A DNA stretch of 64,000 nucleotides. It comes from Coleofasciculaceae cyanobacterium. GTDB lineage: Bacteria; Cyanobacteriota; Cyanobacteriia; Cyanobacteriales; Xenococcaceae. The translations under genes were made by a program, and so were the position numbers. The stretch covers positions 62,001-126,000 of the forward strand of contig DATNPK010000104.1 of assembly GCA_036703275.1 (NCBI GenBank), given 5' to 3'. Below, one piece after another: positions 1 through 64,000 of the stretch. The notes under the pieces were generated by a model. The model was not told the DNA's origin, searched no databases, and worked only from the letters and a program-made list of their open reading frames with translations. Numbering within the stretch: position 1 is the first letter of the stretch; the number at the start of each line of letters is the position of its first letter.

Positions 1-539
1 TGTACCAGCCGTAGCCACAGTAAGCATAAGCGTTTAATTACCACATCTATACAAAGTCTCAATAGTATACTCGAGCGATCTTCATGTGACACAATCCGAG
101 CAAATAGCTTTAATTTAGACGATTGATAGTATACACTTGTTTTTCGGTTTTATCGGTATTTACACTTAATATTTTAGAAATTATATGAGTAGTATGCAAT
201 ATTTTACAAATTTTTTATTCTAACTTTACTAGATATTTTTAAACTGATTATCATTAGAGCAAAGACTGTGAATTGCCCCCGAATATTTTTAAAAATCTAT
301 TTCGGTTTCTTAAGCTAAAATTTTTAACTACGGTTTTCTATAATTAACCTCTTCATTTAAGATGAAAAAAAGAAAATTAGTTTGTTTAATGTTCGATTGT
401 TTGATTGTCTATATTGAAACAAGTCAAAATTATCTATCTAAATGCAAATGAAATGCGAATGTGATAGTTGTCTGAGGACACCTTTGATGCTGTGCCATAA
501 ACTATAATCATGGGCGACAAGAGAAAATAGTAAAAATCA
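1..539. other. Left-edge noncoding stretch
   Basis: No open frame with coding character was found on either strand. The DNA is strongly AT-rich and probably holds the promoter of the J-domain gene that follows. On the minus strand an ATG at 25-27 could open a gene running off the left edge, but only nine codons are visible, so no call is made. Confidence 0.4.
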
Positions 540-1868
540 ATGACAAGGGCGGAGAATTACGCGGAAAATTATTATTCAATTTTGGGTGTACCTCAAAACG
601 CGAGTGGAAAAGAAATTAAGTTAGCTTTTCGCCGTTTAGCGCGTCAATATCATCCTGACTTAAATCCTAACGATCCTGTTTCAGCAGAAAGATTTAAACA
701 AATTTCTCAAGCTTATGAGGTCTTGTCTGACACTAGTAAACGTCGTCGTTATGACCGTCATATTCCTTTACAACAACCTAGATCGAGAGCAAGCTCTACC
801 CAATACAATTCTTCAAGAGCTACGGCTACTCCTAAAACAGCACAGGATTTTTATAATCGGGGTATACTTAGCGCTCAAGCCAAAAAATATCGCCAGGCAA
901 TTGATGATTATAGCCAGGCAATTAAGCTAAATCCCAAATTTGTCGATGCTTATTTAAAAAGATGTGAAATGCGCTACAAAATGGGGGACAATCAGGGAGT
1001 ATTAAATGATTGCTATGAAGTATTCATTATCGACCCTACAGTGGCAAAAGCTCATTATTATCAGGGTAGAGCGCGCTATAGTCTTGGTTACACTCAGCCC
1101 GCAATTGACTCTTATAATTTAGCGATCGCTCAAGACAACAATTATCCTCAAGCACATTATTATCGCGGACTTGCTTACAAAGAACTAGAGAGCATTGCTT
1201 CGGCTGTAAATGATTTAACTAGAGCAGCGGAACTTTTTCGCTTGCAAAAAAACTTTGATGCTTATCGCCGAACTAAAAAAACAGTTAGTGAGTTAACTAA
1301 AAATAGATCTATTGGACACAAGGGCAATATAGCCTATAATTTCTTGACGACATTAGGTCTTTCTTTCTTCAATCCTGGAGGAGGGTTATTACCAGCATTT
1401 TCTCGTTTAGAAGACAAACAATCAAAACAGGTTGGATTGACTTATGGTGTACTTTCTAGCCTCTGTTTTGTATCTGCCTATGTCATGACTGGGCTGCCGT
1501 TATCTTTACCTATATGGCAGTTATTTTTAATCGGCATGATTCCGTTTATAAGTTTAGTATTTATCGGAACTGTGGTACGTTATTTCTGGCACTATCGCGG
1601 CAATTTAGCCAGTGACATTTTTATAGCAGGGGTAGCGATCGCTCCTTGGGCATTTACGGCAGTGCTAATGGGATTTATTCCTATATTAGCTTTTTCATTA
1701 ATGATTCCCCTGATACTTTATGGCTGTTGTTACAGCACAATGACTTTACAAGCTAGCTATACTCAAATACTAAATATAACTGAAGCTAAAGCTGCTTTAA
1801 TCGTAGCTTTGCTGCTAATCTTTAGTAGCTATATCTCTTATTTTTCCATATCTTACTTTATTGCCTAA
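540..1868 (+). CDS. J-domain / TPR membrane protein
   Basis: An N-terminal J domain (residues about 10-75) carries the HPD tripeptide at residues 38-40, the motif that stimulates DnaK ATPase. A linker rich in Ser/Arg follows, then about four TPR-like helical pairs (residues 100-240, e.g. [13 protein letters not shown]). The last 170 residues are hydrophobic, with about five membrane segments. The cysteine zinc fingers and C-terminal substrate domain of true DnaJ are absent, so this is a membrane-tethered J-domain co-chaperone that may recruit DnaK to a membrane client bound by the TPRs. The client is unknown. The gene stands alone, with convergent neighbours downstream. Start ATG is directly before the J domain; the ribosome-binding site is weak. 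Confidence 0.85.
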
Positions 1869-2012
1869 ACCATTAGTAGTCAGCTTATGTGCCTCTATAT
1901 CTAAGTCTAAAATTAGCGCGATCGCTCGTTTGTAATCGCGCTATAGGTGTTAGGTAATACTCAATGACATCAAATTAAATTAAATAGAAGTAAATTTAGA
2001 GCGGCACGATAT

Positions 2013-2315
2013 TTAATTAGTAGCTATTGTTTCAGCGTCTACATCAACAGTTTCGCTGCTAGGGTTTTCTATAGCGACGTTTTTACTTTCTTGGCGAGCC
2101 TGTAGCTTAGCAATCATCATTTGCGACAATTCTGTAAACAGCAAGCCTGCTAACATTACGTCATCAATTTGACCAATAATCGGAATAAAATCAGGTGCAA
2201 TATCAATAGGACTAATCAGATAGATTATCGTCCCTAGTATTACCCACCAGCGATATTGAGGATGACGAATTGCGTTGCGATACCAGTCATATAGGGAAGA
2301 AAGGGAGAAATTCAT
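2013..2315 (-). CDS. YkvA-like DUF1232 membrane protein
   Basis: This 100-residue protein has the DUF1232 (YkvA) core: a first membrane segment at about residues 23-38 leading into PIDIAPDFIPIIGQIDD, the family signature, and then a second helix. Family members are small inner-membrane proteins whose biochemical role is not established. The C-terminal 25 residues are acidic and probably disordered. It lies just downstream of the unknown four-gene group on the same strand, with a gap of about 107 bases, so it has either its own promoter or weak read-through. Confidence 0.85.
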   Translation of the reverse strand: MNFSLSSLYDWYRNAIRHPQYRWWVILGTIIYLISPIDIAPDFIPIIGQIDDVMLAGLLFTELSQMMIAKLQARQESKNVAIENPSSETVDVDAETIATN

Positions 2316-2422
2316 CTTTAGTTTCCAAATTAATGATTAATTTAATTTTGGCAGACTTTAGCTTGAATATTAGTGTGGACAACCCAATCTAAATATTTCG
2401 GTAAGCACTATCTATAGCTTGA

Positions 2423-3214
2423 TTAAATGACAAAACAGAGCATTTTGAAGCCTATCTGTCTTTTTCGGACGCTAGTAGCCAGAAAACCATCGAGCAAATG
2501 ATAGATTATTAATGTTTTTAACTGCTTAATTACTATTTTTCTCCAGCTTATGTTTAATAACCAAAATACGCTGAAGCCGATCATCAACCACAGTAAATAG
2601 TTAGTCGCCCAAAAATAGCGAACTGTTAGACAAATCAGGATGGTTGCAAGGCAATAGCAGCAGAAACTTAACCACGAGCCTTGATTTGTAGTCTTGAATG
2701 GTAATTGAGCGAATATTGACAAAATTAGCCAGTAATGAGCCTGAGCAATCCTGTCCAACAGTTGAGGATTTTGCGACAGTTCTTGTTGAATCTGTTGGGA
2801 TATTTTTCCGTCAAAGTCAATTATGCTACGAAAGAGAGTCAGTGGTTGTTGGCGATCGCCAAATAAATAATTGGTGGAAAAAATCAAAGGCGATCGCCCG
2901 AAAGTTAACCAACTATTACAACCCCATTGGTGCATTAAGTCGGTTTGCTCCAGAGAATTGAGCAATAGATAATAGCGTAAATTAGCTAGATTAGCGGGAG
3001 AAAGGGTTAATCTGTGATTATTTTGCTTAATTTGTTCGATTTGTGCCAGGAGGTGGGAATCTAGGCGGAAATAAATCCGTTGTGGAACATTAGCATTACG
3101 GCTGATTCTAGTTTCCTCAATCTGAATACAAGAGTTTAAAACACTATTAATTGCTGCATTCGTTGGATTTTTGTACGGGCAAGGCGTTACCTTACCCTTG
3201 AATCGTAATTTCAT
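2423..3214 (-). CDS. Unknown protein, fourth gene of a leftward operon
   Basis: Not recognised. About 263 residues from the ATG at 3214, 14 bases after the stop of the upstream gene. A longer frame from 3274 would overlap that gene by 46 bases and is less likely. The N-terminal two thirds are soluble and Leu/Gln-rich (LDSHLLAQIEQIKQNNHRL). Two adjacent membrane segments lie near residues 180-225 (WLSFCCYCLATILICL and YLLWLMIGFSVFWLL), and the tail is basic. Tight coupling suggests it works with the preceding 224-residue protein. Possibly a cyanobacteria-restricted membrane protein; no function is claimed. Confidence 0.6.
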   Translation of the reverse strand: MKLRFKGKVTPCPYKNPTNAAINSVLNSCIQIEETRISRNANVPQRIYFRLDSHLLAQIEQIKQNNHRLTLSPANLANLRYYLLLNSLEQTDLMHQWGCNSWLTFGRSPLIFSTNYLFGDRQQPLTLFRSIIDFDGKISQQIQQELSQNPQLLDRIAQAHYWLILSIFAQLPFKTTNQGSWLSFCCYCLATILICLTVRYFWATNYLLWLMIGFSVFWLLNISWRKIVIKQLKTLIIYHLLDGFLATSVRKRQIGFKMLCFVI

Positions 3215-3228
3215 TCTGGTTCTAAAAT

Positions 3229-3903
3229 CTATTTGGCAATCAAAGACAGCACAAATTGAACTAAACCTCGCCACTGTTGTTCTCCTACAGTGGTTGACTG
3301 TTCATGAAGCTTTAGTAAAAGATCGCGATCGCCACGTCCTAAAATTGCCTGAGAATAGCGATTAACAATTTTGCCATTGAGCTGTAAAGAAGTTTGAGCG
3401 TAGGTAGCGTCAGTAATATTGCCCTGACAAGATGAGCTGCGTAAAATGCGATCGCGCCGATCGAGAGCGACTTTGCGTTTGTTTAGCTGTTGCAGAACAT
3501 TGATAAACTGACGATCTTTGAACAGCTTATTGACTGAGGACATAGTTTGATGACGACTGCTAGGAATTGGTGCTGGCAGCCTCGTGGGTATATTTTCCCA
3601 ATCAGCATTTTTCTGGCTTAAAACCAACAAATCCTGTTTAATTTTTAGTGCCTGAGTGCGATTGTATAGTTGCGAATCAGCATCAAGCAGTAACAAACAG
3701 TAGGCTAATTCTAATTGACGACGCAACTGCAAATAACTATTTCTTAAAGATCGATTGATTGCCGATTGTTCTAGATCACAACGAGAAAGATAATATATGG
3801 CTTGATAAACTTCCCAAGGAATAAATATCTCGTCAACAATTTCTTCAACGATGACGGTACTAATTTCCACGGCGGTAATATTTTCCAGCAGATTATGATT
3901 CAT
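3229..3903 (-). CDS. Unknown soluble protein, third gene of a leftward operon
   Basis: Not recognised. The 224 residues are predicted mostly helical, with a strongly acidic, Ile/Val-rich N-terminus (residues 8-30) and a Leu-rich segment around residues 55-75. No membrane segment or signal peptide is seen. The middle (residues 105-125) is Pro/Ser-rich, a likely linker. It sits 77 bases after the 267-residue gene and just before the two-segment membrane protein, so the pair is probably co-translated. Codon usage and base composition match the neighbours. Confidence 0.6.
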   Translation of the reverse strand: MNHNLLENITAVEISTVIVEEIVDEIFIPWEVYQAIYYLSRCDLEQSAINRSLRNSYLQLRRQLELAYCLLLLDADSQLYNRTQALKIKQDLLVLSQKNADWENIPTRLPAPIPSSRHQTMSSVNKLFKDRQFINVLQQLNKRKVALDRRDRILRSSSCQGNITDATYAQTSLQLNGKIVNRYSQAILGRGDRDLLLKLHEQSTTVGEQQWRGLVQFVLSLIAK

Positions 3904-3980
3904 GAACTAAATACTGGGTAGCAGAATAGGAAAAGCCGAGCCTTAGCAAGATAGAATATTGCCAAGATCATCTAGCAATC

Positions 3981-4784
3981 CTATGGTCGATCTTCAGAAG
4001 ATTGAGGTTCAGCAGCCTGATTTTCAGCTTCCCAATTGTGCCAATTTTCTGTGGCTTCTCGGAGATTAAGTGATTTGAGATCCAAAACTTCAGTTTTGAC
4101 TTCAGGCTCATCTTCTAGCCACTCACTCCAGTCTGCCTGATTTTCTGATTCTTCTATCTCACTATCATCATCAAGATTCGCTAGAGACAAGAGATCGTTA
4201 ATAACACTCTCGTCTTCTTCAAGTTCACAAGATGGAAGCTGAGGTTCAAGATTGTCTATCTCAAGTGGTTTAACTTCTGGTGTAGGTGTTTCAAAATTGT
4301 TAGGAGTTTTTCCTGCTGCTAGAGCATTGGGAATTTTACTGCCATAGAGTCGATCGCTATCAGGTTCGGCAGGTAAAGATTCTCTCGTAACGTCAGCAGC
4401 AATATCAACCCAGCTTGAATGATTTGAGCTTTGCTGCTGTTGAAAAGATGACATGAGCTGAAACATTTTTTGCAGACTAATTAAATTGTGTTGAATTGTC
4501 TGATGTCCCTGAGTCACTTGCTGAAGATGAAATTGCTTAATTTCTGAATAGCGATCGCCCGTTAGCTTTTCACCGATTTCATTTTCAACTTTTCCCTCAA
4601 TCAGATTGATATGAGTACGTAAATAATTATCAACCTGGGAATGCTCGGCATTTATTTTCTCTCCCTCTGCGGTAATTATTTTGGTGGTAATATTTAATTT
4701 TGGTGCGTTGCTCATGGCGACAAGAAACGCCTCATTAATATTGCCTGCTCTGATTGCCTGTTGAAAATCTTTGCTTGATGTCAT
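3981..4784 (-). CDS. Unknown protein, paralogue of the upstream gene
   Basis: Residues 1-115 align by eye with the 114-residue product immediately upstream: both share an N-terminal pattern of the AIRAGNINEA kind, an Arg/His-Ile-Asn-Leu segment (RTHINLIEGKVENEI) and a helical end with a spaced Gln-Val and Leu-x-x-Met. The second half is a long acidic, low-complexity tail rich in Glu, Asp, Pro and Ser, probably disordered. No catalytic motif is visible. The tail may be a binding or localisation extension added to a duplicated domain. Function unknown. Confidence 0.65.
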   Translation of the reverse strand: MTSSKDFQQAIRAGNINEAFLVAMSNAPKLNITTKIITAEGEKINAEHSQVDNYLRTHINLIEGKVENEIGEKLTGDRYSEIKQFHLQQVTQGHQTIQHNLISLQKMFQLMSSFQQQQSSNHSSWVDIAADVTRESLPAEPDSDRLYGSKIPNALAAGKTPNNFETPTPEVKPLEIDNLEPQLPSCELEEDESVINDLLSLANLDDDSEIEESENQADWSEWLEDEPEVKTEVLDLKSLNLREATENWHNWEAENQAAEPQSSEDRP

Positions 4785-4868
4785 CGGTTTTAATTTTAAG
4801 AAGTGGAATATTTAGATTTCGATCGGCTCAACTAATCAATCGAGCAACTAGCTACACCTGCGCAATTT

Positions 4869-5213
4869 TTAGTTACGCTGCTGGTTAATCAGAATATGGC
4901 GCATCTGTTCTAGGCTGGCGATATTCTTGATTAAGGATTTTTTTCTTTGTTGTACCTGCTCGATATGCCATTGTTGTAGTTCGCTATAGGCAAGATTGTC
5001 AATCAATTTAAGATCGATTTCATGATCTACCGTCCCTTCAAAGAGGTTAATACGGGTATGAAAACGGCTGTTCACTCCCGATTCCATTTGTTCTAAATCA
5101 AAATCTATGTAGGTAGAGACTTCTAACTCCACGGCTTCACTTAAGGCTATATTTAAAGCTTCTAAAATTTCACTGGCTTGAATTTTGGCTTTTATTTCTC
5201 TGTTTAAAGTCAT
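4869..5213 (-). CDS. Unknown small protein, first gene of a leftward operon
   Basis: At 114 residues this is the minimal version of the domain found in the next gene. The shared features are a short helical N-terminus with alternating Glu/Ala, a beta-like segment around RINLFEGTVDHEIDLKL (residues 55-71) and a C-terminal helix (QQWHIEQVQQRKKSLIKNI). It ends 84 bases before its paralogue and is transcribed first, with the modular repeat block immediately upstream. No known fold was recognised. Tandem duplication followed by addition of an acidic tail to one copy is the simplest history. Confidence 0.65.
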   Translation of the reverse strand: MTLNREIKAKIQASEILEALNIALSEAVELEVSTYIDFDLEQMESGVNSRFHTRINLFEGTVDHEIDLKLIDNLAYSELQQWHIEQVQQRKKSLIKNIASLEQMRHILINQQRN

Positions 5214-5279
5214 AAATAATTGTCAGAGTTCAGCATGGCAACATTTATAACCTAGATATTTTTTTAGTGGGCAAAAACG

Positions 5280-5745
5280 CTGTTAAGTCTGAAGGACTTG
5301 CTTGGCAAAAGCAAACAGCATATTCACGCAGGCGTGCTTCACCAACGGTCAGAGCAGCGCGAAGTTGCCCTCATGGGTAAGGGTAAACGTTGCGGAGGTT
5401 CACGGTCAAGCCCGTGCATGATTAGCGCCTGGGGCGCGTCCCGCACCGAGGCCCTCCGTTGAGCCCGTGCATGATTTGCTCCGCTTATCCGTAATAGACT
5501 AGCTGCGCGTCGCAAACTTCGTAAGAAGGCTCCGTCGTTTTACACCAAACTATACGGTGCAAGCACCCCAATGCGATGGGTGCGACACGAAGTTATATCC
5601 GAAGGTGTATGCTAAAGCATATGCCCTAAAGGACTAGCTCCGCGTCGCGAAGCGGTATCCGTAATAGACTAGCCCGTGCATGATTAGCGCCTGGCGGCGC
5701 GTCCTTGGCGTCGTCCTTTAGGAGTCCTTTAGGGCAAGCGGCGGA
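5280..5745. repeat. Block of modular short interspersed repeats
   Basis: The block is much richer in GC than its surroundings and has no coding frame. A 24-base module starting AGCCCGTGCATGATTAGC occurs at 5409-5432 and 5671-5694, and its first 15 bases again at 5462-5476. A 17-base module TATCCGTAATAGACTAG occurs at 5486-5502 and 5656-5672. A 12-mer GCCCTAAAGGAC at 5623-5634 has its reverse complement at 5724-5735. The same 12-mer pair recurs at 51.1 kb, and a segment around 5595-5619 recurs inverted at 29.06 kb. These are mosaic palindromic elements typical of cyanobacterial intergenic regions. Confidence 0.8.
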
Positions 5746-5792
5746 GTAATCTCTGACTCGATTAGCTGGTATAAAAATATTCAACCAACTGA

Positions 5793-6398
5793 CTATTGCC
5801 AAAAGTTGGTGACATTGTAGCCCAAGTTTTCTAGCATTTGGTAAAGTAAGGGGAGGCTCAAGCCGATCACGTTGCTATGACAGCCTTGAATTTTTTCGAC
5901 AAACATCCCGCCTTTTCCTTCTAAAGCAAAGCTACCAGCGCATCTGAGAGGTTCGCCAGTAGCAACGTAGGCTTCAATAGTGCGATCGCTGATATTGGCA
6001 AAATAAACCTCGGTCATACCGCAGCGGACAATTTGCCTTTGCTGTTTTAGGTCGATCAAAGCATGACCTGTATAAATTTTTCCCGTTTTTCCACGCATTC
6101 CTCGCCAGCGTGCGATCGCAATTTGAGGCGATTCTGGTTTGCCATAGATGCGATCGTTTACGGTTAATACCGAATCACATCCCAACACCAACGCATCTTC
6201 AAACTGAGGTGCGACAGCTTCAGCCTTGCATTTGGCTAAAGTTATTACCAGTTTTTCAGCCTCTTCGATCTGGACTCGATCTTCATCAAAATCGCTTTTA
6301 CAGACAAGAGGCTCAATTCCTACCATTCGCAGCAATTTTAAACGAGCAGGAGAAGCAGAAGCCAAAACAAAACGCACAGACGCATTATTTACACTCAT
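5793..6398 (-). CDS. maf: Maf-family nucleotide pyrophosphatase
   Basis: Maf/YhdE-type enzymes hydrolyse non-canonical or canonical nucleoside triphosphates to monophosphates and are linked to septum arrest and nucleotide-pool cleaning. The N-terminal [11 protein letters not shown] is the substrate-loop signature. The catalytic Asp lies in LGCDSVL (about residues 72-78), and YGKP and TGHALI follow as in the family. Length 201 is normal. Residue order is complete, so an active enzyme is expected. It is leftward, between the repeat block and the CyanoP gene; the gap of 70 bases to the CyanoP stop allows co-transcription. Confidence 0.93.
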
Positions 6399-6468
6399 AG
6401 ACTCTTAATCATTTGCATAAATAAATATAAAAGATTAGGAATTATCTTCATCCTTGATTCCGCAAAAG

Positions 6469-7023
6469 TTATCGAACGGTAAAAGATTTGGCTGCAACTT
6501 CAAAACTATCCTTGACTTTATCCCAACGTCTTTGAGGGGTAGATAAATTGAAAGTAAAAATTTTACCTCTGCTAACTGCAACGCTAGCAATGTTGTGTCT
6601 TTCTCCCTGTTCGGGTAAATTCTCCTCATACTCTAAAAGGTAGTACTTTTGATCTTTATTATCACGCGACTCGGCTCTAATAAACTCGGCTTCTCTTTCA
6701 GAGTTTGGGGTACTGTTAATTACTTTAAGCAGGCGATATCCCACTTGGGATGGACTACCTAGATCTTCTAAAGTTTTATCGTCAGGCACTTCATCAATAA
6801 TTACACTCAGGTTTTCTGTTCTTTCTACTAGATCGCGAAAAACGACATCTACAGTTCTTCTGGCAGATGTTCCTAAATTAACGGGAATCCAACCATTAGG
6901 ATAAAGAAATTCATATCCCTTGCTGGTATTAACATAGCTTTGTAATCCACTTACTCCCGTTGAACAGCTTGATATTACTAAGCTTAAAACAATTAATAAT
7001 CCAGCGAAGAACGACTTAAACAT
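6469..7023 (-). CDS. psbP: CyanoP, PsbP-like photosystem II lipoprotein
   Basis: The first 20 residues form a lipoprotein signal ending in LVISSC, with Cys20 as the lipidated residue, so the mature protein is anchored on the lumenal face of the thylakoid membrane. The rest matches the PsbP fold: an N-terminal segment SKGYEFLYPNGW, a central RTVDVVFRDLVE and the C-terminal RWDKVKDSFEVAAKSF. CyanoP is an assembly or stabilising factor of photosystem II and is usually substoichiometric. The length of 184 fits. A psb34-like gene lies 143 bases upstream on the same strand, which fits a shared photosystem II role. Confidence 0.93.
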   Translation of the reverse strand: MFKSFFAGLLIVLSLVISSCSTGVSGLQSYVNTSKGYEFLYPNGWIPVNLGTSARRTVDVVFRDLVERTENLSVIIDEVPDDKTLEDLGSPSQVGYRLLKVINSTPNSEREAEFIRAESRDNKDQKYYLLEYEENLPEQGERHNIASVAVSRGKIFTFNLSTPQRRWDKVKDSFEVAAKSFTVR

Positions 7024-7166
7024 TTTTATTTGATTACCTTGATAAATTTATTTTCTGATGTGATAATTTTTAATTTTTATTGTCTCATAACGTAGAAATA
7101 CCCCACGCCCTAATTAAACATGGGGCAAAATCATCATAGCTTCTCAAAAATTTAATAATTAAAAAC

Positions 7167-7346
7167 TTAGCTTGCACCTGAAGCATACACCGCAACTGCA
7201 ATGAGACCACTCAAAAGTAAAAACGCTAAAACGCCTAAGATTGCGTAGTTGCGTTTTTCAGTCGAATCTGGCTTATCTGCCGTATACATTTGAGGTTCTC
7301 TAGCAAAATTATTTAGTAATCCACCTTCTTCTTCTGTGTAAGGCAT
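7167..7346 (-). CDS. psb34: Small one-helix protein, Psb34-like
   Basis: A 59-residue frame begins ATG after a clear AGAGGA ribosome-binding site. The N-terminal half is hydrophilic and includes LLNNFAREPQMY; the C-terminal half is a single membrane helix after KRNYAILGVLAF, ending VAVYASGAS. This layout, a soluble arm with an LNNFA-like motif followed by EKRNY and one helix, matches the photosystem II assembly protein Psb34 (ssl1498 type) as I remember it. Psb34 binds CP47 during assembly and competes with high-light-inducible proteins. Position beside CyanoP supports the call. The identification rests on recall, not an alignment. Confidence 0.68.
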   Translation of the reverse strand: MPYTEEEGGLLNNFAREPQMYTADKPDSTEKRNYAILGVLAFLLLSGLIAVAVYASGAS

Positions 7347-7520
7347 AAATGTTAATTTCCTCTTATTTTTATTTGTAAACCTTAATAAATAGTAATCTTA
7401 TTTATCCGCTCGCACAATCAAACTGTGAATTTACTTTAGATACCAGTCGTTTCAACCTAGCTGTTGGTATTTCTAAGCTGGCGATTAAGCCGTACTTTGC
7501 TCACCTGAAAATAGCTCTAT

Positions 7521-8927
7521 TTAGTTAGAACCTAGCTGTAGTTTAATTTGAGTCTCATCAGAAACCGCCGAGATTTCTTGATAGTTCAATTTTAAAAATA
7601 GATCGCTCTTAAGGGCAACAGAACCATTGACAACTAACCCTTTTCCGTGGTCACCAGAACCATAGCCAAAATCTACCGTCCAATAATGTTGATTTGAGTT
7701 GGCTATTGTAGCAGAATGTATCTTCCCGCCCCAAACGATAAATTCATGTTGATTTTTTTTGACTTTGCTCGTTTGATATTTAATGAAGGCTGAACATTGA
7801 AAACCTAAGTTTTTTGAATTAATTAAATTGGTATTTAGCTCAGAGCTACTTATTTGCCGATTATTGCTGTAAGCAAATTTAAAACGACCGATTTGCGAAT
7901 TTAATTTCCACTGCAAGTTATAGTTATTATCTAATGCTGCCATTGCCGAAAGAGACAAATAGTTATTTTGAACCACAACTTTAAACCCACTAATATAGGA
8001 TTTATGTTGACTATTGCCTCTAGCGATTAAAGTTAAACCCGAAGCGACTCGCCAATTAACATCAAAATTATGATTTTTTGCATCATTGTAGTAATTAAGC
8101 TCAAAATTTGGGGCAGGTTTAAAATTTAGATGTGAATGTAAATCAATCTGCGATCCTTTTGCCAGTAGCGAAACAGTAGTTTTAATCGGCAGAATATCGC
8201 TCATGTAAGTTAGCTGAGTAAAACTAGCCAAATTATTCTCATAAACAAAACCTACTCCCATAGTTACCTGTTTGGCTATACCGCGATGATATACGACTCC
8301 GCCACGAAATTCTTGAGATTCTTGGTTAGAGCTAACTTCTCGATCTAAAACTGCTTTTTTTGTTAGGTTGCTATTTCCTCCCCCAGAGAATGTTAGTGTT
8401 GAACTACCCGCAGCTAATACTGGTGCTGAATTAGTGTAATCAAGTTCAGGTAGATTTAACTGCGGATTACTACTTTCTCCCCAATGTTCCACAGTAGTCA
8501 CTCCCCAGAATTTGCGTTTGTTTACTCCAGGCCAAAAAGCACTTTGGAAACCTAATGACAGATCGATTTGTTCCGACTGCTGAGCATATGGCTGTTTCTT
8601 TGAAGGCAAATCAAAACCACGGTCGAGATTTAATGAAGCATTAATATTATTATCATTATTATTATTGGGAAAGATAATTGGCTGGTCATAATTTACCCGA
8701 GAATTTAAACTATCAAACTTGTCAATCGTCAAGATATGATCGACTAAGCTAAATAGTTGAGGCACAGCGATAAAGCCTTGTTGAGATAAGAGTTTTGTCG
8801 CAATAATTGGAGTCTTGGAGATATCCGATGGTGCGTTGGCAATTTTGGGATTGGCCACGGCAGAATTAGCCCAACCAAGACAGCCAAAAATTCCACCAAA
8901 GAGGACGTTTGCTACAATGGCTTTCAT
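7521..8927 (-). CDS. Putative outer-membrane beta-barrel protein
   Basis: The N-terminus (residues 1-25) is a Sec-type signal peptide with cleavage likely after ANSAVA. The rest is rich in alternating polar/hydrophobic strands with aromatic ends (e.g. LQWKLNSQIGRFKFAYS and KNQHEFIVWGGKIH), which suggests many amphipathic beta strands. A short Asn-rich run at residues 88-96 is low complexity. The C-terminus ends in a strand, but without the classic terminal Phe. No porin SLH domain is present, so it is not the usual cyanobacterial SLH porin. I do not recognise the family. It stands alone, with divergent neighbours upstream. Confidence 0.6.
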   Translation of the reverse strand: MKAIVANVLFGGIFGCLGWANSAVANPKIANAPSDISKTPIIATKLLSQQGFIAVPQLFSLVDHILTIDKFDSLNSRVNYDQPIIFPNNNNDNNINASLNLDRGFDLPSKKQPYAQQSEQIDLSLGFQSAFWPGVNKRKFWGVTTVEHWGESSNPQLNLPELDYTNSAPVLAAGSSTLTFSGGGNSNLTKKAVLDREVSSNQESQEFRGGVVYHRGIAKQVTMGVGFVYENNLASFTQLTYMSDILPIKTTVSLLAKGSQIDLHSHLNFKPAPNFELNYYNDAKNHNFDVNWRVASGLTLIARGNSQHKSYISGFKVVVQNNYLSLSAMAALDNNYNLQWKLNSQIGRFKFAYSNNRQISSSELNTNLINSKNLGFQCSAFIKYQTSKVKKNQHEFIVWGGKIHSATIANSNQHYWTVDFGYGSGDHGKGLVVNGSVALKSDLFLKLNYQEISAVSDETQIKLQLGSN

Positions 8928-9294
8928 TCATATACGGGGAATAAAATTAGCAGTTACTTGCTTACTAGATAACGAGTAGTCAAACTAAAAATTTTTTAGA
9001 CCAAGCCTTTTTAGCTAAGAGTAATATTGGCAAAAAGTAGTTTAGTCTTTGATTAAAACTTTAGTTTTGTAACTACAAAAAAATACATTAGTAATTGATG
9101 CCTTATCGAGTTTTTTACTTTCTCCATTATTCTATTCTGAATCTTTTTTTCTTGCCTATAGTAAAGATTACGTAAAGATTGGCTGAGAATAGATTAAAGA
9201 ATAGATAAATCAAAGATTGAGCTACTTGCGAAAGCCCGTGATAGCATCGAAGTTGTTTCAAATATGCTTACTAAACTTCATTAAAATTAAACAC
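8928..9294. other. Intergenic region between divergent genes
   Basis: This stretch separates two divergently transcribed secreted-protein genes and presumably contains both promoters. It is very AT-rich. I see no repeat, RNA fold or remnant open frame that I can support. Confidence 0.3.
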
Positions 9295-10080
9295 ATGAGA
9301 AAATTTGCTACTGTTCTATTGCTAAATCTGGGAATTATGAGTGGTTTGGCAAATACAGTTCAAGGAGAAAGTGCTGCTACTGCACCAGAGGAATTAACCG
9401 AGATCATTTCTGGAATAGAAAATGCAGCCAATAATCAGGATATCGAGCAATTGCTAGAATACTATAGTGATAATTTTACGAATACGGACGGCTTAACTAC
9501 CGAAACTCTGAGTGATGCCTTGATTGGGATCTGGAATAGTTATCCTGAACTTGAATACACAACAGAGATTGAGTCTTGGTCACAAAAGGGAAATCAGCTG
9601 ATAGCAGAAACTAAAACTACTATTGAAGGCGTTCAAAATACTGAGGGAAGAAAAGCGCGCTTAAATTCTATTATTAAATCTCGTCAGTATTTTCAAAACC
9701 AAAAGCTAGTCCGTCAGGAAATTTTGACAGAACAATCTCAGCTAAATTCTGGCAATAACCCACCTCAAGTTCAAATTGATGCTCCAACTGTAGTAACAGC
9801 AGGAGAAAAATATAATTTCGATCTAATCGTTAATGAACCTTTGGGCGAGCAAGTTTTGCTGGGGGCAGTACAGGAAGAGAAAACGGCGGGTAATCTGTAT
9901 CTTAACCCTACAGCACTAGAATTAGAACCATTGCCAGCGGGAGGAATTTATAAAGTGGCGACTGCTCCTTTGCTTCCCGAAAGCAACTGGCTTTCAGCAA
10001 TTTTGGTTCGAGGTGATGGGATGACGATGATTACTCATCGAATCAATATTAAAGCCAAGTCAAATGAACCACAAAATTAA
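9295..10080 (+). CDS. Exported NTF2-like domain protein
   Basis: The ATG chosen here gives 261 residues starting MRKFATVLLLNLGIM, a clean Sec signal peptide with cleavage likely near TVQG. An upstream TTG at 9217 would put 26 odd residues before the signal and is rejected. Residues 35-150 look like an NTF2/SnoaL-type domain (IENAANNQDIEQLLEYYSDN, then WNSYPELEYTTEIESW), often a ligand-binding or small enzymatic cup. A second beta-rich domain (residues 160-250) follows. The cargo is unknown. The location is periplasmic. Similar NTF2-plus-beta proteins are common in cyanobacteria without an assigned role. Confidence 0.7.
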   Translation: MRKFATVLLLNLGIMSGLANTVQGESAATAPEELTEIISGIENAANNQDIEQLLEYYSDNFTNTDGLTTETLSDALIGIWNSYPELEYTTEIESWSQKGNQLIAETKTTIEGVQNTEGRKARLNSIIKSRQYFQNQKLVRQEILTEQSQLNSGNNPPQVQIDAPTVVTAGEKYNFDLIVNEPLGEQVLLGAVQEEKTAGNLYLNPTALELEPLPAGGIYKVATAPLLPESNWLSAILVRGDGMTMITHRINIKAKSNEPQN

Positions 10081-10270
10081 GTAAAGCTGGGTTTGTTTAC
10101 CTAAAGATGGATGTCTACAGGCAAGAATACAAGTAAAGTAAACCTATTATTTGCTCAAGACAATGGTTTGATTAGCGATCGCGCCAGGAGAAATGATCCC
10201 TAATCCAGCTAATCTAAATTATGTAATTCTTAATGTAACTCTTCTTTATTTATTTGACGGACTTTGCAAC

Positions 10271-10871
10271 ATGAGCCAGAAATATCGTCAGCGTAATTGG
10301 CAATTGAGCAAAGTCTACTTTAAAAGAAGCTTATTAAATATTTTGTCACCTCGTTATCAACACAAACGCCACCAGTTACGCCATCAATCTTGGTTAAGAA
10401 GACGTATTCATCTGACTTATTTAAAACTGCGGAGATTACGGGGTAAACCAAAAACGGTAGCTAAAGGCTTAGCCATAGGTGTTTTTGCGGGCAGTTTTCC
10501 TTTTTTTGGCATTCAAAGTCTGATTGCTATTTTTTTAGCGACTATTTGCCGTGGAAGCAAGGTAGCTGCTGTGGCTGCCACTTGGATTAGTAACCCTTTG
10601 ATCTTATGTACCACTATTTGTCTTCAACTACAAAATTGGCAAGTTGTTACTGAGAACAAAAGATAGTACCTCACCGCCTTTAGACATCGAATCATTTACC
10701 GAATTTAAAGAATTGGGCTCAACTTTTGCCATTACGCTGCTAACGGGCAGCTTTGTAGTGGGAATAATTTTAGCCGTCATTACTTACTTTTACGGTTTGG
10801 CAATTTTAGAACGTTGGCGCGATCGCGGCGTTATTCGTCGTAAAATCAAGAGAAGAAACACCAGAAAATAA
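10271..10871 (+). pseudogene. DUF2062 membrane protein gene, frameshifted
   Basis: The first frame starts MSQKYRQRNWQLSK and reaches the DUF2062 core (KTVAKGLAIGVFAGSFPFFG), then loses homology straight after WISNPL. From 10602 another frame reads SYVPLFVFNYKIGKLLLRT, the expected continuation, and runs to the stop at 10871 with a second membrane helix and a basic tail. Removing the A at 10601 restores one protein of about 200 residues. DUF2062 proteins are small membrane proteins of unknown role. An earlier ATG at 10193 with an adjacent AGGAG is possible, but adds residues not usual for the family. Either a true frameshift mutation or a sequence error. Confidence 0.75.
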
Positions 10872-10879
10872 ACCGATCT

Positions 10880-12499
10880 TCAAGGCGATTTAGCCCATTT
10901 TTTACCCTGAATAATCGTGTGTTGTTCCCAGTCAGCTAAAGTATAGGGATAATCAAGACGATAATGTCCTCCACGACTTTCGGTACGAAAAATCGCACTT
11001 TTGAGGATTAAGTAGCCAATATCAAGTAAGTTAAGCGTTTCGGCATATAGCTTTAGCTGAGATTCTGCTGCAGGATGAATCAGCTGAATTTGTCGAGCGG
11101 GAGATAAATCGCTCACATATCGATGGAGAGCTAGATCGCTAAGTTGCGATCGCCAGGAGGTTACCATGGCGATCGCCTGCTCCATAATTTCCGCAGTACG
11201 GCAAATACCTGCACTCTGCCAAATTAGGTCGGGTAGCTGCTTTCTAACGGAGATAACTAATTCGATTTCCTCCTCCCAGTTAGCAGATATTTCTTTTGTC
11301 TCTAATGCAACAGTATCCAAAGCCTGAGGTTCTAATTTTGCCAGTTGAGCTGCATAAACTACGCATTCGAGTAAAGAATTACTTGCCAAACGGTTGGCTC
11401 CATGAACCCCAGTGCTGGCGGTTTCTCCTACAGCATATAGTCCAGAAATTGAGGTTTGATTCATCGTATCTACGGCAATTCCCCCCATCCAATAGTGAGC
11501 GGCAGGAGCAACAGGAATCGGCTTAGTAAATAAGTCCACGTTCCAATGCTGACAGACACGAATAATATTGGGAAAGCGATAGCGAATTCTATCTTGAGGA
11601 ATTGGCTGTAAATCCAGATAAACCTCGCTCTGGTCTGTTTTTTGCAGATGGGTAAAAATAGCTCGGCTAACTACATCTCTAGGGGCTAATTCTCCATCTG
11701 GATGATAGTCAAAAGCAAAACGTCGTCCGCTTCGATCGATTAGATGCGCTCCTTCTCCTCTAACCGCTTCGCTAATCAAAAATCTTGGTGCGCCAGTCAC
11801 TGTTAGGGCAGTAGGATGGAACTGAACAAATTCGGGATCCCTAATTATGGCATCACTTCGCCAGGCGATCGCCACTCCATCTCCTGTACTAACTTCAGGA
11901 TTGGTTGTTTGAGAGAAGACTTGTCCGCCGCCGCCTGTAGCTAAAATCACTGCTGAAGCTTGAATCCAGCTGATCTTACTGTCTTTTAAGATACTTATTC
12001 CCTGGCATCTGCGCTCTGAATTTAGCCAAAGCCCAAGCGCAAAAGCTTGAGACAATACCTGAATATTGCTCTTTTGTAATACCTGTTGTGCTAAAGTGGC
12101 TACAATCGCTCTACCTGTAGTATCCGCAGCATGGAGTACCCTGGAGCGAGAATGAGCAGCCTCTAAAGTCATTGATAGTTGGTTTTGATGTCGATCAAAA
12201 GCTACCCCCATTTCGACCAGTGATTGAATCGAATCAGCAGCATGATCGACTAAAAACTGTACTGCATCGCGATCGCACAAGCCTGCCCCAGCTTTTAAAG
12301 TATCGTCTAAATGCAGCTGAGGAGAATCTTCTGGACTAATAGCAGCGGCAATACCGCCCTGCGCCCAATCACTAGCCCCCGTATTTAATCGATCTTTGGT
12401 GATTAAAGCAACTTTTAAATTATTAGGCAGACACAAAGCTCCGTAGAGTCCCGCAGCCCCCGAACCCACTACAGCTACATCAAACTTAGGATAATTCAA
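10880..12499 (-). CDS. nadB: L-aspartate oxidase
   Basis: NadB oxidises L-aspartate to iminoaspartate, the first step of de novo NAD synthesis, passing product to quinolinate synthase NadA. The FAD-binding Rossmann motif VGSGAAGLYG is at residues 11-20. The flavoprotein family signatures follow: ASDWAQGGIAAA, the FQHPTAL-type segment (VQFHPTAL), and GLYAVGETASTGVHGANRLA near residue 355. The C-terminal helical domain of the succinate dehydrogenase/NadB superfamily is complete. At 539 residues the length is normal. It is convergent with the DUF2062 gene, with only 8 bases between stops. Confidence 0.95.
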   Translation of the reverse strand: MNYPKFDVAVVGSGAAGLYGALCLPNNLKVALITKDRLNTGASDWAQGGIAAAISPEDSPQLHLDDTLKAGAGLCDRDAVQFLVDHAADSIQSLVEMGVAFDRHQNQLSMTLEAAHSRSRVLHAADTTGRAIVATLAQQVLQKSNIQVLSQAFALGLWLNSERRCQGISILKDSKISWIQASAVILATGGGGQVFSQTTNPEVSTGDGVAIAWRSDAIIRDPEFVQFHPTALTVTGAPRFLISEAVRGEGAHLIDRSGRRFAFDYHPDGELAPRDVVSRAIFTHLQKTDQSEVYLDLQPIPQDRIRYRFPNIIRVCQHWNVDLFTKPIPVAPAAHYWMGGIAVDTMNQTSISGLYAVGETASTGVHGANRLASNSLLECVVYAAQLAKLEPQALDTVALETKEISANWEEEIELVISVRKQLPDLIWQSAGICRTAEIMEQAIAMVTSWRSQLSDLALHRYVSDLSPARQIQLIHPAAESQLKLYAETLNLLDIGYLILKSAIFRTESRGGHYRLDYPYTLADWEQHTIIQGKKWAKSP

Positions 12500-12610
12500 T
12501 TTTAATTATTCTGACAGATCTTAATTGGCATTTATCATGCCACATAGCGATAAAAAAACCACGCCCAATTTAGAAACGCGGTTACAAAAATCAATCTGGA
12601 TTTTTATTGT

Positions 12611-13018
12611 TTAATATAGTCCAGGATTATAGCGATCGCCTCCTGCATTCATCGAAGCTTCGATGTCGGTGACAAAAAACTCATCTAAATTTGCTTGCAG
12701 ACGCTCTAGCTGGCTGTCGCTCAAGCCAGGAATTTCCAAAACATCTTCTACACTCTCATAGGGAGCATTTTGAATAATTTTACTAGCCAAATTAGGGTAA
12801 AATCCTCGTAGTCTACGAAACTCTCTAACGTCGCTATTGTTTAGATCGAGCTTCCCTTGAATCAACTCTTTGCGTTTGGCATCAGCCGTATTGACACGAG
12901 CTAACAACGCCGAAGACTGCACTGTAAACAATCTCTCACTAGCTTGGGCTGCGCTGGCAAATCCCCAAGAACCTATAATCAATAATACGGCAGCTAAAAT
13001 ACCGATCAATTTTTTCAT
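12611..13018 (-). CDS. psbU: Photosystem II extrinsic protein PsbU
   Basis: PsbU (12 kDa) caps the lumenal side of photosystem II, stabilising the manganese cluster and chloride. Residues 1-26 form a signal peptide (LIGILAAVLLIIGSWGFASA) for export to the lumen. The mature part contains two helix-hairpin-helix-like elements, including KIDLNN-type residues (KLDLNNSDVREFRRL) and SVEDVLEIPGLSD. The length of 135 is typical of the precursor. It is transcribed alone, leftward, with a long AT-rich upstream region that should contain its promoter. Confidence 0.95.
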   Translation of the reverse strand: MKKLIGILAAVLLIIGSWGFASAAQASERLFTVQSSALLARVNTADAKRKELIQGKLDLNNSDVREFRRLRGFYPNLASKIIQNAPYESVEDVLEIPGLSDSQLERLQANLDEFFVTDIEASMNAGGDRYNPGLY

Positions 13019-13609
13019 TGGTTTTCATTCCCCTTAATCTGAAGATATTTTACTCACAGAGAAATATTTTATTTTCTCTATAAATGTTAATTTTTGTTTG
13101 CTATTTTTTCTTTATGAGGTTTTCGTGTATTTAATACACTCAAAGCCTCTGAACAAATGACGTTGTTATATATCATAATTCTTTCACCACATTTTTCAAA
13201 TACTAAGTTTTAGTAATCACGATTGTTACTCGACAAAATAGGTCAACCGTATACATAATTGAGCAGTTTGTCTATTGAACTTGTTTAATGCAGACTAAGA
13301 CAATAATCGGGGCTAAGCCCGCTTAGAGCGTCAGTTATTCACCGCCTTCTGCGATCGTTTAATGACGACATCACGTCTGTCACTGTTGTGTTGAGGAACT
13401 GTGAACTTTGAGTTTTTTAAATAGCAACCCTATTGTTTTACTTTATTAAAGTCAGCATTATTCAGTTGCGTTGCCTAGTTCAAACCTGCCGACCATACCT
13501 TGGTTATTTATAGTCATGACCAACAGGTATTACCAAGGCTGATAAAAATGTCGAGATTCACTATTTTTACTTCTAAACAGATTCATAGGTAAATAATTTA
13601 TAATCAAAC
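13019..13609. other. Long intergenic region between psbU and the rhomboid gene
   Basis: The two flanking genes are divergent, so both promoters lie here. The sequence is AT-rich with a slightly GC-richer part around 13305-13400. I found no supported reading frame, RNA gene or repeat shared with other blocks in the window. A weak inverted pair TACCTTGG / CCAAGG (13496-13542) is noted, without an assigned role. Confidence 0.35.
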
Positions 13610-14203
13610 ATGAGTAGCTATTATCGAAAACCAGTAAAGCAGAAACTAATTTTGAAAGAGTTTAAGGTTTTGATTGTTTCAATCACTATATTCTGGGTGG
13701 TTGAGATTCTCGACAAATTTGTATTTAACAACAGCTTGGATAGTTATGGTATTCAACCTCATAGTTTAGTTGGGTTGAGAGGAATCTTGTTTGCGCCATT
13801 TCTTCATGGCGGATTTGCACACTTGATAGCTAATACCATTCCCTTTCTTACTTTGGGGTGGTTGACCATGATCCAAGAAACTAGCGATTTTTATATTGCC
13901 TCAATTGTCAGTGCCTTAGTTGGCGGGCTTGGAGTTTGGCTATTTGCTGCACCTAACTCAGTTCATATAGGTGCAAGTATTCTAATTTATGGCTACCTGG
14001 GCTTTTTACTGCTACGAGGCTATTTTCAGAAAAACTTTCCCTCGATCGCTCTGTCGATCTTGGTGGCGGTTGTCTATGGTAGCTTTATTTGGGGGGTGTT
14101 TCCTTCCGATGTCAGAGTTTCATGGCAAGGACATTTGTTTGGCTTTATTGGTGGCGCGATCGCCGCTAAAACGGTTGCTCAAGAAAAGAAATTTCGTGGC
14201 TAG
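13610..14203 (+). CDS. Rhomboid-family intramembrane serine protease
   Basis: Rhomboids cut membrane-protein substrates inside the bilayer using a Ser-His dyad. About six membrane segments are visible. The conserved HGGFAHLIANT loop lies at residues 66-76, the Ser is in GASILIYG (Ser123) and the His is in GHLFGF (His175). The position after Ser is Ile where most rhomboids have Gly (GASG), so the active site is slightly unusual, though the dyad is intact. The length of 197 fits the short bacterial form. It is monocistronic, with a structured intergenic region downstream. Confidence 0.87.
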   Translation: MSSYYRKPVKQKLILKEFKVLIVSITIFWVVEILDKFVFNNSLDSYGIQPHSLVGLRGILFAPFLHGGFAHLIANTIPFLTLGWLTMIQETSDFYIASIVSALVGGLGVWLFAAPNSVHIGASILIYGYLGFLLLRGYFQKNFPSIALSILVAVVYGSFIWGVFPSDVRVSWQGHLFGFIGGAIAAKTVAQEKKFRG

Positions 14204-14344
14204 TTAATCGTAAATTTGAGCATAGATACTTGTCTTGTTTTAGCCCAATGCTTTTAGGCTACAAAATACAGAATATATATCTAAGATGTATTTAGAGCAA
14301 AGATTAAGTAAAGTTAACTGTAATACTAAAGACTCATGAAATAA

Positions 14345-14436
14345 TAAAGATAGTAATGACAGATTACTCGTCCGTTATTACTATCAACTCGGTAATATAG
14401 TTGAGGGAAGCACGTCAAATGATTGTGCTTCTTTTT
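14345..14436 (+). ncRNA. Candidate structured small RNA with intrinsic terminator
   Basis: Three hairpins follow each other on the plus strand. Stem 1 pairs 14350-14360 with 14374-14384 (11 pairs including one G-U, 13-base loop). Stem 2 pairs TCAACT 14384-14389 with AGTTGA 14399-14404. Stem 3 is GAAGCAC 14407-14413 with GTGCTTC 14425-14431 followed by a U tract, an intrinsic terminator. The compact series, about 140 bases past the rhomboid stop, looks like an independent sRNA or a long structured 3' UTR. No promoter could be assigned with confidence, and it does not match Yfr1 or Yfr2 motifs I know. Confidence 0.45.
14407..14436 (+). terminator. Intrinsic terminator, plus strand
   Basis: A 7-base-pair stem GAAGCAC / GTGCTTC with an 11-base loop is followed by TTTTT. 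It would end either the rhomboid transcript or the candidate small RNA just upstream. The next gene is convergent, so a terminator here is expected. Confidence 0.7.
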
Positions 14437-14494
14437 CTTATTGAGCTATTAGCTGGTTGTACCTGTTATCAAAAGTAACAGGTACAACTTAATA

Positions 14495-16450
14495 TTACCG
14501 ACTAACCGCTGGTAAAGCTGGGCGCATTTCTGGCTTAGTATCTTCGATTAGCAAGTTTCTAATTAGTCTTGCTGCCATTTTTTGAGTCAGTCTTTCGGCC
14601 ACCTTCTGTCCCATTTTTTGAGTTTCTGGCTTAGTAATTATCTTGGCAATAATCGAGACTAAGTGAGTAGGATCAAAACCTGGGGTTTGCTGTAGAATAC
14701 CAACAATATTTTTCAGATGAGTCATCGTATAAGAATCTTGTCGATATTCGGCAGGAGTTTCCTGCACGGCTAAACCTACTTGCTGGCGAAAAGCGGTAGA
14801 AATACTAAATATTGTTCTACGTCCTAAACTATCAATTGCATTGACCAACTCATCGGCAATGCGATCGCGAATAAATGCACCGCGATCGCTGTATAAATAA
14901 TCAAGACCCTGATCTACTACGCTATCAAAATCGTAATCTCTAGAACTAGTAGCATTGTTCAGCAAGTTTTCCAAACGATGCCAACGAAAACCTTCTTCTT
15001 TAAACAACAAGTCTTTTAAAGATGCTCTTAATTCGGGTGCAGGGTCGGTTAATAAACGTTTGGCAATGTAGGGATAAGCTTTACTCAAAACTTTAAACTC
15101 TGGGTCGATGCCGATAGCAATTCCTTCTAAAGTAACCATCGAACGAATGATTAAAGCATAGTAAGCAGGTACGGTAAAAGGAAACTCATACATCATCGCC
15201 GACATCTGATCGGTGATGCTTTTGAAGTTCAATTCAGCAACAGTCGCACCCAAAGCATTACCAAATACGTTAGCTAAAGCTGGAACAATAGGTCTTAAGT
15301 CCGTTCCTGGGGTTAAAAAGTCTAATTTGACGTAATCTTCAGCTAATGATTCAAAATCGCGATTGACCAAGTGAACCACAGCTTCAATTAGACCATATCT
15401 TTGATAAGGCTTGATACGGCTCATCATACCGAAATCTAGATAAGCTAATCTGCCATCCGCCATTGCTAACAAGTTACCAGGATGAGGATCGGCATGAAAA
15501 AAACCATGTTCTAGCAGCTGTCTGAGAGAGCATTCTACCCCTATTTCCACCAGATGGGTAGCATCGATTCCCTGAGCCTGTACAGCATCAATATCAGTGA
15601 GCTTAGTGCCACTGATCCATTCCATGGTGAGGACACGTTTACCCGTATATTCCCAATAGATTTTAGGAACATAAATTTCCTCTATATAACCGTAAAACTC
15701 TTGAAACTTCTCGGCGTTGCGTCCTTCCTGGTTATAGTTAGTTTCCTCAAAAATACGCTCGGCTAACTCATCAATAATCGATCGCAGGTTAGAGCGAACC
15801 TGTTTAATATTATCTTGTACCCAACCTGCTAACATTCTCATAATATAAATATCAAGAGTAATGCGGCGGTTGAGATCGGGACGTTGCACTTTGACTGCAA
15901 CTTCTTCTCCTGTTTTTAATCGACCTTTGTAGACTTGTCCTAAAGATGCAGCAGCAATCGGTTGAGGGGAAAGCTCTGCGTAAATATCTTCTGGTCTTTT
16001 GCCAAGTTCTTCTTCAATAAAGCGAAATGCTACTTCGTTGGAAAAAGAAGGAATTTTATCTTGTAACGTAGTTAATTCTTCTAAATAAGCAGGAGGGACT
16101 ACATCAGGTCTGGTAGACAAAGCCTGACCGATCTTGATATATGCTGGTCCTAGCTTAGTCAATATTTTAATGAGCTGACGCGCTCTTTTTTTCTGCTTAA
16201 GAATGGAATTTCCAGTCAAGTTGTCCCACCATACTCCCAAGGCAAACCTAGTAAAAAGGAACAAGATGCTAATCAGCCGACTGAGTACTGTAAAAGGGCG
16301 ATTACGATATCTAGCATTGTTGGTTTCTGAATTGTAACGCCAGTCAGCATTTGGCTCGTCGTATGCTAATTCAGTATCTTCGTAAGTATCGATCGCCTGT
16401 GATGGTACGGTGATGGTGTCTATTGGAGATGATAATGTCTCGTAAGGCAT
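14495..16450 (-). CDS. ABC1/UbiB-family atypical kinase
   Basis: ABC1 (AarF/UbiB/ADCK) proteins are atypical kinase-fold ATPases linked to quinone metabolism and, in cyanobacteria and plastids, to prenylquinone and stress functions. The family marks are present: KxGQ motif in KIGQALSTRPDVVP, the Ala-rich loop AAASLGQVYKG, ExD-type helix, HADPHPGN catalytic segment and LDFG metal-binding motif. About 651 residues from the ATG at 16450. An upstream TTG would add a hydrophobic tail and is less likely. It is encoded downstream of, and on the same strand as, the Anbu gene, though separated by more than 150 bases. Confidence 0.92.
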   Translation of the reverse strand: MPYETLSSPIDTITVPSQAIDTYEDTELAYDEPNADWRYNSETNNARYRNRPFTVLSRLISILFLFTRFALGVWWDNLTGNSILKQKKRARQLIKILTKLGPAYIKIGQALSTRPDVVPPAYLEELTTLQDKIPSFSNEVAFRFIEEELGKRPEDIYAELSPQPIAAASLGQVYKGRLKTGEEVAVKVQRPDLNRRITLDIYIMRMLAGWVQDNIKQVRSNLRSIIDELAERIFEETNYNQEGRNAEKFQEFYGYIEEIYVPKIYWEYTGKRVLTMEWISGTKLTDIDAVQAQGIDATHLVEIGVECSLRQLLEHGFFHADPHPGNLLAMADGRLAYLDFGMMSRIKPYQRYGLIEAVVHLVNRDFESLAEDYVKLDFLTPGTDLRPIVPALANVFGNALGATVAELNFKSITDQMSAMMYEFPFTVPAYYALIIRSMVTLEGIAIGIDPEFKVLSKAYPYIAKRLLTDPAPELRASLKDLLFKEEGFRWHRLENLLNNATSSRDYDFDSVVDQGLDYLYSDRGAFIRDRIADELVNAIDSLGRRTIFSISTAFRQQVGLAVQETPAEYRQDSYTMTHLKNIVGILQQTPGFDPTHLVSIIAKIITKPETQKMGQKVAERLTQKMAARLIRNLLIEDTKPEMRPALPAVSR

Positions 16451-16603
16451 AATTTTAAGACTGACGTTAACAAGTTTTATGAATAATTGTAACAACAGAT
16501 AGAGATAAACTCCTCTCTCTTAAGACTAAAGTTCCAAGCTGTGTTTTGAGAATTGGGTATTACCGAATACATTCTTCAGCAATTAGAGATGACAATAAAT
16601 CGC

Positions 16604-16699
16604 TTAGTCTAAATAAATATCTTCTCCAGGCATAGTCGATTCATGCTCCCAATCAATATCAGGCATAGCTTCAAAAGCTTGGCGTACGGATTTTTGCCA
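16604..16699 (-). pseudogene. Out-of-frame C-terminal tail of the Anbu gene
   Basis: Immediately after the point where the Anbu frame turns into KIRTPSF and stops, a shifted frame reads WQKSVRQAFEAMPDIDWE, then ends at TAA 16604-16606. This reads like the normal Anbu C-terminus following YLAKIRTL. Deleting one base at 16700 joins the two frames into a protein of about 257 residues. Confidence 0.7.
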
Positions 16700-17372
16700 T
16701 AAGAGTACGGATTTTGGCTAGGTAAGGCGCACCAAGGCGTAATTCTAGAGTATCGCAGAGATCGAAGCTATCGGTTTTATACATAATCAAATTGATCGGT
16801 GGTCCAACTGAAATATTTGATTTCATGGTTGAATCAATCGATAGTAAAGCGCATTTAGCGATATCTTCTAGGGGCGTATCATAGGCTATGGTGCGGTCTA
16901 TGATGGGTTTTCCATATTTAGTTTCCCCAATTTGAAGAAAAGGAGTTTCTTTAGTTGCCTGAATAAAGTTCCCTTGAGGATAGATTAAATATAGCTGTGG
17001 ATTTTCGCCAATAATTTGCTCACCTAAGAGAAAGTTACAGCTAAAGTCGATCTTGTCTTTTTCGAGCCAGGGGCGATCTAATTCCTGAATCTCTCTACTT
17101 TTACTGCCGATATAGGCAGCAATATCATACATGGTAGCTAGAGTATGCAAATTTTTGCTTTCTTGATTTTGAATATCTCGATTGAGCCTGGTTAATACTC
17201 CCTGAGTAACTGAAAGGCTACCCGAAGCACAGATGACAATTACTCTTTCGCCTGGTACGGATAAATCGAACAGTTTCTTGTATGTAGAGATATAGTCTAC
17301 CCCTGCATTAGTACGGGAATCGCCAGCCATCACGATGCCGAATTTATTGATAATACCCAGGCAATAAGTCAT
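16671..17372 (-). CDS. Anbu proteasome-like protease
   Basis: Anbu is an ancestral beta-subunit-like member of the proteasome/HslV Ntn-hydrolase family that forms open-ring or helical assemblies. The N-terminus MTYCLGIINKFGIVMAGDSRTNAGVD has the catalytic Thr2 exposed after Met removal, Asp and Ser/Arg of the family, and DYISTYKKLF. The core (VIVICASGSLSVTQGVLTRL, FLLGEQI, KPIIDRTI) is intact. The last residues (MAKIRTPSF) are abnormal because of a frameshift at about 16700, so the natural C-terminal helix is missing from this frame. It lies 25 bases after the zinc-ribbon gene and is probably co-transcribed with it. Activity may survive, since the catalytic part precedes the lesion. Confidence 0.9.
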   Translation of the reverse strand: MTYCLGIINKFGIVMAGDSRTNAGVDYISTYKKLFDLSVPGERVIVICASGSLSVTQGVLTRLNRDIQNQESKNLHTLATMYDIAAYIGSKSREIQELDRPWLEKDKIDFSCNFLLGEQIIGENPQLYLIYPQGNFIQATKETPFLQIGETKYGKPIIDRTIAYDTPLEDIAKCALLSIDSTMKSNISVGPPINLIMYKTDSFDLCDTLELRLGAPYLAKIRTLMAKIRTPSF

Positions 17373-17397
17373 ATACTTTTTTACTTTTTGAGAGCAG

Positions 17398-17928
17398 TTA
17401 TTTATTTAGTTGATGACCACAACTACGGCAAAAGCGATCGCTTTCCTTGGCTTGTGTGCCACACTGAGAGCAAAATTGCTTGGTCACATTAGTTTTTGAT
17501 TGATTTGCCAAGCTCATAGCCATATTTCCCATCTGCATTGACATCGAATTGATATCCATCGACATATTGTCCATTTTCATCGGCTGCATCGGCTGCATTG
17601 GTTTAATGTCAAAAGGTTTTTGACCAGACTCAGGCACCTCTTTCAAGTCCACCATTGGATAGTCTGTGGTAGAAATAGGAGCGATTGTGCTAATACTATT
17701 GTGCTGAATTTGAATGTAATATGAACCGGTTTCAGTATCTATTTGGAGTACAAAACTCGCTCCAACTTTAAATAACTTGGGCTTCGAGATCCACTTTCCC
17801 GTACTAAAACTGCTGCCTTGACTTTGTTGTTGCCCAGCACTGCTCATCATCAAAGTAATTTGAGTTTGTGTTCCCCAAAGCGCGATCGCTAGCTTCTGGG
17901 TATTGCTCAGAATTGCCGCATAAGCCAT
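17398..17928 (-). CDS. Zinc-ribbon protein with Met-rich linker
   Basis: The C-terminus has two CxxC pairs (FCSQCGTQ and FCRSCGHQLNK), a zinc ribbon of about 25 residues. A Met-rich stretch at residues 108-140 (PMQPMQPMKMDNMSMDINSM) links it to an N-terminal beta-rich domain of about 95 residues that I do not recognise. No signal peptide is clear. It is the first gene of a likely two-gene unit with Anbu, so it may assist or tether that protease, which is inference from position only. The Met-rich linker could bind soft metals or be simple low complexity. Confidence 0.7.
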   Translation of the reverse strand: MAYAAILSNTQKLAIALWGTQTQITLMMSSAGQQQSQGSSFSTGKWISKPKLFKVGASFVLQIDTETGSYYIQIQHNSISTIAPISTTDYPMVDLKEVPESGQKPFDIKPMQPMQPMKMDNMSMDINSMSMQMGNMAMSLANQSKTNVTKQFCSQCGTQAKESDRFCRSCGHQLNK

Positions 17929-18151
17929 AAACCCTGCTCTAAAGTTAATTATTATTCGCTCGTATAAATTTGTTACTGATGTAATTTTCCGTCCAATACG
18001 AGACGCACAGAATAAAGATATTTTTAAATTATGGTTTTCGACTAGTAGGCTAATTAATTAGAGTCAATTAGAGACAAATAAATCTAAATAACTTTTAGGC
18101 AGATAACAGAGATTCACCATAGACTAAGTTGAACTTAGAGTGTTGGCTTTA

Positions 18152-18811
18152 CTACCGTTGAGCTTTTTCTCTTTTTTTTGCTTTTTGACATTTAACTGAG
18201 GTTTGCTTTGCCGGTTTTTGGAATAAAGTACCGTGCATTAGTTTAGTTGTATAGGCGATCGCCATCAAACTAGTAATCAACCCAATTATTGAAGCGGTAA
18301 TTTGCTTAGGATCTTCACTACCAGAGAGCAAATTAGTTCCCACTGAAGCTAAATAAACATACAAAGCAATTACAGGCAGCATTGCCAACCAAGAAACAAA
18401 CAAATATTGCCAAAAATTAATTTTAGTCAAACTAAAGCCGTAATTTAGGATGTTGGACGGTACGATGGGCGACAGGCGAGTTAAGAAAACTATTTTCCAT
18501 CCTTTTCTGGCTACTGCGCGATCAAATTCGCCCCAGTGAGGACGTTGCGAAATCCATTGACTAACCTTTTTGCGAGCCACTGTACGACCTAACAAATAAC
18601 ATATTGCCACACTTAAGGTATCGGCAAACGAGACTACGATTAAACCAGGAACAAAGCCAAATAAACTTCCCGCAGCTAAAAAAAGAAAAATTGCTGGCAA
18701 ACCAAACAAGGTTGCTGAGAGATAAATGCTAGCAAAAGCGGGATAAGCCAAATAACCTAGAGAACTAAGCCAGTGTTGTGCGTGAAAAAGCCATTCTTGC
18801 AAAAAAACCAT
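18152..18811 (-). CDS. TVP38/TMEM64-family (VTT domain) membrane protein
   Basis: The protein has about five to six membrane segments and the VTT-domain core: FLFLAAGSLFGFVPGLI, the conserved LTRLSPIVPSNILNYGFSLT region (residues about 108-127) and a later glycine-poor helix. DedA/TVP38 proteins belong to the lipid scramblase-like VTT superfamily and affect membrane homeostasis. The exact substrate is unknown. The C-terminus is strongly basic (KCQKAKKREKAQR). Length 219 is typical. Monocistronic leftward gene. Confidence 0.88.
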   Translation of the reverse strand: MVFLQEWLFHAQHWLSSLGYLAYPAFASIYLSATLFGLPAIFLFLAAGSLFGFVPGLIVVSFADTLSVAICYLLGRTVARKKVSQWISQRPHWGEFDRAVARKGWKIVFLTRLSPIVPSNILNYGFSLTKINFWQYLFVSWLAMLPVIALYVYLASVGTNLLSGSEDPKQITASIIGLITSLMAIAYTTKLMHGTLFQKPAKQTSVKCQKAKKREKAQR

Positions 18812-19096
18812 AATATATTTTGAAAATTGTCCTCTAGAACTAACTAGAGCAGATGATGAAATTTAAGAATTGCTAGATATATAAATATTCAGATAAAGAA
18901 ATAAAACTATTAGTTAATAAGTTGTTAACATTCGGAGTTTAACTTAAGAATAATAATTTCTCAACAGCGCAATTATAGATACGGAAATAAATTCCCTCTA
19001 TCTTGCGTTGGATAGCGTGGGGAATGCGGTGTTTCGGAACTCCAATTCAACTACGCTCAAAAATTAGCTTTATTTTTCGCTCAAATACATTTTGAC

Positions 19097-21322
19097 ATGA
19101 ACGTAAATCGTCGCCAATTGTTGTTATTTCTCGGTGCTAGTGCAGGCTCTATCGTTTCAGGCTCATGGGGAAGAAAAATCGAATCAGGATCTCAAGCTGT
19201 GGCTCAAACCAACCCTGGAGCGTTGGCAAAAAATAGCTCTAGCTTAGGTTTTCAACCTGTTAAAGTTCCTTTGCCTTTAAAGGTAGAACAACTTTCAATT
19301 GCTCAACAGATCGAGAGTTATGCTAGCTATGAGGTTCAAGATGATTTGGTTTTGCCCGAAGGTTTCACCTACGATCTAATTGCTGCTTGGGGCGATCGCG
19401 TTGGCGATTCTCGGTTTGGTTATAACAATGACTATCTATCTCTAATAGAAACTGCACCCAATGAAGGATATCTCACGGTTAATTTTGAATATATTAGCGG
19501 TGGAATATGGATGCAAACTTATCAGCAGATCGTAGGCAAGCAACTTCCTTTTGCCGAGTTAATTGCTCTAGCCGAACCCCAGGAAGGTGAAATTGATGCT
19601 TTTAATCTTGAAGACGAGGAGTTGAAAGCAAAAATCATTGAAGTCTCTAGAGAAGGATTCATCGACCAGGGACTAGGAGTAATATCAGTTAAGCGTAATA
19701 CCGAAGGTAAGTGGGAACGGACTTATTCCGATGTTGATCGCCGAGTTACGGGAATTTCTGGCATGGATAATCCAAATCAGGCTCTTAAATCTACTGGTGC
19801 TGCGGTAGCGATATTTACTAAACCGAACAAACTAGGTTATGAAGATGGTTTGGGCGATCGCATTATTGGCACGTTTCAAAACTGTGCGGGAGGTACAACC
19901 CCTTGGGGAACAGTCCTGAGTGCCGAAGAGAATTTTCAGGATCAAGTACCAGAAGCAGTAATGGCAGATGGTTCATCTTTAGATCCTAGTGAGACACCAT
20001 TTTTAATTACTGCTGGAGAGGTAGACGGTAGAGCAAATGTATTTGGTTTAGCAGGCAATAAATACGGTTGGATGGTAGAAATTGACCCAACTAACCCTGA
20101 TGATTACGGCACTAAGCATACTTGGCTGGGACGCTATCGCCATGAAGCCTTTGGCATACGTGCTGTGGCAGGAAAAAACTTGGCAGTGTATTCAGGATGT
20201 GATCGCCGTGGCGGACATTTATATAAGTTTGTTAGTAGCGGAAAAATATTTAATCGCCAGGATAAGAGTAACTCCCGCTTGTTTGAATCAGGAATTCTCT
20301 ATGGTGCAAAACTTGCTCCTAATGGGGTAGGAGAATGGATTCCTTTGCGTCCTGAAACTTTAGTTAATCCCGTATCACCCAGTCAGGTAGTGGGGGGAAT
20401 GGTTATCTTGCCCAACAGCGAGCGCACTGCTGGCGGCGTAATGGAAGTAGAGACAGAAGAACAGGCGCAGTCTTTAGTTGCCCAGTATAAAACTCTGGGA
20501 GACTTATATCAGGGTAATAGCTTTCAAGAAACCCAAGGAGCAATCTTAATTGATGCTCACTTTGCAGCTAGTGCAGCAGGAGTCACCTGTACTTCTCGAC
20601 CCGAAGATACGATTATTGGCGATAATGGTACGTTGTTTGTTGCTTTTACCTCTGGTTCTGCTGGCAGTGATGGAAGCCCCGATAAAGCGATTTTTGTCGG
20701 ACCTGATGGCGAATCTGACTATGAATACGGCTGGATCATGAAGCTAGAAGAAGATGATAACGATCCTGCTTCTCTCAGCTTTACCTGGAGTATGTTAGCC
20801 ACTGGAGGAGAAGTAGCCAAAGGGGGTGCTGGTTTTGCTAATCCTGATAACTTGACTCTAGACAAGTCAGGAAATCTCTGGGTAGTCACAGATATGTCTA
20901 CCGAAAAACATAATGTAGCTATTTCTAGCCGAACCGAAAACGGAGTAGCACTATCAGGTAGCGACTTAACAGGAGTATTCGGCAATAACTCCCTGTGGTA
21001 TATTCCTTTATCTGGAGATGACGCAGGCAAGATTTATCCTTTTGCGATCGGACCTATAGAGTGCGAATGTACTGGCTTAGCCTTTGATCGAGATGATAAC
21101 AACTTATTTTTGTCTATTCAGCACCCAGGCGAAAAGAACGGCATTCGCCAAGAAATGGCACGAGAATCGAGAAATTTTGAATTACTGGCGACAGACGGCA
21201 CAGTATTTAAACAACAGCGTCAAGTTCCTCTTGGTTCAAATTGGCCCAGTGGCAAAGTTAATCAACCTCCTTTACCTGGAGTCGTGGCAATTCGTCGAGT
21301 TAACGGTAAGACAATAGTTTAG
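19097..21322 (+). CDS. PhoX-family (DUF839) exported phosphatase
   Basis: The N-terminus NRRQLLLFLGASAG is a twin-arginine-like signal (Arg5-Arg6), so a folded, metal-loaded enzyme is exported. The body matches the PhoX/DUF839 beta-propeller phosphatases, e.g. NPDNLTLDKSGNLWVVTD near the C-terminal third and CAGGTTPWGTVLSAEENF mid-protein, a family hallmark. PhoX uses Fe and Ca and hydrolyses phosphate monoesters. At 741 residues it is in the usual range for cyanobacterial members, whose substrate is not always proven. No pho box could be confirmed by eye upstream. Monocistronic. Confidence 0.9.
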   Translation: MNVNRRQLLLFLGASAGSIVSGSWGRKIESGSQAVAQTNPGALAKNSSSLGFQPVKVPLPLKVEQLSIAQQIESYASYEVQDDLVLPEGFTYDLIAAWGDRVGDSRFGYNNDYLSLIETAPNEGYLTVNFEYISGGIWMQTYQQIVGKQLPFAELIALAEPQEGEIDAFNLEDEELKAKIIEVSREGFIDQGLGVISVKRNTEGKWERTYSDVDRRVTGISGMDNPNQALKSTGAAVAIFTKPNKLGYEDGLGDRIIGTFQNCAGGTTPWGTVLSAEENFQDQVPEAVMADGSSLDPSETPFLITAGEVDGRANVFGLAGNKYGWMVEIDPTNPDDYGTKHTWLGRYRHEAFGIRAVAGKNLAVYSGCDRRGGHLYKFVSSGKIFNRQDKSNSRLFESGILYGAKLAPNGVGEWIPLRPETLVNPVSPSQVVGGMVILPNSERTAGGVMEVETEEQAQSLVAQYKTLGDLYQGNSFQETQGAILIDAHFAASAAGVTCTSRPEDTIIGDNGTLFVAFTSGSAGSDGSPDKAIFVGPDGESDYEYGWIMKLEEDDNDPASLSFTWSMLATGGEVAKGGAGFANPDNLTLDKSGNLWVVTDMSTEKHNVAISSRTENGVALSGSDLTGVFGNNSLWYIPLSGDDAGKIYPFAIGPIECECTGLAFDRDDNNLFLSIQHPGEKNGIRQEMARESRNFELLATDGTVFKQQRQVPLGSNWPSGKVNQPPLPGVVAIRRVNGKTIV

Positions 21323-21684
21323 ATATTGACACTATCACTATGTGGGTGACGAGAATGCGCTTAACTTAGTTTGCTACTGAGCGATAACTATCATTGTTTC
21401 TCGAACATAAAATTGAATAGCGTATTAAAACAATTATTTACCTCTATTTTGGTTAATTTATATTAATCACCATGCTTTTAATAGGGGTAATTTTTTTATT
21501 AGTCAAAAAATAATCAAGCTCGATAAATTGTTAATTGATTATTTTAACTAATTAGTGTGAAGGATATAAATCACAGTCATTAAAAATTGCGATAGCTTTC
21601 TTTGTTGTCCAATGTTTTTCATAAAATTGATGGGTTATATCTAACTTATAATGTAAAGTTATTAACTAGAAAAAAGCCAAATAA
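21323..21684. other. AT-rich intergenic stretch after the PhoX gene
   Basis: No supported gene. The region leads into a gene remnant without a start codon (21685 onwards), so it may include the lost 5' part of that gene beyond recognition. No repeat or RNA fold was recognised. Confidence 0.3.
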
Positions 21685-22149
21685 AAAACGGAGTTTATAT
21701 CAATTAATCAAAACCAACTTAAAGATGTAGAAATTCAAAATACTCAAGACAGAAAAATAGATTTAAAAACTAAAATATCTCAATTCAGACAAGCATATAC
21801 TCAAGATCAAAAGCTTACTTTAAATAAAATAGTAGCAAAAGTTGCAATTACCGTAGACACTTTAGAACAAATTACATTCCATAAACTAGAGGCAATTATC
21901 CTCGAAAATACCCCTCACGGTAAATACTGGATTATTAATTATTTGGGTGCTTACTTTTTAATACCAAGTGAAATACATCAAATAACCAACGCTACATAAA
22001 CATTTTTAACCGTTGCCAAAATCTTATTCGATCTAGCTGAATATTATCCACAATACTCTAGCTATCATTTAATTAGACCTGCAATAGTAACCAAACTCTC
22101 AGCAAATCAGTGGAAACTAGAAGAAAAAGGTAAATTTAATTTTTCGTAA
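21685..22149 (+). pseudogene. Remnant of a cyanobacterial C-terminal domain gene, one in-frame stop
   Basis: A continuous reading frame without any start codon runs through one in-frame TAA at 21997-21999 and ends at TAA 22147-22149. Its product has a coiled N-part (QNTQDRKIDLKTKISQF) and then GKYWIINYLGAYFLIP, and after the stop a segment YSSYHLIRPAIVTKLSANQW with WKLEEKGKFNFS at the end. This order is that of a small domain seen at the C-terminus of many cyanobacterial proteins (WIV-x-Y-L-x-Y-LVP ... KPA-V ... W-LEEKG-L-F), recalled from experience. Missing start plus internal stop mark it as a decayed fragment. Confidence 0.7.
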
Positions 22150-22317
22150 ATACATATAAATTCTGTTGTATTTTATTAGCTAAAAAGCGATCGCGCTTTC
22201 TACTATCAAATCAATATAGCTAATTCTGATTGAATAATACCAAGCCAAATTTGAATTTTATTCAGGGCAAGAGGGAACAGACAACAGTTTGGTTGTTCCC
22301 TCTCCCGAAGATTGTAT

Positions 22318-23385
22318 CTAACCTAGTCCTGAATATTTAATTTGATAAGGAATTTCTTCCACAGGCAAAGCTTCGCTATTAAGATTGTCATAGGTTAACT
22401 GTAGCCGTTTTTCTCCTGCATACTGAATCAATTTGCCACTATACAATTCAGCTTTTGCGCCTAAACTTTGAATTCGCACTTTACCATTAAAAACTGTTGC
22501 TCTTGCCAGATAAATCACTAAATCATCTCGTGAGGGACGATTAACGGTAGTACTTGCTGTCAGATGAGCTAGTCCACGTTCATCTATTTCTTGAGTCATT
22601 GCCATCGCCGTATTACGAATCCCACGAATTGCTACAATTGCAGCAGCTACCGCCATTGTAATATCGATACCATCATCGGTAAAAATTTTGCGGGTAGAAA
22701 GATATTGAAAGTTTTTTTCCCCCAAATCGTCTCGAATACGACGATGAATCATGTTATGGGGATGATAGTTAGATAATGCGCCGACAATTGCACCACAGGC
22801 ATGACGAGGTTCTCGCCAAGGAGATTCACGGGTTTTACCATAGATGCGCTTGTTGTTTTCTTCTAAACGTCCTACATGGGTTTTAAGGTCGGTTGCTACT
22901 AACACCATTGACTGAGAATTGCCCTCGTATAGTCTTCGGCGTAGTGGTTCGTCCATCTGGTGAGCCACTGTAACATGAGCTAGAGTTGCGCCGTTGTCTG
23001 TCCCACCGCCTGCGGGAAAGAATGCCTCGAGCTTAAGTTCGCCAATTTCTGACAAGGTAGCAAAGCGAGATGCTACTACGTCCCGATAGCGTTTGGTAAC
23101 TTCTCCTTGGTGAATGCGATCGCCACAGTTAGTGTAAGCTAAAGTAGTAACTACGCTAGGCAAGCTTAAATCTGCTCCACAAATGTGTATATCGGTATTA
23201 CTTGAAGCAGCCAACTGTAGCTCGTCTCGTAATAATTGTAAGCCGTTGATCAAAGCATAGCGATCGCTTACAATCTCGTTAAGATAGTTATGATAGGCAT
23301 TTCTTTCCATACCGAAGCTAGCAGGAAGTTGCCAAAACTGATCGATTTTTTTTTGGGCAGAGGTAGCATCAAAAGAAAGAGACAT
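22318..23385 (-). CDS. Unknown protein, last gene of the RimK operon
   Basis: Not recognised. The 355 residues contain a Rossmann-like looking segment (IHICGADLSLPSVVTTLAYT), a glycine-rich AFFPAGGGTDNGATLAHVTVAH (residues about 120-141) with conserved-looking Asp and His, a HYPHNMIHRRIRDDLGE-like patch with several His/Arg, and a helical AMAVAAAIVAIRG stretch. No signal peptide or obvious membrane helix is present. It follows the aspartoacylase-like gene by 50 bases, in which four copies of an 8-base repeat lie. Its operon with RimK, a retropepsin-like protease and a deacylase suggests a role in peptide-tag modification; this is inference from position only. Confidence 0.65.
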   Translation of the reverse strand: MSLSFDATSAQKKIDQFWQLPASFGMERNAYHNYLNEIVSDRYALINGLQLLRDELQLAASSNTDIHICGADLSLPSVVTTLAYTNCGDRIHQGEVTKRYRDVVASRFATLSEIGELKLEAFFPAGGGTDNGATLAHVTVAHQMDEPLRRRLYEGNSQSMVLVATDLKTHVGRLEENNKRIYGKTRESPWREPRHACGAIVGALSNYHPHNMIHRRIRDDLGEKNFQYLSTRKIFTDDGIDITMAVAAAIVAIRGIRNTAMAMTQEIDERGLAHLTASTTVNRPSRDDLVIYLARATVFNGKVRIQSLGAKAELYSGKLIQYAGEKRLQLTYDNLNSEALPVEEIPYQIKYSGLG

Positions 23386-23391
23386 ATAGCA

Positions 23392-23422
23392 GTTATCAAG
23401 TTATCAAGTTATCGGTTATCAA
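23392..23422. repeat. Four tandem copies of an octamer between operon genes
   Basis: GTTATCAA occurs at 23392-23399, 23400-23407 and 23415-23422 with a variant GTTATCG at 23408-23414. The array fills the gap just before the last gene of the RimK operon and overlaps its expected ribosome-binding region. Slippage in it could alter spacing upstream of that start. Confidence 0.75.
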
Positions 23423-23435
23423 ACTATATTAGAGT

Positions 23436-24386
23436 TTAAATAATCGCTACGTGGATGATGCCATCACCCTGGTTAACTAAGGGGTTTTGAATGTGACCGA
23501 TAACTATGCCACCGAATTTGGCACGAACTGGAATCCGCCTTTCGCCAAAAGCATTAGTAATAAAGCCTAACTCTTGTCTGCGAGCAATTTTATCTCCCAA
23601 ATTAACTTCCAAATGAAAAATTCCGCCACTGGAGGCTCTAATCCATTTACTTTTTCTACTTTCTAAAGAATTTCCTACGATTGGTGCAAGTTCGTCCTGA
23701 TACATCTTTAAATAATTCATTACTCCCATAATGCCAGCTACACCAACCTTGATTGCCATAGGGTCAAAACGAAGAGCTTCCCCCGCTTCATAAAGTAAAA
23801 CAGGTATACCTTTTTTGGTAGCTGCGTGGCGTAAAGAACCATCCCTGGTAGTGGAGTGCATCATCAAAGGTGCGCCAAAGGCTTTAGCACAGTGATAAGT
23901 AGTTTCGTCTTCTAAGTTGGCACGAATTTGCGGTAAATTAATCCGATGAACTGCTGCGGTATGAAGATCGATGCCGTAAGTACTACGCTCGACGATTTCT
24001 CGCATAAATAAATCGGCTAGTCGAGAAGCAAGAGAGCCGCTTTCCGAACCAGGAAAAGAGCGATTTAGATCTCTCCTGTCGGGAAGATATCGAGATTGTT
24101 CAATAAAGCCAAAAACATTGACAATAGAAACAGCAATGATAGCTCCTCGAAGCTTTTGAGGATTTATTCTGGCCAAAATCTGAGCAATGATCTCAACCCC
24201 GTTTAATTCGTCACCATGAATTGCTGCACTCAGCCATAGTGTTGGCCCTGACTCAATACCGTTAACTACAGCAATAGGAAGAGAAACTAAGGTTTGAGTG
24301 GCCAAACGACTAACAGGAAGCTCAAAGCGACGTAATTGTCCTGGTTCAATCGTTTCCTTGGCAATTTCAATTATATTATCTGGCAC
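23436..24386 (-). CDS. Succinylglutamate desuccinylase/aspartoacylase-family zinc deacylase
   Basis: This is an M14-like zinc hydrolase. Zinc ligands appear as HGDE (His57, Glu60) and His142 in GIDLHTA, and DLNRSFPG (residues 106-113) is a family signature for substrate Arg/Asn contacts. A C-terminal beta domain (residues 240-316) is typical. AstE and aspartoacylase remove acyl groups from amino acids; relatives next to RimK genes are common and are thought to act on peptide or glutamyl-tail derivatives. It follows rimK by 20 bases. The start is ATG at 24386. Substrate not proven. Confidence 0.9.
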   Translation of the reverse strand: MPDNIIEIAKETIEPGQLRRFELPVSRLATQTLVSLPIAVVNGIESGPTLWLSAAIHGDELNGVEIIAQILARINPQKLRGAIIAVSIVNVFGFIEQSRYLPDRRDLNRSFPGSESGSLASRLADLFMREIVERSTYGIDLHTAAVHRINLPQIRANLEDETTYHCAKAFGAPLMMHSTTRDGSLRHAATKKGIPVLLYEAGEALRFDPMAIKVGVAGIMGVMNYLKMYQDELAPIVGNSLESRKSKWIRASSGGIFHLEVNLGDKIARRQELGFITNAFGERRIPVRAKFGGIVIGHIQNPLVNQGDGIIHVAII

Positions 24387-24406
24387 TTAGTTTGAATTAT
24401 AATTAG

Positions 24407-25312
24407 TTAATATTTAATGCGATCGCTATTGTCTGCTTCCACAGCATTTTTGGCAATAAAATCAATTATTTTTCCTGCCACATCAATTTTCGTTGCTTTC
24501 TCAATTCCTTCTAAACCAGGAGAAGAATTAACTTCCATCACTACTGGCCCATGATTAGAGCGCAACAAATCAACCCCAGCAATTTTTAATCCCATCGCCT
24601 TAGCTGCTCTAATTGCCGTATTGTTTTCCTCTGGAGATAAAGTTATTTTTTCGGCATTACCCCCACGATGAAGATTAGAGCGGAATTCTCCTTTTGCTCC
24701 CTGTCGTTTCATGGCGGCAATTACGCGATCGCCCAATACAAAGCAACGTAGATCTGCGCCTCCCGCTTCTTTAATAAATTCCTGTACCAGAATATTGGCA
24801 TCTAACCCGCGAAAAGCTTCAATAACCGATTTAGCTGCCTGATAAGTTTCTGCTAAAACAACCCCGATGCCTTGTGTTCCCTCCAGTAGTTTGATTACCA
24901 AAGGCGCGCCACCTACAGTTTCAATCAAGCCGTCTATATCTTGAGTTGCATGGGCAAATCCCGTCACGGGCAAACCGACTCCTTCCCTAGCCAAAATCTG
25001 CATCGAGCGTAACTTGTCTCGGCTACGAGAAATTGCCTGAGATTCATTAGGACTAAAAACATCCATGAGTTCAAACTGTCGAACTACCGCAGTACCATAA
25101 AAAGTCTTGGAAGCACCAATGCGAGGAATAATAGCATCTACATTTTCTAAGGGCGTACCGCCATAAACTATGGTGGGTTTTTTAGAAGTAATATTCATAT
25201 AGCAACGTAGGTAATTGATAATTCGTACATCATGCCCTTGTTCTTCTCCCGCCTCTTTCAAACGCTTTGTAGAATAAAGTGCAGGGTTTTGGGAAAGAAT
25301 TGCTATTTTCAT
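24407..25312 (-). CDS. rimK: RimK-family ATP-grasp ligase
   Basis: RimK adds glutamate residues to the C-terminus of ribosomal protein S6, and can make poly-alpha-glutamate. The sequence from [10 protein letters not shown] has the RimK pre-ATP-grasp domain (RIIPRIGAS-like, [16 protein letters not shown]) and the ATP-grasp core with [35 protein letters not shown] and [13 protein letters not shown] at the metal-binding end. The ATG at 25312 is preferred; the one at 25321 adds MHS only. It sits 40 bases after the retropepsin-like gene, the usual neighbour for this enzyme, and is followed directly by the deacylase. Confidence 0.92.
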
Positions 25313-25352
25313 GCTGTGCAAACGATAAGTACTCTTTAAGATACCTATATTT

Positions 25353-25832
25353 TTAGAGTTTTCGGCGACTTTGAAGAAAAGATTTTCCTGGATCGACTAA
25401 AAACTTATTACGCACCGCCTGTCTACCTAATAACATCCGAAAACCCATGACATCTCGATCTGTTAAAGATAGTTCAATGACCCAGCTTTGGTCACCTAGT
25501 TTGACTTCAGTTTTAATTACAGGTCTTAGTTGAGTTATGCCCCCAGAGTTGCGGATTTTTCGATATTCTAGTAGTTCTGCCTGGGTAGTCTTAGTAGTTT
25601 TGCTGTTGCGCTGAACTGGATGAACCTGAAAACGAATTATTCGTTTGCCGTTTTGTGATAATTCCCGAATATTAAAAGCATGAAGAGCAGAAGATCTGGC
25701 GCCCGTATCAATTTTTGCTTTAATCTGGTTAATTTCTAGCTGTGGCAAAGTAACAAATTCTCGCCAACCGATAATCCCAAAAGATTGAGAGTTGTCGTAA
25801 TCGTAATTTTTAGGTTTAAACACATTAGACAC
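25353..25832 (-). CDS. RimB-type retropepsin-like aspartic protease (Zn_protease/DUF785 family)
   Basis: [11 protein letters not shown], then [15 protein letters not shown] (Asp42-Thr43-Gly44-Ala45), is the signature of the family once called ATP-dependent zinc protease and now seen as a retropepsin-like aspartic protease. The later [18 protein letters not shown] is the second conserved block. In Pseudomonas the equivalent RimB works with RimK in trimming or controlling glutamylation. It is the first gene of a four-gene operon, 31-40 bases before rimK. The length of 159 fits. The ATG at 25832 lies close to the upstream AT-rich promoter region. Confidence 0.88.
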
Positions 25833-26192
25833 AGAAAATATGGGCAGTTGGGATGAATATAAGCCGAATTGCTGAAAAATTTTCAGTTAAACGACTGAGG
25901 TTTTAGATGATTATTTTGCATATATTGTGTACTATTAGGCGTGGTTACTTTTAGATAACATTTTTTGGATAGGTACGTTTTTGATAAGAAAAAGGCATCA
26001 GCAACCACTGACACCTTTGGAGTCCCACGAACTGTGATGTACGATTTTTGGTACATATACAGGATAGTCCGAATTGTTTCCTGTAATGTATAGAATCCTA
26101 CCATTTAATTTCTATCGTAGCTATGGATTTGGGCAGCCTCAGTATTAAAAGATTGTTTAATTAAAGGCTAAAATTCCTGATTTAGCATTTTG
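25833..26192. other. Intergenic region with a minus-strand terminator
   Basis: The region lies between rnc and the RimK operon, both leftward. It holds a strong hairpin at 25991-26018 and presumably the promoter of the operon between that hairpin and 25832. A 73-codon frame here (25883-26104) has no coding character. No other element seen. Confidence 0.5.
25985..26018 (-). terminator. Intrinsic terminator, minus strand, after rnc
   Basis: Read on the minus strand, AAAGGTGTCAG and CTGATGCCTTT form an 11-pair stem (two G-U pairs) around a six-base loop, followed by a T-rich tail. It is about 175 bases past the rnc stop and before the RimK operon, so it separates the two leftward transcripts. 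Confidence 0.65.
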
Positions 26193-26909
26193 TTAAACGG
26201 TTTGAATTTTGCTTAATGCTGCTTCGGCTGCTCTTTTTTCCGCTTCTTGTTTACGCCGATCTGTGCCAACACCATAAGGCTTGCCGTTGATTAAAACTTG
26301 AGCCGTAAATTTCTTGGCATGATCTGGTCCGGATTCGGCAATAATTTGATAAATGGGCTTGGTTTTATATGTGGCTAACGCCCATTGCTGAAAACGATTT
26401 TTGCTATCAATAAACGTTTCGAGTGGTCTAGCTGAGTCATCTTGCAAATCTGCTATAGAGAGTAAAGAGCGATCGACTAGCAGTCTTGCCAAGGGCTGAA
26501 ATATATCTAGAATATAACGGCGAACTGGTTCGATCCCTGCATCTAAAAAATATGCTCCTAAGGTAGCCTCGAAAGTATCATTAAGTAAAGAAGGATTATT
26601 TCTGCCGCCATCTCGATCTGTTCCTTTCCCCAGACGCATTAGTTTTCCTAAATTAAATTCTGCTCCTAATTGGCCAAGCTGTTTTTCGTCTACTAATCGC
26701 GATCGCAAATGAGTTAGTTGAGCTTCATCGATCATAGGATACATAGTATAAAGCATCTCGGCAATTACAAAGCCTAAAACTGCATCGCCTAAAAATTCTA
26801 GACGTTCATTATCCTGTCCCACTTCAGGATGTTCATTGACATAAGAACTATGAGTTAAGGCTAAATCCAACAGAGTAAGATTTTTGAATGACGGTAATTT
26901 TGGCATCAT
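26193..26909 (-). CDS. rnc: Ribonuclease III
   Basis: RNase III cleaves double-stranded RNA in rRNA maturation and mRNA turnover. The catalytic signature ERLEFLGDAVLG is at residues 35-46 with the metal-binding Glu and Asp, the second acidic site lies in LLNDTFEATLGAYFLD, and a double-stranded RNA-binding domain (residues about 165-238, ending KRAAEAALSKIQ) completes the protein. Length 238 is normal. Cyanobacteria often carry more than one rnc-like gene, and this is the full-length type. Two adjacent ATGs open the frame. Confidence 0.95.
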   Translation of the reverse strand: MMPKLPSFKNLTLLDLALTHSSYVNEHPEVGQDNERLEFLGDAVLGFVIAEMLYTMYPMIDEAQLTHLRSRLVDEKQLGQLGAEFNLGKLMRLGKGTDRDGGRNNPSLLNDTFEATLGAYFLDAGIEPVRRYILDIFQPLARLLVDRSLLSIADLQDDSARPLETFIDSKNRFQQWALATYKTKPIYQIIAESGPDHAKKFTAQVLINGKPYGVGTDRRKQEAEKRAAEAALSKIQTV

Positions 26910-27057
26910 TGGTTACCTAACAAAGAACTTAATTAAAGCAAACTAAAAAAGGCTATATATTAAGTTTTATAACATAACCCATAAATTAATCATTGGTAAT
27001 AGAAGTAAGTATTACCCCTGAGCTAAACATTTTTAGTTTTGAGCATATCGTTAATTA

Positions 27058-27569
27058 ATGACTGGGATCAACCAATTTGAACGAGAACGGCATCAGTTAA
27101 TCAAGCAGCTTTTGCTACAGGTTCAAACTATCACCAATGCTGAACAAAAACTGTCTGTTATCAATCAGATTGCGGCGATTATTTTGCGATCGCGCCCTTT
27201 GTGTCGTCGATTTAATGGTACTCCTGTGAGAGTTTATCAGCCAAAAAGCCGATTGCCGAAGTTAGTCGAGTCAAGCTAGTTCAGTTGGGTACAGATCCCG
27301 AATATACAGTTGCCTTGATTTTAAACATTCAGCCTCAAAGTAAAGCAGAATTTGATGTTTCGATCGCAGTTTGCAACCATCAGTTCAATAATTATTTGCC
27401 AGAAGGGCTTGAGCTGGTGATTGTTGACCAGACAAATCGTCCAGTAATGATTGCTCAAGCTAACCAGACAGAGACAATTGAGTTTTGCTTTGGGGGCAAA
27501 CTAGGAGAAAATTTTAGTGTGGAAATTTCTTTGGATGAACAGTTTAAAGTAGAAAACTTTATGATTTAA
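27058..27569 (+). pseudogene. Frameshifted DUF1822-type gene remnant
   Basis: The first frame (27058-27279) encodes an N-part ending ILRSRPLCRRFNGTPVRVYQ, which resembles the N-terminal region of a cyanobacterial sigma-70-like family as I recall it. The second frame (27248-27569) reads PIAEVSRVKLVQLGTDPEYT and then YLPEGLELVIVDQTNRPVM, GKLGENFSVEISL and ENFMI, the typical end of DUF1822 proteins. Adding one A to the A5 tract at 27242-27247 joins the frames. The join of a sigma-like start with a DUF1822 end suggests an internal deletion between two formerly adjacent genes, as well as the frameshift. Confidence 0.65.
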
Positions 27570-27571
27570 AC

Positions 27572-28144
27572 GATAGTCAAGCGTCTCCATTTAATCGAGC
27601 AATTAGAGAGGCTAGAAAAATTGACGTGAATTCTCTTTATCCAGAGGCAGAGTCAGATATTAATCGCTGGAGTGAAACAATTTTGGATATTGCTTAAGGA
27701 CGAGCTGATAACGGAGACTTGGCTGGCGCGATCGCTGCTGCTAAGTTAATTCCTTAAAATTATTCCTCTACTCAATTAATTGCTAAAGAAGCAACAAAAG
27801 CAGTGAAAGATTGGCAGCAAACAGGGCAAGAACAGAATTTTTACCAAGATTATTTAGTTAAAGCCAAAACATTAATCGATCCCGAGCGGGCTTCATCTTA
27901 CAATCAGGCAATAGGGACTTTACAGCAAATAGCTCCAGGAGCAAAAGAATATTCACAAGCTCAAAGTTTAATCAGTCGCTGGAATGAGCAGATATATCTT
28001 ATTGCCAAAAATCGTGCAGCGAGTAATTTCAAACAAGCAGTTGAAGCAGCCATGTTAATTTCACCAACTTCCATATGTCATCAGCTAGCAAAAGACGAGA
28101 TCGAGATAAAAATTAAATCAATATATGCACAATATATAGAGTAG
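27572..28144 (+). pseudogene. Coiled-repeat protein remnant with two in-frame stops
   Basis: In the third frame a continuous reading is broken by TAA at 27695-27697 and TAA at 27755-27757. The translated parts (AIREARKIDVNSLYPEAESD, W-SETILDIA, GRADNGDLAGAIAAAKLIP) match a repeat of cyanobacterial proteins sometimes called chromosome segregation ATPase-like, where the expected residues at both stops are Gln (IAQGRA, IPQN). Both look like CAA to TAA changes. The last part, from the first ATG-like point at 27803 to the stop, stays open for 113 codons but has no start context. It follows the DUF1822 remnant directly. Confidence 0.65.
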
Positions 28145-28215
28145 GCATTTAGATGTAATTAAATGAAAGTAGGAGTAAATTAAACTATCTTTAATTTATT
28201 ACACTCCCCAAAAAG

Positions 28216-29037
28216 ATGCTCGAACTACACACTCACACTACTTATTCTGATGGGATTTTAACCCCACAACAGTTGGTTGCAAGAGCTGCCAAGGCAGGAG
28301 TCAAAGCTTTAGCAATTACCGATCACGATACTCTTTATGGCTGGGATGAAGCGATCGCAGCAGCTAAACTTTATAATTTAGAAATCGTACCAGGAGTTGA
28401 ATTAAGCACTGTTCATCACGGGCGATCGCTTCACATTTTAGGCTACTATCCCCGAAGAGAGCTTTTAGCAGATCCTTTAGCTAAGCGTTTGGCAGGCAGA
28501 AAGCGCAGAGCAAAGCAAATGCTAGAAAACTTGGCCCAGATGGGTTATCCGCTAAAATTAGAGCAATTAGATGCCAATATGGCGTTAGGTCGTCCTCATC
28601 TAGCTAGCGCCATGGTAAGAGCGGGCTATGTAAATTCTAGTCAAGATGCTTTTGAGCGTTTTTTAGCAGAAGATCGACCAGCCTATGTGCATTATGAAAA
28701 GTTTTCGATCCAAGAAGGAATAGGTTTAATTAGTGACTGTGGTGGTGTTCCAGTTTGGGCGCATCCTTACCTGTTTCGCGGTGGCAAAGTTGAGGAAATT
28801 TTACCAGAATTAGTCGCAGCAGGATTAATGGGTATTGAAGTATATCATCCTCATCATGGCAATAATAAGGTAAATCGTCTCAGAGAACTCTGTCAAAAAT
28901 ACAATCTATTAATGACGGGGGGAACAGATTATCATGGCTATGATCTAGAGCATCCCGAAAATGAACGCTGGCAGCTAAATCAGTTAAATTTGCCGCTTAG
29001 TTTACTCGAACCTTTGAAGCAAGCGGTAGGTAAATAG
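28216..29037 (+). CDS. PHP-domain phosphoesterase (YciV/TrpH type)
   Basis: The PHP domain is complete: LHTHTTYSDG (metal-binding His), ITDHDT, VPGVELS, PVWAHPYLF and the terminal GTDYHG. The insertion HGRSLHILGY with YPRR is typical of the COG0613 group, some of which act as 5'-3' RNase/3',5'-nucleotide bisphosphate phosphatase (RNase AM). At 273 residues it is normal. The gene is intact though it lies inside an otherwise decayed region. Start ATG follows an AT-rich leader with a weak ribosome-binding site. Confidence 0.92.
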   Translation: MLELHTHTTYSDGILTPQQLVARAAKAGVKALAITDHDTLYGWDEAIAAAKLYNLEIVPGVELSTVHHGRSLHILGYYPRRELLADPLAKRLAGRKRRAKQMLENLAQMGYPLKLEQLDANMALGRPHLASAMVRAGYVNSSQDAFERFLAEDRPAYVHYEKFSIQEGIGLISDCGGVPVWAHPYLFRGGKVEEILPELVAAGLMGIEVYHPHHGNNKVNRLRELCQKYNLLMTGGTDYHGYDLEHPENERWQLNQLNLPLSLLEPLKQAVGK

Positions 29038-29054
29038 AGTTAGAAGTCACATTG

Positions 29055-29079
29055 TGCTAAAGCATACACCTTCGGATAT
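29055..29079. repeat. Inverted copy of a repeat module
   Basis: This 25-base segment ends ACACCTTCGGATAT and is the reverse complement of 5595-5619 in the first repeat block, except for two bases in the middle of its small palindrome (TGCTAAAGCA). It shows the module moves or is copied independently of the rest of the block. Confidence 0.75.
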
Positions 29080-29156
29080 CCTGCGGGAAGAAAAGTCAGG
29101 AGAGTTTTAGCTATTGTGATGATAGAGTAGTTGAGCAATCGGATTTAGTATTATTC

Positions 29157-29324
29157 TCAATCATCGCTAATACACCAAGCTAGAAATGACACTACCACCA
29201 AACCTAAACCCCACAACCCATAAGAGCTAAGGCGGGTAATCAGATCTACGGGAATAAGCACCAGAGTTTCAGTTAAGAACCAATTGCCAATTAATAGTAA
29301 GGCTAAAATAGCAGCAAGTAACAT
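29157..29324 (-). CDS. Short hydrophobic protein, two membrane segments
   Basis: A 55-codon frame begins ATG and encodes two hydrophobic segments (LLAAILALLLIGNWFL and GLWGLGLVVVSFLAW) around a short polar turn, ending CISDD. It begins 18 bases past the stop of the CHAT-CHASE2 remnant on the same strand. I do not recognise it. It may be a genuine small membrane protein, or a further fragment of the decayed gene. The clean start and full frame favour a small protein, weakly. Confidence 0.4.
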   Translation of the reverse strand: MLLAAILALLLIGNWFLTETLVLIPVDLITRLSSYGLWGLGLVVVSFLAWCISDD

Positions 29325-29342
29325 ATAGCAATCTTATTTCAT

Positions 29343-31427
29343 TTATGAACAATTAAATTTTGGTCTATAGACGGCGGTAATTGTGGCTGAGAGCATTAAA
29401 CTCAAAGCTGGAGCGATCGCCACTACCCAGCCTCCAGTCAGAAAAAGCAACCAACAACAGCCTAACAGCAACATGAGTGAAGCAGCAATTCTTAGGGTAA
29501 TCTGGCTTAAAGAGTGTTTGCCAATTATTACTATGGCACTACCAACCAGCGACCAGGCAGTAATCCATAGCAGTTCAATGCGATCGCGCAGCCACCAAAG
29601 TAGTTTTTGCTCACCCAAAACCGCATCAACAATCTGACTAGTCATTTGAGCATGAACAAAACTACCCCAGGAAGACGTTTTGCCTGTTGTCCTCGACTGT
29701 ATCGAGTAAGATGCAGGTCGTGATTATATCCCACAACGCCAATTAAAATAATTTTATCTTGAACCATTGTTGGTAAAGACGTTTCTGGCATAGTTAATAT
29801 TTCCCTTAAGGAAATAGTTTGGGGCAAAGCTCGATGATAATTGAGTAAAATTTGATAGCCCTGAGCTTCTGGCAAATAATAGCCACCACTAGTTGCTCCA
29901 AGTTTAGGAAATATGGTGTTGCCAATTTGTAGCACACCCTGAGAATTAAAATTTGCCGAGATATTATCGAGATATTTAAGAGCCAAACGCAAACTAAGCG
30001 AAAAATCACTCTGACAGACGCTATCGGGAGACATTCCTAAAATTTGGCGACGAACTGTTCCATCGCCATCGATCGCCGAGTTACTAAAGCCTACCTGCTG
30101 CGGAGGTAGTTGAAACGGTGGAGCAAGACTAACCAATTTTGGTTGGTCAATTTTGATACGGCAAATAGCCAAGAAATTATCACTGTGGGCTATAGTATCG
30201 GCTAGTTGAGAGTCAAAAGGAAAATCATGAATCACATCTGAGGCGATCGCCTTGGCTTGTCCAGACTGGAGTTTACCGATTAATTGGTTTAAAGCAGCAT
30301 CGGCTAAAGAGCCACGCATATTAAAAAGCATACCCTGTTCTTTTTGGTAGGTTCGGTCTTCGTCAATGGTGATGACTAAAACCCGTTCATTAATCGGACG
30401 ATTCCATCGCCAACCCATCATACGCTCGTAGTTGTTTAATTCTCCTACCTGTAACCAGCCCCAAGATTGCATTAACCAAACGATAACCGTGGCGATCGCA
30501 CTAATCAGTAATAGGGTGCTTAGGAATAATCGCTGAGTGAAAATTTTAATTGAATCAGGAAATAATAAACCTTTACCCCGTAAATCTGACCAGTAAGGCG
30601 GAATTACTGCGGGATTTTGGTGAATTGTCGCTAACCAGCTAGCGCAGGGAAACTGTTTTTCCCAACCCTGTAGTTGTTCTCTTGCCTTTCTCATGGCAAT
30701 GTATAGTCAATTGCCGCCAGCATAAGCCTGGAGAAAGTATTTAACAAACTGTTGCGCCATCACATCGGGTATGGGCATCCGCATGACAATCGACTGGGGT
30801 AAAGACAACTGACCCAATTCTTCAGCTAATCCTAATCCATCACAAGAATTGAAAATCGCCAGCTGTAGTCCTGAAGCTATCGCCTGTTTAAATCCGTTTC
30901 TCAGCTGCTCGATGGTTAGACGATCTTCGGCATTAAGATATAAAATTCCTTGTCTTGCCAGAGTTTTACTAGGTCCAGCAAAAAAGATAATATCCCAGGA
31001 TTCTTGCCACAAACAGTCATCTAGTTCTTGAGGCGTAGGTTCGATTAAAAACTTAACTTCTCCATCTTGTAAAGCATCGAGCGAAAAACGATCGGCTGCT
31101 AAATTGATTCCTCGACCATTTCCCAGGATTGCTAGAATTCTGACCTTGTTGTGTTTGTGTCGATGTATAGGAACAATAGGCACACGGGCAAAATTAAGAT
31201 TGAATGACGGCAATTTCTAAATTCGGATAGTTTTCGACTAAATCCCAACAGCACCAGGGTAGCTGATAGATTTCAGGGCGATCGCTACAAATTAAAATTC
31301 TGATTACTTCTTTTCGATTTAGCTCTTCGCGCAGATGTTTATCAATCAGATTAAAACCAGGGCAATTTCGCATAAGAAAATCTTGCTCTGGTTTAACATA
31401 GTTAACCAGCTCAAAAAAACTGTTTTG
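29343..31427 (-). pseudogene. CHAT-CHASE2 membrane sensor gene, heavily decayed
   Basis: The pieces, read in order, follow the cyanobacterial CHAT-CHASE2 layout. An N-part in one frame (31427-31196: LPWCCWDLVENYPNLEIAV) has no start. The CHAT core (31213-30707: VRILAILGNGRGI, IFNSCDGLGLAEELGQ) has the usual FAGH changed to FAGP, losing the catalytic His. An in-frame TGA at 30707-30709 interrupts AGGN-LYIAMRKAREQL. The CHASE2 part (LNNYERMMGWRW, ITIDEDRTY, IILIGVVGY) runs to 29642, where a one-base loss shifts into the end with the last membrane segments (MTSQIVDAVLGE). At least four lesions are seen, so the gene is surely inactive. Confidence 0.88.
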
Positions 31428-31431
31428 TCAA

Positions 31432-32184
31432 TCAACTAACTGTAATTAATTCTTCGCTCATTTCAAAATTAGCCGTGACGTTTTGTACATCGTCGAGAGA
31501 TTCTAAAGTGTCGATCAGTTTGATTAGCGATCGCCCTTGCTCTGAGTCGGTTACTTCCAGGTTATTTGTGGATATCCATTTTAGTTCAACGTCTTGGATT
31601 GAGAAATTGTACTTATGCAAAGTCTGATTCAAGCGATCTAGGTTAGCAACTTCGGTAAATATTTCGGCAATTCCTTCCTGCTTATATATCTCATACGTAT
31701 CTGCTTCTCCTTCGATAGAAGCTTCAAGCAATTTTTCCTCGTCGCTACTTCCTATGGTTACTACTCCCTTTTGCTCAAACATCCAGCTGACACAGCCTGT
31801 TGCTCCTAAGTTTCCGCCGTTTTTGGTAAATGCTAAACGCAGATCGGCAGCAGTACGATTACGGTTATCAGTTAAGGCTTCGATTAAGACTGCTACTCCT
31901 CCTGCACCATAGCCTTCGTAGCGAATTGCTTCTAGTTGAGCATCATCATCTTGATAAGTTCCTGCACCCTTAGCCAGCGATCGCTCAATACTATCGTTAG
32001 CCACCCCTGCTGCTTTCGCTTTATCTATTGCGGTACGGAGTTGAAAATTACCATCAGGATCGGCGATGCCATTACGGGCTGCAACAATAATCGCCCTAGA
32101 TAGTTGAGTGAAGGTTTTACCTTTTTTGGCATCAACTCTCGCTTTTTGCCTTTTGATATTAGCCCACTTACTATGTCCTGCCAC
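31432..32184 (-). CDS. yebC: YebC/PmpR-family protein
   Basis: YebC-family proteins bind DNA as transcription regulators or act in ribosome rescue (TACO1 type). The N-terminal MAGHSKWANIKRQKARVDAKKGK is the family hallmark, and the middle contains IRYEGYGAGGVAVLIEALTDNRNRT and NGGNLGATGCVSWMF, both universally conserved. The length of 250 is standard. The gene ends 5 bases before the CHAT-CHASE2 remnant, and the small DUF-type gene precedes it by 55 bases on the same strand. Confidence 0.94.
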   Translation of the reverse strand: MAGHSKWANIKRQKARVDAKKGKTFTQLSRAIIVAARNGIADPDGNFQLRTAIDKAKAAGVANDSIERSLAKGAGTYQDDDAQLEAIRYEGYGAGGVAVLIEALTDNRNRTAADLRLAFTKNGGNLGATGCVSWMFEQKGVVTIGSSDEEKLLEASIEGEADTYEIYKQEGIAEIFTEVANLDRLNQTLHKYNFSIQDVELKWISTNNLEVTDSEQGRSLIKLIDTLESLDDVQNVTANFEMSEELITVS

Positions 32185-32239
32185 GGTTTTTGTCCACCTC
32201 TATTTTTCTCAATGATTTCTGCTTTATTTGACAAATGGT

Positions 32240-32530
32240 TTAATCCTTGGCTTTTTTCTTTTGAGCATCGGGACAAGGAGGACTGGCTAAAGAACCATTT
32301 AACCATCCTGTAGCTTGATTGAGATGTTGGAGAGCTTCTTGAGGTCGGTCTTTGAGTAAAAAAACTAATGCCGAAGTTAGCTGTTGTTTTGCCTGGGCTT
32401 GACGATTTCCCTTGAGGCGATGCCAGTTCTGATGGGCGATTACGCTTCGTTCGGCTAAGGCCTGAGCTAATTCTAGATCGGTAAACTCAGCAGATACTTT
32501 GTTGGTTGATAGGGGCGTTATGTCAAACAT
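32240..32530 (-). CDS. Small cyanobacterial protein of unknown function
   Basis: The 96 residues are helical: FTDLELAQALAERSVIAHQNWHRLKGNRQAQ and then LTSALVFLLKDRPQEALQHLNQATGWL, with a Cys-containing tail SPPCPDAQKKKAKD. The pattern is common in cyanobacteria (possibly the family listed as DUF6439), but I am not sure of the number. No membrane segment. It is transcribed ahead of yebC with a 55-base gap. A TPR-like helical hairpin is possible. Confidence 0.65.
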   Translation of the reverse strand: MFDITPLSTNKVSAEFTDLELAQALAERSVIAHQNWHRLKGNRQAQAKQQLTSALVFLLKDRPQEALQHLNQATGWLNGSLASPPCPDAQKKKAKD

Positions 32531-32577
32531 AGGTTAATATCGTGTCGATCTAAACTACTTTATGTTTAATTCTAACG

Positions 32578-32922
32578 ATGTCATCTCCCAAATCTGGCGA
32601 TCTGAAAGAAAACGAATTAGAACAAATTTTAGTTGAGGTAGAGCAAGCCTTGGTACAACTACAGGAAAGACATACCCAGGTGAAACAGGATCTCGAAAAG
32701 CGATCGCAGCTGCTAGAGCGTCAGCAAGAATTAAAACAGCAACAAAAAGATCGCACTCTTGTCAAACCTTTAAAAACCGAACTGCGTAGCCTCCAGAAGG
32801 AGTTAGATAGTTTAGAGCTTAATTTAGAAAGTGTTCTGCTACCTGATGTTTTTTGGCAGGTAATACGCTTTGTTTTTTTAGGAATTGCGCTCGGCTGGTT
32901 TCTCCGTATCTGGGCAACTTAA
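32578..32922 (+). CDS. Coiled-coil protein with C-terminal membrane anchor
   Basis: About 90 residues of heptad-rich coiled coil (e.g. ALVQLQERHTQVKQDLEKR) are followed by one membrane segment at the C-terminus (VIRFVFLGIALGWFL). It is a tail-anchored small protein, 114 residues, of unknown role. It is divergent from the neighbour upstream and convergent with uppS. The ATG gives the full coiled coil and no signal peptide is present. Confidence 0.6.
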   Translation: MSSPKSGDLKENELEQILVEVEQALVQLQERHTQVKQDLEKRSQLLERQQELKQQQKDRTLVKPLKTELRSLQKELDSLELNLESVLLPDVFWQVIRFVFLGIALGWFLRIWAT

Positions 32923-32931
32923 GATCGATTA

Positions 32932-33675
32932 TCAAACTTTGCCAAAACGGCGATCGCGCTGTTGAAAAGACTCCAAAGCTAACTCGAATTGCTGCTGATT
33001 AAAATCAGGCCAAAGGGTATCCGTCACATAAATTTCTGTATAGGCTAGCTGCCACAACATAAAGTTACTCAGGCGCATTTCCCCGCTGGTACGAATTAGT
33101 AAATCGGGGTCAGAACTAGCAGAGGTATAAAGATGTTGCGCTATTGTGTCTTCGTTAATTGCTTCGGTGGTTAATTCTCCGCACTGTACTTTTTTCGCGA
33201 TCGCACGGCAGGCATTGATCATTTCGTTACGACTACCATAGTTAATTGCCACATTAAAAAAAACGCCTCTATTATTCTTAGTGCGTTCTGTGGAACGACG
33301 CATTTCCTGCTGCAATGACTGGGGTAAAGGAGTCAAATCACCAATAAAATTAATATTAACTTCTTCCTCCTCCATCTCTTTTAATTCTTTTTGTAAGAGC
33401 CTTTCAAACAAGGTCATTAAAAAGTTAACTTCTTTTATAGGGCGACCCCAATTTTCAGTAGAAAAGGCATAAGCAGTTAAAGTTTCAATTCCCAAGTTTT
33501 TGCAATAACGCAGCATTTCTTTCAGGGTTTTTGCGCCTCTTCTATGTCCTTCAATCCGAGGTAACCCTCTTTTTTCTGCCCAGCGACCATTGCCATCCAT
33601 AATTACAGCAACGTGGTGAGGCAATTTTGCCAAATTGATTTTGTTAGTTAAATTAGTTAATAGTTGGGCTGTCAT
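32932..33675 (-). CDS. uppS: Isoprenyl transferase (undecaprenyl diphosphate synthase family)
   Basis: UppS condenses isopentenyl diphosphates with farnesyl diphosphate into C55 cis-prenyl diphosphate, the lipid carrier for cell-wall sugars. [17 protein letters not shown] (residues 21-37) has the catalytic Asp27, followed by [25 protein letters not shown] and the C-terminal [18 protein letters not shown] with the Mg-binding region. Length 247 is normal. It is convergent with the small coiled-coil gene. No Gram-specific regulatory signal is seen. Confidence 0.95.
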
Positions 33676-33911
33676 AGAAATTATTTGAGTTTAAGGATGG
33701 TGAAACAACGACAGTTGGATTATTATTACTTAGAAAATACCGATTTTAGGCTGATTATATTCAACATTATTGTTCCCAAACAAATCTGGTGATGCACAGC
33801 AAGAGTGTAAATATTCTAAAGTTCGGTCTAAAACAAACTTCTCCCGCTAAATCCATTGTTGGCTGATACATCAAACTTGCTTCCGAAAAGTATAGTTTAT
33901 TTGTATTGCAT
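33676..33911. other. Remnant-rich intergenic stretch downstream of the toxin fragment
   Basis: Read on the minus strand, a piece reading LYFSEASLMYQPTMDLAGEV resembles the central part of PIN-domain toxins, though in poor context. It fits the idea that the toxin gene that begins at 34016 once extended to here and decayed. No intact gene. Confidence 0.35.
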
Positions 33912-34016
33912 TTAGTTTAAATAAATTCTCGTAGTTTGTCTGTCGGGGAAATCGGACAAACGTTGCTCGTCATTAATGAGCCAAAGAAAAATATGAGTAT
34001 CCAGAAGCAACTTCAT
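33912..34016 (-). pseudogene. PIN-domain (VapC-like) toxin, truncated
   Basis: A 34-codon frame opens with MKLLLDTHIFLWLINDEQRL, the start of PIN-domain ribonuclease toxins including the first catalytic Asp (LLLDTH). It then loses homology and stops at 33912-33914; a normal toxin is about 125-135 residues. Its ATG overlaps the antitoxin stop by four bases (ATGA), the usual coupling of such pairs. Later catalytic Asp/Glu residues are missing, so no active toxin is expected. Confidence 0.75.
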
Positions 34017-34291
34017 TCAGGATTATTAAATAGGTCGAAAATTTCATTAGGTAAGGGATCGTTAAAATCATCGGGAACGGTAAATTCTTTTTTAGCTAAA
34101 CTAATTGGTAGTTTATTTTGCTGACGAAAGGATGCGACAACTGTATCTATATCTTCATTGGTTAAAGGATATTTGGTATTTGCCGACGATGGTTGATGTT
34201 CGAGTGACTCTACAAATTGACGAACTGAATCTAATTCTTCGGGAGATAAATTATTTAGTTTGCGGTTTAATTTTTCTTTAATGCTAGTCAT
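34013..34291 (-). CDS. Antitoxin-like protein of a broken VapBC-type pair
   Basis: The 92-residue protein begins TSIKEKLNRKLNNLSPEELDSVRQFVESLEHQ, a DUF2281-like helical region often found in front of PIN toxins in cyanobacteria, with a flexible C-terminal half (PLTNEDIDTVVASFRQQNKLP, then PDDFNDPLPNEIFDLF). The latter is typical of toxin-binding tails. It overlaps the truncated toxin start by 4 bases. With its toxin dead the antitoxin may be without a partner here, or act on a homologue elsewhere. Confidence 0.7.
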   Translation of the reverse strand: MTSIKEKLNRKLNNLSPEELDSVRQFVESLEHQPSSANTKYPLTNEDIDTVVASFRQQNKLPISLAKKEFTVPDDFNDPLPNEIFDLFNNPE

Positions 34292-34556
34292 GACTTTAAA
34301 TTACTCTAGTGTTCTATACTAACGTGATCGCTCTTTAGTTACGTTTTGCGATCGCGCTACGAGAATAACTTGTCAGATTTTATCAAGATTTTTACTAAAT
34401 ATACTTTCAAAATATTTAAAAGGGCGCGGTTGAAATGCAGGTTTAATTTACAACGTTTCTGGTCATTTAAGACGATCGCATGACCAAACACACAAAACAG
34501 ATAAACTTAACAACGTCATGCTTGAATATAAAAGGCATAAATATTAACTACTTACA

Positions 34557-35348
34557 ATGTGTCGATTATTAGGCTACCTGGGTTCTTCCATTCAACTAGA
34601 CCGTATACTAATCCAACCACAACACTCTTTAATTATTCAAAGTTATAAGCCTCAGGAAATGACCGCAGGATTGTTAAATGCTGATGGCTTTGGAATTGCT
34701 TGGTACGGTTTAGAGCCAGAAAATCTCCCCTACTTTTACAAAAATATTTTACCGATCTGGAATGATGCCAATTTACCCCAGCTAGCACGATATATTAAAT
34801 CCCCGTGTTTTTTAGGATATGTGCGCAGTGCAACTTCCAGTCTTTCGGTAGATATGATCAACTGTCAACCATTTTCACATCAGAATTTAGTATTTATTCA
34901 CAATGGTTTTATTGATGACTTTCGCCAAACTCTTTATCGGCCAATTCGCAATGAGTTAAATGATTTTGCTTATCAACGTATCGAGGGTACTACCGACTCA
35001 GAGCATATTTTTGCCTTGATTGTTGATGAACTGGAAACTAACAACGGTATTAGTCTACAGCAAGCTCTAAGCAATACTATTACCCGTTTAACACACCTAG
35101 CGCAATCGGACAAAACCAATTTTTCTGCCAATATTGTTTTGAGCAATGGTCGGGAATTAGCTGCCTGTCGCTATTCTAACCGTGCAACCAGCCCTACTTT
35201 ATACTATATAAAAGATAATTCTCTTGATTCTGATGCAGTAATTATCGCCTCAGAACCGATGTTTGAGGGTAACTGGATTGCTTGTCCAGAAAAAAGTCTT
35301 ATTGGTGTAGGAGAAAACCTTGAAGTTAGCCTCAATTCAATTTCGTAG
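34557..35348 (+). CDS. egtC: EgtC-type class II glutamine amidotransferase
   Basis: MCRLLGYLG puts Cys2 as the N-terminal nucleophile after Met removal, as in Ntn amidohydrolases. The body has LNADGFGIAWYG, LGYVRSATSSLSVDMINCQPF and FIHNGFIDDF, and DSEHIFALIVDEL, all as in EgtC. EgtC removes glutamate from gamma-glutamyl hercynylcysteine sulfoxide in ergothioneine synthesis. In the organism it would follow the EgtB step. It overlaps egtB by 29 bases, a strong operon signal. Length 263 is normal. Confidence 0.92.
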   Translation: MCRLLGYLGSSIQLDRILIQPQHSLIIQSYKPQEMTAGLLNADGFGIAWYGLEPENLPYFYKNILPIWNDANLPQLARYIKSPCFLGYVRSATSSLSVDMINCQPFSHQNLVFIHNGFIDDFRQTLYRPIRNELNDFAYQRIEGTTDSEHIFALIVDELETNNGISLQQALSNTITRLTHLAQSDKTNFSANIVLSNGRELAACRYSNRATSPTLYYIKDNSLDSDAVIIASEPMFEGNWIACPEKSLIGVGENLEVSLNSIS

Positions 35349-36552
35349 ACAATCTATTGCAGCTGCATTAGCACAAACCCGTCAACTTTCCCTGGATTTA
35401 TTTGCCCAAATAAATGAATTAGATGAATCGCTATTTTTTCAGCAGGCACAGCCAGAGTTTAGTCCGATTGGCTGGCATTTCGGTCATATTGCCTTTACTG
35501 AAGCTTACTGGATTTTAGAATGTCTGGCTGGTTTACCTCCTAGCTTTTCTAAGTATCAGCGTTTATTTGCTGCTGATGGATTACCAAAGCATGAGCGTCA
35601 AAACCTACCTAGTCCAGCAATTATTAAAGATTATCTACACACTGTTAGGGCTAAAACTTTAGACTATTTAGCAACTGCACCCCTTGGACAACAGGAGCGT
35701 CTTTGGCGATGGTTAGTTCAACATGAAAGCCAACACGGAGAAACTATTTCTTTCATCTTGCAACTGCATCAACAGCGCAAGTACAGCCTATTCTTAATTG
35801 ATTTTGGTAAATCTAAATCACAAATAACCTCTGATTCGATCGCGCTTTCACTTAACAATTATGATGAAATGGTCAGAGTTGAGGCAGGAGAATTGATTAT
35901 GGGTAGCAATGCGATCGCCGCATTAGACAATGAACGTCCTGCTCATAAGTTATATTTAGATACTTATTGGATCGATCGCTATCCTGTCACCTGTGGTCAA
36001 TACTCTCAGTTTATCGCTGCTGACGGTTATCAAAAGCCTCAATACTGGTCAAAATCAGGTTGGCAATGGTTGCAACAAAATCCCGTTTCCCAGCCTTTGT
36101 ACTGGTCTAATTCTTCAGACTGGCTAGATCATCCTGTATGTGGCGTTAGTTACTACGAAGCCGAAGCTTATGCTAATTTTGCCCATAAAAGACTACCTAC
36201 AGAAGCCGAATGGTCAAAAGCTGCTTTGGGATCATCTTTGACTTGCAACCACAGTCGTTTAATTGGACATACTACTCCTGTAACCACTTATCCAAACCGC
36301 AGCAAATATGGTTGTCAAGATATGCTGGGTAACGTTTGGGAATGGACCGCTTCTTGGTTTGCTGGTTATCCAGGATTTGCGCATTATCCCTATCAAGGCT
36401 ATTCAGAAATTTATTTTGATGGGCAACATCGAGTATTAAGGGGAGGTAGTTGGGCAACCAGTAGCGCATCTTTGAGAACTAGTTTCCGCAATTGGTATCA
36501 TCCCGAAGTTAGACAGATATTTGCTGGCTTTCGTTGTGTAAAAGATCGATAG
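35320..36552 (+). CDS. egtB: EgtB-type sulfoxide synthase (DinB/SUMF1 fusion)
   Basis: EgtB is a non-haem iron enzyme that joins sulfur to hercynine. The N-terminal DinB-like domain carries iron ligands: GWHFGH (His53/56) and HESQHGE (His135, His139), an HxxxH arrangement as in EgtB. The C-terminal half (residues about 180-410) is a SUMF1/FGE-like domain, with MGSNAIAALDNERPAHKL, GNVWEWTASWF and RGGSWATSS. The start is TTG, backed by AGGAG at 35309-35313 with six bases spacing. No egtD-like methyltransferase is in this window; it would have to lie elsewhere, or the product may differ, for example selenoneine-type. Confidence 0.9.
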   Translation: MKLASIQFRRQSIAAALAQTRQLSLDLFAQINELDESLFFQQAQPEFSPIGWHFGHIAFTEAYWILECLAGLPPSFSKYQRLFAADGLPKHERQNLPSPAIIKDYLHTVRAKTLDYLATAPLGQQERLWRWLVQHESQHGETISFILQLHQQRKYSLFLIDFGKSKSQITSDSIALSLNNYDEMVRVEAGELIMGSNAIAALDNERPAHKLYLDTYWIDRYPVTCGQYSQFIAADGYQKPQYWSKSGWQWLQQNPVSQPLYWSNSSDWLDHPVCGVSYYEAEAYANFAHKRLPTEAEWSKAALGSSLTCNHSRLIGHTTPVTTYPNRSKYGCQDMLGNVWEWTASWFAGYPGFAHYPYQGYSEIYFDGQHRVLRGGSWATSSASLRTSFRNWYHPEVRQIFAGFRCVKDR

Positions 36553-36651
36553 TGCGAAATTGACGTGACTTTAAGCCGACTACTCAAAAGATTCTGTTCA
36601 CGTAGCTTTGATCGATAATTAGTTGGTATAAATATACTAAAATTATGCCAA

Positions 36652-38373
36652 TTATTGATTACTAATATTTGTATTTGCTCCTTCACTCTGAGCCGTATTA
36701 ATTACGGGTAGATGAGTCAGAGGTACGGTGAAAGTAACTGTCGAACCCAAACCTTCTCCCATACTATAAAAAGAAATGCTTCCTCCCATCGCCTCGACTA
36801 GCTTTTGAGAAATAGCCAAGCCCAAACCAGTGCCAGCATAGGATTTAGTGCGTGAGCCATCAACTTGATAAAAGTTTTCAAACAGTTTATTTTGTTTTTC
36901 CAGAGAAACTCCTATTCCTGTATCGGCAACGCTGATTTTAACCATTCCTGGAAATTCTACACCTTGACATTTTATTTTCTTATTATTCACTTCGGCACTA
37001 ATTATAATGCCTCCTTCTTGGGTAAATTTGATGCCATTGCCAACCAGGTTTAACATTACCTGAAGCAGGCGTTGATAATTGCCATAGAGCGTTACAGGAG
37101 TAAGAGTTGCCGGATATTTGAGCTGAAAATTAAGGCCTTTTTGTTCTGCTTGAGTATGAATTAAATTATCTACATTATGAAATAGTTCATCTAGTTCGAT
37201 TTCGGTTAACTCTAATTCCATTTTGCCAGCTTCAATCTTGGCAATATCTAAAATGTCATTGATCAAATTAAGCAAATGAATGGAAGATTTATAGGCTTCT
37301 TCAATAAATTCTCGTTGTTCTTCGGCATTATCCGCCATGCCTTCGAGCAACAGCTTGAGAAAGCCAATAATACCGTTTAGGGGAGTACGCAATTCATGAG
37401 AGGTATTAGCCAGAAAATCACTTTTAAGGCGGTTTGCTTCTTCAGCTTGAATACTTGCCTGCTCGACTTCACGATAGAGCTTGGCTAAGGATACGGCTGC
37501 CTCTACCTGTTCGGCAATTTCCCGCAGCATTTCCATTTCTGCCGTTGTCCAATGGCGATAGCGATCGCACTGTTGTAAACAAATTAAAATATTATTTTCA
37601 CTCTGGCAATTGGTCGACATAACCAAAATAGACTTGCGTTGGAGAACATCTTGTTCAATAAAGTCTACCGCCAAGGGATAACTTGATTCCAACGCCTGTT
37701 GTAAATGAAGCTCATTGTGCCAGTCAACCTGATATTTAGTAGTCGAATCATATTTGGCATGATAATATTCTGCTTCTACCGATAGTCTAGTAATATTGTC
37801 ATAATTTGCCAAAAAAATTAGACAGCGACTAGCAGCAAAAGTTAAACCAACATTATCAACTGTTTGTTGATAAATGGTTGCTAAATCAAGACTACGGCGG
37901 ATCTGGTGAACGACCTCACTCAATAATTTTTGATAGCTATAAATTGCTGCTGGTGCTTCATTCTCAGCAAAAGAAAACATTTCTGCTTCTTCTAACAAAT
38001 GTCCGATAACTAAAACAGCCTGAGGTTCTCCTTTTAGGGGTAGTATGGGGCTAATAACTAGCTCAAAAGAATAGGAGGTTGCGCCAGATTGAAACAGACA
38101 GTAGCATTGTTCTGGTAAGCGACGTTTAATGGCACGGCGAATTTTTTCTAAATAAGCTAAAGAATCAACGGGGGCAAAAACTTGGCTACTTAAATGAGTA
38201 TTATAGCGATCGCTATCTAATCCGTGTTCCTCAGCTTTTGCCCACCAAAAAGAAAGATAATTGCCAGCAATATCCTGAGTAAAAACTAATTCTGCTCCCA
38301 AATGCTGCCATTCAATCTCGCTGACCGACATAGTGGTATTACTATTGAGTTTTGAATCAAATCTAGGGAGCAT
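36652..38373 (-). CDS. GAF-containing sensor histidine kinase
   Basis: The protein has an N-terminal PAS-like region (residues about 20-130), a GAF domain (about 160-300), a short coiled linker (EVEQASIQAEEANRLKSDF) and the kinase core. The phosphoacceptor His is in ANTSHELRTPLNGIIGF; the N box is near LQVMLNLVGNGIKFTQEG, and G boxes DTGIGV and GTGLGLAIS follow. No membrane segment is seen, so it is probably cytoplasmic. Its response regulator is not adjacent. The start is uncertain: ATG at 38373 is taken, a TTG at 38379 adds two residues, and ATG at 38331 (MSVSEIEW) is also possible. Confidence 0.88.
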   Translation of the reverse strand: MLPRFDSKLNSNTTMSVSEIEWQHLGAELVFTQDIAGNYLSFWWAKAEEHGLDSDRYNTHLSSQVFAPVDSLAYLEKIRRAIKRRLPEQCYCLFQSGATSYSFELVISPILPLKGEPQAVLVIGHLLEEAEMFSFAENEAPAAIYSYQKLLSEVVHQIRRSLDLATIYQQTVDNVGLTFAASRCLIFLANYDNITRLSVEAEYYHAKYDSTTKYQVDWHNELHLQQALESSYPLAVDFIEQDVLQRKSILVMSTNCQSENNILICLQQCDRYRHWTTAEMEMLREIAEQVEAAVSLAKLYREVEQASIQAEEANRLKSDFLANTSHELRTPLNGIIGFLKLLLEGMADNAEEQREFIEEAYKSSIHLLNLINDILDIAKIEAGKMELELTEIELDELFHNVDNLIHTQAEQKGLNFQLKYPATLTPVTLYGNYQRLLQVMLNLVGNGIKFTQEGGIIISAEVNNKKIKCQGVEFPGMVKISVADTGIGVSLEKQNKLFENFYQVDGSRTKSYAGTGLGLAISQKLVEAMGGSISFYSMGEGLGSTVTFTVPLTHLPVINTAQSEGANTNISNQ

Positions 38374-38516
38374 TGTCAAGTAGATTACATTTCACTGGAA
38401 TGCCAAACAAATTGGACGTCACACCTGAAACTATAACCTATAGATATCTGAGGTAGGGATTAGTCAGTAGATAGTGTTCAGTACTCAATTCTCAATTCTT
38501 TGCTTCATCCTGCCTC

Positions 38517-38765
38517 TTAGTCGTTCCATTCTCCTTGGGGTGGTACAGGAGGATTACGCTGAAAAGTTCGAGTCAGGTCAGTCTCGCCATTTCTCTCGCC
38601 TCTAAGCCACTGTTTAATCGCTGCTTCAATCACTCGACTGGGATCATTAGTCAGATGCTTAATCTGCTCCAGTACTTCTAAGTCTAAATCGATCGATACC
38701 TGAATTTTGTCTGGCATTCTAGTTTCGCCCTCGGATTTATTCTCGTTAGGGAGCTCATCATTCAT
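38517..38765 (-). CDS. Ribbon-helix-helix protein
   Basis: After an acidic leader, the middle RMPDKIQVSIDLDLEVLEQI and the later HLTNDPSRVIEAAIKQWL form one strand and two helices of the ribbon-helix-helix (CopG/MetJ-like) fold. The tail is Pro-rich (NPPVPPQGEWND). Such proteins act as small transcription regulators or as antitoxins. No toxin gene lies beside it, and the neighbouring stretch before it codes for nothing obvious. The internal ATG at residue 17 could be the start. Confidence 0.7.
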   Translation of the reverse strand: MNDELPNENKSEGETRMPDKIQVSIDLDLEVLEQIKHLTNDPSRVIEAAIKQWLRGERNGETDLTRTFQRNPPVPPQGEWND

Positions 38766-39138
38766 AAACGTTTTTCCTGATTCATTTTTTTATTTTACCT
38801 ATTAGACCAGAACCCTCGCTTAAAACGCGATCGACTTAAGAAAAATCTGCAATCTTATTGGAAATAGGTAAAAATGAACATTACAATTAGTTTAAACGAA
38901 TAGAGGTATGACCCCACATCGCCACGAAGAATTTGTCCGCAGATAAAGACTTGCACGCTTATCTTATAGCGAAGCGCAACGAGTTGCGCTTCTGTGATCC
39001 GTTGAAGAGACTGTTGCAAGAAGTTATGCCGTAGGCTTATCCTGATCGAGAAACCGCATCAAGATGCGTATCTACTAGGCACAAGGGAAAGCACTCCAAA
39101 TAATAACTTTTAAAAACTTTTAATTATTATAAATTTTT
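38766..39138. other. Intergenic region upstream of lepA with a perfect inverted repeat
   Basis: The DNA is GC-richer in the centre and contains GAAGCGCAA (38971-38979) and its complement TTGCGCTTC (38984-38992) with a four-base loop, plus a smaller CGCATC / GATGCG pair at 39055-39068. Neither is followed by a T tract, so a terminator is unlikely. The style resembles the modular repeat blocks but no shared module was found. The lepA promoter should lie in its distal part. Confidence 0.5.
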
Positions 39139-40950
39139 ATGACTGACGTTCCCGTCTCTCGCATCCGTAACTTCTCAATCATTGCTCATATCGATCATGG
39201 TAAATCTACCCTGGCAGATCGAATGCTGCAATCTACTGGCACCGTTGCCCAGAGGCAGATGAAAGAACAATTCCTCGACAACATGGATTTGGAGCGAGAA
39301 CGAGGAATTACCATCAAGCTACAGGCAGCTAGAATGAACTACACTGCCAAAGATGGGCAAAAATATGTTTTAAATCTAATTGATACTCCTGGTCACGTAG
39401 ATTTTTCTTATGAAGTATCGCGCTCTCTAGCTGCTTGCGAAGGCGCATTATTAGTAGTAGATGCTTCTCAAGGAGTTGAAGCACAAACTTTAGCTAATGT
39501 TTATTTAGCATTAGAAAACGATCTAGAAATTATTCCCGTACTCAACAAAATTGATTTACCAGGAGCTGAGCCCGAGCGCGTTGCTCAAGAAATTGAGGAT
39601 GTAGTAGGTTTAGACTGTACTGATATTATTCAGGCTTCAGCTAAGATTGGTTTGGGAGTTGACGATATTTTAGAAGCGATCGTGCAGCTAGTACCACCGC
39701 CCCAAAACACTATAGACGAACCTCTACGTGCGCTGATTTTTGATAGCTATTACGATGCCTATCGTGGAGTAGTTGTTTATTTTCGGGTTATGGATGGCAC
39801 GGTTAAAAAAGGCGATAACGTACGTCTGATGGCATCGGGGAAAGAATACGTTATTGATGAACTTGGAGTTCTTTCCCCAACTCAGGTGGAAGTTGATGAA
39901 CTTCATGCAGGGGAAGTAGGTTATTTTGCTGCTGCGATTAAAGCTGTAGAAGATGCCCGTGTCGGCGACACTATTACTTTAGTAGATACTCCTGCACTAA
40001 AGCCTTTGCCTGGATACACCGAAGCTAAGCCGATGGTTTTTTGTGGTTTGTTTCCCATAGACTCGGATCAATATTCTGACCTCAGAGAAGCCTTAGAAAA
40101 ACTGAAGCTTAACGATGCTGCTCTTTCCTATGAACCCGAAACCTCAAGCGCCATGGGTTTTGGCTTTCGTTGTGGATTTTTAGGGCTGCTGCACATGGAA
40201 ATTGTCCAAGAAAGACTAGAACGAGAATATAACCTCGAACTTATTACTACCGCACCTTCGGTCATCTATCGTGTTACCACCATAGAAGGGGAAGTAATGG
40301 AAATCGATAACCCTAGTCTTTTACCCGATCCTCAACAGCGCGAGAAGATTGAAGAGCCTTATATTAAGGTAGAAATTATTACCCCCGAAAACTACGTCGG
40401 TACCTTAATGGACTTGTGCCAGACTAGACGGGGAGTTTTTAAGGACATGAAGTATTTTACGCAAAACCGTACTTGTTTGATTTACGAACTTCCTCTAGCC
40501 GAAGTAGTTACCGACTTTTTTGACCAGATGAAGTCCCGTACTAAAGGTTATGCCAGTATGGAATACCAAATGTTAGGCTATCGTGCGGATCATTTAGTCA
40601 AGTTAGACATTCTCGTAAACAAAGATCCCGTAGACGCGCTTTCAACTATTGTGCATCGAGACAAGGCTTATTATGTTGGTCGAGCATTAACTGAAAAGCT
40701 CAAAGAATTAATTCCCCGCCATCAGTTTAAAGTGCCAATTCAAGCTGCTATTGGGGCAAAAGTTATCGCTAGTGAACACATTCCTGCCTTACGTAAAGAT
40801 GTTTTGGCTAAATGTTACGGTGGTGACATTTCTCGTAAGAAAAAACTACTGCAAAAACAAGCCAAGGGGAAAAAACGGATGAAAGCCATTGGTACAGTAG
40901 ATGTTCCTCAAGAAGCATTTATGGCAGTGTTGAAATTGGGCAAAGAGTAA
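39139..40950 (+). CDS. lepA: Elongation factor 4
   Basis: EF4 (LepA) is a ribosomal GTPase that back-translocates tRNAs or aids ribosome biogenesis. The G1 box [15 protein letters not shown] (residues 14-28), [18 protein letters not shown] and the four-domain layout without the EF-G domain IV are seen, with a LepA-specific C-terminus ([23 protein letters not shown]). The length of 603 is standard. The chosen ATG gives [21 protein letters not shown]. Monocistronic, after a repeat-containing leader. Confidence 0.96.
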
Positions 40951-41063
40951 TTGCTGGTCGGCGATCGCAATTTCGATTAACACTATGGGAAATCTAAAGA
41001 GTATGGCGATCGCTTTAACTAAATATTTTATATTTGAGAAGTATCCAGTCATAAGCTTGCGAT

Positions 41064-41645
41064 ATGAATACCTACACTCTTAATTTGAAACCTTTAGCTA
41101 ATCGCATTACTGTTGAACACTTTGAACAGTTATGTCAGCTTAATCCTGACTTAAAACTAGAAACAAATGATCGAGGAGAGTTACTCATTATGCCTCCCAC
41201 TGGCTATGAGACAGGAATGAACAACGCTGGATTGATCGCCCAATTTTGGAATTGGAATCGAAAATATAAGCTAGGTGTGGTGTGTGATTCTTCTACAGGT
41301 TTTATTTTAGCCAATGGTGCAATTCGATCGCCTGACGTAAGCTGGATAGCTAAGGAAAGAGTTAATCGTTTGACGAGAGAAGAGAAAACGAAGTTTTTAT
41401 CTCTAGCGCCAGACTTTGTTTTAGAGTTGATGTCACCAAGTGATCGCCTGGAAACGATTCAGGCTAAGATGAAAGAGTATCAAGATAACGGTGTTAAATT
41501 AGGCTGGTTAATCAATTCTCAACAGCAACAAGTAGAAATATATCGCTTGGGACAATCTACCGAAATATTAAACAAACCTCTTACTATGTCAGGAGAAAAT
41601 ATATTAATTGAATTAGTAATTGAGTTAGATTTTATTTGGGAATAG
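41064..41645 (+). CDS. Uma2-family putative endonuclease
   Basis: The fold is PD-(D/E)xK-like: LETNDRGELLIMPPTG, SPDVSWIAKERV (the Asp of PDV), DFVLELMSPSDR (Glu) and VKLGWLINSQQQQVEIYR (Lys region). Uma2/DUF820 proteins are abundant in cyanobacteria, with unclear biological role, possibly transposon- or restriction-related nucleases. Length 193 is normal. Its stop is followed by a gene-poor region. Confidence 0.85.
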   Translation: MNTYTLNLKPLANRITVEHFEQLCQLNPDLKLETNDRGELLIMPPTGYETGMNNAGLIAQFWNWNRKYKLGVVCDSSTGFILANGAIRSPDVSWIAKERVNRLTREEKTKFLSLAPDFVLELMSPSDRLETIQAKMKEYQDNGVKLGWLINSQQQQVEIYRLGQSTEILNKPLTMSGENILIELVIELDFIWE

Positions 41646-42037
41646 TTAGTATTGCTAGTAATTTAAAAAAAGCGCTCGCCTTTGCCATTTCAATTTGAGC
41701 AAGAGCGATCGCGTTCTAGGAATTACTTTAAATTATGAAACTTAACGCTGATTTTATCATCTAATATATTATTGTTATGGAAGGTGAAAAAGAAGATATA
41801 GATCGAATCGGTGAGCAAATTTTACTTAATGGGTGACGTTACTTATCATCACATCAGATGAATTCATTTGAATTGACTGATGATTGTTTGTTAGAGCTAC
41901 CGTAATGTTTTCTTGAATGTTTGTTGTACAAGTATTACTCATTACCTAGTACTGAAGTATTTGCCGAGAATCTCAGAGAAAAATTCCATTAATAAATTCG
42001 ACATTTTTGTACTGTTTTACTCCTGATATCAACATTT
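41646..42037. other. Gene-poor stretch after the Uma2 gene
   Basis: No supported frame. A 19-codon piece (MEGEKEDIDRIGEQILLNG, from about 41777) reads like the start of a lost gene but has no continuation. The stretch lies between a plus-strand gene and the convergent end of the kinase gene, so it may contain their terminators; none is clear. Confidence 0.3.
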
Positions 42038-43976
42038 TTATTCTCCTTGAATAATTTTAAGATTTTTTCTAGCTACTTCGTCGCCAAGATTAGCAGCTTT
42101 TTGAAAGTCTCTAATTGCCCCTTGCCTATCTCCTAAATGATTATGAAGAATATCACCTCGATTGTTATAAGCATCGGCATAATCTGAATTGAGAAGGATA
42201 GCTTGTGTATAATCTTCAATAGCTGCTCGATAATCTTTTAAGTCCAAGCGAATATTGCCTCTATTGAAATAGGATTCAGCAATATTATCGTTACGGAAGC
42301 GAGAACGAGTTAGCTTGAAGTTTTGATTTTTTTGCCCTAGACGAGCTATTTTCAAAGTAACTTGAGTATTAACTTCGCCACGAATTAGACTAGTTACATA
42401 ATCTAAATCTTTGTTAGCAGTAGATTTACCATTTACTTTCAAGATTCTGTCGTCTACTTTAATACCTTTCTTATAAGCTGAGGAATCTTTGAAAACTTCG
42501 GTAACCATAGGAAATTTATTTTTATCTTTTGTTAGTGAAATTCCTGCCCCGACGATATATTCTTCTATTTCTCTTTCAGCCAAATCTCGCTGCTGCGGCA
42601 ATTGTTGTTTTTCAGCTTCAGCTTGCTTTTCTTCTGCTTTGGTTTGTAAATAAGATGTCGTAAGTCCATAAATTGCGATTTTTGAAAATGCAACTAAAAT
42701 TGCAGCACTAGCAATTAACAATTTATTTTTATGTTTGACGATTATTGAAGGTGCTGTTTGAGCTACTTGTGATAGCTGCGTAGAATTCTGTTTGAATACT
42801 TGTGACTTAGATTGATAATTTTGATGTGTTGTTTGAGATGAAGAAGAAGGTGGTTTTTTCGGAAAGTACTTTTGTGTAATGTCACCTAATGCTCGATCAT
42901 CTTTCTGATATTTTATAGTTTCACTCTTTTTCGAGGGAATTCTAGCTTTTCCAATCCCACCAGGAAAAATATCAACCCCTAGATTAGCAACGCGATCGCA
43001 CCAACAACATTTACCATAATGCTTACTATAATGATGACTATCCACTTGGTTACAAACAGTTAGTTCATTAACTGCAACCTCTAAAGTGTTGTGCCAATCT
43101 AAAGCAGTAGGGCGTAGATGAGGTTTTGTATGTCCTTCGTTAAAACATTTGAGAAATAGCTTTTTAAGTTCTGGATGAACGACATCGAGGGGGATGGTAG
43201 TTTTGCTAGCGCGGATCGGACTATTATAAGCAGCATACCAATAGCCTTGTTTAATTAATTCAGTTTGTTCGGGAGATTCCCCTACACCAGTCCAGTTTCC
43301 AAAAAAAGGATGATAGCCAAATAGTAGATAATGAATTAATACTCCCAAGCGAAAGCGATCGTGTATTTCGGTTTGATTGCTAGTGTCAAAGTCTTTGCTT
43401 AAGAGTTCGGGAGGAGTAAAGCCTTCGGAATCTACGGTACAGCGATATACTTTACTAGATTGGGGATTTCGTACCTGAAAGGAATCAGTATCAATTACCG
43501 CAGTCATAGGGCGATCGTTTACAAGAATGTTCTCTAGCTTGATATCTCCCAAGACATATACCTTTGGCATGAATCTCTTGAATAATCCACGCGGTATTTA
43601 ATACCGTGACGTGGAGATAATACCAGTTAAAGCCTGGGGCGACTTTTTTACGCAGTCGGGGATTGTAGACACTAGAAAGCTGTTTACTATCTGCGATCGC
43701 TGGCATCAAAAAGCCGAGATATTTACTATTACTATCTTTAAGTAAATCCGATACCCAAGCAATAGAAACATGATTGTGACTCAACATCGGATCGGCTGGT
43801 GGGTTAGCCAGCATCACCTTCAGCTTGGCAATTCTAGCTGGGATGGGCTCATGATAAATTTTTGCTAGATAGCCTTTAAGATTAGTTTCCCAAACTTGTC
43901 CTTCGCCACTATCGGCAATCTGCTTGGTTAAAGATACAGGCTGATTATTACTGTGGCGGGTTAGAAGAACTATCAT
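42038..43976 (-). pseudogene. TerY-P-type protein kinase with PDZ and TPR domains, frameshifted
   Basis: Frame 1 (43976-43560) has the ATP-binding loop (DSGEGQVWETN), the beta strand YLAKIYHE and the helix NTAWIIQEIHAKG. Frame 2 from 43558 continues YVLGDIKLENILVNDRP (catalytic Asp, KxEN) and AVIDTDSF (DTD in place of DFG). Removing one base at 43559 joins them into about 645 residues. Downstream are a zinc-binding-like Cys/His patch (SKHYGKCCWCDRV), one membrane segment (LLIASAAILVAFSKIAIYGL), a PDZ domain (GAGISLTKDKNKFPMVTEVF) and two TPRs at the end. It overlaps the phosphatase gene by 29 bases. A frameshift or sequencing error is to be decided. Confidence 0.85.
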
Positions 43977-44838
43977 ATAAACACAAAAACAAGGTTTTAT
44001 CGTCGTCGGTGCGGGCGTTTAGCCTGTCTGAATTTAGGAAACTCAACAAGTATTCGTCTGACTCTTCCAAGTTGTTGGTTTCCCGTAGATATTGTTCTAG
44101 TGGTTGAAAGAAAGGAGTAAAAGGTGTCCAGTCACTCATGCGAATTGCTAATCTTTCTAGCCCATCAGTGGAAGCACAGACAAATTCTGGCTGTCCAGGC
44201 TGTACCGCTACTTTCATATCTTTTAAAGCATTACTCGAAGTAACAAAAGTAGTTTCGTTGATGTATTCCCCTTTATCGGGAGGAAAAAGTAGTTGTGGAT
44301 CTTGTTCGGGATAACGGACAGTAATAAAGCCATCGCCAATCTGCATTGCAGCTATTCCTTCAAAAGTTGCCACAACAATTAGCAAAGTACAGGCTAAATC
44401 GTCAATAGAATAATTATTGCTTTCCGCTTGGGTTGATAAAGCAGGTACTACTTGCTTAACAATTTTGCTAAAAAACTGATTAGCCTTTAATTCAGTAGGA
44501 GATTGAGCAATAGTAACAGCGGCATTGCTATTTTTCTCACTCTTGCCTAATAAATTCCAAGGCTTCCAGGCTGAGTTTGTTCTTTCCGTTTCCTTAACGC
44601 TATGAGAACCGTACAATTCGGTAATAGTAGCGATATCTTGAGCTGTGAACGTCTTTAAAACCGTATCCACAGCTAACTTTGCACCAATATTGCTATGTTT
44701 AGCACTACCAGCCCCATCTGCTACGACACCGATAATTGCATCATTAATAATTTTATAATCGCCATAATCCTGACAGGGCATCTGCTGCTTAGTATGACTC
44801 GTTCCAATTGCCGAACGAGCGATCGCTTTCGAGTTCAT
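43948..44838 (-). CDS. PP2C-family protein phosphatase of a TerY-P triad
   Basis: The PP2C core has GVVADGAGSAKHSNIGAKLAVD (the metal-binding Asp in VADGAG), LACTLLIVVATFEGIAAMQIGDG, ASTDGLERLA and the terminal DDKTLFLCLYD. It lacks a signal peptide or membrane segment. Position between a VWA gene and a kinase gene fits the known TerY-P phosphorylation triad, in which the kinase and phosphatase act on each other or a shared target. The stop is 29 bases inside the kinase start. It begins 123 bases downstream of the VWA gene. Confidence 0.9.
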   Translation of the reverse strand: MNSKAIARSAIGTSHTKQQMPCQDYGDYKIINDAIIGVVADGAGSAKHSNIGAKLAVDTVLKTFTAQDIATITELYGSHSVKETERTNSAWKPWNLLGKSEKNSNAAVTIAQSPTELKANQFFSKIVKQVVPALSTQAESNNYSIDDLACTLLIVVATFEGIAAMQIGDGFITVRYPEQDPQLLFPPDKGEYINETTFVTSSNALKDMKVAVQPGQPEFVCASTDGLERLAIRMSDWTPFTPFFQPLEQYLRETNNLEESDEYLLSFLNSDRLNARTDDDKTLFLCLYDSSSNPPQ

Positions 44839-44857
44839 TAGTTCTCCTTTGTGTTTA

Positions 44858-44945
44858 AAGTCCCCCAGACTTGGGAGATTTAGGGTGGGTGGAAATGCTT
44901 CTGGCTAAGAAGCTTATTCCACACCCACCCGAAGGGGGCGTTTCA
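44858..44945. repeat. Large imperfect hairpin between VWA and PP2C genes
   Basis: GGGTGGGTGGAA (44883-44894) pairs with TTCCACACCCACCC (44917-44930) with a two-base bulge, and an inner stem GCTTCT / AGAAGC (44897-44902 / 44908-44913) extends it. CCCCC at 44862-44866 and GGGGG at 44935-44939 extend the outside. The style (CCCCCAGA...GGGGG) is like the C5/G5-rich palindromes common in cyanobacterial intergenic DNA. It may act as an attenuator inside the operon or be a mobile miniature element. Confidence 0.7.
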
Positions 44946-44961
44946 AATTTAACTTACTCAT

Positions 44962-45621
44962 TTATGTAGTAATTTGACCCCAACCAACCGCAGGTAAAGC
45001 CACCATCGAACCACCTACCTTACTACCTGAAACTCGTTTCATGGAGGTAGATAACCATTGGAATATTGAGGTAAAATCCAAACCGTTAAGCAGTACGGGA
45101 GGACGTTCGGGCAAAGCAATTTGTCGTAGTTTGTTCATATCTGCTCCTGCTACACCCACAGCAAAAAACAGCATTCTACGTTGTGCTTCCATTTCTCTGA
45201 TTCTTTGTGCCGCATTGTGCCAACTGTCTGTAGGTGCGCCATCGGTAATTAAGAACACCCAAGGGCGATAATATTGAACCCCATTATTTTTATAGGTTTC
45301 TTTGCGTTGTTCCATTAAATCCAAAGCATATTCGATCGCTTCTCCCATTGGAGTAACACCATCGGCAGTCAGTCTAGGGGATAAAAACTCATCAATAGTT
45401 ACAAAATCCTGAGTTAAGCGCACAGGGCCAAATGTCACCAGGGCAACTTCTACTCGTAAAGATGCAATTTCATCTTTATACACATCCTTCTGGAAAGCAG
45501 CTAAACCAGTATTTAAAGCATTTATTGGTTCTCCTTGCATCGAACCAGATGTATCGCACAACAAAATTACTGGGCAACGTGGTTCGGGATTTTCCACAAA
45601 TTCTGGTAATCCAATAGGCAT
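44962..45621 (-). CDS. TerY-like VWA protein
   Basis: The von Willebrand A domain starts directly: PVILLCDTSGSMQGEPI contains the MIDAS DxSxS, TPMGEAIEYALDLM the MIDAS Thr, and ITDGAPTDSW the Asp. The ATG at 45621 (MPIGLPEFVENPEPRC) is preferred; a longer frame from 45678 would add 19 residues of unlike composition. TerY-type proteins are scaffold-like VWA modules in tellurite/stress systems and in phosphorylation triads. It is the first gene of the leftward VWA, PP2C and kinase set. Length 219. Confidence 0.9.
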   Translation of the reverse strand: MPIGLPEFVENPEPRCPVILLCDTSGSMQGEPINALNTGLAAFQKDVYKDEIASLRVEVALVTFGPVRLTQDFVTIDEFLSPRLTADGVTPMGEAIEYALDLMEQRKETYKNNGVQYYRPWVFLITDGAPTDSWHNAAQRIREMEAQRRMLFFAVGVAGADMNKLRQIALPERPPVLLNGLDFTSIFQWLSTSMKRVSGSKVGGSMVALPAVGWGQITT

Positions 45622-45895
45622 CTTAAATTCTTTGTAGTATAAAATTCTTAACTTGATCAAGGCTGAAATGTTTTGCATTTCTCATTACCTATAGTTAAGA
45701 TGCCCAAATAATTGAGGAAATTCTCAGGTTTTGCAAGTAAAAAATCGTGATTAATCAAGTTTTAAGCACTTTTAATTTGAAAAACCCGTTAGAAAATACT
45801 TTTTTGTTTATGTAGAATAATTGGAAAGCTTAGAGTCTAAGACCTAAAACGCTAACACCTTAAAAACTTATAAATCAAATTAATAATATTAAAAA

Positions 45896-47350
45896 ATGAC
45901 TATTGAAGATGTTTCTGAATCGATTAAGATTCAAAATCGCCCTAAGCGTCAGGTAGGAATGCTAACTATCTTCCGTCTAGGCTTGTTTAATCTGGGATTG
46001 GGATTGATGGCGGTGCTGACTCTTGCGGTGCTAAATCGGGTGATGATTAGCGAATTAGGTGTCCCTGCAACTATTACTGGCGGGATTTTAGCTACCTCTT
46101 TGTTTGTTTCGCCGGCGCGGGTGTGGTTTGGACAGCTATCAGATAATAAACCTTTATTAAGCAAGCATCGTACCAATTACGTCTTGCTGGGGACAGCAAT
46201 TTTTGGTTTAGCGGTGTTCTTAGCGGTGCAGGTGGTATGGAAATTAGGGGCGGTAATAGAGGCTAGCGCTGGTTGGGTATGGAATAGTCAAACTATTGGC
46301 TGGAGTGCTTTATTGTGTCTAATTATGGCTATTTACGGTTTGGCGGTTAGCTGTAGCTCAACGCCATTTACCGCTTTACTGGTAGATATTACTGAAGAAG
46401 AAGAACGTTCTAAATTAATTGCGATCGTTTGGTCGATGTTAATGGTAGGGATTGTTATTGGCGGAGTTAGTGGCAGCATTGTCTTTAAAAATATTGAAGC
46501 GCAAGGAATTACCTCAGGCAATATTCCCCTCGAAATATTACAGCCATCGATAAATTCTGTCTTTAGCTTTGTCCCCTTTTTAGTCATAGCTTTAGCTCTT
46601 ATTGCTACCTGGGGAGTAGAAAAAAGGTATTCCCGTTTTACTAGCAATACCGTAATTGAGCGCGATGATAGCATTAGCCTTAGTCGAGCGCTACGAATTC
46701 TAACTACTAGCCGTCAAACAGGCATTTTCTTTACTTTTCTGTCTGTTCTTACCATTGGCTTGTTTATGCAGGAAGCAGTGCTTGAACCCTATGGTGGAGA
46801 AGTATTCGGTATGAGTATTGGTGAGACTACTCAACTCAATGCTTTTTGGGGAATTGGTATTTTACTAGGTTACAGTATTACCGGATTTTTTATTATTCCT
46901 GCACTCGGTAAAAAATTAACTACCAAAATCGGCTGTATTTTAGTTACATTCTGTTTCCCAATAATTATTTTAGCTGGCTTTACTCAACAACCAAAAATGC
47001 TGCAATCAGCAATGGTGTTGTTTGGGATTGCTGCGGGGATAGCTACCGTTGGAGGAATTAGCTTGATGTTAGACTTAACTGCTGCCAAAACAGCAGGTAC
47101 TTTTATTGGCGCATGGGGATTAGCTCAAGCAATGTCTCGAGGGCTAGCTACTCTCATTGGGGGATTGATTTTAGATATTGGTAAAAGTATTTTTGCTGTT
47201 CCCTTATTCTCTTATAGCTTGGTATTTATCATGCAAGCAATCGGGATAATCTTGGCAATCATAATCTTAGAACGGGTTGATGTTAAAGAGTTTAAAGAAA
47301 CTACAGGCAAAGCACTTTCAACCGTAATGGAAGGAGATTTGGATGGCTAA
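45896..47350 (+). CDS. BCD-family (PucC/LhaA-like) membrane transporter
   Basis: The protein has about twelve membrane segments of the major facilitator fold. The start region RLGLFNLGLGLMAVLTLAVLNRVM and the loop SPARVWFGQLSDN are typical of the BCD family. PucC and LhaA are linked to light-harvesting complex assembly or chlorophyll/bacteriochlorophyll handling; cyanobacterial members have no fixed substrate. Length 484 fits. It is divergent from the VWA gene, with about 217 bases between. Confidence 0.9.
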   Translation: MTIEDVSESIKIQNRPKRQVGMLTIFRLGLFNLGLGLMAVLTLAVLNRVMISELGVPATITGGILATSLFVSPARVWFGQLSDNKPLLSKHRTNYVLLGTAIFGLAVFLAVQVVWKLGAVIEASAGWVWNSQTIGWSALLCLIMAIYGLAVSCSSTPFTALLVDITEEEERSKLIAIVWSMLMVGIVIGGVSGSIVFKNIEAQGITSGNIPLEILQPSINSVFSFVPFLVIALALIATWGVEKRYSRFTSNTVIERDDSISLSRALRILTTSRQTGIFFTFLSVLTIGLFMQEAVLEPYGGEVFGMSIGETTQLNAFWGIGILLGYSITGFFIIPALGKKLTTKIGCILVTFCFPIIILAGFTQQPKMLQSAMVLFGIAAGIATVGGISLMLDLTAAKTAGTFIGAWGLAQAMSRGLATLIGGLILDIGKSIFAVPLFSYSLVFIMQAIGIILAIIILERVDVKEFKETTGKALSTVMEGDLDG

Positions 47351-47374
47351 ATAATGTCTTTCTCAAAGTTTTTC

Positions 47375-47857
47375 TCAAAACAATGATGAACCCTGATACA
47401 TATTGATAAAAGGTGAAACGTGCAATTCTTCAGGAAATAAATTGGCTAGGAAAAAGTCTAAGGTAGTTGATTTAAGAAATCCTTGAAATACCGCAACTGT
47501 ACCAAAACGAACTCCTGTAGATCTTTGTTCGGCTAAAATTACTTCAATCTGTGCGCTACTCAGGATTGCAGCTTCTCTGAGATAATAGCCTAAAGCATTT
47601 TTCTCGGGATCAATGACTACTTTTGACCAATCTTGAGCAAAAAAATCAGCAGTTTTGGGCTTAATTATCTCTTTTTTTGCCAAAATTTCACCGATTCGCA
47701 GCTCAGGATATTGTGCTTTGTCCTCTAGCGCAGATTTGATTTGAAATGACGAAACTAAATCTGCCTCTGTCAGAGTTTCTCCTAAAGTTTTGGTTTGTAC
47801 TGCTAGAAGACGGCGGATATCAGAACGAGCTTTTGAGGTTAATCGATAAGATGCCAT
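47375..47857 (-). CDS. Cyanobacterial protein, GspE-N-like repeats
   Basis: 160 residues with two repeats of a pattern like LGEILAKKEIIKPKTADFF and YLREAAILSSAQIEVILAEQ, close to MshEN/GspE N-terminal small domains, which bind cyclic di-GMP or nucleotides in some secretion ATPases. The C-terminal FGTVAVFQGFLKSTTLDFFL is another copy-like segment. No ATPase domain follows, so it is a stand-alone version. I have seen such proteins in cyanobacteria without a role. It is convergent with the BCD transporter, 24 bases apart. Confidence 0.6.
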   Translation of the reverse strand: MASYRLTSKARSDIRRLLAVQTKTLGETLTEADLVSSFQIKSALEDKAQYPELRIGEILAKKEIIKPKTADFFAQDWSKVVIDPEKNALGYYLREAAILSSAQIEVILAEQRSTGVRFGTVAVFQGFLKSTTLDFFLANLFPEELHVSPFINMYQGSSLF

Positions 47858-48073
47858 GGTAAAAACTTAAATGAAAATATAAATATTAAAAGTTTAGATA
47901 GTAAATCTGTTTTTATTTAATAATAAATTTTTTTGCGGTAATCATCTTCCGTAATTATGACAAATATGCCTACGGTATTTACTGGTTTTCTTATAACCTA
48001 AAAATTGTGATCCCAAGCATGAGTAGCTTATTTTAAATCACATAATATGTAGAAATAAATATACTACAAAATT

Positions 48074-48604
48074 ATGCTTAGTCGTCAAGATATAGTTCGG
48101 GAAATCCACCGAGTAGAAGTTATTACGCTCAACGTTAAGAAAGAAATAAAAACCTTAAAAAATAGTGTTCGTGCTTATAAGGGATGGACAAAAAAATATC
48201 GTCAGCAACAAAATGAATTAAAACAACAAAACGCTATTTTGAAACAAGATTATCTAGCTGTTTGTCAACAAAGAGATGAAGTAGAGAAACAACTACAACA
48301 ATTACAAATTAAGCAACAACATTTATTAGAAAGCCTTGAGGAAGCAAAGTACGCTAAAGAATCACGCGACAAAGCTGTATCACAATTAGAAAAGGTAATT
48401 GCTAAAATTGAGCAGTATAAAGAAGCGTGCGATCGCGCTAACAAAATAAGCTATGCCGATAAAATATACTTGATTAAAGAAGCTGAAAATCTTCTTTTCA
48501 ATGAGGAAATACCAACTTGGGATATTGATATTAAGTTTGACAGTAGATCGCAACCACAAATGTTCACCGATCCAGCTGCCATTGGTCGTAGTTTATTAGA
48601 TTAA
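48074..48604 (+). CDS. Coiled-coil protein of unknown function
   Basis: Almost all of the 176 residues can form one long coiled coil (residues 5-125: KKEIKTLKNSVRAYKGWTKK and KQQHLLESLEEAKYAKESRD). The C-terminal 45 residues are less helical (EEIPTWDIDIKFDSRSQPQ). No membrane segment. The next gene follows by 16 bases and is probably co-expressed. A scaffold or SMC-like accessory role is possible but not shown. Confidence 0.55.
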   Translation: MLSRQDIVREIHRVEVITLNVKKEIKTLKNSVRAYKGWTKKYRQQQNELKQQNAILKQDYLAVCQQRDEVEKQLQQLQIKQQHLLESLEEAKYAKESRDKAVSQLEKVIAKIEQYKEACDRANKISYADKIYLIKEAENLLFNEEIPTWDIDIKFDSRSQPQMFTDPAAIGRSLLD

Positions 48605-48620
48605 TAATTTATTTTAAATT

Positions 48621-49001
48621 ATGGTACTCAATCAATTAAAACAAATTAGAGACGAATTAAAGAAAAGTGGTGATGCTTATGACGCGGCTTTTAAAAATAC
48701 GGCTTTGATCGCAGCAGAAGAGTTAGTCAGCCGAGAAAAACAATTAAAAAGCGATCGACAGACTTCTTCTTGTCTAAATCCTGTTCTAGATAAACAGTAC
48801 TTTATCGCTAACTACGGAAGCTTGAAAAACTCGAAAATAGCATATCAGAAAATTTATGGTAATCAAAATTACGGTCGTAGTTGGTCAGATTTTATTGGAC
48901 TCGCCAAAAAGTTAACTCTGCCTAAACAACAAACACTAACTTTAGAAGAGAGAGTGACTAAATTAGAAAACTTCTTAAGTAGCTTGGGATATCAACTTTG
49001 A
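48621..49001 (+). CDS. Unknown protein following the coiled-coil gene
   Basis: The 126 residues start with a helical part (NQLKQIRDELKKSGDAYDAAF) and continue into a polar region with YFIANYGSLKNSKIAYQKIY and a C-terminal short coil (TLEERVTKLENFLSSLGYQL). It has no motif I recognise. It is closely linked to the upstream coiled-coil gene (16 bases) and the shared coiled-coil ends suggest the two may interact. No signal peptide. Confidence 0.5.
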   Translation: MVLNQLKQIRDELKKSGDAYDAAFKNTALIAAEELVSREKQLKSDRQTSSCLNPVLDKQYFIANYGSLKNSKIAYQKIYGNQNYGRSWSDFIGLAKKLTLPKQQTLTLEERVTKLENFLSSLGYQL

Positions 49002-49032
49002 GACTCCCGGCGCGGGAAACGAGGGACTTTTC

Positions 49033-49236
49033 TCATCGCCAAGATACTAGCGCAGGAGGTAGTTTATCCTGACTATCTTCAACTGAAAAACTAACCTAAT
49101 AGCCATCAGCTTTTTTGGTCACAGAAACAGTTTTGAGTTTAAATTCAAGCTCAATATCTCTAGACTTAACCAACTTTAAAATACCTAACTTAGGCAATTT
49201 AATTGTATTACCAACTAAATTCTCAAATTTTATTTA
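49033..49236 (-). pseudogene. TnpB (IS200/IS605-type OrfB) fragment
   Basis: The minus-strand frame reads NTIKLPKLGILKLVKSRDIE, then FKLKTVSVTKKADGY, an in-frame TAG (49096-49098) and VSFSVEDSQDKLPP. This is the small conserved domain before the RuvC part of TnpB proteins (KLPK-G ... K-A-GYYV). Only about 65 codons remain. No TnpA, ends or target site can be seen, so it is a relic of an IS605-family insertion or of a domesticated TnpB. Confidence 0.75.
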
Positions 49237-49439
49237 GCCTAAATTTTAGCCAATAGTATCAAAAACTCATGACAATTCGAGAGTGTTTTGGACAGGCGCA
49301 TATTTTGTTGCCTTCTCGATGGCGTTACCATAGATGTACTGATAAAAATATCTTTAGGTATATTGTCCTGCTGATTCATACCCTCAAGTCTCAAGAGGCG
49401 ATGAATCAAAACAAAAGATAAATTGACGACAGCAAAATT

Positions 49440-49892
49440 ATGAGTCAGACAGCTATTTTCCATTTAACTATTCCCATCAACAACATTGCTCAAGCCAAAG
49501 AATTTTACGCCGAAGGTTTAGGCTGTAAAGTAGGTCGTGAAAACCAAGTCGCTATAATCTTTGATTTTTACGGCACTCAACTAGTAGGTCACGTTACTCG
49601 AGAACCTTTAACAAGACCATCAGGGATCTATCCAAGACACTTCGGTTTAATCTTACCCACAAAACTGGCCTGGGAGCAAATATGCGATCGCGCTCAAGAG
49701 CAAAAAATTACTTTTTATCATCAACCAAAGTTACGCTTCCCTAATCAAACGTTAGAGCATTATTGCTTTTTTCTAGAAGATCCATTTTACAATTTGCTGG
49801 AATTCAAATACTATAGCGAGTCTGAAGTAATTTTTGGCGGTAGGCATTCTGATTTAATTGGAGAAACTGCTGTGTCCAACCAAGAAAAATAA
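49440..49892 (+). CDS. VOC-family (glyoxalase-like) protein
   Basis: The protein has the paired beta-alpha-beta-beta-beta modules of the VOC fold: IFHLTIPINNIAQAKEFYAEG, then LGCKVGRENQVAIIFDFYGTQL, and the C-terminal HYCFFLEDPFYNLLEFKYY with a metal-binding Glu. VOC enzymes include glyoxalases, dioxygenases and resistance proteins. The specific substrate cannot be read from the sequence. Length 150 is typical. The ATG overlaps a short opposing frame that is not coding. Confidence 0.85.
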   Translation: MSQTAIFHLTIPINNIAQAKEFYAEGLGCKVGRENQVAIIFDFYGTQLVGHVTREPLTRPSGIYPRHFGLILPTKLAWEQICDRAQEQKITFYHQPKLRFPNQTLEHYCFFLEDPFYNLLEFKYYSESEVIFGGRHSDLIGETAVSNQEK

Positions 49893-49916
49893 AAATAATT
49901 AGTTATTTTGGTAAAA

Positions 49917-50753
49917 CTAAATTACCGCTCCTAAAGTCGTGATTAACAGCATTAAAATCAGCACAGTAAATACTCCTAGGAAAAAACTACTAATAAATAA
50001 AATATGTTGCTGTCTTTTGGTACGACTTGTAGAGGCTATTTTGTAACTATAGCCAGTAGCTTTGGATGAATTAAAAGTACGCTTATTTTTATTTAGCTTG
50101 GTTCTAATTTCTTGTTGAACCAGAGAGTATTGATTAGTTAAATTAACAATCGTGTTTTCTTGAGACTTAATTGTTTCTTGTAATTGAAACAGTCCAGATG
50201 TCAAGTTAGATAAGATATGATTCATTTCAGACGCTTGACTAGAGTTGTTGGCATACCCTATATCTTGCTGTACTATGGCTTTAACTTTATGGGGATTTTG
50301 AATTATTTCTGTAGCGCCATTATTTGACTGCATATTCTTGTGTAGCGAACCGTCCCAGTTACCTAGTATAGGACCGATTTGGAAAAAGCCTTTTTTAGTT
50401 AATCGAATAATGCTGGCAATATCTTTAACGTTGGTATTTTTAAGAACATAGCCTCTAGAACCTGCTTTTAAAGCCAAATTCAGCTGTTCTCTGTCATCTT
50501 GACTCGTAAGAAGCACAACCTTGATCTGGGGAAAACGCTGAACAATTTTTTCGGTTGCTTGTATGCCGTCGAGTTTGCCTGGCATATTGATATCCATCAA
50601 AACCACATCTGGTTGATATTTTTCAACTAGCGCGATCGCTTTCTCTCCATTATTTGCCAATCCAATGATCTGTATATTTGGTTCACTAGATAAGTTAATT
50701 TTCAAAAACTCTCTAATGCTGCCTAAGTCATCAACGATTAAAACTGTAGTCAT
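49917..50753 (-). CDS. Response regulator with C-terminal membrane anchor
   Basis: Residues 1-125 are a NarL-like receiver: VLIVDD (Asp8-9), VVLMDINMPG with phospho-acceptor Asp54, VVLLTSQDD, and VLKNTNVKD (Lys). No DNA-binding domain follows. Instead a linker, a coiled-coil-like part (LFQLQETIKSQENTIVNLTN) and one membrane segment at residues 250-275 (HILFISSFFLGVFTVLILMLLI) complete it. The protein is therefore tethered to the membrane. It may gate a membrane target or localise signalling. No cognate kinase gene is adjacent. Confidence 0.85.
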   Translation of the reverse strand: MTTVLIVDDLGSIREFLKINLSSEPNIQIIGLANNGEKAIALVEKYQPDVVLMDINMPGKLDGIQATEKIVQRFPQIKVVLLTSQDDREQLNLALKAGSRGYVLKNTNVKDIASIIRLTKKGFFQIGPILGNWDGSLHKNMQSNNGATEIIQNPHKVKAIVQQDIGYANNSSQASEMNHILSNLTSGLFQLQETIKSQENTIVNLTNQYSLVQQEIRTKLNKNKRTFNSSKATGYSYKIASTSRTKRQQHILFISSFFLGVFTVLILMLLITTLGAVI

Positions 50754-51413
50754 CTTGATAAAAAATTAAATACAAAAAAATTGAACAAGTGGGTTAAAAA
50801 AATTTAATAGCTAAGAAGAAAAATATTCTGCAAAAGGTACTAATAGTAAAAAGTACTGCAGCTTAAGTCAATTACTGACCGTATTTTGAGTTAACCTCTT
50901 CTACTTACTTATTTTTAGTATTAGACATTAAAGTTACGCAATTTGCAATTTTATGTTGAGCGTTGATTTTTCTGTAGACGTGCTACCAACAGTAGTTATT
51001 ATTCAAAACTGAGCTAGCTTATTTAAAGTCGCCGATTAGCGTTACTTTTTGAGCAAGAAACTAGGTTCTGCTTACGACGCGAAGGACGCGACGTAAGGAG
51101 GACGCGATATGCCCTAAAGGACCGCGGAGCGGTATGCTAAAGCACTAGCTTCGCGTCGTCCTTTAGGGCGTAAGGAGCTAATCCTTTAGGGCTAATCCTT
51201 TAGGGCTGATCCTTTAGGGCTAGTCATGCGCGGATAACCCTCGTGGCGGAGTACCGTTCACTAAATCAACCAAGTAATAATTTTGAAGAAATTATTTAGA
51301 TATATTTCAATCTATCAATCATATAATAGAAATTAAACTAAAAATGTAATAAAACTAAACAAAAAGCAAAGTATTTTGTCTTGTTACATTCCACTCATTA
51401 CAGGAGATACTTC
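50754..51413. other. Long intergenic region with a modular repeat block
   Basis: It includes a mosaic repeat block at about 51071-51255 and AT-rich flanks, the right one carrying the promoter and leader of the ABC-F gene. No other gene was found. Its size and position fit a transcript boundary between a leftward and a rightward unit. Confidence 0.5.
51071..51255. repeat. Second block of modular short interspersed repeats
   Basis: GCCCTAAAGGAC at 51111-51122 and its complement GTCCTTTAGGGC at 51158-51169 form a perfect inverted repeat, the same 12-mer pair as at 5623-5634 and 5724-5735. Three tandem 14-base units (GCTAATCCTTTAGG twice, then GCTGATCCTTTAGG) lie at 51177-51218. GGTATGCTAAAGCA again matches the module at 5605-5619. 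The block is GC-rich and noncoding. Confidence 0.8.
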
Positions 51414-53132
51414 ATGTTGCGACTCGAACACATCAAAAAGATTTACACTACGGGAGAGGTTCTCAAAGACGTTACCTGGGAAGTCAAACCTGGAGAAAGG
51501 GTGGGTTTAGTCGGGGTTAATGGTGCAGGAAAATCGACTCAACTAAAAATAATTAGTGGAGAAATTGAAGCCACATCTGGAGAGGTAATTCGTCCAGTTA
51601 ACCTCAAAATTGCTTACTTGACTCAAGAATTTGAAGTTGAACCCACGCGAACAGTTTATGAAGAATTCTGGACGGTTTTTACTGAAGCTAATGCAATTCA
51701 GCAGGAGATGGGACAAGTACAGCACAAGATGGAGACAGCCGATCCTAATGAGCTGGATCGTTTAATTCATCAACTTGATAAGCTACAGCGTAAATTTGAA
51801 GCTATCGAAGGCTATACCCTAGATGCTCAAATTGAAAAAATTCTACCTGAGATGGGATTTACTTCCGAAGATGGCGATCGCCTGGTAAGCTCTTATAGTG
51901 GTGGCTGGCAGATGCGGATGAGTTTAGGAAAAATTCTGCTGCAAGAGCCCGATCTGCTGCTGCTGGATGAACCGACTAACCATCTAGATTTAGAAACAAT
52001 CGAATGGTTGGAAAATTATTTGCGAGGCATTAATACCCCAATGGTTATTGTCTCTCATGACCGCGAATTTTTAGATCGTCTCTGCACCAAAATCGTCGAA
52101 ACAGAGCGAGGTGTTTCGACTACTTATTTAGGCAATTATTCCGCCTATCTCCAGCAAAAAGCTGAAGCGCGCTTGTCTCAGGGAGCAAGTTACGAGCGAC
52201 AGCAAAAAGAAATTGCCAAACAGCAAGAATTTATCGAGAAATTTAGAGCAAGTGCTACTCGCAGTACCCAAGCTAAAAGTAGAGAAAAGCAGCTAGACAA
52301 GGTAGAACTTGTTGAAGCACCAGTTGCCAATTTAAGAACTCTTAAGTTTCGCTTTCCTCCTTCTCCTAGAAGCGGTAGAGAAGTAATTATCATCAAGGAT
52401 TTAGTTCATGCCTATAATAATAACATTTTATTTTTAGGGGCAGAATTGACCATCGAAAGAGGCGAGCGCATTGCGATTTTAGGACCAAACGGTGCGGGAA
52501 AATCCACTTTGTTGCGTATGGCTATGGGAATGGAAGAGTTCGACGAGGGAACAGTTGAATTAGGTAAACACAACGTTATTCCTGGTTATTTTGAGCAAAA
52601 CCAAGCTGAAGCGTTAGACTTAGAAAAGACCGTCATAGATACGGTTCATGATGAAGTTCCTGAGTGGAAAAACGAGGAAGTTCGGACTTTATTAGGACAG
52701 TTCTTGTTTAGTGGAGATACTGCCTTCAAAAAAGTAGCGGCATTAAGCGGTGGTGAAAAAGCCCGTTTAGCATTGGCAAAAATGCTTCTTAGACCAGCTA
52801 ATTTATTGATTTTAGATGAGCCTACCAATCATTTAGATATTCCCGCCAAAGAAATGCTAGAAGAAGCTTTACAGCATTACGACGGTACGGTGTTAATTGT
52901 TTCTCACGATCGCTATTTTATTTCTCAAACTGCTAACAAAATTGTCGACATTCGCGATGGAGAATTGATTGTTTATCGTGGAGATTATCACTACTATCTA
53001 GACAAAATTGCCGAGGAAAAAGAAAAAGCGCGACAAAAAAGCGAAGCAGGGTTAAAAGCAGCCAAGGAAGCAGCAAAAAGAGCTAAACAAGCCGAGAAAA
53101 AGAAAAACAAACAGAAAAAAGCTAAAGCCTAG
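51414..53132 (+). CDS. ABC-F family ATPase
   Basis: ABC-F proteins bind the ribosome and influence translation rather than transport. Two ABC domains are seen: GVNGAGKST with SYSGGWQMRMSL and LLLLDEPTNHLD, then GPNGAGKST with LSGGEKARLALAKML and LILDEPTNHLD. The inter-domain linker (residues about 240-310) is coiled and basic, as in the Uup/EttA type. The C-terminus is Lys/Ala-rich (AAKEAAKRAKQAEKKKNK). The ATG at 51414 follows AGGAG at 51402-51406 and gives MLRLEHIKKIY. An upstream alternative at 51381 is rejected. Length 572. Confidence 0.93.
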   Translation: MLRLEHIKKIYTTGEVLKDVTWEVKPGERVGLVGVNGAGKSTQLKIISGEIEATSGEVIRPVNLKIAYLTQEFEVEPTRTVYEEFWTVFTEANAIQQEMGQVQHKMETADPNELDRLIHQLDKLQRKFEAIEGYTLDAQIEKILPEMGFTSEDGDRLVSSYSGGWQMRMSLGKILLQEPDLLLLDEPTNHLDLETIEWLENYLRGINTPMVIVSHDREFLDRLCTKIVETERGVSTTYLGNYSAYLQQKAEARLSQGASYERQQKEIAKQQEFIEKFRASATRSTQAKSREKQLDKVELVEAPVANLRTLKFRFPPSPRSGREVIIIKDLVHAYNNNILFLGAELTIERGERIAILGPNGAGKSTLLRMAMGMEEFDEGTVELGKHNVIPGYFEQNQAEALDLEKTVIDTVHDEVPEWKNEEVRTLLGQFLFSGDTAFKKVAALSGGEKARLALAKMLLRPANLLILDEPTNHLDIPAKEMLEEALQHYDGTVLIVSHDRYFISQTANKIVDIRDGELIVYRGDYHYYLDKIAEEKEKARQKSEAGLKAAKEAAKRAKQAEKKKNKQKKAKA

Positions 53133-53193
53133 TACTGCTACGCGGAAGTCAGTCAGAAGTACCCCCATTCGAGGGCAAGCCACAAGGGGATAA

Positions 53194-53367
53194 CATCAGA
53201 AGGATTTAATTGCAGGGCTTATAGAATTTGCTAATGGTGGATTTATTTATGCCCACGTCTACTAGTACATTTCAAGTTTTGAGCAACTGGTAGTTTCTCT
53301 CGATAAATTAGAGGAGCTACCAAATCATCAATTTTTTCCTTCTAATCCCCAATCTCAGAAATGCTAG
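53194..53367 (+). pseudogene. Short gene remnant with an in-frame TAG
   Basis: The frame reads GLIEFANGGFIYAHVY, TAG at 53263-53265, YISSFEQLVVSLDKLEELPN, HQFFPSNPQSQKC and a final TAG at 53365-53367. The two parts keep coding-like composition; a Gln (CAG) at the stop would restore it. No start codon exists before it. I do not recognise the family. Confidence 0.35.
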
Positions 53368-53400
53368 CTTTAATAGTAGTTGTCAATAAATAATAGATCG

Positions 53401-53862
53401 ATGAACTTGGAGCAACAGTTAGAAATTATAATTAAAGATGCAGCAAATTATGGTGTACCAACCATAGTAATAGAACAGGCGATCGCCCCAGTTTTAAAAT
53501 TGTTTGCGGATCAGCTTCAGCATCTTGAATATTATGTGTTACAAAATCTAGCAGAGGATTGGGTTTTAACTACTATTACTAATCCTCAATTAAAGCAGGA
53601 CAAAAAAGTAATTTACGCTTTTGTTTCAGTTCAGGATGCTGCGACTTTTCAAGGTAAAATCAACCCCGATCTAATTGCGATGCCAATTTTTGTCATCCAG
53701 CTTTTGTTTAGGCTGTTTTCTTTACAGCAGGTAGACAGCATTATTTTTCTAGAAGATTCACAAAATTTTAATCGCGGTACTGAAATCAAGCGCGATCGTT
53801 TATCAGAATTAATTCACCAGCAAATTAAGCAATTGGGTTCAATTCCGCCTAATATCGCCTAG
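53401..53862 (+). CDS. Conserved hypothetical protein
   Basis: From the ATG at 53401 it encodes 153 residues (MNLEQQLEIIIKDAANYGVP). An upstream TTG at 53380 is less likely. It looks like a mixed alpha/beta soluble protein: YYVLQNLAEDWVLTTITN, KVIYAFVSVQDAATFQ, then helical LIAMPIFVIQLLFRLF and SELIHQQIKQLG. No known motif. It follows the decayed fragment and does not form a tight operon with the ABC-F gene. Confidence 0.6.
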   Translation: MNLEQQLEIIIKDAANYGVPTIVIEQAIAPVLKLFADQLQHLEYYVLQNLAEDWVLTTITNPQLKQDKKVIYAFVSVQDAATFQGKINPDLIAMPIFVIQLLFRLFSLQQVDSIIFLEDSQNFNRGTEIKRDRLSELIHQQIKQLGSIPPNIA

Positions 53863-54033
53863 ATACATTGCCCAGATATAGAGTGTGAATTGCAACTCGA
53901 GTTTTATATTCAAATAATTAAATAAATTTAAATTTATACTTTATTTGTAAATGTTGCTATGTCTATCTTTTAAGCACTTCTGTCAGGCAGTTAGGTTGGA
54001 GACGAGATGTCTCCAACCTTTAATAAATAAATA

Positions 54034-54927
54034 TTAGAAATCTGACATTGAGTTGTATGCTGATCCACTTAAATTACCTAAACCAGCGATCGCCAAAAAG
54101 TTAACCATTTCCATATTATGCAGTGTTTCTCGGTCTAGAGATTGGTCTTCTTCAATTTTGATCTCTACATCAGAGGTACCAAGATTGCGATATCTTAACC
54201 CCACAGAATCTTGTCCTGCATAGCTTGAGATTGAAGCAAAAAATCCTGGTTCGCGCTCAAAGCTCTGGTCAAATTCAATTTCACTCCAGGTATGGTTTAT
54301 ATCCATTTCTGTATGACCTGCTTCATAGTCTAAACCATTCCAGTTACCGCTTCCGGTTTCAATTGCCAACCAACCCACGGTTTCTGTTTCATGACCAGTC
54401 TTTAACAAAGCTTCTTCTTCTTCTAGTGCTACTTCAAATCCATCGGCGCTGGATGACATTTGTCGAGTACGGGTTAGCTGCTTGCCATTATAACTCTGTA
54501 CTTGACTAAGAATAGCAGGCGTTTCTTGAAAGTCGCTTTTGAAATCGATACTTTCCCATTCAGCCATAGTAATAGAATCGGTATCTACTGTTCCTACCTC
54601 TAAAATAGTGCCATCGCCCAATTCCCAGGTACCAGCTTCCAATACTAAATAGCTGATGCTTTCTTTGGTATGCCACTGGTCTTTGTGTCGAGGTTCTTGA
54701 ATCTTGAGCGCAAAACTATCATCCTGAAGATCGGTAATTCTGGCGTTCGCTGGATCGATACCGTTAGAAGATAAATTCAGAGCAAAAACAACAGGATTAG
54801 TATAGGTGTTGTTGAGTTGAATTGTTTGATTTTGATCCAGATTTGAGATCTCACCAATTTCACCAATATATTCAGTTTGATTAGGAGTTTCGTGTAAATT
54901 TTGTTCTTGTGCGGTTGAGAGAGCCAT
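54034..54927 (-). CDS. Three-repeat acidic protein
   Basis: Three tandem repeats of about 80 residues are visible. Each has a beta-like start (NTYTNPVVFALNLSS / DFQETPAILSQVQSYNG / SFEREPGFFASISSYAG), an acidic middle (FALKIQEPRHKDQ / FEVALEEEEALLK / VEIKIEEDQSLDR) and an end ending in a short strand (SYLVLEAGTW / GWLAIETGSG / NFLAIAGLGN). The whole is acidic and lacks a signal peptide. I recall similar repeats in cyanobacterial surface or adhesion-like proteins but cannot name the family. Calcium binding by the acidic loops is possible. Monocistronic. Confidence 0.65.
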   Translation of the reverse strand: MALSTAQEQNLHETPNQTEYIGEIGEISNLDQNQTIQLNNTYTNPVVFALNLSSNGIDPANARITDLQDDSFALKIQEPRHKDQWHTKESISYLVLEAGTWELGDGTILEVGTVDTDSITMAEWESIDFKSDFQETPAILSQVQSYNGKQLTRTRQMSSSADGFEVALEEEEALLKTGHETETVGWLAIETGSGNWNGLDYEAGHTEMDINHTWSEIEFDQSFEREPGFFASISSYAGQDSVGLRYRNLGTSDVEIKIEEDQSLDRETLHNMEMVNFLAIAGLGNLSGSAYNSMSDF

Positions 54928-55137
54928 AAATATTTACCTAGCTGATTAATTAGTATCGAACTAATTACCAATTTAGTTACGGCCTTTATTTTTGGAAACA
55001 GTATTTACAACATTTCTAATCTTGGCGAAATGCGATCGTCCGAATTATTTCTTAGTAATCGATCTTGATTAACTATTAACTATTAATAAATCTTACTAAA
55101 TCACTAATTTTAAAAACAGTTAAGTATGTAAAATTAC

Positions 55138-56487
55138 TTATTCATTCATGTTTTTATAAGTAGCAACAGAAGAAGGTGAAATACGATTGAGATAACGGAA
55201 AATCCAGTATTTCAAAACCGTATCTAAGATTACAGGAAAAGTAGCAATAAATAAGAAGTTAAACTCACGATTTTCGGGTAATCCTAAGTGGCGGGCAATT
55301 CCTTCTAAAATAACTTCCCAACCGTGAGGGGAATGATAACCCACAAACATATCCGTAAGCAAAATAATTAGAAAGGCTTTGGCACTATCGCTCAAGCCAT
55401 AAGCTATTTCATCTAAAAAAGATTTAATAATTTGAATTTCTCTTTTGCAAAAGAAAATAATCGCTGCAAATGCCATTAAAGAAAAGAAATCAGCAAAAAC
55501 ATTGCCGATTGCATTAATACCTTCCTCCCGAAACTCTTCCGATATTTCTTCCGCCTTCTCGGTTATTTCTGCCTCTTCTTCTGCTTCAGACAGAGGAGGA
55601 ATTAAACCAATCATACTTTGAAAATGCAGTTTTTCTTCATAGCGACGTAGCTCCATAAAAGCTTCTTCTTCCATATCCTGATTGATAAATAATACTTGCT
55701 GTTCATGATTAGCAAAATATTTTTGTACCAAAGGTGTAATTAAGATGCTTTTTGTCACCTGATGTGTTAACAACGGCACAATAATTAAAATTAGTAAAAA
55801 TCTAATCGAAATTGCTGTTTTGTTACGACTTTTACGAAATCTTTTGACTACTTCTTCTTCTGTATCTTCCGCTTGAGGATCTATTTCTTGTTTAATACGA
55901 TTTAGCGTTCTCATAAATGAACGAGGCAAAACGCTAGTTTTATCAGTAATAGTTTCCGTACCAGGATCTTTGCCGTTTTTTTCTGAAGATTTATTTAAAG
56001 CAATCGAGCGTTTATTGTTGTTAATAATTAAACGATAATTTTTTTTATTGTTTTCCAAACGGCGAGTAGGCGTAATTTCTATATCTTTGACTTGAGGATT
56101 CTTATACTTATAGGTAACAGCATCTATAAAAGCCAGTTTTTCTAGTACGGTTAATTCGCGAGTATCATCAAAACCGTTAGTGTAGCGGACGATACTTTGG
56201 CTAGAATCATTAGGTTGGCTATTAGAGAAAATTAATAAACCTCGACTAAGCTGAAATTCTGCCAGCCTAGCGTTAATGGTACTGAGATAGTTACTCACGT
56301 CTGCCATGAATACTTTAATGACACTTTCAGAGTATTCTATGGAGCCAGAGGAAACTATTTGACCATTAAAATGGTCGTCTTCGATCGCCTTAATTCTAAT
56401 TGCTGCACGATAAGCTGCATCCAAAGCCCTCTCTGGGGTGGCAGCTAACCAACGCCTACCTACATTAAAAATATCTTGAAGTTTCAT
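55138..56487 (-). CDS. pcxA: PcxA/CemA-family proton extrusion protein
   Basis: CemA/PcxA is a membrane protein involved in light-dependent proton extrusion and Na+-dependent CO2 uptake support. The N-terminal RRWLAATPERALDAAYRAA is typical. Around residues 230-250 a first membrane segment (AISIRFLLILIIVPLLTHQV) appears, and the C-terminal half has FLIILLTDMFVGYHSPHGWE and VILDTVLKYWIFRYLN, hallmark sequences of the family. Four membrane segments in total. Length 449 matches cyanobacterial PcxA. It is divergent from the helicase-like gene by 129 bases. Confidence 0.93.
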   Translation of the reverse strand: MKLQDIFNVGRRWLAATPERALDAAYRAAIRIKAIEDDHFNGQIVSSGSIEYSESVIKVFMADVSNYLSTINARLAEFQLSRGLLIFSNSQPNDSSQSIVRYTNGFDDTRELTVLEKLAFIDAVTYKYKNPQVKDIEITPTRRLENNKKNYRLIINNNKRSIALNKSSEKNGKDPGTETITDKTSVLPRSFMRTLNRIKQEIDPQAEDTEEEVVKRFRKSRNKTAISIRFLLILIIVPLLTHQVTKSILITPLVQKYFANHEQQVLFINQDMEEEAFMELRRYEEKLHFQSMIGLIPPLSEAEEEAEITEKAEEISEEFREEGINAIGNVFADFFSLMAFAAIIFFCKREIQIIKSFLDEIAYGLSDSAKAFLIILLTDMFVGYHSPHGWEVILEGIARHLGLPENREFNFLFIATFPVILDTVLKYWIFRYLNRISPSSVATYKNMNE

Positions 56488-56616
56488 TAATTTTACATAG
56501 CAATATCAGTAATCAGATTAAAAATCTTACTCGATCTTAATAATCGCAAAATTATTTTTTCTATGATACTGAAGAATATAAGACCTATATTAATAGATTG
56601 GGAAAACATATAGATT

Positions 56617-58740
56617 GTGCTTATTTTATCCCTCTGGATTACAGGAGCAACTCGCACTGGAAAAACTTCCCGTTTGGTGGCAGAATTTTGTAGCTGGGTG
56701 AGAATGCAGCTCTTAAAACCAAAGCTTAAAGCTCTCCCACCCAATTTGACTTCTGCTGTTTTGGTCTTTGCAGCTAATAATCAAAATCGTCGAGAATTAA
56801 GTGATCGCCTGGTGCTAGCAGTAGACGGCACTTATCCCGTAGTCTGTAAAACTCCTGTCGGCTTTATTAGCGATGAAGTAATGCTGTTTTTTCCCTTGCT
56901 CTTTGAGGAGTTAAATCTTAAAGCGCAATTTCCCCTAAGACTACGCCCCGAAACCGAGCAAGAATTAGCGACTCAGCTTTGGCGTAATCAACCAGATTGG
57001 CAGGATTTATGCGAGTTTGAGCCTGAATACGGTTTGGTGCGTCAAACTCTCGATCTGATGCAGCTAGCAGGGGCGAGTGGTATACCAACCGAAGAAATTT
57101 CCGCGATCTTGGCTCAGGGTTTATCAGGACTAAATTCCAGTCGCGACCAAAGTCTTTTGTATCAAAGAATGGGGGAACTGCTTTGGTTATGGCGCAGCTG
57201 GTGTTTAGATCGGGGTTTGTTAACCTACGGTTTAATTTACGAGCTTTACTGGCGTTATTTGTTACCTAACCCAAAATACCAACAACATTTAATCAGCCGA
57301 TATCAAGCAATTTTTGCCGACGATCTAGATGATTATCCAGCGATCGCCCGCGATCTATTTGAGGTAATCTTAGATCGGGGTGCATTGGGCGTATTTACCT
57401 ATAACCTCGATGGCAAAATTCGTTTGGGTTTAAACGCCGATCCCGATTATCTAGCTGGTTTAGCTGAGCGTTGTCAAACAGAAAAACTGACTCCCACTAC
57501 CAGTAATTTAGCGGTTGAATTTGCTGATACTGCGGTGGATCTCGTTACCGAACAAGCCTATTTAGTTACCGCTCCTGAGACTATCCAATCGTTGCAAACT
57601 ATTTCTCGGGCAGAATTATTACGACAAACTGCGGAAATTATAATTCGAGCTGTGCAACAGCAGGAGATTCATCCCTCAGAGATAGCGATTATTGCGCCTG
57701 GTTTAGATGAGATTGCCCGTTATAGTCTGATTGAAATCCTTTCTGCTCAAGGTATTCCTGTTACCCCTTTAAATGAACAGCGTCCAATTATCAGTTCTCC
57801 CTTAGTTAGAAGCTTACTAACTCTTCTGGGGCTAGTCTATACCGATTTAGGTCGTTTGGTCGATCGCGATTCCATTGCCGAGATGCTGACGGTATTTAGT
57901 CAAACTCAAGATAATCGAGCAATTTCTCAAATCGATCCTGTCAGGGCGGGATTAATTGCCGACTACTGCTACCATGTCGATCCCGAACGCCCTTATTTAT
58001 CTCCCGTGGAAACTTTTCCCCGTTGGGATCGACTGGGACATCAAGCGACTAATGCTTATCAGGAAATTGTCAACTGGATTGAGGCAAGCAAACTTCGACA
58101 GCACAAACAAAGCTTTTTGACTCCCACGATTTTATTATCTGAAGCGATCGAACACTTTTTAGGGAATGGTTCAGCTTTAAGCAGCGACAGACTAGCAGTG
58201 CTGCGAGAATTAATGGAAACCGCCCAGCACTTTTGGGAAGTAGATCGTAGACTCAGACAAAATGAACCGAGTTTCCAAACCCAAGCTACTACCGTGGCTC
58301 AGTTTATCCAGTTACTGCGTCGTGGGACAATAACCGCCAATCCTCGACCAACACGTCAGTTTTCTCCCAAGGCAGGGGCTGTAACCCTCGCCACGGTTTT
58401 TCAATATCGCTCTTGGCGATCGTCTCATCGCTGGCAATTTTGGCTTGACGCCAGTTCTCCTCTCTGGTCACAAGGTGGTGCTGCTACTCTGTTTGCTGCG
58501 CCTCTATTCCTTAAACAATGGACAGGAAAAACCTGGATGCCCGAAGATGAATATGAAATGGACAAAGAACGTTTAGAGCGAATTTTAAGAGATGTTCTAG
58601 CTAGAGCCTCAGAAAAGATTTTTCTCTGTCATAGCGACTTAGGAGTCAACGGTACAGAACAAGCGGGAGCTTTATTGCCTTTAGTTCATGCAGCAACTCA
58701 ATATGTAGCTCCAGTAAGCAGCACGCTCAAGCCACATTGA
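56617..58740 (+). CDS. Cyanobacterial helicase/nuclease-like P-loop protein
   Basis: The Walker A motif GATRTGKTSRL lies at residues 10-20. An ELSDRL and a FADDLDDYPAIARDLFEVIL region (Walker B-like DDLDD) follow, with SF1-like features (IAIIAPGLDEIARYSLIEIL, GIPVTPLNEQRPIISSPLVR), resembling AddB/RecBCD-like or UvrD-related helicase lineages. Annotated in some cyanobacteria as recombinase family protein, as I recall. It lacks a clear RecB nuclease motif. The start codon is GTG. Length 707. It may work in recombinational repair. Confidence 0.65.
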   Translation: MLILSLWITGATRTGKTSRLVAEFCSWVRMQLLKPKLKALPPNLTSAVLVFAANNQNRRELSDRLVLAVDGTYPVVCKTPVGFISDEVMLFFPLLFEELNLKAQFPLRLRPETEQELATQLWRNQPDWQDLCEFEPEYGLVRQTLDLMQLAGASGIPTEEISAILAQGLSGLNSSRDQSLLYQRMGELLWLWRSWCLDRGLLTYGLIYELYWRYLLPNPKYQQHLISRYQAIFADDLDDYPAIARDLFEVILDRGALGVFTYNLDGKIRLGLNADPDYLAGLAERCQTEKLTPTTSNLAVEFADTAVDLVTEQAYLVTAPETIQSLQTISRAELLRQTAEIIIRAVQQQEIHPSEIAIIAPGLDEIARYSLIEILSAQGIPVTPLNEQRPIISSPLVRSLLTLLGLVYTDLGRLVDRDSIAEMLTVFSQTQDNRAISQIDPVRAGLIADYCYHVDPERPYLSPVETFPRWDRLGHQATNAYQEIVNWIEASKLRQHKQSFLTPTILLSEAIEHFLGNGSALSSDRLAVLRELMETAQHFWEVDRRLRQNEPSFQTQATTVAQFIQLLRRGTITANPRPTRQFSPKAGAVTLATVFQYRSWRSSHRWQFWLDASSPLWSQGGAATLFAAPLFLKQWTGKTWMPEDEYEMDKERLERILRDVLARASEKIFLCHSDLGVNGTEQAGALLPLVHAATQYVAPVSSTLKPH

Positions 58741-58830
58741 GATAATCGCTAGTCAATTTAACTTGCCGATCGCAACACTCTTGTGTAATCTATCGAATTA
58801 AACTCAGCACAATCGCTCGAAGCAAGTAAA

Positions 58831-60252
58831 ATGAAAAAATTTTGGCATAAACATCAATCCTGGGCGCGAGTGGTCATTGTCTTGCTCATTTTGTTGAGCG
58901 TAATCATTAATGCCGTTGATGAAATTCAGTTACGTTCGGTAGAAGATGATGCCAGACATAATCTTGCCATGGCTTATAACAATTTTCAATATGGCGTTGT
59001 CTCCGATCTTAATCTAGACAGTCCTGATATTCCACCTACCTATCGACGAGAACCCTTCTATTCCTTAATCCTGACTGGAGTTTTACAGGCGATCGCCGAT
59101 CCTCAAACTACTACTCACGACTGTTTGATCGAACCCGAACCTGCTTGTGTGCCTCTTCAGTTAAAACTACAGTGGTTTAATCTTCTTTGGTTACTCGCGC
59201 TCACCTTGACCACCTTTGCTGCTGGGCGAGTAATTCTTGGTGATGGCTTTGGTCCTTATTTTGCCAGTTTGTTGGTCGGTTTTGCCCCTGGCTTAACTGA
59301 AGCTATCAGCAATTTTTATACTGAATTAACTGCTGCCCTTCCCTTATTAATTTTGGCGACTTGCCTTTTTCTTTGCGTTACCCGTAGGCGATGGCAACTA
59401 TATGCAATCGTTGCAGGCTGTGCTTTTGCTGCTTTGATGTTGACTAAAGCAGTCTTTTTGTATTTTGGAGTAATATTAGTCTTCGCTTTTGTAGCTTATG
59501 CTTGGCAACGTCATTCTTGGCAACCGTTAAAAATGGCAGCACTTATCCTGTTGGTTGCCTATGCGATCGCCGGTTTATGGATGACTCGCAACTATCTTAA
59601 TTTTGGGGCAGCCAAAATTTCTGGCAGAGGAGGAGAAGTTTTAGCGATCCGCGCTCAGTTTTCGGAAATGAGTTGGACGGAATATGGCGCTGGCTGGTTC
59701 GCTTTTACGCCTGGGTATGGAGAGCCTTTATTACAACGTTTTTTTGCTCCTGAAGATTATGCCAGGTTTGATCGCGGTAACCCAGAAGGTTTTTATCGCA
59801 GTACTAAAAATCGGATCGAACAAATGCGTCCAGAAAACATTGCCGACAGGGATTATCAGCAACAAGAACTTGACGATAACCTCAAAGAAGAATCAATTGC
59901 CAAAATAAAGCAGAATTGGGTAAAGCATTTAGCCTTAACCGCAACCTTTGCCTATCGAGGTTCATTCATCAAGATGTTTGCTGAAAATAGCCTCGTCCCC
60001 GTGCGTTTGATTTATGTTATTTCTTTATTTGTGGTTTTATATCTGGCACTCAAATATCAAGATATTGGCATAGCTTTTTTTCTTCTACCATCGTTGTACA
60101 GTTATGCTATCTATGCGTTCGCTTCTCATTACATCCCCCGTTTCAGCGCCCCGTTAATTCCCTGTCTGGCGATCGCTTTTACTCTGCTTCTGGTAAGATT
60201 TAGCCATTTACTTCAAGCTAAAAAACGCCAGAAAAAATTAATCAAAACTTAG
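58831..60252 (+). CDS. GT-C-like multi-pass membrane protein
   Basis: After a first membrane helix the protein has the early loop VEDDARHNLAMAYNNFQYG with DD, typical of GT-C (ArnT/PMT-like) glycosyltransferases. About ten to eleven membrane segments follow (e.g. LLWLLALTLTTFAAGRVIL, LLILATCLFLCV, LTKAVFLYFGVILVFAFV). A large extracytoplasmic loop lies at about residues 260-370. The donor is presumably a polyprenyl-linked sugar, though no donor motif can be named. Length 473. It lies 90 bases after the helicase-like gene and may be independent. Confidence 0.68.
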   Translation: MKKFWHKHQSWARVVIVLLILLSVIINAVDEIQLRSVEDDARHNLAMAYNNFQYGVVSDLNLDSPDIPPTYRREPFYSLILTGVLQAIADPQTTTHDCLIEPEPACVPLQLKLQWFNLLWLLALTLTTFAAGRVILGDGFGPYFASLLVGFAPGLTEAISNFYTELTAALPLLILATCLFLCVTRRRWQLYAIVAGCAFAALMLTKAVFLYFGVILVFAFVAYAWQRHSWQPLKMAALILLVAYAIAGLWMTRNYLNFGAAKISGRGGEVLAIRAQFSEMSWTEYGAGWFAFTPGYGEPLLQRFFAPEDYARFDRGNPEGFYRSTKNRIEQMRPENIADRDYQQQELDDNLKEESIAKIKQNWVKHLALTATFAYRGSFIKMFAENSLVPVRLIYVISLFVVLYLALKYQDIGIAFFLLPSLYSYAIYAFASHYIPRFSAPLIPCLAIAFTLLLVRFSHLLQAKKRQKKLIKT

Positions 60253-60303
60253 CAAAAGCTTAAAATTATAGTCATTCCCATTAATTTTCTCCTGGTAGCG
60301 ATC

Positions 60304-60328
60304 AAAAATAAGCGCGCGGAAAGCGCGC
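60304..60328 (-). terminator. Intrinsic terminator after the Old Yellow Enzyme gene
   Basis: GCGCGC 60312-60317 and GCGCGC 60323-60328 form a six-pair stem around GGAAA. On the minus strand it is followed by TTATTTTTG, so it ends the leftward cluster 17 bases after its stop. On the plus strand it has no T tract. Confidence 0.75.
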
Positions 60329-60344
60329 ATAACTTTGGCGAAAT

Positions 60345-61466
60345 CTAAGTTGATACCTGAGCTTCTTGATAGGTAGAAAAGTCGGTATAACCTTCTGCAT
60401 AAAATGAATACCAAACAGACACATCGGGATTAGGATTAAGTGACCAATTGTTAGCAAAGCGCTCAACTAAATCGGGATTACTAATAATTGGTCTACCAAA
60501 AGCAATTAAATCGGCATCGCCAGCAGCGATCGCCTTTTCAGCATCAGCGCGATCGTAACCACAATTGCCCATTAAAGTACCATCATATACTTGTTTAATT
60601 TCGGCTAGGGTCATTGGTTCTCCTAGTTCGTGGAAACCAAACTCCAAACCATCAACTACGTGTAGATAACCCAATCCATACTGGTTTAACTGTTGCACTA
60701 CATAGGTAAAAGTTTCTCGAAAGTCGGGTGAACCCATATCATTGTAATTGCCGTTAGGTGAAAGTCTAACTCCCACTCTTCCTGCATCCCAGACAGTAAG
60801 AATAGATTCCACAATTTCTTTTAAAAACTGATAGCGATTGGCAATACTCCCACCATATTTATCGTTGCGATGATTGGTTTTGGACTGTAAAAATTCATCG
60901 ATAATATAGCCGTTAGCACCGTGAATTTCAACTCCATCAAAACCAGCTTCTTTGGCATTAGCTGCTGCGGCGCGGTAATCTTCTACAACTTGAGAAACTT
61001 CGTCCGTCTCCAAAGCTCTAGGGGTTTCATGAGGCTGTTTGCCGTTAGCTGTATGAACAGCGTCCCCTTGATGTCTAATTGCCGAAGGTGCAACAGGAAG
61101 CTGGTTATTTTCTTGAAAGCTGCTGTGAGATGCTCTACCCGTATGCCATAGTTGCACAAAGATTGGCGTACCTTTGGCGTGTACCGCATCGACAATTTGT
61201 TTCCAAGCCTCAGTCTGCTGAGCTGTATAGATACCAGGAGTATGTAGCCAACCATTAGCCTGTTGGGAAATAGTAGTACCTTCGGTAATAATTAAACCCA
61301 CACTTGCTCGTTGAGCATAGTATTCTGCCATCAAAGCGTTAGGCATCCTTGACTCCCCCGCACGAGAGCGAGTCAAGGGAGCCATTACCACGCGATTTTT
61401 TAAGGTTAAACCTTGGAGATCGAAAGAACTGAGAAGATGTGGAACGTTTGTGGTAGTCATAGTCAA
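60345..61466 (-). CDS. Old Yellow Enzyme-type alkene reductase
   Basis: OYEs are FMN enzymes that reduce activated alkenes and nitro compounds with NAD(P)H. Features: NRVVMAPLTRSRA at the N-terminal FMN face, FVQLWHTGRASH, EIHGANGYIIDEFLQ (His-Asn substrate-binding pair) and NGNYNDMG near the end. The length of 373 is standard. The gene is last in a leftward set (SDR, GST, PEBP, OYE) that looks like a redox/detoxification cluster. The gap to the PEBP gene is 118 bases, so it may have its own promoter. Confidence 0.93.
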   Translation of the reverse strand: MTMTTTNVPHLLSSFDLQGLTLKNRVVMAPLTRSRAGESRMPNALMAEYYAQRASVGLIITEGTTISQQANGWLHTPGIYTAQQTEAWKQIVDAVHAKGTPIFVQLWHTGRASHSSFQENNQLPVAPSAIRHQGDAVHTANGKQPHETPRALETDEVSQVVEDYRAAAANAKEAGFDGVEIHGANGYIIDEFLQSKTNHRNDKYGGSIANRYQFLKEIVESILTVWDAGRVGVRLSPNGNYNDMGSPDFRETFTYVVQQLNQYGLGYLHVVDGLEFGFHELGEPMTLAEIKQVYDGTLMGNCGYDRADAEKAIAAGDADLIAFGRPIISNPDLVERFANNWSLNPNPDVSVWYSFYAEGYTDFSTYQEAQVST

Positions 61467-61584
61467 TCAATGTATGAGATTTGACAGATTTTGCTATAGT
61501 TTGGCTAGGGAAGACAATCTTTCGCTCTTACAACACTGAGTACCGCACCCGTATTTCAAATTTTTATTCAGATTGACAGCAGCT

Positions 61585-62049
61585 TTAACGTTGATAAGTT
61601 CCTACCAATCTAGCTTGTGCTGTTACGGAATCGGCGATCGCTTCTAATAATTGTTCTCGACTTAAACCAGGTGCTAAGTCTAAAGAATGATTTAAAGCAT
61701 AAAGCCAAAAGTAATAATGATGAACGCCATGCCCCGAAGGAGGAGCAGGCCCAGTGTAGCCATCACTACCAGCACTATTTACGCCTTCAGTATATTTTTT
61801 CCCCTCACCTTCAGCTATTTCAGTTACGCTGGGAGGAATATTATAAAGAGTCCAATGGGTAAACCCATACGGTAATGGTGCATCGGGGTCATGGCAAATT
61901 ACAGCAAGCTGTTTGGTTTCGGGCGGTATCTTGCTCCACTGTAAAGCGGGAGAAACATTTTCTCCATCGCTGGTATAGCGTTTAGGGATAGTCTCTAGAG
62001 CTGAAAATACAGGGCTGCTGATTTTTAAATCTTTGAGTCTTAATTCCAT
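61585..62049 (-). CDS. YbhB/YbcL-family PEBP-like protein
   Basis: PEBP family: PRYTSDGENVSPALQW-like start (KRYTSDGENVSPALQWSKIP), CHDPDAPLPYGFTHW with conserved Asp and the HW, and GHGVHHYYFWLYAL near the C-terminus. Such proteins bind phospholipid head groups or phosphate ligands. Bacterial ones lack a clear role. Length 154 is normal for the cytoplasmic form. It lies between the GST and OYE genes (33 bases from the GST). Confidence 0.92.
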   Translation of the reverse strand: MELRLKDLKISSPVFSALETIPKRYTSDGENVSPALQWSKIPPETKQLAVICHDPDAPLPYGFTHWTLYNIPPSVTEIAEGEGKKYTEGVNSAGSDGYTGPAPPSGHGVHHYYFWLYALNHSLDLAPGLSREQLLEAIADSVTAQARLVGTYQR

Positions 62050-62082
62050 AAATAATTTCTTGCTTACTTGTTTGTGACTGCT

Positions 62083-62715
62083 TTAAGCACAAATCTTTTT
62101 GACGCTAGCTAAAATCTTCACCTCATCCCACCAGGCTCTTAGCTTAGGAGTATGAGCGGTAACGGGAGCGAATTCTGGAGTTTTTTCCAAGTAAACAAAA
62201 ATTGGAATCAAATAAAAATCGGCAATACTAATCATACTACCCACTAAGAAAGGACTACCTTGACATAAATCTTCAATGGCTTCTAATGCTTTGATCGTGG
62301 GAATAATCGCACCTTCTACTTTTTCTTCGTCAGCTTCACCACCCTGTTCGGGTACGATTAAACGCTGAATCACAATCGTGGTAATGGCAGGAGTATAAAG
62401 ATAGTTATCGACAATTGCCATAATCTGATGCATTCTAGTTTGCATTAAGATATCGGGTGGACTAAACTTACCACCAGACAATTTTCGATCGATGTAATAG
62501 GTAATTGCAGCCGTTTCGTAGATATTGATTCCATCAATTTCCACGGTGGGGACTTTCCCAAACGGATGCTTGGCTAGATATTCGTCGGTTTTGTTGTCGC
62601 CGTTAAAGATGCCGATATCTTTGAGATCGTAATCAATATTGGCTTCGGCTAATAATAAGCGGACAATTCTTACATAGGTACTTTGGGGCGTACCATAGAC
62701 AATTATGTTGGGCAT
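62083..62715 (-). CDS. Glutathione S-transferase family protein
   Basis: The N-terminal thioredoxin-like domain reads NIIVYGTPQSTYVRIVRLLL with the catalytic Ser/Tyr-like region near Ser13/Thr14, then FGKVPTVEIDGINIYETAAI (cis-Pro VPT and ETAAI glutathione contacts). The helical C-domain follows and includes GSPFLVGSMISIADFYLIPI. GSTs conjugate or handle glutathione adducts. Length 210. It is cotranscribed with the SDR gene, 38 bases away. Confidence 0.93.
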   Translation of the reverse strand: MPNIIVYGTPQSTYVRIVRLLLAEANIDYDLKDIGIFNGDNKTDEYLAKHPFGKVPTVEIDGINIYETAAITYYIDRKLSGGKFSPPDILMQTRMHQIMAIVDNYLYTPAITTIVIQRLIVPEQGGEADEEKVEGAIIPTIKALEAIEDLCQGSPFLVGSMISIADFYLIPIFVYLEKTPEFAPVTAHTPKLRAWWDEVKILASVKKICA

Positions 62716-62753
62716 GATTGATTTAAATTGAAATTAATTTACTTAGCCAATAA

Positions 62754-63491
62754 TTAAAGCTCTTGCTTAGTTGGACGGATAATCATCTCATTAATGTCCA
62801 CGTCTCCAGGTTGTTCGATCGCATAGGCAATGGCACGGGCGATCGCATCGGCATCAATCGCCACTCCATATAGTTGAGCGACGTTTTTTGCTGTCTCTTC
62901 ATGAGAAATGGTACTGGTTAATTCAGTATCTACCGCACCAGGAGAAATATTAGTCGAACGAATTTCGCCATTGGATTCGAGTCTGATTCCTTCAGAAATT
63001 GCTTTGACGGCAAACTTAGTCGCACAGTAGACTGTCCCTCCAGGAAATACTTTATGTCCTGCTACCGAAGAAAGGTTGATTATATGACCAGATTTTTGTT
63101 GCTGCATGATCGGCATTACCGCAGCAATTCCATATAGCACTCCTTTGATGTTGATATCGACCATTCGCTCCCATTCATCTACCTTGGTTTCTGCTAAAGG
63201 CGACAAAGGCATCAAGCCTGCGTTGTTAACTAAAACATCAATGCGATCATACGCCTGATGCGTAGCTTTGACTAGTGCCTCTACCTGAGAGCGATCGCTA
63301 ACGTCGGTAACCTGATATTTGGCTGTACCACCATTTTGTTGAATCTCGCTAACTAACTCTTTCAGGCGCTCTTCTCGTCTGGCAGCAAGCATTAGCTTAG
63401 CTCCATTATTGGCTAATCGACGCGCCGTAGCTTCTCCTAAACCACTACTAGCTCCTGTAATAATAACTACTTTGTTTTGAATTTCAGACAT
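62754..63491 (-). CDS. Short-chain dehydrogenase/reductase
   Basis: A classical SDR: TGASSGLGEATARR binds NAD(P) (residues 12-25), DVLVNNAG follows, then the catalytic NLSSVAG (Ser141/142), YCATK (Tyr155, Lys159). The specificity loop and C-terminus (MIIRPTKQEL) are typical of a YdfG-like group. Basic residue in LMLAARREERL suggests NADP preference. Length 245. It is the first gene of the leftward SDR-GST-PEBP-OYE set. Substrate unknown. Confidence 0.94.
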   Translation of the reverse strand: MSEIQNKVVIITGASSGLGEATARRLANNGAKLMLAARREERLKELVSEIQQNGGTAKYQVTDVSDRSQVEALVKATHQAYDRIDVLVNNAGLMPLSPLAETKVDEWERMVDINIKGVLYGIAAVMPIMQQQKSGHIINLSSVAGHKVFPGGTVYCATKFAVKAISEGIRLESNGEIRSTNISPGAVDTELTSTISHEETAKNVAQLYGVAIDADAIARAIAYAIEQPGDVDINEMIIRPTKQEL

Positions 63492-63601
63492 AATTAATTT
63501 TGATTTGCTTGGTTTTAAACTTAGTATAAGATGGCTATTATTTTTTGTTCTTAAACTTGGGCTATTTACTCCTGAGGCTGTCTGCGGAAATGGTTTAACC
63601 C

Positions 63602-64000
63602 TTACTTATCAATCCACGTTGGTACGCCACTCAAAATCCCGCGTAGCTTAGTTAGAGGTTCTCCTACCTTAATGCCGTCTTTGGTAATCTTAAATTCTCG
63701 CAGCGTACGTTCAAAATCCGATAATCTCTTTTTCAGTACGCCGATCGCTTTGCGTAACTCACCATCTAATTCTAAGTAACGCAGGAAAATTAGATTATCC
63801 GCTAGATACGAAAGTCCAATTTCGGTTGGGCTAAACTCCGATCGCGCAATTAATTGAGTTTCGGTAACTAAGATCACCGTAACGCCCATATTTCTTAGAT
63901 ATTGACACAGAGAATGTAGCTGGCGAATTAGATCTTTTTTCTGCATCGATAATTTATATCCTGATGTGCTGTCAATCATAATTATTTTGGCATCACGCTG
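63602..64000 (-). CDS. KaiC-family ATPase, C-terminal part, cut by the window edge
   Basis: The frame is open to 64000 on the minus strand, so the N-terminal part, including any Walker A, is outside. Visible are a Walker B-like AKIIMIDSTSGYK, MQKKDLIRQLHSLCQYLRNM, VTVILVTETQ, the LADNLIFLRYLE motif and a basic tail region KAIGVLKKRLSDFERTLREF, all as in RecA-fold KaiC-like proteins (KaiC or KaiC-related ATPases, often linked to histidine kinases). Core clock KaiC cannot be separated from paralogues with this part alone. Confidence 0.82.
   Translation of the reverse strand, partial: QRDAKIIMIDSTSGYKLSMQKKDLIRQLHSLCQYLRNMGVTVILVTETQLIARSEFSPTEIGLSYLADNLIFLRYLELDGELRKAIGVLKKRLSDFERTLREFKITKDGIKVGEPLTKLRGILSGVPTWIDK

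Follow-up and report, generated by a model that had tools for sequence, protein, structure and literature searches.

Gene content of the locus

The window (the whole 64,000-nucleotide stretch analyzed, on contig C104 of the source genome G000) carries three adjoining minus-strand genes, for a VWA protein, a PP2C phosphatase, and a protein kinase split between two open reading frames. All four reading frames lie where an earlier note on this DNA had placed them. The features are:

44962..45621, minus strand: VWA (TerY/YegL-like) protein, 219 aa (Pfam VWA PF00092, E 1.1e-11)
44855..44947, no strand: dispersed intergenic palindromic repeat between the VWA and PP2C genes, inserted and not taken as part of the system
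43948..44838, minus strand: PP2C phosphatase (PphC/YegK-like), 296 aa (Pfam PP2C_2 PF13672, E 2.2e-49)
43948..43976, minus strand: 29-base overlap of PP2C end and kinase start (ORF coordinates; equal length in G007 and G012)
43491..43976, minus strand: kinase front ORF; conserved part 43548..43976, 143 residues; frame open to 43491, homology ending at 43548
43548..43564, minus strand: reading-frame change-over zone in the catalytic loop (ends of homology and ORF coordinates)
42038..43570, minus strand: kinase rear, 510 codons (Pfam; alignment with relatives and YegI; structure model)
43472..43492, minus strand: DTDSFQV motif replacing DFG (D27, D29, S30, and Q32 invariant in 12 kinases)
42998..43054, minus strand: predicted zinc-binding Cys/His motif, C173, H179, C188, and C191 of the rear piece (invariant columns)
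42662..42718, minus strand: predicted membrane segment, rear residues 285-303, after KHKNK (hydropathy; model helix 284-343)
42314..42550, minus strand: PDZ domain, Ctp-protease type (Pfam PDZ_6, E 5.7e-12; NCBIfam prc; Foldseek CtpA/CtpB)
42092..42280, minus strand: TPR repeats (Pfam TPR_1, E 2.7e-11; Foldseek TPR proteins)

The VWA protein, which would be 238 aa long if translated from an alternative in-frame ATG upstream at 45678, is 98% identical to its counterpart in G012 and 95% to that in G007. It aligns with E. coli YegL, itself of the TerY type, at 51% identity over 211 columns, with DTSGS/DVSGS, TPMG, and TDGAPTD paired and the VWA metal-site motif intact; both this alignment and the Pfam match identify it as TerY-like. 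The adjoining phosphatase is 33% identical to E. coli PphC (E 6e-38), with ADGAGS, GDG, TDG, and TDDDKT aligned, and its middle is longer than that of the E. coli protein (253 aa).

The palindrome between these two genes had been remarked on earlier and is real: as RNA, positions 44840-44975 fold with a z-score of -3.84, equalled by none of 200 shuffles. It was considered as a regulatory or structural part of the system and rejected, as it is a dispersed repeat with long copies at three other places in the genome (76-93 bases, 90-92%), and its site is occupied in G012 and empty in G007 and G017.

The neighboring genes resemble lepA and a transporter in the ORF list, inspected by eye, and do not look like an island. 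No second triad was seen in G000, which gave a single VWA match at E 1e-10 and a single kinase-front match at E 1e-5. No triad-protein match was found at E 0.01 around another PP2C gene (contig C25) or around the three TerD matches of the genome, all on contig C95, in line with the claim that no TerD-like gene lies near the triad. Three of the 13 genus genomes hold the VWA gene, and the kinase front was found in the same three.

The kinase core is of the YegI type

The rear piece reads, in order, GDIKLENILV, DTDSFQV, C-lobe, Cys/His motif, linker, membrane segment, PDZ, and TPR. It matches Pkinase with 32.4 bits (cut-off 31.7; E 7.9e-8), a family that E. coli YegI failed to match at E 0.01, and is 31% identical to YegI (E 5e-23). 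Pfam found nothing in the front piece at E 1, but residues 1-143 of this piece align with the front of the intact kinases of G007 (94%) and G012 (90%). The conserved elements of the kinase are the Lys, GD.K..N, DxD, and C/H/C/C.

The substitution of DTD for DFG and the Cys/His patch had both been presented as parts of an unusual combination. Both are present, but neither is unusual: DxDSFQ was found in all 80 of the GTDB loci compared (the best 80 of at least 481 confirmed relatives), YegI has DSD at this place, and alignments of 12 and of 27 kinases show no variation at the four Cys/His positions. DTD as an anomaly or a sign of a dead kinase was rejected, since DxD is family-wide. The Cys/His motif was modelled as a hairpin followed by a helix, so that, judged from sequence and model, this appears to be a Ser/Thr kinase with a C-terminal zinc ribbon, zinc binding being predicted. 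A hydrophobic segment follows this motif, as in YegI.

These features match published descriptions of the TerY-P triad (Anantharaman et al. 2012), in which, according to an excerpt of PMC11090510, a TerY-like VWA protein and a PP2C phosphatase accompany a Ser/Thr kinase bearing a zinc-ribbon-like motif at its C-terminus. Compared with that excerpt, the window kinase adds a membrane-PDZ-TPR tail, and TerD genes lie on another contig only. Similar sets are described in part of PMC7159879 for actinobacterial GAP1-N2 neighborhoods, where a PP2C and a standalone vWA lie beside a kinase that carries a fused zinc ribbon or TM helices. The E. coli yegL-pphC(yegK)-yegI genes encode three equivalent proteins in the same order; in K-12, yegJ lies between pphC and yegI, and no gene is so placed in the window. 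YegI shares with the window kinase the DxD, a C-H-CPWC motif, and hydrophobic segments behind it, although the same scan gave three such segments in YegI and one in the window kinase. In place of PDZ-TPR, the YegI tail matches helix-hairpin-helix weakly, under the family cut-off, and YegI lacks the frame break.

Gene order is conserved in relatives

The 80 loci lean towards close cyanobacterial relatives. The VWA, PP2C, kinase order is kept in 65 of these best 80 of at least 481; in 12, the kinase has neither partner upstream in the DNA covered, and four of those 12 start no more than 140 bases from its end. Among the matches listed, a count that leaves weaker kinase relatives aside, 17 further loci from relatives have VWA and PP2C nearby in 12 cases, PP2C only in two, and neither in three. 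The label of TerY-P triad given to this gene set was right, as far as sequence can tell. The earlier note had staked its reading on both the gene order and a PDZ or TPR tail recurring in homologs; the order does recur, but PDZ-TPR is not the tail in most.

The kinase frame is broken in the assembly

The frameshift reported in the kinase is present in the assembled sequence, according to the ends of homology and the ORF coordinates. The two frames overlap one base out of step, with front homology running to about 43548 and rear homology starting from about 43564. A working triad needs a kinase in one open frame, although this is no stated criterion of the family, and the window lacks one. The proposal to look for intact kinases in relatives was borne out: the closest two, G007 and G012, have no break, and a single ORF spans front and rear in 77 of the best 80 of at least 481 relatives. 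The dN/dS of the rear core is 0.21 for G000-G007, 0.21 for G000-G012, and 0.19 for G012-G007. Given the single frame in relatives and the low dN/dS behind the break, it is probably a recent break or a sequence error. The switch may be inactive in the source strain, given the broken kinase frame of the assembly.

A true pseudogene in a locus decaying in this lineage, with VWA and PP2C persisting and the switch dead, is a real possibility that we do not favor. The break sits in the catalytic loop, and two genomes of the same family hold reduced kinases: the ORF of G017 is only 247 aa long, and in G014 just the rear half is present, with a different tail, and the 25.5 kb inspected there contains nothing matching VWA or PP2C. 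However, dN/dS behind the break (0.21) is near that between the two intact relatives (0.19), the rear frame retains 39 columns invariant over 12 kinases (the window's among the 12), and the source genome is a draft assembly in 116 contigs.

Tails differ between similar kinase cores

The single predicted membrane segment supports the reading of a membrane-anchored kinase. Behind it, the PDZ domain also matches NCBIfam prc (E 1.5e-18), under the family cut-off because the PDZ part alone matches; the NCBIfam search gave nothing above a cut-off. The domains of the membrane-PDZ-TPR combination, called unusual earlier, are present, but PDZ tails recur in relatives: they were found in four of the best 80 of at least 481 loci, and a TPR-PDZ-TPR tail is also borne by a canonical Hanks kinase.

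The kinase L089 of Nostoc sp. FACHB-110 is 43% identical to the window rear over residues 5 to 508, including membrane segment, PDZ, and TPR. VWA and PP2C lie upstream, as in the window, and its front and rear are in one frame, whereas those of the window are split. Its core is only 59% identical to the window's, in contrast to 86-87% for kinases with other tails. Three Myxosarcina kinases in that range have PDZ-TPR, TPR, and WD40 tails, the WD40-tailed one ending at a contig end. Tail turnover thus exceeds that of the kinase cores, similar cores bearing different tails. Among 79 tails, the commonest recognized were WD40 (30) and TPR alone (10); labels rest on single seed sequences, and the 33 of 79 labelled as none are unclassified rather than tail-less. 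Some scanned tails end at contig ends, including that of G012, where a PDZ behind the WD40 is possible. The core tree was of a quick kind (195 columns, SH-aLRT support only, 40 of 95 rows unlabelled); L087, L039 (no CxWC), L067 (contig shared with L036), and L038 (front lost) were left out, and L078 (WD40 and PDZ) was entered as WD40.

Of 97 tails scanned, 24 lacked a membrane segment by a crude hydropathy test, although contig ends truncate some of these; sensing outside the cytoplasm can therefore not apply family-wide. The tail might instead be a cytoplasmic scaffold delivering substrates to a membrane-tethered kinase, which we consider doubtful for the window. WD40 and TPR tails, better known as cytoplasmic scaffolds, lead the recognized tails, and several tails have no membrane segment or have one behind a propeller. 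Against this, the window kinase has a positive KHKNK, then its sole membrane helix, then the tail, and the positive-inside rule is the basis for reading the KHKNK side as inner. Its PDZ is moreover of the kind found in Ctp proteases, which are exported.

A proposed membrane-anchored phospho-switch

We propose, with a probability of about 0.7, that the locus is a cyanobacterial TerY-P/YegL-PphC-YegI phospho-switch, anchored in the membrane and with the tail setting the signal. Its observed basis is the gene order, the domain anatomy, the conserved catalytic and Cys/His residues, and the varied tails on similar cores. The kinase domain and Cys/His motif would be cytoplasmic and tethered by one membrane helix, with the PDZ-TPR tail on the outer (periplasmic) side, where it might bind a partner or an exposed protein C-terminus. 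Binding would alter clustering and autophosphorylation of the kinase, and the VWA protein may relay its state as adaptor or substrate. By analogy with E. coli, where YegI is membrane-bound, autophosphorylating, and dephosphorylated by PphC according to an extract of PMC13232886, the PP2C would reset the kinase. The open literature searched held no biochemical data on a cyanobacterial triad member.

An anti-phage defense module of the TerY-P kind is an improbable alternative to this phospho-switch. TerY-P is reported to counter T7-like phages (excerpt of PMC7699616, citing Gao et al. 2020), and stand-alone defense systems are said to include TerY-P-like modules whose kinase has an OB fold (excerpt of PMC11090510, citing the same work). 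Patchy presence (3/13 genus genomes) and variable tails would suit conflict systems, and PADLOC gave a weak mad6 match (E 2e-5). That match, however, is confined to the kinase core and was the only PADLOC result at E 0.01; the kinase rear, including its C-terminus, has no OB-fold family among Pfam matches at E 1; and the lepA-like and transporter-like neighbors, seen by eye, form no island. TerD/tellurite or DNA-processing genes, which often but not always accompany TerY-P, were not seen at the locus; inspection by eye of the ORFs at 38000-50000 recognized no DNA-processing or restriction genes. PHROGs matches were to families of unknown function only.

Programmed ribosomal frameshifting, suggested by the two long overlapping kinase frames, is extremely unlikely, as both close relatives and 77 of the best 80 of at least 481 read this stretch in one frame and no slippery run was found in the DNA by eye.

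Implications

Judged by sequence, the locus is a triad of known kind with a recurrent tail, PDZ-TPR being one of several tail types on such kinases. With its probable recent break or sequence error, the window alone is of modest import. The triad is common in cyanobacteria (at least 481 confirmed relatives), and the open literature searched named neither its signal nor its target. Tentatively, cyanobacterial YegI-type triads may be a plug-in chassis with fast tail exchange, the window's PDZ form sensing protein C-termini outside the cytoplasm. If so, VWA, PP2C, and kinase core would stay constant, and the tail that follows the Cys/His motif would be swapped over short periods, from a pool (PDZ-TPR, TPR, WD40, PQQ-propeller, FGE-sulfatase-like, and GUN4 modules) common to YegI-type and canonical Hanks kinases, and the window's PDZ form would be a kinase-linked equivalent of envelope surveillance of the DegS type. 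Close kinases that differ chiefly in their tails form a natural domain-swap series for probing the role of the tail.

A triad of known type

The window triad is a known kind of system, and the earlier note was correct in naming it TerY-P: its domains match VWA, PP2C and a kinase with a C-terminal Cys/His motif. The features are as follows.

42038-45678, minus strand: VWA gene, PP2C gene and kinase in two pieces (ORFs)
~44855-44947: palindromic repeat between the VWA and PP2C genes

Pfam backs the VWA, PP2C_2, Pkinase, PDZ and TPR domains. The kinase front (43491-43976) had no Pfam match on its own; the first 143 residues of the intact kinases of two same-genus genomes, G007 and G012, align with it at 94% and 90%. 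The PP2C end overlaps the kinase start by 29 bases, a length identical in the window, G007 and G012. The middle of the PP2C gene (44401-44700, three 100-base blocks) is less conserved than its flanks, with DNA identities of 64-74% to G012 and 61-81% to G007, compared with 92 and 99% (G012) and 90 and 91% (G007) in the flanking blocks; the PP2C of G012 is 37 residues longer than that of the window.

The gene order is that of yegL, pphC (yegK) and yegI in E. coli K-12, where yegJ lies between pphC and yegI. Identities of the window proteins to their E. coli counterparts are 51% for VWA (YegL), 33% for PP2C (PphC) and 31% for the kinase rear (YegI; 204 columns, E 5e-23). YegI shares with the window kinase a D.D motif at the DFG place as well as the C-H-C.WC motif, and has no Pkinase match at E 0.01. 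YegI is described as a membrane-bound Ser/Thr kinase that can autophosphorylate and is dephosphorylated by PphC, and earlier work is said to have found no condition promoting its expression (PMC13232886). Other papers describe the TerY-P triad as consisting of a VWA protein of TerY-like type, an enzyme resembling PP2C and a kinase whose C-terminus is fused to a zinc ribbon (PMC11090510), report an island with such a triad in Helicobacter pylori (PMC4978471), and place actinobacterial kinases of this kind, fused to zinc ribbons or TM helices, next to PP2C and vWA (PMC7159879). Searches of the open literature, which lacks most subscription titles, on the triad and on cyanobacterial TerY and PDZ, TPR, WD40 or PP2C kinases yielded no paper whose title concerns this cyanobacterial group.

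Kinase motifs and predicted structure

A scan of GTDB contigs gave at least 481 confirmed relatives, and the analysis was carried out on the best 80, which are cyanobacterial by record titles. The claim that the kinase itself is unusual fails: DxDSFQ is found in all of these 80 kinases (79 DTD, 1 DVD), and C173, H179, C188 and C191 (rear-piece numbering) are unvarying in both alignments made, of 12 and of 27 kinases.

Only single domains of the rear-piece structure model are trustworthy, owing to its low scores (mean pLDDT 71, pTM 0.42; residues 1-30 and 207-287 below 50). Around the Cys/His residues it has a hairpin (170-182) and a helix (189-197). A linker modeled with low confidence comes next, then a long helix that begins at 284, the PDZ and the TPR. 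The 50 Foldseek matches at E 0.001 were Ctp proteases (PDZ part) and TPR proteins (end part), with no kinase among them. The PDZ is similar to Ctp-protease PDZ domains; the title of one solved structure among the matches names CtpB with a peptide ending in Val-Pro-Ala, and the ligand may be of the same type. As KHKNK precedes the sole predicted membrane segment, the kinase would be expected, by the positive-inside rule, in the cytoplasm and the tail on the outside.

The frame break

The suspected frameshift is present in the window sequence: front-frame homology ends at ~43548 and rear-frame homology begins at ~43564, the frames being one base out of step. Most relatives have an intact kinase, with front and rear within a single ORF in G007 and G012 and in 77 of the best 80 GTDB loci (of at least 481 relatives); the exceptions are L087 and L133, with the halves in separate ORFs, and L142, truncated by the contig end. 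Rear-core dN/dS is 0.21 between the window genome (G000) and either G007 or G012, and 0.19 between G012 and G007. Three-taxon arithmetic by hand gives ~0.23 for the window's own branch and ~0.18 for that of G012, so selection behind the break has hardly relaxed, and the break is probably either a recent event or an assembly error.

Two short kinases of the same family were also seen. In G017 (L039:4829-5572), the kinase ORF behind the VWA and PP2C genes is just 247 aa long; the other, a remnant in G014 (L038:4193-5662), has lost its front half and has an FGE-sulfatase domain at its end, and the 25.5 kb examined there (L038, L066) contains no match to either VWA or PP2C.

Distribution of the triad and the palindrome

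The order VWA, PP2C, kinase is kept in relatives: both partners lie upstream in order in 65/80 loci (the best 80 of at least 481), and the others have VWA only (2), PP2C only (1) or neither (12, four of which begin no more than 140 bases from the end of the available DNA). At 17 further kinase places in relatives of the window genome, the stretch fetched contains VWA and PP2C in 12, PP2C only in 2 and neither in 3. Within the genus, the same 3 of 13 genomes have both the VWA and the kinase front.

In Anabaenopsis elenkinii, a 1353-codon open frame (L137:3563 onward) contains a triad-type kinase core, with no upstream VWA or PP2C match within the available DNA; a second kinase of this organism (L138) has both upstream. 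The window's genome also carries a run of three TerD-family genes (contig 95, L064:7071-9113), and the surrounding 17 kb has no match to the triad VWA, PP2C or kinase.

The palindrome reported between the VWA and PP2C genes was confirmed. Three further long copies occur in G000 (76-93 bases, 90-92%). Of 14 other genomes searched, a set without G012, four have matches that are shorter or weaker; all four belong to the same genus. At the VWA/PP2C site, G012 has a copy without any difference; the repeat is missing there from G007 and G017, in which VWA and PP2C are close together. The simplest inference is that it was inserted before G000 and G012 split.

Kinase tails

The tail series is the part of the observation worth following. 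Tails were cut behind the Cys/His motif in 79 of the best 80 kinases (of at least 481 relatives; L087 could not be cut), and labeled with single-seed profiles, rows being tallied by hand. They comprise WD40 (30), TPR alone (10), PDZ without WD40 (3), FGE-sulfatase (2), GUN4 (1) and unclassified tails (33); a fourth PDZ tail, L078, is counted among the 30 with WD40. The PDZ, part of the combination called unusual in the earlier note, thus recurs in four tails, those of L089, L078, L120 and L093. Pfam confirms the PDZ in L089, L093 and L120; the Pfam table of L078 is filled by propeller families, and its PDZ rests on the seed profile and tail comparison. Compared at E 1e-3 by its first 160 residues, which span the membrane segment and the PDZ, the window tail matches only these four among the kinases compared; whole-tail identities are 37-39%. 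L089 (Nostoc sp. FACHB-110) is 43% identical to the window rear piece from the catalytic loop through the last TPR, and has VWA and PP2C upstream.

The nearest cores carry other tails: WD40 in G012 (core 87%) and TPR in G007 (86%). The G007 TPRs are 55% identical to those of the window over 71 residues, and G007 has no PDZ match; the G012 tail, as far as the contig extends, has no match at all to the window tail. A core tree built by a quick method on 195 columns unites the window with G012 and G007 (SH-aLRT support 100), and the group has three different tails. PDZ requires 4 changes for its 4 rows, and all labels 13 changes for 55 labeled rows (minimum possible 5), compared with a mean of 19.6 after label shuffling (0/200 as low as 13). 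The labels are clustered relative to this shuffling, so tails are in part inherited, with frequent exchange or loss.

This tail type is not confined to triad kinases: at L147:1923-4307 (G041 contig 95), a TPR-PDZ-TPR tail belongs to a canonical Hanks kinase (HRD, DFG), whose gene adjoins an enolase-like gene, identified by eye.
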